From NCBI GenBank assembly GCA_030012235.1, contig JASCXY010000007.1, positions 1 to 36,753 on the forward strand: a DNA stretch of 36,753 nt. Reading direction: 5' to 3'. The stretch comes from Balneolaceae bacterium ANBcel3. Lineage in GTDB: Bacteria; Bacteroidota; Rhodothermia; Balneolales; Natronogracilivirgulaceae. Both the position numbers and the translations under genes were made by a program. Of the stretch, positions 1 to 36,753 are shown piece after piece (position 1 is the first letter of the stretch; each line of letters opens with the position of its first letter). A model generated the notes under the pieces. It did no database searches. It was not told where the DNA came from and saw only the letters and a list, made by a program, of their open reading frames with translations.

Positions 1-246
1 TTACAACGGGTATTGGAAGAACTCCAGAGCGAATTCCCCGGACTTACAGCCACAGCCAAAGAAAACGAATGGCGGCTGGATGTTCCTGATCCGCTGCGTA
101 CCGGCCATGAAGAACACTTTGGCCAGGTTGCCACCCGCTTTTTCGATTATCTCAGAAAGGGCGAGCTCCCACACTGGGAAGTTCCCAATATGATCACCAA
201 GTACTACCTGACTACCCACGCCCTTGAAATGGCTCTGGATGAGTAG
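1..246 (+). CDS. Gfo/Idh/MocA-type oxidoreductase, C-terminal fragment (cut by window edge)
   Basis: The reading frame is open from base 1 to the stop at 244-246, so only the last 81 residues are visible. The tail, with its HEEHF, RFFDYL and PNMITKYY segments, resembles the putative oxidoreductase C-terminal domain found at the end of many Bacteroidota Gfo/Idh/MocA-type dehydrogenases. The TTG at 13 is inside the gene and is not a start. The next genes include two more exported proteins of the same superfamily, which supports the assignment. The N-terminal NAD(P)-binding domain lies outside the window, so the substrate cannot be judged. Confidence 0.6.
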   Translation, partial: LQRVLEELQSEFPGLTATAKENEWRLDVPDPLRTGHEEHFGQVATRFFDYLRKGELPHWEVPNMITKYYLTTHALEMALDE

Positions 247-472
247 AGAGTTAGAATGCTGACTGTACAGCCTTTATGTACTCGTTCATCCGGCTTTCTT
301 TGATCACACCGAAATGGAATCGTTCAAATTCGTGTTTGAGTGCAAGCAAATTCGAAAATAGACACTTCGTTGTACTTACCAACGGCTTCCCAAAAAAGTC
401 TCAAAAAACACCGAAAAACTAAATCCAGATTGCTGAAAAAAAATTTTTTTTACTTAGGAAAGTAGAAACTTT

Positions 473-763
473 ATGAGTGATTTAGATGCTTATGTCCGGC
501 AGCGAAAAAAGGTGGATCCGGAATTTGCCCATGACTTTGAATCCGGCTACCAAAAATTTAAGATCGGAGCCATGCTCAAGCTTGCCAGAGAAGATGCCGG
601 TCTAACACAAGAACAGGTAGCACAAAAACTGAAGACGAAAAAGTCTGCTATATCCAGAATTGAAAATCATGCCGAAGACATCCCGCTGTCCACGCTGGAA
701 ACGTATGCCAGGGCTTTTGGAAAAACGTTGAAGCTTGAATTACTGGATTCTCCACGGGCTTAA
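473..763 (+). CDS. XRE-family HTH protein, HigA-like antitoxin without a visible toxin
   Basis: A 96-residue protein with a Cro/C1-type helix-turn-helix at about residues 30-85, including GLTQEQVAQKL followed by SAISRIE. Length and layout match HigA-type antitoxins, which bind their own promoter and neutralise a RelE/HigB ribonuclease. In classical higBA the toxin lies just upstream, but 247-472 has no plus-strand ORF of suitable size, and the next gene downstream is on the other strand. It therefore appears to be an orphan antitoxin or solitary regulator. An A8T8 tract at 436-451 lies just upstream, and a 13-bp-stem hairpin with an attC-like end follows. The ATG at 473 is the only sensible start. 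Confidence 0.75.
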   Translation: MSDLDAYVRQRKKVDPEFAHDFESGYQKFKIGAMLKLAREDAGLTQEQVAQKLKTKKSAISRIENHAEDIPLSTLETYARAFGKTLKLELLDSPRA

Positions 764-773
764 CATACGTATC

Positions 774-820
774 AACCGGCGTGTAAAGGGCTTCTGCCCT
801 ATTACACGCCGGTTATGCGC
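774..820 (+). repeat. Inverted repeat ending in a shared 18-nt motif (attC-like site 1)
   Basis: Positions 774-786 (AACCGGCGTGTAA) pair perfectly with 802-814, and an inner AGGGC/GCCCT stem at 787-791 and 796-800 closes a TTCT loop. The right end, 803-820, matches 7608-7625 at 17 of 18 positions (TACAC, G or T, then CCGGTTATGCGC). Both copies follow the last plus-strand gene of an antitoxin-type locus. The AAC...GTT flanks resemble the core triplets of integron attC sites. There is no T-run, so a simple terminator is a weaker reading. No integrase is visible. Confidence 0.4.
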
Positions 821-838
821 AAAGCCTGCACAACTCCT

Positions 839-2161
839 CTATATGCGGGGTTCCCATCCCGGTTCATAGGGACGCTTCCAGTAACTCATGGCTTCTGAGT
901 CACCCACGATTCTGCCCGTGCGTTCGTTGATTTTCAGCGAGCGTTCAACGTACTGCGAAATATTGCCAAGATGGAGCATATGAACACTCTTCTGCCCGTC
1001 TTCAATGGGTGCGGTGAGCCTGGCTCCATTCACAATACCGTCAATAAAATTTTGGATATGCAGGTCTGTTAACGGGCCTGCACCCACAGTATCCAGCTGA
1101 TCCCGCTCGGCATCATCCTGCCGGAGACTCCTCCGGATTTCCTGATTCGAACGGTCATAGGCGATAAATCCCTCCCGGTCAATGAGCATCGTACCATCCG
1201 AACCATAAATGACCGAGCCCCGGCCCCGGTTGAAAAACTGGAACCCGTTTGCACTAAACCCTTCCCAGTTAATGGCTTTTTTACCTGAAAAATCAAACGT
1301 CACATTCTGAGTGTCGAAAAATTCCCAGTCGTCATCGTAAAAGAACCGCCCTCCATGCGAAGTTACGCGCACCGGATGCTGCACATCCAGTGCCCAGCGA
1401 CAGATATCCACCTCATGTGTACCGTTATTCAATAACTCGCCGGTTCCCCATTTTTTAAACCAGTGCCAGTTATAGTGAATCACATTGTCGCGGTATGGTG
1501 TTCTCGGAGCCGGTCCCTGCCAGAGTTCATAATCCAGCCATTCAGGTACATCGGCAATTTGCCCACGCCCGATAGGATTCCGGGCCATCGAATAAAACGC
1601 TTTGGCATAATGGACACTGCCAATCAGCCCTTCGTGAATAAGGCGGATGGCTTCGATGGATTCTGGCGCAGACCGCTGCTGGTTGCCCATCTGAACCATC
1701 CCGCCATAGCGTTGCTGCGCCTGAACGATGAGTTCCGCTTCATAGGGATTGTGGCTTCCCGGCTTTTCAACATACACATGCTTGCCGGCCGATAAGGCCA
1801 TCACCGTTGCCGGCGTATGCCAATGATCCGGTGCCCCGATCACCAGCGCATCCACCGCAGGATCCTCCAGGGCATAACGAAAATCCGTTCCGGTAGCCGG
1901 CGCCTTTCCCTGAATCGATTCAATTTCTTTGGCAAGGCCATCCAGCGGCCGCCGATCGACATCATACACCGATACCACTTCGGATCCCGACGCCTTGGCA
2001 AATGAAAGGGCAAGCGCTCCGGCCCGGCTTCTTCCACCCATAACCGCTACCCGAATTTTTTCTTTTCCAAATCCCGCTTTTACTACTCCGGGAAACGATC
2101 CGGCCATGACCATTCCCGCTCCGCTTACCGCTGAAAGCTTAATAAAATCTTTTCTTTTCAT
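839..2161 (-). CDS. Exported Gfo/Idh/MocA family oxidoreductase
   Basis: A 440-residue NAD(P)-dependent sugar or cyclitol oxidoreductase of the Gfo/Idh/MocA superfamily. The start at 2161 is chosen because GGAGAA lies about five bases upstream and the protein then opens with a Tat-like signal (MKRKDFIK, a small-residue hydrophobic stretch, then VKA). A longer frame from 2221 lacks this logic. The Rossmann loop is MGGRSRAG (41-48), the EKP motif is at 132-134, and the GTHEVDICRW segment (247-256) fits the catalytic region. The signal has RK rather than RR, so Tat export is probable but not certain. It is divergent from the DUF6807 gene with a 158-bp spacer. The substrate is unknown; these periplasmic enzymes often act on sugars and glycosides. 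Confidence 0.85.
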   Translation of the reverse strand: MKRKDFIKLSAVSGAGMVMAGSFPGVVKAGFGKEKIRVAVMGGRSRAGALALSFAKASGSEVVSVYDVDRRPLDGLAKEIESIQGKAPATGTDFRYALEDPAVDALVIGAPDHWHTPATVMALSAGKHVYVEKPGSHNPYEAELIVQAQQRYGGMVQMGNQQRSAPESIEAIRLIHEGLIGSVHYAKAFYSMARNPIGRGQIADVPEWLDYELWQGPAPRTPYRDNVIHYNWHWFKKWGTGELLNNGTHEVDICRWALDVQHPVRVTSHGGRFFYDDDWEFFDTQNVTFDFSGKKAINWEGFSANGFQFFNRGRGSVIYGSDGTMLIDREGFIAYDRSNQEIRRSLRQDDAERDQLDTVGAGPLTDLHIQNFIDGIVNGARLTAPIEDGQKSVHMLHLGNISQYVERSLKINERTGRIVGDSEAMSYWKRPYEPGWEPRI

Positions 2162-2319
2162 GTCTTCTCCGTTGGTTCTTTGTGATCCTGTGATTTCAGG
2201 AATATATAAAACCGGGGACATAAGCGGTACTTAATTTTCCTGAATCCTCCTTCGAAAGCTACACAAATACATCCAAATCCTGCCCTTGCCGACATACCCG
2301 GCTTCTTGTATTTTAAAGT

Positions 2320-3573
2320 ATGCCTGATAATATCCTCTCCCTTTTCATTCTTTCTATAATTCTGCTTACTCCGGGACACTTTGCAGACGCAACCGAACCG
2401 CAGAGTGAACACCCTGTTACGGGATTCCGAATTACTGTCACGGCTGGAGAAACCGATCGGATGAACACCATCGTCTCTTTTCCGTTTCCAGAACCCCTGC
2501 AACCCGGGGTCTACTCGTCCACCCGAAGCGATCGTAAGGAATCAACCTGCGTTCAGGTCGATGAACATCAGACCGGATGGATGCGCATAGCACGGCTCAC
2601 GGCCGGCTCCACGGCTACCTATCGGCTGGATCCCGCCCAAAACTGCCTAACACCGTATACAGAACAGGCGAGGCTTAGAGAAACCGAAGAGACCCTCGTC
2701 CTTCAAAGCGGATCCATCGATGTACTGAAGTACTATCACAAAAAAAACAGCTCCGCGCAACCGCCGGACAAAATCTACGAACGTGCCGGATACATCCATC
2801 CGCTTTTTACCCCGAATGGATCCATCCTCACCCAACACCTCAACACGGACTATCCGCATCATTTTGGGATCTGGTCGGCGTGGACCCGGACAGAGTTTGA
2901 CGGACGATCTCCCGATTTCTGGAACGTCCACTTTGAAACCGGGCGAGTGGATTTGGATACGCTTTTGAATACCTGGAGCGGGCCTGTTCACGCCGGCTTG
3001 CGTTCTATTCACCGTTATACCGACCTGACTGCGGCTCATCAGCCCGTGGCTTTGCTTGAAGAATGGACCGTCCGCACTTTTTACACCGGAAGCGCTCCTG
3101 ACTATCTGATTGTTGAACTCACTTCGGTGCAGTCTGCAGCAACGGAGCACCCGCTAATACTTCCGGAATATCATTATGGCGGAGTGGGCTTCAGAGGCCA
3201 TGCGGACTGGAATAACCCCGAAAAGGTTGTTTTTTATACGGCCGATGGATTGGGAAGAGACGGGCATGGCACCCGTCAGCGGTGGGTACATATAGGCGGC
3301 CAATCTGACGGTTCCCTTGCGGGAGTAGCCCTTATGGGTCATCCGGATAATTTCAGGGCTCCGCAGCACGTACGCATCCACCCGGATATGCCTTTTTTCA
3401 ATTTCGCACCGGTTCAGGCCGGCGACATGGCGATTGAACCCGGAGTTCCTTACCGGAATACGTATCGCTTTGTCACCTTTGACGGAAAACCGGATGTGGA
3501 ACTGATTAACCGCCTTTGGTATGATTTTGCTTATCCTCCCGCCGTTGAAGTTACCGCGGAATTCTCCCCCTGA
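2320..3573 (+). CDS. DUF6807 ('PmoA-like') family secreted protein
   Basis: A 417-residue protein with an N-terminal Sec signal (MPDNILSLFILSIILL, cleavage probably after ADA near residue 25). The core segments YIHPLF, NTDYPHHFGIWSAW and PEYHYGGVGF match the family often annotated 'methane oxygenase PmoA' and now called DUF6807. That name is misleading, since nothing here resembles membrane methane monooxygenase. These proteins are often found near Gfo/Idh/MocA oxidoreductases in Bacteroidota and Planctomycetota, as here on both sides. A role in processing carbohydrate derivatives outside the cytoplasm is inference. The gene converges with the small membrane protein gene, the two stops being about 20 bases apart. 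Confidence 0.75.
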   Translation: MPDNILSLFILSIILLTPGHFADATEPQSEHPVTGFRITVTAGETDRMNTIVSFPFPEPLQPGVYSSTRSDRKESTCVQVDEHQTGWMRIARLTAGSTATYRLDPAQNCLTPYTEQARLRETEETLVLQSGSIDVLKYYHKKNSSAQPPDKIYERAGYIHPLFTPNGSILTQHLNTDYPHHFGIWSAWTRTEFDGRSPDFWNVHFETGRVDLDTLLNTWSGPVHAGLRSIHRYTDLTAAHQPVALLEEWTVRTFYTGSAPDYLIVELTSVQSAATEHPLILPEYHYGGVGFRGHADWNNPEKVVFYTADGLGRDGHGTRQRWVHIGGQSDGSLAGVALMGHPDNFRAPQHVRIHPDMPFFNFAPVQAGDMAIEPGVPYRNTYRFVTFDGKPDVELINRLWYDFAYPPAVEVTAEFSP

Positions 3574-3592
3574 TCATGCCTCGCCTCCGGGA

Positions 3593-3841
3593 TTAACGGA
3601 AGCCTCTCTTGGGAAAAAACAGCCTTTTTATGCCATGAATCGTCAGTCGTATCAGAGAAAAGGCCAGATATAAGGCCACCGAAAGAAGTACGATGATATG
3701 GAGCTGTGTGACAAGCTCGGACCACTCTCCACTATATCTGATGATGGCATACACATTCAGGATATTTGCGGCTAAAAATATCAGAAACCACAAAAATACT
3801 TCGCGTTTGATTCGGGATGCCTTAATGATAATATCTTTCAT
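3593..3841 (-). CDS. Small two-helix membrane protein, coupled to the upstream oxidoreductase
   Basis: An 82-residue protein with hydrophobic helices at about residues 15-35 and 45-67, a basic N-terminus and a basic tail (KRLFFPKRGFR), suggesting both ends are cytoplasmic. Its ATG overlaps the stop of the oxidoreductase gene in an ATGA arrangement at 3838-3841, so it is very likely translated from the same message. No family was recognised. A membrane partner or anchor for the exported oxidoreductase is a guess from the coupling alone. Confidence 0.7.
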   Translation of the reverse strand: MKDIIIKASRIKREVFLWFLIFLAANILNVYAIIRYSGEWSELVTQLHIIVLLSVALYLAFSLIRLTIHGIKRLFFPKRGFR

Positions 3842-5121
3842 GATTTGGAGAGAAGATAGGGTTCAGGAATGGTGATATGCTGATCACTATACGTGGCCTC
3901 TTCTGCCAGTAATGCCCAGATGGAAGCATGATATCCCTCATCCGTCAATTTTTGCGGAGCCTCTCCTTTTCGGATAAAATCCACAAACGCTTCAAGAAAA
4001 AGCTGGGTTTCATTCATTTCCCAATCGTCAGAAATAAACCGGCCTCCTTGCGCAACCGGTTCGGCCGGAACCCATGTAGCCCCGCCTATCGGAATCGTAT
4101 CAAAAATATTTCTTTCGATAGAATGAATCAGCTGCCGGATGGCCGGTGGTGCCGGCGGAAACTCCTCATACTGTTTATTGACTTCCAGATCCATCGTACC
4201 CTTGTTTCCGAGCACCTCGATCTGCATTCCATTGTGCTTGTTACTTTGAAGGCAGCTGTACTTGAAGTGTATTCCTCCGGGGTATTTGAAGATAAGAGAA
4301 AAGTTGTCCCACACTTCCCTGTGATCCTTCCAGAAATTGATACTTCCGCTACCAGACACGCTGATTGGAGTACTGTCCAGCACCCAGTTGGCTACCTGAA
4401 GATGATGCGAACAAAGCTCGGTAATCATACCAGCGGAATACTCCCTGTACAATCTCCAGTTCAGCTGACGATCCAGGGCACTTCCCGGTTCTAATCCGCC
4501 GTACAAAATCCAGCTTTGGTTTCGGTGCCAGTTTCCGTTAATCATGGTCACCGGCCCGATTTCATTATTTCTGATCCTTTCCAGAGCCGACAGATACACC
4601 GGGCTAAACAAGCGTTGATGTCCGACTAGCAGGATTTTCTGATGCTCCTTGTGGGCATCGTACATATTCTTGACTTCGTCCAGCGTCCGCGCCATGGATT
4701 TCTCACAAAAAACATGAACTCCCTTCTCCATTGCATGGATGGTCGGTTCCTCATGCTGATGCAGTGGAGTCGCGATGACCACCCCGTCCAGTTCAACGCT
4801 GTCCAACATCTCCCGATAGTCGTAAAAACAGGGAACCTTTCCTCCGGTCATCTTCCCCATTCGTTCAAAATGAGGCTGATAGATATCACACAGAGCAGCG
4901 ATTTCTACATTCAGGCGCTCCGTGAAATCCATCATATTTAATAACAAAGTCTGACCCCGGGTTCCAAGCCCGATAAACCCGATGCGAACCCGGTCTGAAG
5001 GATCCTTCCCAAAGGTCTCGGGCTGACTGAATGCACTGATCCAGGGCATGGATGAGGCTGCAACCGCAGAACCGGCCAGCATGGATGTTATTTCTAAAAA
5101 ATGTCTTCGGCTTATCTGCAT
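3838..5121 (-). CDS. Tat-exported Gfo/Idh/MocA family oxidoreductase
   Basis: A 427-residue oxidoreductase with a textbook Tat signal: SRRHFLEI at residues 4-11, then an Ala/Ser-rich hydrophobic stretch ending near ISA (30). The Rossmann loop is GLGTRG (51-56). The usual EKP lysine motif reads EKS (140-142), keeping the lysine but losing the proline. ELCSHHLQVANW fits the conserved catalytic helix. Export as a folded protein with NAD(P) bound is typical of this group. It heads a two-gene unit with the 82-residue membrane protein. The DUF6807 protein and ApbE next door suggest shared extracytoplasmic sugar chemistry, but the substrate cannot be read from sequence. Confidence 0.88.
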   Translation of the reverse strand: MQISRRHFLEITSMLAGSAVAASSMPWISAFSQPETFGKDPSDRVRIGFIGLGTRGQTLLLNMMDFTERLNVEIAALCDIYQPHFERMGKMTGGKVPCFYDYREMLDSVELDGVVIATPLHQHEEPTIHAMEKGVHVFCEKSMARTLDEVKNMYDAHKEHQKILLVGHQRLFSPVYLSALERIRNNEIGPVTMINGNWHRNQSWILYGGLEPGSALDRQLNWRLYREYSAGMITELCSHHLQVANWVLDSTPISVSGSGSINFWKDHREVWDNFSLIFKYPGGIHFKYSCLQSNKHNGMQIEVLGNKGTMDLEVNKQYEEFPPAPPAIRQLIHSIERNIFDTIPIGGATWVPAEPVAQGGRFISDDWEMNETQLFLEAFVDFIRKGEAPQKLTDEGYHASIWALLAEEATYSDQHITIPEPYLLSKS

Positions 5122-5274
5122 ACATACATACGGTTACTGCAAACGATCCATCCGAATGAATCTGTTTGCTGTGCACATGGACTTATAAGGGATCCCTGTT
5201 GCTAAAACGACTGTACTGTACATTTAATATTTTTGTGCCAGTAAAGTAATAAAAAAATCAAGAGAATCCGATCA

Positions 5275-6195
5275 CTATGTCATAATGTATGTAGAGATTT
5301 CGGGCTCACCGGAATCATAACGTACTTTTACGATCTCACAAGGCATGGAGCGATCGGAGAGCGCTTCAATCGTTTCATCTGGTGCAACCAGTAATGCCGT
5401 AGATAATATTTCAGAAAAAACCGGAGCTTTAGAGCAAACGCTGACAGCAAGGCAAGATTCCATCGGATGACCCGTGAATGGATTGATCACATGCCGGTGC
5501 TTTACCAGTGTACCATCATCCGACATATAAAAATTGCTGGATGTGGAGACCGAGGCGTCCCGAATTTCAAACGCATGAACCGGTTCTCCCGGATTCACAT
5601 AGTTATTTATCCCGATTTTCCAGTGATCCCCTGCCGGATGCTCTCCTTTGGTGAGAATGGAGCTTTCTCCAAAACTGATAAAAGCATTCTTTATCGAGAA
5701 ATCCTCAAGAATGGTACGAATTTCTTCCAGTGCATATCCTTTGCCAAACCCCCCGAGATCAAGTTCAAGTGAGCGGCTGTCAAAAGAAACTGAGCGATCT
5801 TCCTGATTTAGCCGAAGATGTTTCATCCCAACTTCATTCAGGATGTGATTAAGCTGAGTTTCAGAAATCGGGTCACTTGGATGCTCCTCCCAATATTTGT
5901 AAAGCGGCCGCAAAGTGATATCGAAAGCACCCTTTGTAATCCTGGAGTATTTACTGCATGTTGACAAAATTTCAAACACTTCGGGGCTTACGTGTACGGG
6001 TTCTTGTGAAGCATTCTTATTGATCTGCGAAATCTCACTGTACGGGACAAACCGACTCAGGCTGTTTTCTATCCGATGGATTTCATTTTTAATAATACCG
6101 GTAAGCTGTTCACCTAATTCTTCTTCAAAATCAGGGATCACTAAATTGCAACGCGTTCCCATTGCATAGAAACTGGTGTGGTATAGATTACTCAT
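5275..6195 (-). CDS. apbE: FAD:protein FMN transferase (ApbE family)
   Basis: A 306-residue ApbE-type flavin transferase, which attaches FMN covalently to Thr or Ser of target flavoproteins using FAD and Mg2+. Visible landmarks are MGTRC near the start, GAFDITLRPLY, LDLGGFGKGYA and HVINPFTGHP. The Mg-binding motif near the C-terminus, usually A-D-x-x-[AS]-T-A, reads SEILSTA, so Glu replaces the usual Asp. No signal peptide or lipobox is present, unlike many ApbE proteins, so it should act in the cytoplasm or have an unrecognised export route. No FMN-bind-domain target is present in the window. It lies 153 bp upstream of the Tat oxidoreductase gene on the same strand, possibly as a separate transcript. 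Confidence 0.88.
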   Translation of the reverse strand: MSNLYHTSFYAMGTRCNLVIPDFEEELGEQLTGIIKNEIHRIENSLSRFVPYSEISQINKNASQEPVHVSPEVFEILSTCSKYSRITKGAFDITLRPLYKYWEEHPSDPISETQLNHILNEVGMKHLRLNQEDRSVSFDSRSLELDLGGFGKGYALEEIRTILEDFSIKNAFISFGESSILTKGEHPAGDHWKIGINNYVNPGEPVHAFEIRDASVSTSSNFYMSDDGTLVKHRHVINPFTGHPMESCLAVSVCSKAPVFSEILSTALLVAPDETIEALSDRSMPCEIVKVRYDSGEPEISTYIMT

Positions 6196-6921
6196 AATGT
6201 GCTCGTTCTCTTTTGTCCTTTATAACGTTGTAACCGAATACAGACCTCATATGTGACGGATGAGTAAGCGATTCTCATCGTTTTGTCTATCGATGCTGAT
6301 GTTATCCTTGGTCACTACTTGTTTTTCGGATAATTTCGTCAAACCTGAAGTGATTTATTAAGATTTTTTAATTTTTTACGTTTAGCGTTAACATCAGACC
6401 ATACATTTATATATCGCCTGCTTTTTAAATATTTTTTTAGCCTTATTTCCCTTGTCAATATGTTTAATAAACAACAAGAAGTCAACAAATCATCCGGCCA
6501 ACTATACGTATAATATTCCCCTCTGCGCATATACAGTTTAAGAGGTAGCGCTTTTCTATGGATGAAGCAATGATTCCGGTACTCAAAAAAAATTTTTTTG
6601 GGGGACTTCCGGAAAGAGATGTGCCTCTGCCCTATACGGGAAGGTGTTATTGAGCTGAGTTAAACTTCTTATATAAGAATAAAAATGAGCGTACAATATT
6701 CGTGTTCATTTTTTTAATTTTTTTGAATGAGCAAAACTCATATCGATATCTACGTCCTGACAACTTCCTAATGGGTAGACCAGTTATGAAGGTAAGCTTT
6801 CAATGATCTCCCGTATGAAGACAATGCGTTGTTATACAAGCATACGATATTGGGAAATAACCGTTGAAATTTCGTATCAAATGTAATAATTTAGTTATAA
6901 CAACTAGCCAACTGTAAAATT
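6196..6921. other. AT-rich intergenic region, no supported gene
   Basis: About 725 bases between the divergent apbE and antitoxin genes. The sequence is visibly more AT-rich than its surroundings and contains an A8T7 tract at 6585-6599, like the A8T8 tract before the XRE gene at 436-451. A 63-codon minus-strand frame at 6339-6530 has no recognisable domain and unlikely composition. The promoter of the toxin-antitoxin operon is expected in the last 100 bases, but I could not fix it. The base composition is compatible with horizontally acquired DNA. Confidence 0.5.
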
Positions 6922-7143
6922 ATGGAAGCCAAAATTCGAAAAGTCGGAAACAGTCTCGGGGTTATTTTGCCAAAGCAAATGATTGAAGAACTACACCTGA
7001 AAACAGGAGATAAGTTAAAAATTGAACGAAAAGGCTCTGGTATAGAGCTCAATCCTGTTGACCCTGAGTTTGAAGATTGGCTTGAAGCCTATCGTCAGTT
7101 AAATTCCGATTATAAAGAGGTATTAAAAGCATTGTCGGAATGA
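6922..7143 (+). CDS. AbrB/MazE-family antitoxin of a Doc-type module
   Basis: A 73-residue protein with a swapped-hairpin AbrB/SpoVT DNA-binding domain at residues 1-48 (AKIRKVGNSLGVILPK, then KTGDKLKIE). The acidic C-terminus (EAYRQLNSDYKEVLKALSE) has the look of a toxin-neutralising tail. It should bind its own promoter and inhibit the Doc protein encoded immediately downstream. The stop overlaps the toxin start by four bases, the usual antitoxin-first coupling. Composition is AT-rich relative to the flanking catabolic genes. Confidence 0.9.
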   Translation: MEAKIRKVGNSLGVILPKQMIEELHLKTGDKLKIERKGSGIELNPVDPEFEDWLEAYRQLNSDYKEVLKALSE

Positions 7144-7526
7144 TCCGCTTCCTGGATAAAGCAACCCTGTTGATATTCCATAAAGACCAGCTGGAACGGT
7201 ATGGAGGTGCATCAGGAATACGGGATGAAGCGTTGCTGGAGTCGGCTTTGGCCCAACCACAAGCTACGTTCGATGGGGCCTATGTTCATGAAGATATTTT
7301 TCATATGGCAACAGCATACGCTTATCATTTGTGTCAAAATCATCCCTTTTATGATGGAAATAAAAGAACGGCCCTAATAGCGATGTATATGTTTCTCTAT
7401 GTAAACGGCTATCAAATGGTGTCCGATAAAAAGAGTTTATATGCAATAATAATGGATCTTGCCAAAGGAAAAGTTAGCAAAGAAGAGTTAAGAGAGTATT
7501 TAATAGCGAATACCAAAAAGAGGTAA
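7140..7526 (+). CDS. doc: Doc-type (death-on-curing) Fic-fold toxin
   Basis: A 128-residue Doc-family protein. Doc of phage P1 phosphorylates elongation factor EF-Tu and halts translation. The signature HPFYDGNKR lies at residues 68-76, with the catalytic His68, Asp72 and the NKR motif typical of Doc rather than the GNGR of AMPylating Fic proteins. IRDEALLESALAQPQ near residues 27-41 is also characteristic. Length matches the family, and no truncation or frameshift is seen, so the toxin is probably intact. It is co-translated with the AbrB-type antitoxin and followed by an attC-like structure. Confidence 0.92.
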   Translation: MIRFLDKATLLIFHKDQLERYGGASGIRDEALLESALAQPQATFDGAYVHEDIFHMATAYAYHLCQNHPFYDGNKRTALIAMYMFLYVNGYQMVSDKKSLYAIIMDLAKGKVSKEELREYLIANTKKR

Positions 7527-7549
7527 TATCCGACTACGGAATCATGTTT

Positions 7550-7625
7550 GCATAACAACCGCATCAAACAGGCTTGTGTGGGGTTCTCACCCCGTATTAA
7601 TGGGCTGTACACTCCGGTTATGCGC
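7550..7625 (+). repeat. attC-like structured site 2 downstream of the Doc module
   Basis: The segment runs from GCATAAC (7550-7556) to GTTATGC (7617-7623), which are exact reverse complements. Inside, AACCG (7557-7561) faces CGGTT (7615-7619). ACAG followed by an unpaired G and C (7567-7572) faces GCTGT near 7604-7608. GGGGT and ACCCC around 7580-7592 form a short hairpin with a TCTC loop. Paired ends, an extrahelical G on one arm and a terminal hairpin are the layout of integron attC sites. The right end matches attC-like site 1 at 17 of 18 bases. No intI gene is in the window. Confidence 0.4.
7554..7570 (+). repeat. 17-bp dispersed repeat, copy 1
   Basis: AACAACCGCATCAAACA occurs here, inside the left arm of attC-like site 2, and again at 10978-10994 upstream of the KDPG aldolase gene. 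The sequences diverge immediately outside the repeat. An exact 17-mer is uncommon by chance in a window this size but not decisive. Confidence 0.5.
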
Positions 7626-7687
7626 TTGCCGTTTAGGTATCACAGCTTCATTTCATTGCTTTAAAAGCCTGTTACCGAGATGGAATA

Positions 7688-9097
7688 TCAGCCCTTAAAA
7701 TACGCTTTGGCATTGTAATAGCACAGCCGTTGTACCAGCGAGCCGATGAGAGGTTCATCGGCAGGAAGTATGCCTGATTCCACATCGGATCCCAGCATAT
7801 TGCACAGGATCCTGCGATAGTATTCATGTCGCGGAAACGATAAAAAGCTTCTGGAGTCGGTCACCATACCCACAAAATGGCTCAAAAGCCCCATATTTGA
7901 CAAGGTTTGCAGCTGCTCCTCCATCCCCTCTTTCTGATCATGGAACCACCATGCCGGTCCATACTGAATTCTGCCCGGTATACCGTGCCCCATAAAATTA
8001 CCGGCCATGGTTGCTATCACGGCATTGTCTGCCGGATTCAGATTATATAAAATGGTCCTTGGCAGAGCGCCTTTCGACTCCATCTGGTCAAGAAACCGGG
8101 CCAATGGACGTGCAACCGGCGCGTCTCCGATCGAATCACACCCAATATCGGCTCCTATCTCACGAAAAGCCCGTGAATTTGTGTTTCTGATGGCTCCCAG
8201 ATGCATTTGAAAGACCATGTCTTTTTCAGCATCCATTGCTGCGAAGGCATACATCAACCCTGATTTCAAAACAGCGACTTCATCCGCTGTAAGTTCATTG
8301 CCCTCCTGAACCTTTCTGAATAAGCGGTTAAGCTGTTCTTCGTCCACTTTTTCGGCATAGAGTTCTTCCATCCCGTGATCGGATGCCCGGCAGCCCAGAC
8401 TGGAAAACATATCATGGCGCTGTTTCAATGCTTTTACATAGGACGGGTAATCGGTAATGGCAACACCGCTCATTTCCGATATCATGCGGACATACCGGCC
8501 AAAACTCGCGGAATCTTCCACCGCCATCGCTTTATCCGGACGAAAGGTTGGAAGCATAACCGGTGTCGTCGAATCGCTGTTTTCTTTGCGATACTTTTCA
8601 TGATATTCAAGGCTGTCCGCGGCATCATCGGTGGTACCTATCAATTCAACGCTTTGCTTTTTTAGCAGTTCCCTGGAAGAAAACTCAGGCGAACGGAGCA
8701 TTTCGCATGTCTGATCCCAGATTTTCTCCGCATTTTCCTCACTTAACCGCTCATCTATGCCAAAGTAACGCTTAAGTTCCAGATGCGTCCAGTGATACAA
8801 TGGGTTTTTAAGCGTCAGCGGAACCGTTTTTGCCCAGGCCAGAAATTTATCCTTGTCCGATGCCTTTCCGGTAATAAAGTCTTCTTCCACCCCGGCGGCA
8901 CGCATGGCCCGCCATTTGTAGTGATCGCCCTGAAGCCACACATGGGTGATATTCTCATACATGGTATTTTCACACACTTCTTTCGGGGAAAGGTGATTGT
9001 GAAAATCAATGATCGGCAACTCCCTGGCATATTCATGATACAGTTTTTTTGCCGTATCGGACTGCAGCAGAAAATCGTCATGTATAAAAGGCTTCAT
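7688..9097 (-). CDS. uxaC: Glucuronate isomerase
   Basis: A 469-residue uronate isomerase converting D-glucuronate to D-fructuronate (and galacturonate to tagaturonate), the first step of hexuronate catabolism in the cytoplasm. The amidohydrolase-fold metal motif DFHNH is at residues 31-35, followed by LSPKEV. GIPGRIQYGPAWWFHD, VTDSRSFLSFPRHEYYRR and the C-terminal CYYNAKAYF are family landmarks. Length is normal for UxaC. It is the last gene of the uronate cluster, 21 bases after kdgK, so the two are almost certainly co-transcribed. No clear terminator was found after it. Confidence 0.95.
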   Translation of the reverse strand: MKPFIHDDFLLQSDTAKKLYHEYARELPIIDFHNHLSPKEVCENTMYENITHVWLQGDHYKWRAMRAAGVEEDFITGKASDKDKFLAWAKTVPLTLKNPLYHWTHLELKRYFGIDERLSEENAEKIWDQTCEMLRSPEFSSRELLKKQSVELIGTTDDAADSLEYHEKYRKENSDSTTPVMLPTFRPDKAMAVEDSASFGRYVRMISEMSGVAITDYPSYVKALKQRHDMFSSLGCRASDHGMEELYAEKVDEEQLNRLFRKVQEGNELTADEVAVLKSGLMYAFAAMDAEKDMVFQMHLGAIRNTNSRAFREIGADIGCDSIGDAPVARPLARFLDQMESKGALPRTILYNLNPADNAVIATMAGNFMGHGIPGRIQYGPAWWFHDQKEGMEEQLQTLSNMGLLSHFVGMVTDSRSFLSFPRHEYYRRILCNMLGSDVESGILPADEPLIGSLVQRLCYYNAKAYFKG

Positions 9098-9118
9098 AAT
9101 GGGCTTCTTTGATGTTTT

Positions 9119-10150
9119 TTACCTTTCCACGCGCCCGGATCCGCCACCGGCCATCAGCTTCTCCACTTCCTCCCGGCTCACCAGGTTAAAATCCCCATGA
9201 ATGGTATGCTTCAGGCACGAAGCGGCAACCGCAAAGGCCAGGGCATCTTTGGAGTTTTCGTAGGACATCAGCCCGCAAATTAGGCCGGAAGCAAACGAAT
9301 CCCCGCCTCCCACACGATCAACAATAGAGATGTCATAGCGGTCTGAACGTACCGGCTCCGAGCAGTCTCCTTCGTCATGGAGCATGGCACTCCAGCCGTT
9401 CCGGCTGGCCGAATAACTCTCCCGCAGTGTAATGGCAACCGTAGAAAAGGAATACTCTTTCCGAATCGCTTCAGCGAGCCTTTTGTAGCCTTCCTCATCC
9501 AGCTCAGCCGACTCCACATTGGTTTTTCCGGCATCAAAACCCAGACTTTTCTGCACATCTTCCTCATTGGCAATGCACACATCTACGTATTCCATCAGGG
9601 GGTTCATCACCGACTGAGCCTTCTTCTCAGTCCACAGTTTCTTTCTGAAATTCAGGTCGCAGCTCACCGTCGCCCCGGCTTTTTTTGCCTCCTTACACGC
9701 TTCGATCAGGCATTGAGTGGCATTTTCACCCAAAGCCGGCGTAATACCCGTCCAGTGAAACCAATCGGCATGTTCAAATACCTTTGCCCAGTCGACCATA
9801 TCGGGAGTCATCTGAGTAACCGCGGAATCCGCCCGGTCATAGATCACCTTGGAAGCCCGCTGACTGGCTCCTGTTTCAAGGTAATAAATACCAACACGAT
9901 CGCCTCCGCGCACAATATAATCCGTTTTTACACCAAACCGGCGCAGCGAATTTACGGCCGACTGACCGATTTCATGTCCGGGAAGACGTGTCACAAAATG
10001 GCTGTCATATCCGTAGTTGGCAAGCGATACCGCGACATTGGCTTCACCTCCTCCATACGTTGCTTCAAACGAATCGGCCTGAACAAATCTTTGAAACCCA
10101 GGAGTGGCCAGGCGGAGCATAATTTCTCCAAAAGTGACTGTTTTTTTCAT
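9119..10150 (-). CDS. kdgK: 2-keto-3-deoxygluconate kinase
   Basis: A 343-residue PfkB/ribokinase-family sugar kinase that phosphorylates 2-keto-3-deoxy-D-gluconate to KDPG with ATP. The N-terminal PfkB signature GGGEANVA is at 33-40, and the second signature DRVGGGDSFASG begins at 278 with the catalytic base Asp284. The start at 10150 is chosen because MKKTVTFGEIMLRL is the usual beginning for the family; a frame from 10186 would add twelve residues. A short ORF with a strong ribosome binding site lies just upstream, so translation may be coupled. Its place between kdgA and uxaC fixes the pathway. Confidence 0.93.
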   Translation of the reverse strand: MKKTVTFGEIMLRLATPGFQRFVQADSFEATYGGGEANVAVSLANYGYDSHFVTRLPGHEIGQSAVNSLRRFGVKTDYIVRGGDRVGIYYLETGASQRASKVIYDRADSAVTQMTPDMVDWAKVFEHADWFHWTGITPALGENATQCLIEACKEAKKAGATVSCDLNFRKKLWTEKKAQSVMNPLMEYVDVCIANEEDVQKSLGFDAGKTNVESAELDEEGYKRLAEAIRKEYSFSTVAITLRESYSASRNGWSAMLHDEGDCSEPVRSDRYDISIVDRVGGGDSFASGLICGLMSYENSKDALAFAVAASCLKHTIHGDFNLVSREEVEKLMAGGGSGRVER

Positions 10151-10169
10151 GGTTCTTTTTCTTTCACAT

Positions 10170-10226
10170 TCATAAATGCTGCCCATATGCAGCCGGCAGC
10201 CTGTTTAATAAAAATATTCTATACAT
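10170..10226 (-). CDS. Possible 18-residue leader peptide upstream of kdgK
   Basis: On the minus strand GGAGGAG is followed after five bases by an ATG at 10226 and an 18-codon frame (MYRIFLLNRLPAAYGQHL) ending in TGA at 10170. The ribosome binding site is better than that of kdgK itself. A second mini-frame (MNVKEKEP) begins at the TGA and its stop overlaps the kdgK ATG as ATGA. The arrangement could couple or attenuate kdgK translation. It could equally be chance, because such short frames cannot be scored by composition. Confidence 0.35.
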   Translation of the reverse strand: MYRIFLLNRLPAAYGQHL

Positions 10227-10237
10227 GACAACTCCTC

Positions 10238-10274
10238 CGGCAGGTATTCAGAAGAACAACGTTCTTATCTGCCG
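10238..10274 (-). promoter_or_regulatory. Nested hairpin in the kdgA-kdgK spacer
   Basis: CGGCAG (10238-10243) pairs with CTGCCG (10269-10274), enclosing AAGAAC (10252-10257) paired with GTTCTT (10261-10266) around a three-base loop. It lies immediately upstream of the GGAGGAG of the leader ORF on the transcript. There is no T-run, so it is not an ordinary terminator. It may be an RNA-processing or mRNA-stability element, or control access to the ribosome binding site. Confidence 0.4.
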
Positions 10275-10300
10275 AAAACAGAGGATCGTCAAGGAAACAC

Positions 10301-10951
10301 TCAGCCTTCCTCCATATATCTCCGGACGGCCTCGTGCAACGCTTTGGCATTATCCCGAATGATATCAAAACGCCGGTTTTTAATCGCTTTCATATCCACC
10401 AACGCGCTTCCGACTCCCAGTGCGACCGATCCTGCACGCAACCAGTCACTCACATTGTCCACGTGTACCCCTCCGGTGGGAAGAAGCTTCAAATGAGGCA
10501 TTGGAGCCCGTACCCCTTTGATATACGAGGGACCCAGGGTATCGGCCGGAAATACTTTTACCACGTCGCTTCCATACTCCCATGCGGTCTGGATTTCTGT
10601 CGGTGTATAGGATCCAACCGAAACGGCTTTGTCGTACGAGTGCGCGGTATCGATGATTTCTTTTTTCAGGATAGGGCTGACAATAAAAGACGCTCCGGCT
10701 TCCGCGACCTGTCTGGCCATCTCCGCATTAAGGACCGAACCGATACCAAAAACCATCTGATCCCCTACCCGGTCTATCAGGCGGGGTACATAGTCCAGCA
10801 AACCGGGGATGGTCATCGTGGCTTCAATAATAGTAACACCGCCTTCCAGCAGAGCATCTACTACAGGATCCAGTTCTTCCGGATCATTTACCCGGATAAT
10901 CGCAACCAGTTTGTCCTCTTCAATTCGACGAAGGGTTTCTTTTCTTTGCAT
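10301..10951 (-). CDS. kdgA: 2-dehydro-3-deoxy-phosphogluconate (KDPG) aldolase
   Basis: A 216-residue class I aldolase splitting KDPG into pyruvate and glyceraldehyde-3-phosphate, the last step of the uronate pathway. The Schiff-base lysine is Lys132 in VVKVFPAD, and the general acid/base Glu43 sits in IIEATMTIP. GIGSVLN (69-75) and LLPTGGV are phosphate-binding loops of the family. Length is standard. A TATAAT-like hexamer lies about 16 bases upstream of the ATG, so the gene may have its own promoter in addition to read-through from uxuA. The spacer to uxuA is 258 bp. Confidence 0.94.
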   Translation of the reverse strand: MQRKETLRRIEEDKLVAIIRVNDPEELDPVVDALLEGGVTIIEATMTIPGLLDYVPRLIDRVGDQMVFGIGSVLNAEMARQVAEAGASFIVSPILKKEIIDTAHSYDKAVSVGSYTPTEIQTAWEYGSDVVKVFPADTLGPSYIKGVRAPMPHLKLLPTGGVHVDNVSDWLRAGSVALGVGSALVDMKAIKNRRFDIIRDNAKALHEAVRRYMEEG

Positions 10952-10977
10952 TATGATTCAATTATACTGTTTTCCGG

Positions 10978-10994
10978 AACAACCGCATCAAACA
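10978..10994 (+). repeat. 17-bp dispersed repeat, copy 2, in the upstream region of kdgA
   Basis: Exact copy of the 17-mer at 7554-7570, here without the rest of the attC-like structure. Read on the minus strand it falls near where a -35 element for the TATAAT-like hexamer of kdgA would be. A shared regulatory site is therefore one alternative to a fragment of a mobile recombination site. Confidence 0.45.
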
Positions 10995-11209
10995 TACCGC
11001 ATCTTTTGAGATAGTTTCTGCCGCTGCCATCGATGGTGGACAGAATCAACGTGCGTATATGATGAACGGAAACCGGCGATTTCTACCTCTGTACCCTATT
11101 GTGTACAAAACCTCATAAAACTTCGCCCGGCGCGCAACTTTCCGCGCTATCTTGTCAAATATTGCCCGTCATTCTGTAAATTTTGCTCTAATATACAAAA
11201 AGCAACGCA

Positions 11210-12406
11210 TCATGCCAAAGAGCGCAGAATGCCCATTTCCAGCCCACGTAACTCCGCCAGTCCGCGTAATCTTCCAATGGCGCTATACCCGGGGTTGGTT
11301 GTTTTATCCAGATCGTCCAGCATTTTATGGCCATGATCGGGTCTCATGGGAATCGACCGTTCCCGGTACTGCTGCTCGAGAAGCATCGCCTTCATCACTG
11401 CATACATATCCACATCGCCATCCAGGTGATCGGCCTCATAAAAACTCCCGTCTTCGGTTCTTCTGGTACTTCTCAGATGCAAAAACCCAACCTTTGGAGC
11501 CAGTTCTTCGACCATGGTCACCAGGTTGTTTTCAGGGATTACGCCAAAGGAACCGGTACAGAAACAAAGCTGGTTGGATGGTGACGGAACCGCTTGCAGT
11601 AACGCGCGCGCATCTTCCAGTGTACTCATGATCCGGGGAAGACCAAAAAGAGAAAACGGCGGATCATCGGGATGAATCGTCATGGTTATCCCGGCGTCTT
11701 CAGCAACCCCTGCAATTTCACCTACAAAATGGATAAGATGCTCTCTCAAGGCCTCTTCTCCGACATCCTTATAGGTCCGGAGTGCTTCCCGGAACGTATC
11801 CAGGCTCCAGGCTTCTTCCGCGCCCGGCAATCCGGCCAATACCGTGTTCTGGAGATAGGCGATATCTTGTTCGGAGGCCTGACTCATCCAATCCGAAGCG
11901 CGTTTCAGCTCCTCTTTGCTGTACTCCTCTTCGGCTCCGGAGCGCTTCAGAATAGTGGTATCAAAAGCGATATAAGCGGTTTTGTCAAAGTACAAAGCCG
12001 TTGAACCGTCATCCATAAGCCTGTTCAAATCCGTCCGGGTCCAGTCCAGTACCGGCATAAAATTGTAACAAACGGTTTGAATCCCGCATTTCCCGAGATT
12101 GACCAGTGTTTTTTTATAATTTTCAATGCGGGTATTATATGCGCCCGACCGGGTTTTTATCTCCTCGTGCACCGGTACACTTTCCACTACCGACCAGCGC
12201 AGGCCTTCTTTTTCTATGGCGGCCTGATGTTTTTTGATCTCTTCAACCGGCCATAACTCTCCATTCGGAATATGGTGCAGAGCACTTACGATACCGGTAG
12301 CTCCGGCCTGGCGAATATGTGAAAGCGGCACCGGATCCGACGGACCAAACCATCTCCAGGTTTGTTCCAGCCTTTTTTTGTCATTGTAATACGAAGCGTT
12401 CATCAT
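11210..12406 (-). CDS. uxuA: Mannonate dehydratase
   Basis: A 398-residue UxuA-family enzyme dehydrating D-mannonate to 2-keto-3-deoxygluconate, with a TIM-barrel fold and a divalent metal. Landmarks are the opening [20 protein letters not shown], the metal-site segments [19 protein letters not shown] and GFLHLRST, and MRPDHGH near the C-terminus. Length matches the E. coli enzyme (about 394). Two ATG codons begin the frame; the first is listed, and the difference is one residue. The SDR gene ends 33 bases upstream, indicating an operon. Confidence 0.95.
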
Positions 12407-12439
12407 GGTTTTGAAATAAATACGTTGATATAAAAGCCG

Positions 12440-13276
12440 TCAGACACCGCTGAATGCAGAAAATCCACCGTCTACAGGTATTACGGCTCCATGCACAAAT
12501 TTGGTTTCCGGAGCGGTGAGCCACATCACCGTAGAAACCAGGTCCTCCGGCTGACCAAATCGTCCGGCGGGGGTGTGATCAATAATTCTCTTTCCTCTGT
12601 CCGTTAACGTTCCATCCTTTTGTTTTGTCAAAAGAAAACGGTTCTGTTCGGTCAAAAGAAAGCCGGGAGCAATGGCATTAACCCGGATGTCCGGGGAATA
12701 ATTTTGAGCCATATGAACCGCCAGCCATTGCGTAAAATTACTAACGGCGGCTTTTGCCGAAGAATAGGCCGGGATATTCGTGAGCGGCGTAAAGGCGTTC
12801 ATTGACGAAATATTGATAATATTCCCGGATTTCTGTTGGACAAACTGTTTGCCAAATACCTGGCAGGCATAAAACGTCCCCATGAAATTCAGGTCAAAGA
12901 CAAACCGCATCCCTTCATCTGTAATTTCAAAAAAAGAACGGTCTTTTGTCGTGGTTGCTTCCGGTTTATTCCCTCCTGCACCGTTGATGAGAATATCGAC
13001 CTTGCCAAAACGTTCGATGATACGGTCAGACGCGTCTGCCAGTGCCTCCTTTTCCAGTACGCTTGCCCGAATCATGATATGTTCAACATCGAGACGGCTC
13101 AATTGTTCAGCCAGGCTATCCATGGCCTGTTGGCCGACATCAATAACAGCGATCGATGCTCCGGCTTTTCCCATAGCTACAGCCATTTCAGAACATAATA
13201 CACCGGCACCACCGGTAATAACCGCGACCTTCCCCTTCAGGGGCTGCTTCTGTTTCAAGGTTGTTGTATCCGCCAT
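12440..13276 (-). CDS. SDR-type D-fructuronate reductase / D-mannonate oxidoreductase
   Basis: A 278-residue short-chain dehydrogenase that should reduce D-fructuronate to D-mannonate, linking UxaC to UxuA. TGGAGVLC at 21-28 is the nucleotide loop; its last Gly is Cys, a variant common in this subgroup. The catalytic set is Asn130, Ser158, Tyr171 and Lys175 (YSSAK). NAIAPGFLLTEQNR is typical of SDR mannonate oxidoreductases. The start at 13276 is preferred over 13288 because AGGAGA overlaps the first ATG and is well spaced for the second. It is not homologous to the long-chain UxuB of E. coli; the function rests on subgroup resemblance and position. Confidence 0.85.
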   Translation of the reverse strand: MADTTTLKQKQPLKGKVAVITGGAGVLCSEMAVAMGKAGASIAVIDVGQQAMDSLAEQLSRLDVEHIMIRASVLEKEALADASDRIIERFGKVDILINGAGGNKPEATTTKDRSFFEITDEGMRFVFDLNFMGTFYACQVFGKQFVQQKSGNIINISSMNAFTPLTNIPAYSSAKAAVSNFTQWLAVHMAQNYSPDIRVNAIAPGFLLTEQNRFLLTKQKDGTLTDRGKRIIDHTPAGRFGQPEDLVSTVMWLTAPETKFVHGAVIPVDGGFSAFSGV

Positions 13277-13351
13277 CGTTCTCCTCATTTTTCGCTGAAT
13301 TCATAAAGCCGGGGCCTCCGATTCTTATGCCCGAGCTCATTTAATTATAAA

Positions 13352-13386
13352 GAAAAAGCCCGGCAGCAAACTGCTGACCGGGCTTT
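13352..13386 (-). terminator. Rho-independent terminator of groESL
   Basis: On the minus strand AAAGCCCGG, an inner CAGC/GCTG pairing and CCGGGCTTTTT form a GC-rich hairpin followed by a T-run (the A-run at 13353-13357 on the plus strand). It lies 65-100 bases after the groEL stop and before the uronate operon start, separating the two transcripts. Confidence 0.8.
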
Positions 13387-13450
13387 AGAATCTACAGAGC
13401 TTTTGAATGAATCAAAAACCTTGTATGCAGGTTTCAGAAAAAGGGCAGGT

Positions 13451-15103
<1,653 letters not shown>

Positions 15104-15196
15104 TCAGAATTCTTTTATTTGTTTATGGTTCTTTTTTAAACTTTTCGACAACGGTTTGCGAAAGCGTTCTTTTTATTCGCTTTCACAAATAACTGA

Positions 15197-15484
15197 TCAG
15201 GAAAGGACTCCGAGGATGTCGCTTTCTCTCATGATCATCAGCTCTTCGCCGCCGATTTCAATTTCTGTTCCGGAATATTTTCCGTACAATACCTTGTCGC
15301 CTTCTTTCACGGTCATGTCGATCTTATTTCCGTTTTCGACTTTACCGGGGCCTACAGCTACTACGGTGCCACGTTGTGGCTTCTCTTTTGCAGAATCAGG
15401 AATGATAATGCCTGAGCTGGTGGTTTCCTCCGCAGTATCCGGGCGAACCAAAACGCGATCACTAAGTGGTTTAATGCTTGCCAT
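15197..15484 (-). CDS. groES: 10 kDa co-chaperonin GroES
   Basis: A 95-residue GroES, the heptameric lid of the GroEL cage. It begins [13 protein letters not shown] and carries the mobile loop region ([17 protein letters not shown]) and the typical [11 protein letters not shown] near the end. Length is standard. It is the first gene of the groESL operon, 31 bp downstream of the nearest CIRCE element, so heat-shock control by HrcA is expected. No hrcA gene is in the window. Confidence 0.97.
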
Positions 15485-15514
15485 AGTTATATTTTCGTTT
15501 GTTGTTAATGTTGT

Positions 15515-15541
15515 TTAGCACTCTCTTTTGCCGAGTGCCAG
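15515..15541. promoter_or_regulatory. CIRCE operator 1 (HrcA site)
   Basis: TTAGCACTC (15515-15523), nine bases, then GAGTGCCAG (15533-15541). The CIRCE consensus is TTAGCACTC-N9-GAGTGCTAA, so the left arm is perfect and the right arm differs at two positions. It lies 31 bp upstream of the groES start, the expected place for HrcA repression. Confidence 0.88.
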
Positions 15542-15600
15542 CTTTATTCGTGCGAATAATAAGAAATGCTGGTTTGTTACGCAAGTCTGTTTTTTACATT

Positions 15601-15628
15601 TTAGCACTCTTCTTTGCATGACTGCTAA
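15601..15628. promoter_or_regulatory. CIRCE-like operator 2 (degenerate)
   Basis: TTAGCACTC (15601-15609), a ten-base spacer, then GACTGCTAA (15620-15628). The left arm is perfect; the right arm has one mismatch and the spacer is one base longer than canonical. It lies 30 bp after the ksgA stop and 117 bp upstream of groES. It may be a second, weaker HrcA site or a decaying duplicate. Confidence 0.6.
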
Positions 15629-15657
15629 CAACTCCCGCCTGCGATGGGTTCCCCTGA

Positions 15658-16446
15658 TTATGGCTGATATTCAGCCATAAACGCACACAGATCCACAAAC
15701 TCTTCGGGCTCCAGTTCTTCTGCTCTTCTGCCGGCATCAAAACCTTCGGGAAAGGGGCCGGTCATGATGGGTTTTAGAGCATTGGACAGCTTTTTTCTCC
15801 GCTGTTGGAAGGCCTGGCGGACGACCGTTTTGAAAAAGGGAAGGCTGACGGGAAGAGATGCGGCGGAATCAGGAAAACGATCGTTCCCGGAAGTGAAAGA
15901 AATAACCGAGCTTTCAACATTGGGTGGAGGGTTGAATGCGGTGCGGGGAACATGGAAAAGCAACTCAACCCGGCCAAGAACCTGTGCCTGAACACTCAGA
16001 ATTCCGTAGGCTTTGGTTCTCGGAGTTGCAGCCAGCCGTTCCGCCACTTCTCTTTGAATCATGAACACCGCCTGCCGAACCACTTTTCCGGCATCCATGG
16101 TTTTAAACAAAATGGGGCTTGTTAAAAAATATGGGAGGTTTCCGATCACATAGAGCCCTTCTCCCTCTACGGGTTCCATCTTTTCAAGAATCGCATCTAA
16201 AAAGCTTTCCGGATAGATTTCAAGGCCGGAAAACCGTTCCTTCAGCCATTCCACAGACCTCATGTCCACTTCAAAAGCGGCCAGATTCGGATACGCTTCG
16301 TACAACATGCCGGTTAAGGCGCCTGTTCCCGGCCCGATTTCAATAACCCGGTCCCCTTTTCCGGCCTGAAGGCTGCGGACAATCCTGCCGGCTGTATTTT
16401 TGTCGGTCAGAAAATGCTGGCCAAGTGATTTTTTTGGTTTGATCAT
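15658..16446 (-). CDS. rsmA (ksgA): 16S rRNA dimethyladenosine transferase
   Basis: A 262-residue RsmA/KsgA methyltransferase that dimethylates two adjacent adenosines near the 3' end of 16S rRNA using S-adenosylmethionine. SLGQHFLTDKN is the family opening, EIGPGTGALTG is the SAM-binding loop and NLPYFLTSPIL is the catalytic N-x-P-Y motif. The start at 16446 (MIKPKKSLGQHF) gives the normal length; a frame open to 16569 would add 41 unlikely residues. It is divergent from alanine dehydrogenase and lies directly upstream of the groESL control region on the same strand. Confidence 0.95.
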   Translation of the reverse strand: MIKPKKSLGQHFLTDKNTAGRIVRSLQAGKGDRVIEIGPGTGALTGMLYEAYPNLAAFEVDMRSVEWLKERFSGLEIYPESFLDAILEKMEPVEGEGLYVIGNLPYFLTSPILFKTMDAGKVVRQAVFMIQREVAERLAATPRTKAYGILSVQAQVLGRVELLFHVPRTAFNPPPNVESSVISFTSGNDRFPDSAASLPVSLPFFKTVVRQAFQQRRKKLSNALKPIMTGPFPEGFDAGRRAEELEPEEFVDLCAFMAEYQP

Positions 16447-16582
16447 CGGGTTAAATTGCCTGCAGAGTCGGACAGGGTTTGTGTATTGTTTCTCGCTGTG
16501 GATAACACTAAATTTCAAAGATAGGTAATTTAGTCCACTTTCGTTGTACGGAGAACCCAACCCATCCAACCAGCCTGTTTTT

Positions 16583-17803
16583 ATGGAAATAATGAATCCC
16601 TACCAGGTGGCGCATCAATTCGGAATGAAAACGCTCGAAAAGCCGGAAAAAAAGGGCGCTACTAAAAAATCGATGAAAATAGGCCTTCCCAAAGAACGAT
16701 GTGGCGACGAACGCAGGCTGGCGGTAACTCCCGGTGGTGTTTCTGTTCTTGTTGCCAATGGACATGAAGTGACCATTGAAAAGAATGCGGGAGAGGATGC
16801 CCGTTTCCCGGATCACGAATATGCCGAAGCCGGTGCACACATCGCCTGGACTCCTGAAGAGGTATTTAAAAACTCGGAAATCATCCTTAAAATTGCCCCT
16901 CCGGATGAAAAAGAACAAAAACTCCTGCAAGAAGAGCAAACGGTGATATCGGCACTTCATCTTGGAAATTCTACCGAATCGTATCTGCGTGAAGCGGTCA
17001 AAAAAAAAGTAACCGGGATTGGCTTTGAATATATTAAATCACCGGACAACAGCTTTCCCATCGTCCGCATGATGCATGAAATCACCGGTTCCATGTCGAT
17101 TCAGATTGCCGCTCATTACCTCGAAAACGGAGAAAAGGGACAAGGTATTCTGCTTGGAGGTATTTCGGGCGTACCTCCTGCAACGGTCGTGATTCTCGGT
17201 GCCGGTATCATTGCTGAGTATGCAGCTCGGACTTCGCTCGGATACGGGGCTCAGGTTTTCGTCATGGATAATGATCTGGCTCTTCTGCGCCACATTGAAA
17301 ACTCCCTCGATCGCCGGATCATTACGGCTATGGCCACACAACAATTTCTCACCTCCGCTCTTAAAGTGGCTGATGTGGTGATCGGTGCCGCCATGGTAGA
17401 AGGACATCGCGCTCCCTGCTGGGTTACCCGAACCATGGTAGAACAGATGAAAGAAGGCAGTGTCATCGTGGATGCCGTTATCGATCAGGGTGGTTGTATT
17501 GAAACCAGCCATCCCACCTCACATTCGGATCCCGTTTTTGTGGAACACGGAATCATCCATTATTGTGTTCCGAATATCCCTTCTAATGCAGCACGAACAG
17601 CGACTACGGCTCTGAATAACCTGTTGGTCCCTTTTCTTTTGGATATTGGCGATGCCGGTGGTATCCGGGAAGCACTCTGGACCAATGTAAGCCTGAGAAA
17701 CGGCACGTATGCCTATAAGAATCATCTTACCCGAAAATCGCTTGCTCAGATGTATAAAATGCCTTACAGCGATATTGAAATGCTCATAGCCGGCCATAAT
17801 TAA
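16583..17803 (+). CDS. ald: Alanine dehydrogenase
   Basis: An NAD-dependent L-alanine dehydrogenase interconverting alanine and pyruvate plus ammonium. MKIGLPKERCGDERR is the standard enzyme opening, KIAPPDE and ALHLGNS carry the substrate lysine and catalytic histidine, VVILGAGIIAEYAA is the NAD loop, and VDAVIDQGGC and NIPSNAARTAT are conserved. An extension of about 30 residues (MEIMNPYQVAHQFG and a Lys-rich linker) precedes the core. I start at the ATG at 16583; 16592, or the TTG at 16544, are alternatives, and no convincing ribosome binding site decides between them. The gene is divergent from ksgA and appears to stand alone. Confidence 0.92.
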   Translation: MEIMNPYQVAHQFGMKTLEKPEKKGATKKSMKIGLPKERCGDERRLAVTPGGVSVLVANGHEVTIEKNAGEDARFPDHEYAEAGAHIAWTPEEVFKNSEIILKIAPPDEKEQKLLQEEQTVISALHLGNSTESYLREAVKKKVTGIGFEYIKSPDNSFPIVRMMHEITGSMSIQIAAHYLENGEKGQGILLGGISGVPPATVVILGAGIIAEYAARTSLGYGAQVFVMDNDLALLRHIENSLDRRIITAMATQQFLTSALKVADVVIGAAMVEGHRAPCWVTRTMVEQMKEGSVIVDAVIDQGGCIETSHPTSHSDPVFVEHGIIHYCVPNIPSNAARTATTALNNLLVPFLLDIGDAGGIREALWTNVSLRNGTYAYKNHLTRKSLAQMYKMPYSDIEMLIAGHN

Positions 17804-17946
17804 GAGGCTTCTGTAATAACGGCTTGAATAATCACCTGTGATCTCCGATCTTTCAGGGCATAACTCTTTTCTGATCCGGTTTCCATGCAGGTTTTCTTTT
17901 CCGGATCTTCTCTAACATAATATTCACTATGGAAAATGGTACGATA

Positions 17947-19599
17947 ATGAACCGACCTACGTCTCTGAGCTATCTGCTCGCCCTTATTCTGATAGTAGCT
18001 TCCTGTGCTCCGGCGGATAAAGAAATAACTCCTCTTCCCGGTCCGCTTACAGAAGAGCACATTCTTGAACATGTCCGTGTACTGGCATCCGATGAATTCG
18101 GCGGGCGAACTCCCGGTACCGTCTTTGAAGAAATGACCGTGGAGTATATCACGGAGAAAATGCAACAATATGGACTTGAGCCGGGTATGCCGGACGGTTC
18201 TTTCACACAAGCCGTCCCTCTGATGGGACAGTCAACGACCCGGTCTGAAATCTCCTGGGTTAGTGAGACCACAGAAACGATCCACCCGGAATTTATGGAT
18301 GATTTCATGGCCTGGCCGGCGCATGTCCAGGAAACCGTTTCGGTGGATGGAGCAGAGTTGGTATATGTTGGATATGGCATTGAAGCTCCTGAACAGGGAT
18401 GGGATGATTTTAAAGGAACGGATGTAGCCGGAAAAGTGCTCGTGTTCAAAAATTACAATCCCGTGACGTATGCAGACCGTTTTGAGGGTGGAAACCGCCT
18501 CTATTACGGACGATGGACCTACAAGTTTGAACAGGCCATTGAAAAGGGTGCGTTGGGCGCATTGATTATTCACACAGATGAAACCGCCGGTTACGGATGG
18601 GATGTTGTCCGCAACAGCTGGAGCCTCGAGCGCATTTTTGTTTTTGATGAAGAAGGTCATGACACTTCGTTTGAAGGCTGGCTGACCCACAACGAAAGCC
18701 GCCGCCTCTTTGAACTTGCCGGCCTGAATCTGGAGGAACAGCTGAACGCCGCAGAGCAACTCGACTTTGAGCCTGTTACTTTGGAAGGAGTCACCCTGAA
18801 CCTGGCACTTGAAGCCGAATACCGTGACATCGAAGGCCAAAATGTCGTTGGAAAGCTGCCCGGCACCGATCTTTCCGACGAAGCAGTTGTTTTTTCAGCA
18901 CACCACGACCATCTTGGAATTGGTACTCCGGTGGATGGCGATTCCATTTTCAATGGTGCCTGGGATAATGCCAGCGGGGTGAGTATGTTACTTAACCTGG
19001 CCAGGCTCTATTCCATCGATCCGGATGAAATACGCCGATCGCTCTACTTCGTCACCGTTACTGCGGAAGAATCCGGATTGCTGGGTTCCGGTTATTTCGC
19101 CGAAAATCCTCCGATACCCCAGGGGAATATTTCCGCGAATATTAACCTGGATGCGACCAATATTTTTGGCCGTACCAAAGATATGGTAGCTATCGGATAC
19201 GGCAGATCTGACATTGATCCCATTCTAAAAGAAGTGGCCGATCTCATGGGACGTACCATCAAACCGGACCAGCGTCCCGAACAGGGGCTGTACTATCGGT
19301 CGGATCACTTTTCCTTTGCACGACAAGGTATACCGGCTCTGTACCCCAGTCCCGGTGTTGAATTTATCGATAAACCCGATTCATACAACGACGAGGTGGC
19401 TGCCATCCGATCCAGAATATACCATACGGTACACGACCGGCTGGAGGATTGGTGGGATCTTTCCGGTGCAGTGGAAGACCTTACCCTGATCTATGAAGTA
19501 TCCAGGCGCATCGCCAACGAAGATGAGCGCCGCCAGTGGACTCCCGGCGACGAATTTGAACAGGCAAGGCTTGATGCCATTGAACGCCTGTCTCCATAA
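17947..19599 (+). CDS. M28-family metallopeptidase, lipoprotein with PA-like insert
   Basis: A 550-residue exported zinc aminopeptidase or carboxypeptidase-type enzyme. The start at 17947 gives a compact lipoprotein signal (MNRPTSLSYLLALILIVASC, lipobox VASC, Cys20); an ATG at 17929 would add six residues. Residues about 130-250 look like a protease-associated insert. The di-zinc site is readable: His319 (SAHHDH), Asp340 (AWDNASG), Glu374-Glu375 (TAEESG), Asp402 (NLDA) and His454 (RSDHFSF). All ligands are present, so it should be active. It is probably anchored at the outer membrane or periplasm for peptide breakdown. The stop overlaps the next start (TAATG), so the pair is coupled. Confidence 0.88.
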   Translation: MNRPTSLSYLLALILIVASCAPADKEITPLPGPLTEEHILEHVRVLASDEFGGRTPGTVFEEMTVEYITEKMQQYGLEPGMPDGSFTQAVPLMGQSTTRSEISWVSETTETIHPEFMDDFMAWPAHVQETVSVDGAELVYVGYGIEAPEQGWDDFKGTDVAGKVLVFKNYNPVTYADRFEGGNRLYYGRWTYKFEQAIEKGALGALIIHTDETAGYGWDVVRNSWSLERIFVFDEEGHDTSFEGWLTHNESRRLFELAGLNLEEQLNAAEQLDFEPVTLEGVTLNLALEAEYRDIEGQNVVGKLPGTDLSDEAVVFSAHHDHLGIGTPVDGDSIFNGAWDNASGVSMLLNLARLYSIDPDEIRRSLYFVTVTAEESGLLGSGYFAENPPIPQGNISANINLDATNIFGRTKDMVAIGYGRSDIDPILKEVADLMGRTIKPDQRPEQGLYYRSDHFSFARQGIPALYPSPGVEFIDKPDSYNDEVAAIRSRIYHTVHDRLEDWWDLSGAVEDLTLIYEVSRRIANEDERRQWTPGDEFEQARLDAIERLSP

Positions 19600-19967
19600 T
19601 GCCTGGAAAGCCAACGCTTAATGAACGGAATTTCCGAAGGATCAGCAGGATCAACCTCCTGCTGATCCCTCCTCTCTTTCTGCTTTTTGCGTGGCCCTAT
19701 GCCATTTTATGTATGATGCTGGGCCTGCCGGATCCCATTCTCTATTCAGGCACTTTTTTCTTTTCTATTCCTCTCACGTTTACGATACTCCACGGGCATG
19801 TAACCATTGCACTGGGACCCATCCACCGATCGTTTTATCACTATTGGCTTCATGAGCATAAGTGGGGCTACGGAGCACTTCTTCCTCCCGTTTTCTTTAC
19901 AACCCGTCTGCGTCTGATACTGCTACTTGTCAGTTTTGGCCTGATTACTGTTGGTCTTCTTGTTTAG
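19599..19967 (+). CDS. Three-helix membrane protein of unknown function
   Basis: A 122-residue protein with hydrophobic segments at about residues 20-42, 48-68 and 100-121, and a His/Trp-rich loop between the second and third (HRSFYHYWLHEHKWGYG). It starts within the M28 peptidase stop codon (TAATG at 19597-19601), so translation is coupled. No family was recognised. The aromatic/His loop could bind metal or haem, but that is speculation. Confidence 0.65.
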   Translation: MPGKPTLNERNFRRISRINLLLIPPLFLLFAWPYAILCMMLGLPDPILYSGTFFFSIPLTFTILHGHVTIALGPIHRSFYHYWLHEHKWGYGALLPPVFFTTRLRLILLLVSFGLITVGLLV

Positions 19968-20043
19968 CTTTTGTATACTGACTCAAGCTATGATTATTTA
20001 TAACAGCATGATCCCCCTAACTCTCTAATTTTATAACACTGTC

Positions 20044-20388
20044 ATGAGTAAAATCGCTTCGATCAGCAGAAAAGACTTTCTTAAAAAAGTAACCTTTTTA
20101 GGAGTAGCCGGGGCAGGTGCCGGTTTGTTGGTTCAGGCATGTTCCAACGGAGGTGATGATACCGCTGCAGATCCCTGTGCAGACTTGTCCGGATTGAGTG
20201 AATCCGATCTTCAGATGCGGGAAATGCTGGACTATACCAGTGAGACTCCCAATCCCTCCGAAAGATGCGACAACTGTGAGTTTTGGTCTGAAGATCAGTT
20301 CGGGCCTCATTGCGGGGGCTGCACATTATTTGCCGGTCCGGTTCATCCGGCCGGATGGTGCTCCTCCTGGGTACTGGAATCAACCTGA
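20044..20388 (+). CDS. High-potential iron-sulfur protein (HiPIP)
   Basis: A 114-residue small electron carrier. The N-terminus (SISRKDFLKKVTFLGVAGAG) is Tat-like with RK in place of RR and ends in LLVQAC, a possible lipobox at Cys33. The 4Fe-4S cysteines are Cys75, Cys78, Cys93 and Cys106: C-x2-C, then 14 and 12 residues, close to the classical HiPIP spacing of C-x2-C-x14-C-x13-C. The final cysteine sits in GWCSSW, typical of HiPIPs. It should shuttle electrons in the periplasm to a terminal oxidase or similar partner. It has its own spacer of 76 bp and a strong terminator. Confidence 0.88.
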   Translation: MSKIASISRKDFLKKVTFLGVAGAGAGLLVQACSNGGDDTAADPCADLSGLSESDLQMREMLDYTSETPNPSERCDNCEFWSEDQFGPHCGGCTLFAGPVHPAGWCSSWVLEST

Positions 20389-20418
20389 TGTATCTGAAAT
20401 ATTTCAGTATAAAGGAAG

Positions 20419-20458
20419 GCATGGAGAAACCTTTAACCGGTTTCTCCATGCTTTTTTT
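20419..20458 (+). terminator. Strong rho-independent terminator after the HiPIP gene
   Basis: GCATGGAGAAACC (20419-20431) pairs perfectly with 20439-20451 around a seven-base loop, followed by seven T residues. It also sits at the end of the convergent potassium channel gene, whose stop begins at 20457. Confidence 0.93.
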
Positions 20459-22208
20459 ACGTCCGGGAGGGCTCTTTTAGGCGCTGAAGGAAAAACTGTC
20501 GCCGTACTTCAGTCGGTTTTCCTTCCCCGTAATATTTCCAGAATTTCTTTTCGGCCTCAAGGGTTCCGATCAAAATAATTTTCTGATTCTTATCCATGAC
20601 GAAAGCGGGATCCAGGTTCAGCAGCGTTTCGTCTTTCTTCTCAATGCCCACGATGGTACATCCGGTGGTATTACGCACATCCAGGTCCGATATTTTTTTA
20701 CCTACCATCTTTTGCGGCATATGCATTTTGAAGACATTGAGTCCCTCGTCCAGCATCACCATCTCCCCCTTTTGCAGATAGTTAAAAATGGCATTAGCTC
20801 CCATAGTGGAATAGGATAACGTAAAGTCTGCTCCCGCGCGTCGCAGTGTCCCCAGGTTGCGATCCATCTTAACACGTGAGATAATCTGTAATTCAGGATG
20901 TAATCGTCGGCAATATAACGTCAGATAGATATTATTATCGTCCTGGTTTGGAGTAATAATAACGGTATGGGCTTTTTCAATCCCTGCTTGACGCAGCATA
21001 GTCAGATCAGCCGCATCTCCCTTTACCTGAAGCTTTTTAAAGGCTGACGGCATAGGCCTTTTCTCAATAATCCGGAATGGGATTTTGCGTTCTGCCAGAG
21101 CCTTTCCAACCGACTGACCAACTCTTCCACCGCCAATAACAACTACGGCTTCGTCACTTGCCCGGTAAATCCCCAGTAACTCATCGTACTTTCTCAGGCT
21201 TTCAACGGTTCCGACCATTACAAGAATGCTCTTTTCATGAACGATGGAGTCTGCTTTAGCAATATTGAATCCTCCACGTTCCCAGATTCCTACGATATTC
21301 ACTCCGGTTATTTCCCTGAGCTTTGTTTCGGCAAGTGTTTTTCCCACCAACGGGGTATCCAGAGCCGGAGCTTCCGCAATGACCAATTCCTGAAAACGGC
21401 CGATAACATGCACCCGCGCGCTTCCTCCCACAACCCTCCTTGCCAGTGCCTGTCCCATCATTTCTGAAAGATTCAGTACAAAATCACTTCCGGCGAGCTT
21501 CAGAATATCCACCGCCTCATCGTTGCTGGTAAAAGAGACCACCGGTACCGATTCGCTCAGTTCCCGTACCGTAAAAGCCACGTTGGTATTCACCCGTTCA
21601 TTATCATTGGCAACCACCATAGCGGCTTTGTCAACGCGCACATTTCTCCAGGTCTGAGGATCATCCACATGTCCGTGTACCACATCATACCCAAGGTCGC
21701 TTACTTCCAGAGCTTCATTAAGATCCGATATAAGCAACGTGTACTCATAGTCAAAGGCCTTGAGTTTTTCTATTAAAGCTACGGCAACGGCATTATACCG
21801 GGTCAGGATAATATGGTTTTTGGTTTCATAAGGAAGCGTTTTGGGCGCCCGGGCCTGCGCCTGTGCTTCCAGCCATGGGGCATAAAAAAACTGAATGAAG
21901 GTAAAGGGCAGCATCACCAGCAAAAAAACCACTCCTGAAAACAAAACCACTGACGAGAAAAGCCTGCCAAGATCCGAGGTAAAAACGATATCGCCAAACC
22001 CAAGCGTTGACATGGTCACCAGTGTCCAGTACAACCCTGAAATCCAGCTGTGTTCTTGTCCCTCCAGCTGGCTTATGATCTGAAAAAGAAAAGTATACAA
22101 AAGAATTACGCCCACTAATACCAATGAAAAAAGAATGAGCCTCTTCAGGTTTGTACGAGTCGATTTTTTCTGAAATAAAAAACTTAACTCTGAAACTAAA
22201 AATTTCAT
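20457..22208 (-). CDS. Potassium channel protein with two tandem RCK (TrkA-N/TrkA-C) modules
   Basis: A 583-residue ion channel subunit. Two transmembrane helices (about 22-46 and 84-108) flank a pore loop with the K+ filter TLGFGD at 68-73. RCK1 spans about 131-340; its nucleotide loop reads ILTRYNAVA, lacking the GxGxxG glycines, so it is probably unable to bind nucleotide normally. RCK2 (about 353-575) has an intact GGGRVG loop and an acidic residue at the end of the second strand (IIEKRP), suiting NAD(H) or nucleotide binding. Tandem RCK pairs in one chain form a gating ring from four subunits. It is divergent from the deiodinase-like gene. Confidence 0.88.
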   Translation of the reverse strand: MKFLVSELSFLFQKKSTRTNLKRLILFSLVLVGVILLYTFLFQIISQLEGQEHSWISGLYWTLVTMSTLGFGDIVFTSDLGRLFSSVVLFSGVVFLLVMLPFTFIQFFYAPWLEAQAQARAPKTLPYETKNHIILTRYNAVAVALIEKLKAFDYEYTLLISDLNEALEVSDLGYDVVHGHVDDPQTWRNVRVDKAAMVVANDNERVNTNVAFTVRELSESVPVVSFTSNDEAVDILKLAGSDFVLNLSEMMGQALARRVVGGSARVHVIGRFQELVIAEAPALDTPLVGKTLAETKLREITGVNIVGIWERGGFNIAKADSIVHEKSILVMVGTVESLRKYDELLGIYRASDEAVVVIGGGRVGQSVGKALAERKIPFRIIEKRPMPSAFKKLQVKGDAADLTMLRQAGIEKAHTVIITPNQDDNNIYLTLYCRRLHPELQIISRVKMDRNLGTLRRAGADFTLSYSTMGANAIFNYLQKGEMVMLDEGLNVFKMHMPQKMVGKKISDLDVRNTTGCTIVGIEKKDETLLNLDPAFVMDKNQKIILIGTLEAEKKFWKYYGEGKPTEVRRQFFLQRLKEPSRT

Positions 22209-22544
22209 TATTAATATCGTGTATGTACTCTTTTACGAACCCTCAGATACGATTCCTGTCACATCTTCGTTCCCTTTTCAAGTAGGTAAAATACGGATAA
22301 TTCTGACGACTGCTATAGCCTAAAATAGAAATGGAGAAACCATCTTAGAACTCCTTTTAAAGAAGCGGCGTTTATAGTGTTTGATTTTATAAAGCAGACA
22401 TCGGACTCCATGGTTTAAAAGAATCCAACATAGATAGATGCACAAAATTGCCAGGCTTTTGGTTCTACTTTTTTTTACCATATCTTAACAGACAGCCCGG
22501 CTACACCTTTTGTATTTTTAAGTATTTTGCGTTTAAAAAGACTC
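22209..22544. other. Divergent spacer between potassium channel and deiodinase-like genes
   Basis: About 335 bases with no supported gene. It must hold both promoters. TTTTGTATTTTTAAG lies 20-40 bases before the ATG at 22545 and is a plausible promoter region, but no pair of elements could be fixed. No repeats or strong hairpins were seen. Confidence 0.4.
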
Positions 22545-23213
22545 ATGAATAAAAGCATTAGCTATCAACCTCTTTCCTATGAAAAACCTTCGAAAGAGGA
22601 ACTCCTGAAGAGATCGGAAGCCTTTCTTGATCTGATGAAAAAAAGGCGCACCGTACGCGAATTTTCCCCCGAGCCGGTTCCCGATGAAGTGATTTTAAAC
22701 TGCATTGAAGCTGCAGGTACCGCACCTTCCGGAGCACATCTTCAACCCTGGCATTTCGTCGTCGTAAAGAATCGTGAAATAAAAAAAGAGATCCGGGAAG
22801 CGGCCGAGCATGAGGAACGTATAAATTATGAAATGCGGTTTTCGGAAAATATGAAACAGGATATCGCTATGCTGGAGACCAATTTTCAAAAACCGTTTCT
22901 AGAAGCGGCACCCGTTTTGATAGCCGTTTTCAAAGAATCTTATCGGATCGATGACCATCAGGTTCGCAGGAAAAATTATTATGTTAATGAATCGGTTGGA
23001 ATTGCTACGGGGCTTTTGATTACCGCACTTCATTATGCTGGCCTGGTTGCATTACCGCATACTCCAAGCCCAATGAGATTTTTAAATAAAATCCTCAACC
23101 GGCCTGCCAATGAAACGCCGGTCATCTTGTTCCCTGTTGGTTATCCAAAAGAGGATACCACCGTTCCGGAGCTTCATCGTAAGCCACTGGAAGAGATTGT
23201 CACCCGTTTCTGA
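22545..23213 (+). CDS. Iodotyrosine deiodinase-like FMN flavoprotein (nitroreductase fold)
   Basis: A 222-residue member of the nitroreductase fold, closest by eye to iodotyrosine deiodinase (IYD), which reductively removes halogen from halotyrosines using FMN. RRTVREF opens the FMN site, and GTAPSGAHLQPWHFVVVK is nearly the IYD signature. The residues that clamp the iodotyrosine zwitterion in human IYD (Glu157, Tyr161, Lys182) are matched in identity and spacing by Glu91, Tyr95 and Lys116. The Thr that hydrogen-bonds FMN N5 (Thr239 in human) is matched by Thr173 before Pro. The C-terminus (LFPVGYPKEDTTVPEL) also fits. The start is the ATG at 22545; the TTG at 22527 is less likely. Real substrates in this organism are unknown. 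Confidence 0.85.
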   Translation: MNKSISYQPLSYEKPSKEELLKRSEAFLDLMKKRRTVREFSPEPVPDEVILNCIEAAGTAPSGAHLQPWHFVVVKNREIKKEIREAAEHEERINYEMRFSENMKQDIAMLETNFQKPFLEAAPVLIAVFKESYRIDDHQVRRKNYYVNESVGIATGLLITALHYAGLVALPHTPSPMRFLNKILNRPANETPVILFPVGYPKEDTTVPELHRKPLEEIVTRF

Positions 23214-23240
23214 TGTCTAACCACCTCATACCGGAATCAT

Positions 23241-23555
23241 ATGAGTGATAACTTTCTGGATCCCGATCAACCTGTAGAGTTTCCCATTGACGGAGAACTT
23301 GATTTACACATCTTTTCACCTTCCGAAGTACGAGAGCTGGTTCCGGAATATCTGAGAGCCTGCCGTGAAAAACAGATTCTGGATATTCGAATTATCCATG
23401 GCAAAGGAACCGGTGCCCTGCGAAGAACCGTCCATGCACTACTGGAAGCTATCCCCTGGGTAAACGACTATTACCTTGCAGGTCCCGGCTCAGGATCATG
23501 GGGAGCTACCATCGCAAAACTGGATCCACCGGTAAAACCTGATGCTTCAGGGTGA
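23241..23555 (+). CDS. Stand-alone Smr-domain protein
   Basis: A 104-residue protein that is almost wholly one Smr (small MutS-related) domain. ELDLHIFSPSEV holds the LDLH motif near residue 20, and IIHGKGTGALRR holds the HGKG loop. Related Smr proteins are nicking or ribosome-collision endonucleases, whereas short LDLH versions are often uncharacterised. It starts 27 bases after the deiodinase-like gene, so the two may form one transcript, although a functional link is not obvious. Its terminator hairpin begins inside the coding region. Confidence 0.85.
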   Translation: MSDNFLDPDQPVEFPIDGELDLHIFSPSEVRELVPEYLRACREKQILDIRIIHGKGTGALRRTVHALLEAIPWVNDYYLAGPGSGSWGATIAKLDPPVKPDASG

Positions 23556-23569
23556 CACCGGCTTTTTTT
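23529..23569 (+). terminator. Terminator overlapping the 3' end of the Smr gene
   Basis: CCGGT (23529-23533) pairs with ACCGG (23557-23561), with an inner CCTGA/TCAGG stem (23538-23542 and 23547-23551) and TGCT loop, followed by seven T residues at 23563-23569. The left arm is within the last codons of the Smr gene and the whole lies over the 3' end of the convergent gene. Confidence 0.75.
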
Positions 23570-24122
23570 GCCACTCGTTTTCTCTCCACTGAAAAAGAAT
23601 GCGCCGTTCGCCCTCCGGATGAAGATTCAGCCAGTCCATGAGCTCTGTCTCAAGCGAAACCACGACAAGATTCTTTTTTGCACGAGCTTCATCCAGGGTA
23701 TTCCCTTCCTGTGCCTCCTCTGTTGAATCCAGTGGTGTGCCCGGAGAATTTATACGACTATACCTCAAACGCTCAGGCATCGTAGTATCCATCCATTCGT
23801 CGTTATGAAGTTCGGATCCGACTTCATGCAATGTGGCTTCTCCCTCAAGCTGAAGCTGAATTCTCCGGTTAGGGTCATAAAACAACATGGATATCCATGG
23901 ATACTCTTTGATGTCAAGGACTTTTCTGGATCGTTTATCCGTATGAAACAACAGCGTCCGGCTGCTGATAAAAAGGTTTCTAAGCACCACCATCCTTTGC
24001 AGAACCACCTCTTTGTGCCTTGTCGCAACCGTTGGGTACCTGAACGGATGTGATTTCTTCTTTACAGACTCCTTTAACGACCTCCAAATGTCTTCGTATA
24101 CTTCTTCAAAAGGTTGAATCAT
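23547..24122 (-). CDS. Pyridoxamine 5'-phosphate oxidase-like FMN-binding split-barrel protein
   Basis: A 191-residue protein of the PNPOx-like split-barrel fold. TVATRHKEVVLQRMVVLRN, LLFHTDKRSRKVLDIK and MLFYDPNRRIQLQLEGEA follow the strand pattern and FMN-contact positions of that family. It is similar to Alr4036-type or general stress PNPOx-like proteins rather than PdxH, whose C-terminal substrate motif is not evident. The likely cofactor is FMN; the substrate is unknown. Its 3' end overlaps the Smr gene tail-to-tail by nine bases. Confidence 0.8.
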   Translation of the reverse strand: MIQPFEEVYEDIWRSLKESVKKKSHPFRYPTVATRHKEVVLQRMVVLRNLFISSRTLLFHTDKRSRKVLDIKEYPWISMLFYDPNRRIQLQLEGEATLHEVGSELHNDEWMDTTMPERLRYSRINSPGTPLDSTEEAQEGNTLDEARAKKNLVVVSLETELMDWLNLHPEGERRILFQWRENEWQKKPVSP

Positions 24123-24678
24123 GTTATACGGCCTCCGTTTTTCTCTGACTTACCCGAATATATATAAAATATGGTCCTGTTTCATTTTTTTTACTTTTTC
24201 AGAATACATGCATTGACCTTTCTATCAAAGAGGCACACACAACCCTGCTGAACCGGTTTCAGTGTTTTCTTATTTCTGTTTTTTTACTCATCGGTATCTA
24301 AACAGAAAAACGACCCGTCAAATGATGGGCGTGCAACGCCCGTTATCAAAATGCGGGATGGCTTTACACGGGCGGTTGAGGCGTGTATCAGCTGCCGAAG
24401 CAAAAGTACTTCAGTATTCGTAGTTTCTTATCCCCCGTACACTTGCATGTCTATAACTATATTTTCAATACTACTTCTTTATTTCTTTTTTTAATATATT
24501 GTTAATCATCGGCATTATCTGTGGCTCACCTTGCCCAAGTGTAGTATAATTAATATATTAGCTGAATATATAAACGTTCGATATCTACGAACGGTGATTG
24601 GTTTATCAGAGTAGTTTTTCTAATTCGCGTTTTCTCCCCCGGGCTTATCTGCGATTCGCACTTAAACGCCTTACACCT
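24123..24678. other. Intergenic region with hairpin and degenerate attC-like segment
   Basis: About 555 bases between two divergent genes, with many T-runs and no supported gene. GGGCGT and ACGCCC around 24327-24341 form a tight hairpin. AACGACCCGT near 24308-24317 faces ACGGGCGGTT near 24368-24377, pairing at eight of ten positions including the AAC/GTT ends. TTACACGGGCGGTTGAGGCG (24364-24383) loosely resembles the shared right end of the attC-like sites 1 and 2. This is weak evidence for a decayed third site. Confidence 0.3.
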
Positions 24679-25206
24679 ATGTCGAATTCTATGAAGAATA
24701 TCAGCCGTATTGATCAACCGTCCAAGAATACATATGGCTGGTTTGTGCGTATTCGGAGAGACGGAAAAAGCATCAGCCGCTTTTTCAGTGATGGAAAGCA
24801 CGGCGGGCGGGAAAAAGCCCTGGACGCCGCCATTGTCTTCAGGGATAAAAACCTGGAACAATGGGAAAGTTTTGCAAAAAACCATGACCGGGCCATGCAC
24901 CTTGGGAAAAAAAGCAACATAGGCTATCCCGGAATTAGTTATTGCATCAAAAAAAAGCGAAGAAAAGAAACCATACACGAAGAGCATGTCTTCCAGGTAT
25001 CCTATTCTCCCAAAAAAGGAATTTATAAAAACAAATCTTTTTATATCCCAAAAGCCAGAAACAAAAGGGATTTCAAAAAGAATTACGAGGAGAAATTGAG
25101 AGAGGCCATAAAGTTCAGAGATGAACAGATGTTACAGATTTACGGGGCACGGTATGTCAATTTCAAGAAGAAGCGCCTGCAGGTAGCCACAAAAAAAGAA
25201 GGCTAA
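24679..25206 (+). CDS. Tandem AP2-like domain protein
   Basis: A 175-residue basic protein with two AP2/ERF-like units. The first (about 8-62) has NTYGWFVRIRRDGK, FFSDGKHGGREKALDAA and FRDKNL, the strand-strand-strand-helix pattern of bacterial AP2 domains. The second (about 80-165) opens GYPGISYCI, then FQVSYSPKKG, KSFYIP and LREAIKFRDEQM. In plants AP2 domains bind DNA; in bacteria they occur in homing endonucleases and in stand-alone proteins such as this, with no nuclease domain visible. DNA binding is likely from fold and charge. The ATG at 24679 is preferred; 24691 is possible, and the TTG at 24598 adds an implausible leader. Confidence 0.75.
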   Translation: MSNSMKNISRIDQPSKNTYGWFVRIRRDGKSISRFFSDGKHGGREKALDAAIVFRDKNLEQWESFAKNHDRAMHLGKKSNIGYPGISYCIKKKRRKETIHEEHVFQVSYSPKKGIYKNKSFYIPKARNKRDFKKNYEEKLREAIKFRDEQMLQIYGARYVNFKKKRLQVATKKEG

Positions 25207-25333
25207 TCTGTCTTCAAATCCACCTTTTTTTCATTACCTTTCTTTTGCCTTCATAAATAGGAAGGATTCTCTATCTTTGTATCACACACATCCCACAGCT
25301 ACCTGACTAACGCACGAATTTCCCGGATTTTCT

Positions 25334-26692
25334 ATGTCTATGACGCTTTCATTTGTTTTTTTCTTTCTTTTTGGGTTAACCACAGGCGGACTGGCGGTTT
25401 TTCTCTATCTTAGAACGGAGCTCCGCCGGCATACCGAAAAAATGGAGCATCTTGCATCAGAGCATCTTAGCCAAAGAGAGGAAATGTCACGCCTGGAGGA
25501 GCGAAACTCTTCACTCAACGACCGTATTAAACAGCTCGAATCAGATAAGAAATCTTTGGAAGAGGAAAGCCGAACGCAACTGGAGAAGCTCTCTGAAACG
25601 AAAACAACCAATACACACCTGGTTGAAAAGCTGGAGTCTTTTAAAGGAGAGGTGGAAGAGATCCAAACCGCATTTAAACACCAGTTTAAAGTGCTAGCCA
25701 ACGAAATTCTGGAGGAAAAAAGCAAACGTTTTACCGAGCAGAATAAAGTAAGCCTGGAACAGTTATTGAATCCGCTGGGCGAAAAAATCGTCACCTTTGA
25801 AAAAAAGGTGGAAGATACCTACAACAGCGATCTCCGTGACCGAATCTCTCTGAAAGAGCAAATTTCGCAATTGAGTGAACTCAATACCAAAATGTCAAAG
25901 GAGGCGGAAAACCTTACACGGGCATTAAAGGGAGAGTCCAAATCTCAGGGAAAATGGGGAGAGGTCATTCTGGAACGCATCCTTGAAAAATCCGGACTTC
26001 AAAAAAACAGAGAGTATCAGATTCAGGCTTCATTTTCGGGGGAAGGAAAGCGCCAGCAACCCGACGTGATCATTCACCTCCCCGATAACCGACATCTGGT
26101 GATTGACTCCAAAGTTTCGCTCACAGCATATGAACGGTTTGTTTCCATGGAGGATGAGGATAATCAAAAGAAAGCGTTGAAAGAACACATAGAGTCAACA
26201 CGCAGGCATATCCGTGAATTGTCGCAAAAAAACTACCATCAAATCTATGACATTAACAGCCCGGATTTCGTTTTGATGTTTTTACCTGTGGAACCGGCAT
26301 TCGGACTTGCCATACAGCATGAACCCGGGCTGTATAATGAAGCGTTTGATAAAAATATAGTGATGGTCTCCCCTTCCACCTTGTTGGCTACTCTGGCAAC
26401 CATCTCCAATATCTGGAAGCAGGAATACCAAAACCGAAATGCACTCGAAATAGCCGATGCAAGCGGACGCCTGTACGATAAGTTTGTAGGACTTGCTGAA
26501 GACCTTCTGAAGCTGGGAGATCGCATGAAACAAGCCAGCGACTCCTATGATAAAGCCATGAATAAATTGCAGACCGGTCACGGAAATTTGCTGAACAGAG
26601 TTGAGCATATCAGAAAGCTTGGTGCCAATGCTAATAAAAAGCTTCCGGCATCGCTAAAAGGAGAAGAGGACGAACTAAACACAGATCGTTAG
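25334..26692 (+). CDS. rmuC: DNA recombination protein RmuC
   Basis: A 452-residue RmuC protein. An N-terminal membrane helix (about 5-25) is followed by a long coiled coil (about 30-130) and the RmuC domain, with SQGKWGEVILERILEKSGL, QPDVIIHLPDNRHLVIDSKVSL and MFLPVEPAF as conserved blocks of its nuclease-like fold. In E. coli it limits inversions at short inverted repeats and has antiphage links; the exact activity is uncertain. Length is in the family range. It converges with the sensor kinase gene, overlapping it tail-to-tail by four bases. Confidence 0.93.
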   Translation: MSMTLSFVFFFLFGLTTGGLAVFLYLRTELRRHTEKMEHLASEHLSQREEMSRLEERNSSLNDRIKQLESDKKSLEEESRTQLEKLSETKTTNTHLVEKLESFKGEVEEIQTAFKHQFKVLANEILEEKSKRFTEQNKVSLEQLLNPLGEKIVTFEKKVEDTYNSDLRDRISLKEQISQLSELNTKMSKEAENLTRALKGESKSQGKWGEVILERILEKSGLQKNREYQIQASFSGEGKRQQPDVIIHLPDNRHLVIDSKVSLTAYERFVSMEDEDNQKKALKEHIESTRRHIRELSQKNYHQIYDINSPDFVLMFLPVEPAFGLAIQHEPGLYNEAFDKNIVMVSPSTLLATLATISNIWKQEYQNRNALEIADASGRLYDKFVGLAEDLLKLGDRMKQASDSYDKAMNKLQTGHGNLLNRVEHIRKLGANANKKLPASLKGEEDELNTDR

Positions 26693-29600
26693 GATCCACA
26701 TTTTGTCTTTCCTTCGGAAGAGCATGGGAGATGAACTCTGAATGTCGTTCCTTTCTTTTTTTCTGATTCCACCTCGATTTCAGCACCAATGATATCTATC
26801 AGGTTTTTAACGATGTACAGGCCCAGTCCGGTAGAACCTTCACCTCCGGTTGGCCGTGACGAGAGGGTCTGAAACTCCTTAAAAAGCAACTCCAGGTCTT
26901 CTTCCGAAAAACCTTGCCCATTATCCGATATCGTGATCGTCAAACGATCCTGATCACTGCAGCAAGCAGCCTCCAGGCGTATTTCTCCCCCTTTGGGAGT
27001 ATATTTACTGGCGTTTGTCAGGAGGTTTTCAATAATACTGCGAATTTTTTCCGGATCGGTTTTGACCGTACATCCTTTGGGGGTACGGATATCCAGTTTC
27101 TGTTCTTTGGACTGGAAAATGATCTGATATTCTTTTCCAATATTTTGCAGCAAGGAAGCAATGTCCAGATGCTCCATCTTAAGCTCCATTTCATTTCCGC
27201 TGATACGCTTAAAGTTCACCAAATCATCCAGAAGCCGCATCACCCGGTTTCCGGATGACCGGATGAGTACGGAATATTCGGCTACCGCCTCGGGATCTTC
27301 TTTTTCAGCTTCAAGCATGTCGGCATAACTGGTAATCACACCAACCGGATTTCTAAGATCGTGCGCGGCTATGCTCATGAAACGGGAGAGTACAATATTG
27401 GCTCGCTTTAGTTTTTCCTTTTCATTTTCAAGTTCAAAGGTACGTTCCGCCACGCTCAACTCAAGCTGAATATTCTTTGCACGCAAGTATGAAGTTCTCC
27501 ACTTGAGTAAAAGAGCTATCCCTATGGCCCCGCTCAAAATATATAATATCCAGGCAAACGGACTCCTGTACCAGGGGGCCATAATGGTCACTCTGATTTC
27601 ATCGGCTTCTCCCAATACATGAAAGTCGTTTCTTGATCGAACCTGAAAAACATATTCCCCTTCCCGAAGATTGGTATATTCCCTGAAATCAAGAGAACTC
27701 CAGGCCGACCACTCCTCTTCAAACCCTTTCAGCCGAACCTGGTACTGAAGTCCCTCCGGGTGATGAAAGCTGGTTGCAGAAAACTGAAAACGCAAACGAT
27801 TATCACTGAACGGCAGTATGATATGCTGGGCTTCTTGTCGATCCAAAATCCGTGAGGCAAGTGAAGATTGCTCAATCAGCAGGCGTTCTTCCGTTCCATA
27901 TATACTTCGGATAATCGTTCGGAATCCCGGTGATTGAACGGCCACCTCCGCCCGGTCATGGACATAGAGAAACTCGTCTCCGCCAATCCATACATTTTCC
28001 TGCGGATCAACATAGAAGTTGTACAAACTGAGAAAAAGGTTTCTGGGCAAGACATAAGAGTTTTCCGTCCAGTTGCCTTCTTCTTTAATCAGTCGGCTGA
28101 CATTCATTCTGTTATAAATCCACATTTCACGGCATTCACCGGGGAAGTCCACAAATAATCCGGCATCGGCCTTATCCGGATAAAACATGGCCTCCACTCG
28201 TTCTTCTCGTTTAAAAATCGTATCCGGAAGGTATTCTTCCTCATGAATCCGCTGATAGGATTCATCCAGTACGAAAAGCCCCTGGTTGCTGGCAATACCT
28301 ATCCTATCTCCACATAGTGAAGAAATAAAGTGACCCCTTGTAGTTACGGGGGTATGCTCTTCTTCAGTAAAGACATAGAGGGGGGCATCTGACCGATGAG
28401 GGTCGTCACGAACATCCAGCCGTCCTATGGAATCAAAACGGTCTCCCAGCCATAAATAGCCCAGATTATCCTCTTTCAATGACCGAATATCCATGCTTCC
28501 CAGGGGAATCATAGTCACCGTAAAGGCTTCTTCATACCTGTTGTTATTAAATAAATCAGGGTTAACGGTAACAACAAGTACACCACGGTCTCCACCTGCA
28601 AAGAAGGTATTTGGATGAAAACGAGACTTGATGAGGCTAAAGAAGGATGATCGCTGTTCGGAGTCCGGGATAACCCTGGGCCGCTGTCCCTCGCTGATGT
28701 AATACAGATATTCTCTGAGGCCTGCGACAATAAATCCTTCTTTGGTACTTTCAATCACCTCATTTATCGCAATGAAATCCCATGTCTGCCCGTCTTCTGA
28801 TCCGTATACACGACGAAAATGACTTCTGGGAAGAATCTGATCATACGAAGTAAATTCATCTGAATTTTCTGACAACGTGGTTTTTTCCAGATAATAAAGC
28901 CCATTACTGGTTCCGGCATAAAGTGTCCCATTATAATGCTTTACACTCAGTATACTACCCGGCAGCCCTCCTTCCTGATTCCAGTACCTGGAAGGATTTC
29001 CAAAGTCAAATCGGGTCAAGCCGTTATTGGTTAAAGCCCATAAACCGCCTTCCATGTCTTCTCCCACGTTCAGAACCATATTGGTTCTCAGACCTTCCTG
29101 AACTGTAATTTGCTCTTCAAGACGCCCCTCTGGGCTCATGACCAATACCCCGCCATTGATGGTTGCAATGGCGACATTCCCGTTTTGCATTAACATTGCA
29201 CGATAAAATATTACATCCTGAATAAACGGATCCAGATCGGTTTCTATATTTTCGAATCGAACATCTGAGATCGTTTCACCAAATTCGAAGCGGTAAAACC
29301 CATGATTCTGAAAACCAGCAATTACCGTGTTTTCATCCATCGGAGCAAACAAAAAAACCGCACTCAGGGTATTTGTTTCTTCAAGTATGACCACCGCCTC
29401 TTCGCCTTCTATCGTCATGAGCCCTTTGCTGCCATGAAAAACAAGAGGCTTTCCCCTGAATGAAAAAAGCCGTCCGAACCGTTGGTTCTCTCCTGCATGC
29501 CAGGCTGTAACCGACTCATAATCCCATCGGTAAAGTGCTTCATAGGTTCTGAAATAGACTCCGTCGTCTGCCACAGCAGCGTCCCATATATTGCCTGCTT

Positions 29601-29997
29601 CCAACGTATCCGGGAGAGTTTCTATCAAGCTCTTGTACATAAAGCTGCCCAGGGAATCAACGGTTATTTTTCCAAACTCTCCCACCCCGAAGGCATATAT
29701 ATTTCCATCCTCTCCGGCCACCAGGCTTCGTGCCGGCCGCTCCCTGTCCAATAGCACTTTTGACCACCTTGAGCCGTCATATATCAAAACCCCTCCACTG
29801 TTAGCAATGTAGATCAGCCCGTCGTCATCCTGATAAAAAGACCAGTTTTGAGGAGTAGATTTATAATCGTTACCTGTAAAATTGTAGTGAAAAGGAAATC
29901 CACCCGTTGTTTTTGCACAAATGGGGTGTGCCGTTATGAGACAAAGAAGAAGTACTTTGATCAGGCTGACAAATGTGAAAACTCTTAAATGTGCCAC
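26689..29997 (-). CDS. Propeller-sensor histidine kinase, orphan
   Basis: A 1102-residue membrane kinase. After a signal segment come two-component-regulator beta-propeller repeats (about 30-690; for example IYIANSGGVLIYDGSRW and LWALTNNGLTRFDFG), then a Y_Y_Y-like domain (YQVRLKGFEEEWSAW, YTNLREGEYVFQVR), a transmembrane helix (about 813-832), HisKA with His879 (AAHDLRNP) and an HATPase domain (ENLLTNASKYTP, SDNGQGF, STGLGLYIV). It lacks the receiver and AraC-type HTH of hybrid HTCS regulators that usually carry this sensor, and no response regulator lies nearby. The start is a GTG at 29997; no in-frame ATG is close. Confidence 0.9.
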   Translation of the reverse strand: MAHLRVFTFVSLIKVLLLCLITAHPICAKTTGGFPFHYNFTGNDYKSTPQNWSFYQDDDGLIYIANSGGVLIYDGSRWSKVLLDRERPARSLVAGEDGNIYAFGVGEFGKITVDSLGSFMYKSLIETLPDTLEAGNIWDAAVADDGVYFRTYEALYRWDYESVTAWHAGENQRFGRLFSFRGKPLVFHGSKGLMTIEGEEAVVILEETNTLSAVFLFAPMDENTVIAGFQNHGFYRFEFGETISDVRFENIETDLDPFIQDVIFYRAMLMQNGNVAIATINGGVLVMSPEGRLEEQITVQEGLRTNMVLNVGEDMEGGLWALTNNGLTRFDFGNPSRYWNQEGGLPGSILSVKHYNGTLYAGTSNGLYYLEKTTLSENSDEFTSYDQILPRSHFRRVYGSEDGQTWDFIAINEVIESTKEGFIVAGLREYLYYISEGQRPRVIPDSEQRSSFFSLIKSRFHPNTFFAGGDRGVLVVTVNPDLFNNNRYEEAFTVTMIPLGSMDIRSLKEDNLGYLWLGDRFDSIGRLDVRDDPHRSDAPLYVFTEEEHTPVTTRGHFISSLCGDRIGIASNQGLFVLDESYQRIHEEEYLPDTIFKREERVEAMFYPDKADAGLFVDFPGECREMWIYNRMNVSRLIKEEGNWTENSYVLPRNLFLSLYNFYVDPQENVWIGGDEFLYVHDRAEVAVQSPGFRTIIRSIYGTEERLLIEQSSLASRILDRQEAQHIILPFSDNRLRFQFSATSFHHPEGLQYQVRLKGFEEEWSAWSSLDFREYTNLREGEYVFQVRSRNDFHVLGEADEIRVTIMAPWYRSPFAWILYILSGAIGIALLLKWRTSYLRAKNIQLELSVAERTFELENEKEKLKRANIVLSRFMSIAAHDLRNPVGVITSYADMLEAEKEDPEAVAEYSVLIRSSGNRVMRLLDDLVNFKRISGNEMELKMEHLDIASLLQNIGKEYQIIFQSKEQKLDIRTPKGCTVKTDPEKIRSIIENLLTNASKYTPKGGEIRLEAACCSDQDRLTITISDNGQGFSEEDLELLFKEFQTLSSRPTGGEGSTGLGLYIVKNLIDIIGAEIEVESEKKKGTTFRVHLPCSSEGKTKCGS

Positions 29998-30146
29998 TAA
30001 ACAAATGGTTGTTATTTCCTATTCTTAATATGCTTTATCACAAAAAGCTTACATTCTAATAAATGTAGTTTAATTCACAGAATGATAAAAGATTTTAAAT
30101 TTTATTTATACCCCCCAAAGATAATGGTGCATTTTATGAATGTATC

Positions 30147-30186
30147 CTTTTTGAAATGCGTGGATACCGGCATACATTTCAAAAAG
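30147..30186. promoter_or_regulatory. Perfect 12-bp inverted repeat in the kinase/unknown-gene divergent spacer
   Basis: CTTTTTGAAATG (30147-30158) is the exact reverse complement of 30175-30186, with 16 bases between. It sits 150 bp upstream of the kinase start and 35 bp before the small gene at 30221. There is no T-run after it. A regulator-binding site is the likeliest reading; a transcript hairpin is the alternative. Confidence 0.4.
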
Positions 30187-30220
30187 AATAACGTGTAGAA
30201 TGGACTGAAAAATAGTGTAT

Positions 30221-30457
30221 ATGAGACGTATTATTATCGATATTGAAATCCAGAATACTATCGAAATCATCAGGAAGCAAAAAGGACGTTTTACGGCGTT
30301 TATGGCGCGGCTTTTTGTAAAAGAAGAAACTCTCAGAAAAGAAGTGGAAGACCGGATTCTGGATGAAATTCAGAAAACCATTGCTAAAAACCTTGAAATC
30401 CGGTTACACCAGGAAGGAATTAAGGCCAACCTGAAGATTCGGAAAGAGAATAGATAA
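30221..30457 (+). CDS. Small basic protein of unknown function
   Basis: A 78-residue, largely helical, Lys/Glu/Arg-rich protein with a repeated amphipathic pattern (EIQNTIEIIRKQKG, RKEVEDRILDEIQKTIAKNLEIRLHQEG). I prefer the ATG at 30221 over the GTG at 30215. It is followed directly by a rho-independent terminator, which supports it being a real, single-gene transcript. No family was recognised and there is no membrane segment or cysteine. A nucleic-acid or protein-binding role is possible. Confidence 0.6.
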   Translation: MRRIIIDIEIQNTIEIIRKQKGRFTAFMARLFVKEETLRKEVEDRILDEIQKTIAKNLEIRLHQEGIKANLKIRKENR

Positions 30458-30462
30458 AAAAC

Positions 30463-30498
30463 CGGGTGTATACGGCCTCATGATACACCCGTTTTCTT
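30463..30498 (+). terminator. Rho-independent terminator after the small basic protein gene
   Basis: CGGGTGTAT (30463-30471) pairs with ATACACCCG (30483-30491) around an eleven-base loop, followed by TTTTCTTC. It begins five bases after the stop of the upstream gene. Confidence 0.82.
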
Positions 30499-30610
30499 CA
30501 TTTTAATGAACGGCCCGTATTGGCCAAATCTGCTGCCATCCAATACAAACTCTGGCCTTAAACATGTCTTTTTGTTTATAACGGCCGTTTTTTCCCCTAT
30601 GATGGTTTTA

Positions 30611-32608
30611 TCAGCGGACAAATATACTCGTTTCAGTGTGTTCAATAAACCAGTCAACGACCCGGTTCATGAAATCCAGCTGATGAGCACGTTCAATTAA
30701 TCCGTGAGGCTGCCTCGGATACAACACCAACTCCGAAGGAATATCATTCAGCCGTAAAAACTGATACAACTGAATGGATTGTTCCGGATGAACCCGTTCG
30801 TCGGCTAATCCGTGCGCAACCAAAAGAGGGGTTTTGGCATATTCAAGACGGGCAACCGGAGATCGTTCCCAGACCAGTCCCGGATTCTCAAACCACCAGA
30901 GATCCCAATGGGTAATGGACATCTCATTGGGAATGTCCGTTGTTCCCATAAACGAAATCCAATTGGATAACCCTGCAAAGGTAGCTGCTGCAGCAAAGCG
31001 GTTGGTATGTCTTGTTGCTGCCCACGCCGAAAAGTAGCCACCATAGGAAGTCCCCGACATACCCACTCTGCCGGGATCTACGAGCCCCTGATGCGCCAGG
31101 TAATCAATTCCATGAATGACATCTTCGAATTCTTTGCCCCCTAGATCCCTGTGATTTGCCATGGTAAACCAGGAACCCCGGCCTCCACTGCCTCTGTAAT
31201 TCGGCTTAAGAACTGCAAACCCATGGCTGGCGAAAACTTGCGCGGGATACAATGCCCGCGTATTCCATCCATCCAGGCTCACTCCTTCGGGTCCGCCGTG
31301 GGGCAAGATGGCAAGCGGATAGGCTTTCTCTTCATCATAATCTACAGGATAGGTTAAAACCCCCTCGATGACCGTACCATCAGGACCAAACCACTCAATG
31401 GTTTCCTGTCTTCCCAGCACGATATCTCTCAGCCAGGGGTTATGGTTCGTAATCCGATTCCAACGTGGACCGGGTAACGTACCGGTATATACTTCTGCCG
31501 GATGATCTCTCCGATGTACCGCAGCCGCAAAAAAGGATCCGGAAGCATCGAAACTGACCGATCTGAAAATTTCTCTTTCACCTCCGCCAAGAGGAACCGC
31601 TTCTCCTCCGGCAGCAGGAATCTCGCGCAAACGGGTTACCGTCCCTTCAACGGCAACAAACCGCAGCGTTTCGTTATCATACCACTCAATCCACTCCGGA
31701 GTTCCTTCATAACCCTCCGGGGTAATATCCTCAGCGGTATAGGCTCCTGTCCGGGTCACATACAAACGTTGAGGAAGCGGATCATTGATGGCTTTGGCAG
31801 CAAGAAAGGCAAATCGATTGCCATCCGGCGACCAACGCATAGGCCCGACTTTACCCTGGCTCTCGGCCAGTAAATCAAGACTGTTATCGTCAAGCCGAAG
31901 CCTCATTATTTCACTGAACATCATTTCATCATCGATTCCCGTACCATAGGTCATGCGAACCGCCAGCTGATGATTATCCGGGGCCCAGGCAAAGTCCCAT
32001 ACCATCATATCCTCCGGTGTCACCACCCGGGATTCTTCCCCTTTTTGAATCCAAAGACGGGTAAACCGCTCATTTTCTCCGGATACAATCATATCAAAAC
32101 CGCGTTCCTGCCGTTCTTCAACCTCAGGAGAAACCGCATCAGTCATGGTGTACGCAATGTGAGAAGCATCCCTGGAAAAAGCATAGGCACGAACACCTTC
32201 CGGTGCATCGGTATGCCGGGTAAGGTCACCGCCGGAGTAATCCAGAGAATACACCTGCGTTTTGTCATGGTGTTCTTCAGAGCGCATCAAAAATGCAACC
32301 CGATCGGTTCCCGGTATCCACGAAACAGAAGAAACACGGTTTGATGTGTCTACTACAACAGTATCCTTACCGTTATCAACGGTTAAAACCCTGAGTTCTG
32401 TGTACCCGGGACCCACAGGATCTTCTTCGCTCCTTGGTATAAACAATGTATAGGCAATGTGGCTTCCCCGCTCATTAATTTCCACGTTTCCGGCCTGACG
32501 GAGGTTAACAACATCTTCTGCATATAATTGAGCCTGGACCGACTCTATGGAAATGAACAAAAAGGATACAACGATCCCACTTAGAAAAAGAATGGCTTTC
32601 GATTTCAT
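30611..32608 (-). CDS. S9-family prolyl oligopeptidase-type peptidase, secreted
   Basis: A 665-residue serine peptidase with a Sec signal (MKSKAILFLSGIVVSFLF, cleavage near VQA at 26), an N-terminal propeller of WD/PD40-like blades (SWIPGTDRVAF, RWSPDGNRFAF) and a C-terminal alpha/beta-hydrolase domain. The catalytic triad reads Ser521 (GTSYGGYFSAW), Asp603 (GLADERVHPEQS) and His635 (RQPHG). It resembles dipeptidyl-peptidase/acylaminoacyl-peptidase S9C enzymes that trim peptides. All residues are intact. It stands alone with a 33-bp gap after the msrA end. Confidence 0.9.
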   Translation of the reverse strand: MKSKAILFLSGIVVSFLFISIESVQAQLYAEDVVNLRQAGNVEINERGSHIAYTLFIPRSEEDPVGPGYTELRVLTVDNGKDTVVVDTSNRVSSVSWIPGTDRVAFLMRSEEHHDKTQVYSLDYSGGDLTRHTDAPEGVRAYAFSRDASHIAYTMTDAVSPEVEERQERGFDMIVSGENERFTRLWIQKGEESRVVTPEDMMVWDFAWAPDNHQLAVRMTYGTGIDDEMMFSEIMRLRLDDNSLDLLAESQGKVGPMRWSPDGNRFAFLAAKAINDPLPQRLYVTRTGAYTAEDITPEGYEGTPEWIEWYDNETLRFVAVEGTVTRLREIPAAGGEAVPLGGGEREIFRSVSFDASGSFFAAAVHRRDHPAEVYTGTLPGPRWNRITNHNPWLRDIVLGRQETIEWFGPDGTVIEGVLTYPVDYDEEKAYPLAILPHGGPEGVSLDGWNTRALYPAQVFASHGFAVLKPNYRGSGGRGSWFTMANHRDLGGKEFEDVIHGIDYLAHQGLVDPGRVGMSGTSYGGYFSAWAATRHTNRFAAAATFAGLSNWISFMGTTDIPNEMSITHWDLWWFENPGLVWERSPVARLEYAKTPLLVAHGLADERVHPEQSIQLYQFLRLNDIPSELVLYPRQPHGLIERAHQLDFMNRVVDWFIEHTETSIFVR

Positions 32609-32641
32609 AATTCACCTGACTGAAATAATGAATGTGATGGA

Positions 32642-33181
32642 CTACTTGAGCTTATCCTGAAACAGGTCTTTAAGCTTTTCAATTTTCGGTTGAATGACCA
32701 CCTGACAAAAACCTTGTTCCGGGTTCTTGTTAAAATAATCATGATGATATTCTTCCGCTTCATAAAAAGCTTCCAATGGAACAATCTGCGTCACAATCGG
32801 TGCATCAAAGATCCTGGCTTTTTCCAGCTTCTCTTTGAAGTATTCCGACGATGCACGCTGTTCTTCATCATTATAGAATATTACAGAACGATACTGGGGT
32901 CCAACATCGGCACCCTGCCGGTCGGGGGTCGTCGGATCATGGGTCTGCCAGAACACCGACAACAGTTCTTCAAATGTGATCTGTTGCGGGTCATACTGAA
33001 TGCGAACGACTTCGGCGTGCCCGGTCTCCCCTGTACAGACAACACGGTACGACGCTTCGTCTTTTTTTCCGCCTGAGTAACCGGGAACCACCGACAGGAC
33101 TCCCTTAATCCTCTGAAAAACAGCCTCCACACACCAAAAACAACCGGCTCCAAAAACCACCTGTTTGGCCTGATCAGACAT
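32642..33181 (-). CDS. msrA: Peptide methionine-S-sulfoxide reductase
   Basis: A 179-residue MsrA reducing the S-epimer of methionine sulfoxide in proteins, with thioredoxin as usual donor. GAGCFWC at 11-17 contains catalytic Cys14; VVPGYSGG, GHAEVVRIQYDP and EEYHHDYFNKNP are conserved. A later cysteine in GFCQVVI is the likely resolving residue. The start at 33181 is chosen because GGAGG lies about seven bases upstream, inside the end of the previous gene; a longer frame from 33211 would overlap that gene. It is co-transcribed with the unknown 111-residue protein. Confidence 0.95.
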   Translation of the reverse strand: MSDQAKQVVFGAGCFWCVEAVFQRIKGVLSVVPGYSGGKKDEASYRVVCTGETGHAEVVRIQYDPQQITFEELLSVFWQTHDPTTPDRQGADVGPQYRSVIFYNDEEQRASSEYFKEKLEKARIFDAPIVTQIVPLEAFYEAEEYHHDYFNKNPEQGFCQVVIQPKIEKLKDLFQDKLK

Positions 33182-33182
33182 A

Positions 33183-33518
33183 TTACGCCTCCGGAGTATC
33201 GCTGTTTCCAATTTTAAACTGATTTGAAAAGGAGGTCTTCAATTCCTCAAGATCATTTTCCGTAATCAGGTCACCCAGGTTTTCAATCCCGTTTTTCAGT
33301 ACCAGGTTAAAAATCATACGATTAAAGATCATCTGGTGCGCCATGGATGTAATTTGCATCACATGCTCTTGTCCCAGTTGCTGATTCGCCAGCTTTAGCT
33401 TATTAAAAATCGGCTCTACAACCGTATGTGCCAATTGTGCCAGCTGCTTCTCAAGCTCCTGGGCTTTTTCATTTTTCTTGCTGGTTATTTCGTTTCCGTC
33501 CTGATCTACTAACTTCAT
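33183..33518 (-). CDS. Helical protein of unknown function, coupled to msrA
   Basis: A 111-residue, mostly helical, soluble protein. It opens MKLVDQDGNEIT, then a Lys/Glu-rich coiled-coil-like stretch (about 15-50) and a Met-rich segment (MQITSMAHQMIFNRMIFN at about 54-71). Its stop is one base before the msrA ATG, and its last codons carry the msrA ribosome binding site, so the two are translated together. Several methionines next to a methionine sulfoxide reductase are suggestive but may be coincidence. No family was recognised. Confidence 0.65.
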   Translation of the reverse strand: MKLVDQDGNEITSKKNEKAQELEKQLAQLAHTVVEPIFNKLKLANQQLGQEHVMQITSMAHQMIFNRMIFNLVLKNGIENLGDLITENDLEELKTSFSNQFKIGNSDTPEA

Positions 33519-33578
33519 ATAGAGTATACTTATTTAATTTCAGCAAATAACCGGGCCGAATAGCTCCTGTTATAGCCG

Positions 33579-33594
33579 GCAGATACATATCTGC
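33579..33594. promoter_or_regulatory. 16-bp palindrome upstream of the unknown-protein/msrA operon
   Basis: GCAGATA, CA, TATCTGC is a perfect inverted repeat, about 60 bp upstream of the start at 33518 and 50 bp after the end of the DPP4-like gene. Size and symmetry suit a dimeric repressor site. No T-run follows. Confidence 0.35.
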
Positions 33595-33644
33595 ATATTG
33601 GTTTACTTCTTGAACAATGTTTTTTTTCCTGTCATCGTTCACGT

Positions 33645-36008
33645 TTATTCAAATTGAACACCTGCCGGTGGTACAGCATTAAGCAGGTGTTTTACAAAAA
33701 AGTCAAAGGTTCTTCTCAGGTGATAGGGCTCACTGGCATACCCATGGCCCCGATTTGGAAATACGATCAGATCAAAGTCTCTGTTTTCTTCGATAAGTGC
33801 ATCGATTAACAACAACGTTGAGTTTGGATGCACATTACTGTCCATGGTTCCGTACGTGAGAAGCAGTGGATCCTGCAACGCTGATGCTTTTCTTGCCAGC
33901 ACCTGATTTCTGTACGAATCGTATCCGTTTTCAATCTTCCTTAATCCCTGGTACTTTTCTCCCCAATAGTAGGTGTATCCTCTGTTATCCATGTTACCGG
34001 CACTGGCCACGCCCGCTGAAAAAACGCCCGGGTGGTTTAACAATGCACTCATGGTTGCATAACCGCCCCCGGAATGACCGTAGATACCCGTCCTGCCAAT
34101 ATCCAGCCAGGAATATTGATCCCCTAACTGCCTGAGTGCCGCGATCTGGTCTTCTATCCCGTTATCACTCATATCTCCGTACCAGGCCGTATGAAAGGAT
34201 TTTGACCGAAACGGGGTTCCAAGTGCATCCAGCTGAATGACAACAAACCCAAGAGCCGCCAGGGCATGGACTTCACCTCTCCTCGCAGCCATGAAACTTC
34301 TGGAACCTACACTGCCTACCTGAGGACCCGGATAAATATTTATGATCACCGGATAGGTTTTCCCGGGGTCGAAGGATTCCGGCTTGATCATGATTCCATA
34401 CAGATCGGTTTCCCCGTCCCGGGCTTTAGCCGTGAAAGACTCCGGAGCGGTCCACCCTGCTTCCAGCAAAGCCTGAATATCGGAGGTTTCCAGCTCTTTT
34501 ATCGTTTGGCCCTTCCGGTTTAGTAACACGGTTTCCGAAGGCTGGGAAAAGGCAGAAAATTCATCCACGATAAACCGTCCGGATGGCGACATATGAATTC
34601 TGTGATGACCCGTAGCGGTGCTTATTAGTTCCGGAGTACCTGTAATGACCCCCTCAAATCCGGTTTTATACAGATACTCATGATACGGATCCACCTCGGG
34701 ATCTACCCCCACCGCCGTAAACCACACCTGTGCCCGTTTGGGATCCACATGGTGGACGTCGATCACATTCCAGTTTCCTTCTGTAATACGTTTGATCGGC
34801 TGGCCGTCCATTAGAGAATGCAGATACAAATGTCCCCATTCATCCTTCCGGGTAAACCAGATAAACTCATCCCGATCAAACAATACTCTCCAGTTTGGAT
34901 GTCCGCGTGAACTCAGATTGGACTCAAAAAAGGTTTTTGCGTTCTCCCGGTATATATGTCTGACATCCCCGGTTCGGGTATTTGCAATGTACAGATCCAC
35001 TTGCCTGTAATCCCTGGAAGTGGTGACAAAAGCCAGCGTGGATCCATCCGGACTCCACTGATGGTCGGTCCATGCTCCGTCCCGTTCCAGTCCGCAGCAG
35101 TTGGATGTTCTCTGATGAGACGGTTCAATATCCAGCCAGATTTTTTTTCGTTCATCGATATCCAGTATCACCCGCTCCAGTTTTGGTACGATGGTATCGC
35201 CGGGCAATGCGTACGGCCATGACATCAGCAGAGGCCGGTCTTCAGCCGTTTCCAGCAAATGCATCGGCTTTACTTCTCTTTCATCCAACCGATACGTAGC
35301 AATTTTTCGCGAATCGGGTGACCAGTTGAGCACAGGCCGGTCGGAACGGAACCAGCCTTGTGAATTTGCCGCAAATCCATGTCCTTTGGTGCCGGTTGTT
35401 GTTAAGGCAAACTCTTCTTCTGTTTCCAGATCACGAATCCAGAGATTATGTGAATCAATAAACGCTGCGTATCGGCCGTCCGGGGAAAGCACGCTGTTTT
35501 CAGGTGGACGAACACGGTCGGTTTCTGTGCAGGTATAATGGCTCAGTGTACATTCCCACGTTTTTTCCTCTGCGGTAAAGCGGATCCGCGTTTCATCATC
35601 CACAAACTCAAAGCTTCTGAACGGAAGCCGAGTGGCTTTAACCCGTTGTTCAAAAAGTGTATCCAGCGTGGCGGCCATCTTCTCGTGATCAAATGCCGGC
35701 TGTCGGGAGGCCTGCTCAGGATCAACTAAATAGAAACGGTGTCCTCCTTCGGTTCGGACACGATACCAGAAACGGTCATCGTCGATCCAGTGGGGTCGGA
35801 CATTGTGATGCAGTATATGTTCGGATACATTCCAACTTAGAAGTTTTTCCGCTTTTTTATAGGTTTCTTCCGAAATTATAACCGTATGCTCTAAACGGAC
35901 AGGATCTGATGTAGTCGCACAGGACGACAAAAGGAGCAGCATACAAAACCCGGCAGCAAAGTGAGCATACATGCTGCGTTGCAGCCGGAAAAGATGAAAA
36001 AACGTCAT
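33645..36008 (-). CDS. Dipeptidyl peptidase IV-like S9B peptidase, lipoprotein
   Basis: A 787-residue exopeptidase with a lipoprotein signal (LLLLSSC, Cys29 in this frame), an N-terminal DPPIV beta-propeller domain (about 90-500; SPDGRYAAFIDSHNLWIRDL, NWSPDSRKIATYRLDE) and a C-terminal hydrolase domain. The catalytic residues are Ser646 (YGHSGGGYA), Asp723 (GTMDSNVHP) and His755 (NRGHGYA). It should release N-terminal dipeptides at the cell surface or periplasm. The start at 36008 keeps basic residues in the signal n-region; 35972 is an alternative with a poorer n-region. It is separated from its neighbours by about 125 bp on each side. Confidence 0.9.
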   Translation of the reverse strand: MTFFHLFRLQRSMYAHFAAGFCMLLLLSSCATTSDPVRLEHTVIISEETYKKAEKLLSWNVSEHILHHNVRPHWIDDDRFWYRVRTEGGHRFYLVDPEQASRQPAFDHEKMAATLDTLFEQRVKATRLPFRSFEFVDDETRIRFTAEEKTWECTLSHYTCTETDRVRPPENSVLSPDGRYAAFIDSHNLWIRDLETEEEFALTTTGTKGHGFAANSQGWFRSDRPVLNWSPDSRKIATYRLDEREVKPMHLLETAEDRPLLMSWPYALPGDTIVPKLERVILDIDERKKIWLDIEPSHQRTSNCCGLERDGAWTDHQWSPDGSTLAFVTTSRDYRQVDLYIANTRTGDVRHIYRENAKTFFESNLSSRGHPNWRVLFDRDEFIWFTRKDEWGHLYLHSLMDGQPIKRITEGNWNVIDVHHVDPKRAQVWFTAVGVDPEVDPYHEYLYKTGFEGVITGTPELISTATGHHRIHMSPSGRFIVDEFSAFSQPSETVLLNRKGQTIKELETSDIQALLEAGWTAPESFTAKARDGETDLYGIMIKPESFDPGKTYPVIINIYPGPQVGSVGSRSFMAARRGEVHALAALGFVVIQLDALGTPFRSKSFHTAWYGDMSDNGIEDQIAALRQLGDQYSWLDIGRTGIYGHSGGGYATMSALLNHPGVFSAGVASAGNMDNRGYTYYWGEKYQGLRKIENGYDSYRNQVLARKASALQDPLLLTYGTMDSNVHPNSTLLLIDALIEENRDFDLIVFPNRGHGYASEPYHLRRTFDFFVKHLLNAVPPAGVQFE

Positions 36009-36137
36009 AATCTGAAGTCGGTTTCTTTAAAAGGATCGTGTCCGTGTAACGTATATCACTGCTTTTGTAGCAAGAGCGGTGAACGGTTTAAAGGTACTCA
36101 AATCACCGCGAAGGTTGAAATAATTTCAAACATTCTT

Positions 36138-36753
36138 TTATCTGGCAGCCGAGGTGGAAGTGCCGACTCTGCGTGGTAGATGAAGCAATGGATCCGGAAG
36201 ATCGAAGTAAACCAATCGTTGCAAATCATCACTTACAGCAGCAATTCTCTGCTGCTCGTGCAATACGGTGATTCCTTCCAGATCCTGCACATCCGATTGA
36301 AATGCGGCAAGCGGCCTTCCGTCAGGATCTATCACAAAAATCGCCCGGGCCTCATCGCTGATCAGCCAAAGCCAATCATGGACATCATCGTAATGGAGTC
36401 CGGATAAATCCAGCCCCCGGGCCTCATCATCCAGGCCAAAATCCACCGGCACCTTTCGAAGCTGATTTCCCTGTGCATCCAGCTCAACCAATCGCCTGGG
36501 ATTCTTTTCGTTCGCTACGAAAATATGATGGTTCCTGGTATTGATCGCAATGCCTTCCAGGCCATCGTTTTCATTCCGTCGCTCTACATCCACCTGAAAC
36601 CGGCTCAAAATCTGCCCCAGCGTATCATACTCTATAATTTCCCTTTGACGTTCCTCAACCACCCACAAGGTCTCATATTCCGGATGCCATGCAATACCTT
36701 CCATATCTTCACCACGTACTTCCAGCTCTTCTACGATGCTTCCGGATTGTGTG
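36138..36753 (-). CDS. SdiA-regulated-like beta-propeller protein, partial (runs off the right edge)
   Basis: The minus-strand frame is open from 36752 to the stop at 36138, so the true start is beyond the window and the ATG at 36704 is internal. The visible C-terminal 204 residues show repeated blades (DMEGIAWHPEYETLWVVEE, GLEGIAINTRNHHIFVANE, LDLSGLHYDDVHDWLWLIS, DLEGITVL), the pattern of the SdiA-regulated or phytase-like esterase propeller family. Such proteins are usually secreted and poorly characterised. A metal-binding or phosphoesterase function is not supported by what is visible. Confidence 0.65.
   Translation of the reverse strand, partial: TQSGSIVEELEVRGEDMEGIAWHPEYETLWVVEERQREIIEYDTLGQILSRFQVDVERRNENDGLEGIAINTRNHHIFVANEKNPRRLVELDAQGNQLRKVPVDFGLDDEARGLDLSGLHYDDVHDWLWLISDEARAIFVIDPDGRPLAAFQSDVQDLEGITVLHEQQRIAAVSDDLQRLVYFDLPDPLLHLPRRVGTSTSAAR

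Follow-up and report, generated by a model that had tools for sequence, protein, structure and literature searches.

The gene at positions 22545 to 23213 of the window (the whole stretch of 36,753 nucleotides that was analyzed) raises two questions: whether it encodes an iodotyrosine deiodinase (IYD) or another protein of the nitroreductase fold, and whether its product serves halotyrosines or some other phenol. The frame is single and intact, running from ATG 22545 to the stop at 23213, and frame 1 of the opposite strand is interrupted by stops over the same interval (Table 1). The next in-frame start on the 5' side is TTG 22527, which would add six codons. The host genome, 3.2 Mb in 490 contigs, holds three matches to the Pfam nitroreductase family (PF00881). 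One is the window protein itself, with 100.9 bits against a cutoff of 23.5, and the other two share 26% and 17% identity with it and are without the Glu-Tyr-Lys triad that clamps the substrate in IYD. The nearest named relative returned by the scan is the Balneolales MAG SLKA01000089.1, with 75% identity in the IYD protein; the "CSSed" in its name presumably denotes soda-lake sediment.

TABLE 1 Features of the window and of related loci (window positions unless a locus is named)
Feature	Location	Strand	Remarks
IYD-type FMN nitroreductase-fold protein, 222 aa	22545..23213	+	Triad E91/Y95/K116, T173-P174
Smr-domain protein, 104 aa	23241..23555	+	PF01713; 27 bp downstream of IYD
K+ channel, Ion_trans_2 plus two TrkA_N/TrkA_C (RCK) units	20457..22208	-	Pfam; divergent neighbor of IYD
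Divergent intergenic region channel/IYD, 336 bp	22209..22544	.	
Permease-IYD loci	L027, L131, L136, L154, L155, L158, L164, L166, L170		
S46 peptidase just upstream of permease-IYD	L154:6765-8606, L155:6777-8528	-	
Chorismate mutase-prephenate dehydrogenase	L070:11129-12262	-	This copy scanned

Among PDB sequences, the best match (phmmer) was the IYD of Haliscomenobacter hydrossis (HhIYD; E value, 2e-65), followed by mouse and human IYD with two sequences each (3e-55 to 4e-54), which together make up the top five distinct sequences. After these came the IYD 6pz0 (1e-28) and then other nitroreductases from 4.5e-18 onward. The window protein has amino acid identities of 52.7% to HhIYD, 46.1% to mouse IYD, and 44.9% to human IYD. 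Residues 4 to 106 align without gaps with residues 40 to 142 of the human IYD chain 4ttb, and K116 precedes the first gap of the next block. In this alignment E91, Y95, and K116 pair with human E157, Y161, and K182. The structural alignment, in which model residue 5 equals residue 71 of 4ttc, has an offset of 66 and leads to the same three residues and to T239; a PDB entry titled as a human IYD Thr239 mutant is among the structural matches.

The T173-P174 pair aligns with the Thr-Pro of HhIYD, mouse IYD, and human IYD. In PMC3930498, T235 of mouse IYD is given as an FMN contact, together with R96, R97, S98, R100, P123, S124, and R275. The corresponding positions of the window protein are R34, R35, T36, R38, P61, S62, and R212, with T36 replacing mouse Ser98, as a Thr likewise does in HhIYD. 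We compared 122 IYD loci, of which 24 lie on named contigs spanning several phyla and 98 come from the window and genomes of its phylum, with at least two contigs counted twice (L023/L053 and L031/L101). The triad is present in all 122. It is missing from four nitroreductases outside IYD, taken from the window's genome and from two others of its family; in two of these four proteins the Glu and Tyr columns are gaps. The T173 column holds Thr in 120 loci and Ser in 2, and the P174 column holds Pro in all 122. As a separate observation, the column of S62, a flavin-contact position, has 84 Ser and 37 Asn residues among the 122 loci, perhaps marking two subgroups.

An AF2 monomer model built from 22 sequences has a mean pLDDT of 92.2. 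When it was compared with the PDB (VIA-align), the first 12 rows were all IYDs, with Z scores from 27.4 to 23.2. The best of them are halotyrosine-bound forms (4ttc, 3gh8, 5yak, 3tnz, and 5ko8) spanning nearly the whole model, and 4ttc, 3gh8, and 5ko8 reach a Z score of about 27 over 217 to 219 residues. The first rows outside IYD are 3of4 (Z, 19.1) and BluB (Z, 19.0). Model residues 4 and 5 align with mouse residue 66 and human residue 71, and the animal-type N-terminal anchor is absent.

BluB (5,6-dimethylbenzimidazole synthase) was ruled out as an identity, the window protein scoring 84.6 bits with the NCBIfam model TIGR02476 against a cutoff of 150, and an ordinary nitroreductase was ruled out by the PDB sequence ranking, the triad, and the fold ranking. 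In a quick tree of 56 of the 122 IYD rows, with 6PZ0 and BluB left out, HhIYD and the animal IYDs fall among the bacterial rows; its outgroup branches are too long for safe rooting, and the best root misplaces two of the four outgroup rows. The earlier note, made from the sequence alone, had called the protein a bacterial IYD homologue with the full clamping triad plus a Thr-Pro, had put the triad at the spacing of human IYD, and had held that these residues separate IYDs from ordinary nitroreductases. The PDB matches, the alignment, and the predicted fold bear out this identification, the residues are where they were read, the spacings of 4 and 21 agree in the alignment that runs ungapped across the triad, and the separation was complete in the proteins compared. 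By sequence, the window protein lies closer to characterized IYDs than to other nitroreductases, and the predicted structure matches IYD entries first. Membership in IYD thus holds for the features examined in the sequence and in the modeled fold. On these grounds we consider it likely that the window gene encodes an ordinary soluble bacterial IYD, a sort of enzyme that is already known and for which structures exist. It is related to the thyroid enzyme with which humans remove iodine from tyrosine.

IYD is a homodimer sharing two active sites. By analogy with IYDs of known structure, the window protein would be homodimeric, with FMN bound by the R-R-T-x-R and P-S motifs, and a lid of about residues 88 to 116 would cover the halotyrosine that E91, Y95, and K116 hold. 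With T173 beside the flavin N5, the enzyme would then convert 3-halotyrosine to tyrosine by reductive loss of iodide or bromide, perhaps of chloride. It is from characterized IYDs that we infer FMN and substrate binding, this chemistry, and the halide range. The most likely role of such an enzyme would be the detoxification and salvage of halotyrosines that are freed from peptides or imported as amino acids, with usable tyrosine being returned.

The presence of an IYD in this genome is unsurprising, as the gene is common in the group. Families are referred to here by working labels (f1, f2, f3, etc.), f1 being the family of the window. IYD was found in 15 of the 20 f1 genomes searched, including the window's own; in 84 of 128 genomes of the order; and in 123 of 392 sampled genomes of the phylum (completeness of at least 90%; E value, ≤1e-30). 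Within the order, 44 of the 128 genomes, some of them incomplete, have no match at an E value of ≤1e-30, and in the f2 genome G033 three stop codons break the IYD frame (G033:C12:246651-247262). Both observations would suit a weakly selected remnant gene for which this organism has no halogen substrate. To that reading we give hardly any credence, since IYD was matched at the same threshold in 59 of the 83 genomes of good quality in the order (counting the broken copy of G033) and the active site is invariant in the IYD loci read.

We examined gene neighborhoods in 165 loci, 162 with IYD and three others chosen for their K+ genes. In 9 of the 162, an APC permease lies directly upstream of IYD on the same strand, with gaps of -32 to 116 bp; in L027 and L170 the permease is cut by the contig end, and only its end is present. 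These loci belong to 7 of the 14 f25 genomes with IYD, to 1 of 2 such f43 genomes, and to the named contig L027. The permease is an APC protein fused to EIIA and TrkA_C (RCK_C) domains, and its best NCBIfam match, below the cutoff, is the subfamily "amino acid transporter." Among its PDB matches, cationic, L-type, and what we take to be GkApcT-like amino acid transporters rank first, and the K-Cl and Na-K-Cl cotransporters, which share the superfamily, are far below. We had considered whether it could resemble KimA, presumably a K+ importer, and with amino acid transporters leading the list this idea found no support; KimA is absent among the 60 of 69 PDB matches listed.

With two permease candidates scored per genome, the ten best matches among the 392 genomes are all in genomes with IYD, and seven of them adjoin it. 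IYD was found in 56 of 66 permease-bearing genomes, 10 being without it, versus 67 of the 326 others (Fisher P value, 3e-23, uncorrected for kinship). When the window's order is set aside, IYD is present in 23 of 30 genomes with the permease. The window's genome has no close copy of this permease (E value, ≤1e-150; two of three candidates scored), and none of the permease or peptidase partners is present at the window's locus.

In two loci, an S46 peptidase gene precedes permease-IYD (Table 1), giving a row that could possibly lead from peptide through amino acid to dehalogenation. One permease-IYD locus includes a TonB receptor gene, and in one IYD is followed by an M28 peptidase. An M24 peptidase lies directly upstream of IYD in all eight f10 genomes with IYD, one representative having been scanned with Pfam. 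Among a hand-picked 115 of the 181 neighbor proteins, many f2 and f10 repeats having been left out, no Pfam family occurs in more than three, and the neighbors are lineage specific. This speaks against a single pathway, as does the lack of these direct partners at the window's own locus.

Several further arrangements were seen. In two f25 loci (L121:3682-7924 and L132:3655-7927), a TonB receptor stands directly before IYD, followed by an ATP-grasp-like protein; the best NCBIfam match of the L121 receptor is ZnuD, far under the cutoff. A gene of the ornithine cyclodeaminase/mu-crystallin family follows permease-IYD in L158 (4754-5740, plus strand); vertebrate mu-crystallin binds thyroid hormone. 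In nine loci, f2 loci such as L070, a chorismate mutase-prephenate dehydrogenase of tyrosine synthesis lies no more than five genes from IYD.

That halotyrosines are taken up and dehalogenated is favored because a permease lies directly upstream of IYD in nine loci and a peptidase does so in eight others. Counting against this are the absence of such partners from the window's locus and of a close permease copy from its genome at the threshold given, the 10 permease-bearing genomes without IYD, and the lineage-specific neighbors. The earlier note had left it open whether the protein acts on another phenol. Its true substrate might indeed be a different ortho-halogenated or nitrated phenol, or the protein might be a general flavin or nitro reductase, with the triad kept by descent. 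The title of PDB entry 5krd, which describes HhIYD with 2-iodophenol bound, speaks for this, as does the window's genome, where neither a halotyrosine source nor an HPPD match was found. We nevertheless regard it as unlikely. The triad is invariant in 122 of 122 loci, other phyla included, and free phenols should not need it; moreover, the permease and peptidase partners in other families lean toward halotyrosines over a free phenol. From the context in those families we infer that the enzyme's substrate in the cell is a halogenated amino acid in free form, imported or released from peptides. A role in detoxification or salvage is suggested more weakly by the same gene pairs (permease-IYD, S46 peptidase-permease-IYD, and M24 peptidase-IYD). 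In the open-access literature searched, a scope that leaves the primary bacterial IYD papers outside, we found no physiological role or operon described for a bacterial IYD. The permease-IYD and peptidase-permease-IYD rows offer a handle on the role, and halotyrosine uptake with dehalogenation is directly testable.

At the window's locus itself, the earlier note had seen no obvious halogen pathway next door, and this stood, with no halogen-related family among the ten neighboring proteins scanned. A search of the window's genome for the tryptophan halogenase family PF04820 gave no match; together with the lack of HPPD, this is weak evidence that fits salvage or detoxification better than tyrosine breakdown by the homogentisate route, though both negatives also count against a halotyrosine role. 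The Smr gene downstream is possibly cotranscribed with IYD. A scan for promoters and terminators gave nothing above shuffles; sigma-70-type sites between 22150 and 23700 were no exception, and none fell within the divergent intergenic region. On the other side of that region, the K+ channel has as its best PDB match 4gx5, a "TrkA domain protein" (E value, 4e-119), and we take it to be GsuK-like. Beside the channel lies a high-potential iron-sulfur protein gene (PF01355; 20044-20388, plus strand), relatives of which occur near the channel in eight loci of the family, the window included. Farther off, positions 7688 to 13288 hold what by eye we take to be a hexuronate breakdown row (glucuronate isomerase, KDG kinase, KDPG aldolase, mannonate dehydratase, and a short-chain dehydrogenase).

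The channel invites a different reading, in which IYD, as a redox flavoprotein, would sense NAD(P)H and tune a neighboring K+ channel or TrkAH. The flavoprotein KefF serves KefC. SUP-18, the Caenorhabditis elegans orthologue of IYD, activates the K2P K+ channel SUP-9 and appears to need catalytic activity to do so (genetics in PMC3930498). In f1, neighborhoods were compared in 13 genomes (the window and L047 to L058), with neighbor counts resting on frames chosen with homology weighting. The channel is the direct divergent neighbor of IYD in nine of them (the window, G017, G001, G009, G003, G007, G012, G005, and G014; in G003 the two are separated by a called frame of 82 residues). TrkA and TrkH genes stand between channel and IYD in G018, where the trkH-IYD gap is 131 bp, and trkA-trkH-IYD is also consecutive on one G006 contig. 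In G011 and G008, trkH immediately precedes IYD close to where the contig stops, and the channel is found close to the end of a different contig. All four f1 TrkH genes (E value, ≤1e-40) are directly upstream of IYD. In G002, the IYD contig contains neither channel nor trkH. G006 has two versions of the locus, one in which trkAH separates channel and IYD and one in which it does not (contigs C10 and C130; L149 and L150), reflecting either mixed strains or a duplication. In f3, G113 has acyltransferase-trkA-trkH-IYD and G116 and G114 have acyltransferase-IYD, G114 with trkAH elsewhere; in G113, trkAH may have come to lie ahead of IYD independently, for a second time.

The channel pair does not stand out, however, since Smr, on the opposite flank of IYD, is retained just as well and gene order as a whole tends to be preserved. 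Smr is the direct downstream neighbor in 11 of the 13 f1 genomes (in G014 the contig ends there), and the adjacency of channel and IYD is conserved to no greater degree than local gene order in general, with no clear excess over the f1 background. The pair most simply arose by loss of the trkAH genes that are still between its members in G018 and one G006 contig, and for these reasons we rejected it as proof of function. Channel and TrkAH also occur together without IYD in f2 (G062) and f4 (G123), and so the cluster exists independently. Several f2 genomes carry IYD and the channel on one contig at a distance of 14 to more than 90 kb. Sixteen of the 20 f1 genomes have no TrkH at an E value of ≤1e-40, and 11 of those 16 have IYD. 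In IYD loci outside f1 and f3, neither TrkH, TrkA, nor the channel was found (blastp E value, ≤1e-8; flanks of up to 6 kb per side, often cut by contig ends). A redox-sensing IYD of this kind is accordingly very unlikely in our judgment, and the more specific proposal for f1 and f3, in which IYD in a K+ locus of channel, TrkA, TrkH, and IYD would be an FMN/NAD(P)H-dependent regulator of RCK-gated K+ transport, is more doubtful still. We retain a functional K+ link among the readings because SUP-18 activates SUP-9, apparently by way of its catalytic activity. If it were true, the SUP-18/SUP-9 link would be an old property of the IYD protein family and testable in bacteria, and the K+ locus of the window's family offers a handle on whether the nematode link is ancient. 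The f25 and f43 permease also carries TrkA_C (RCK_C), and the common partner could be RCK_C-bearing transporters generally. In the open-access literature searched, with most subscription papers outside its scope, we found no bacterial IYD row with a permease or K+ locus described.

As an IYD, the window protein has close counterparts among known systems. Its nearest is HhIYD (PDB 5KO7, 5KO8, and 5KRD), from a different bacterium, with 53% identity, the triad and Thr aligned without offset (query 10 to 216 with chain 10 to 216), and a Z score of 27.2 over 217 residues to the iodotyrosine-bound form. The annotated IYD 6PZ0, which we take to be from Thermotoga, is more distant (Z, 24.6), with a shorter chain and 37% identity over 183 residues. 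BluB and ordinary nitroreductases share the PF00881 fold, but their Z scores are at most 19.1 in the rows listed, and the nitroreductases compared (four) have no triad. Human and mouse IYD (4TTC, 3GH8, and 3TNZ) share the triad and fold at 45 to 46% identity and Z scores of 27.3 to 27.4; in contrast to these animal enzymes with their N-terminal membrane anchor, the window protein has none and starts at about mouse residue 63 to 66. C. elegans SUP-18 is an IYD orthologue whose K+ channel link comes from genetics, whereas the link at the window's locus is one of gene adjacency. IYD is described as occurring from mammals to bacteria (PMC13078365) and Iyd as a specialized subgroup of its superfamily (PMC6017928).
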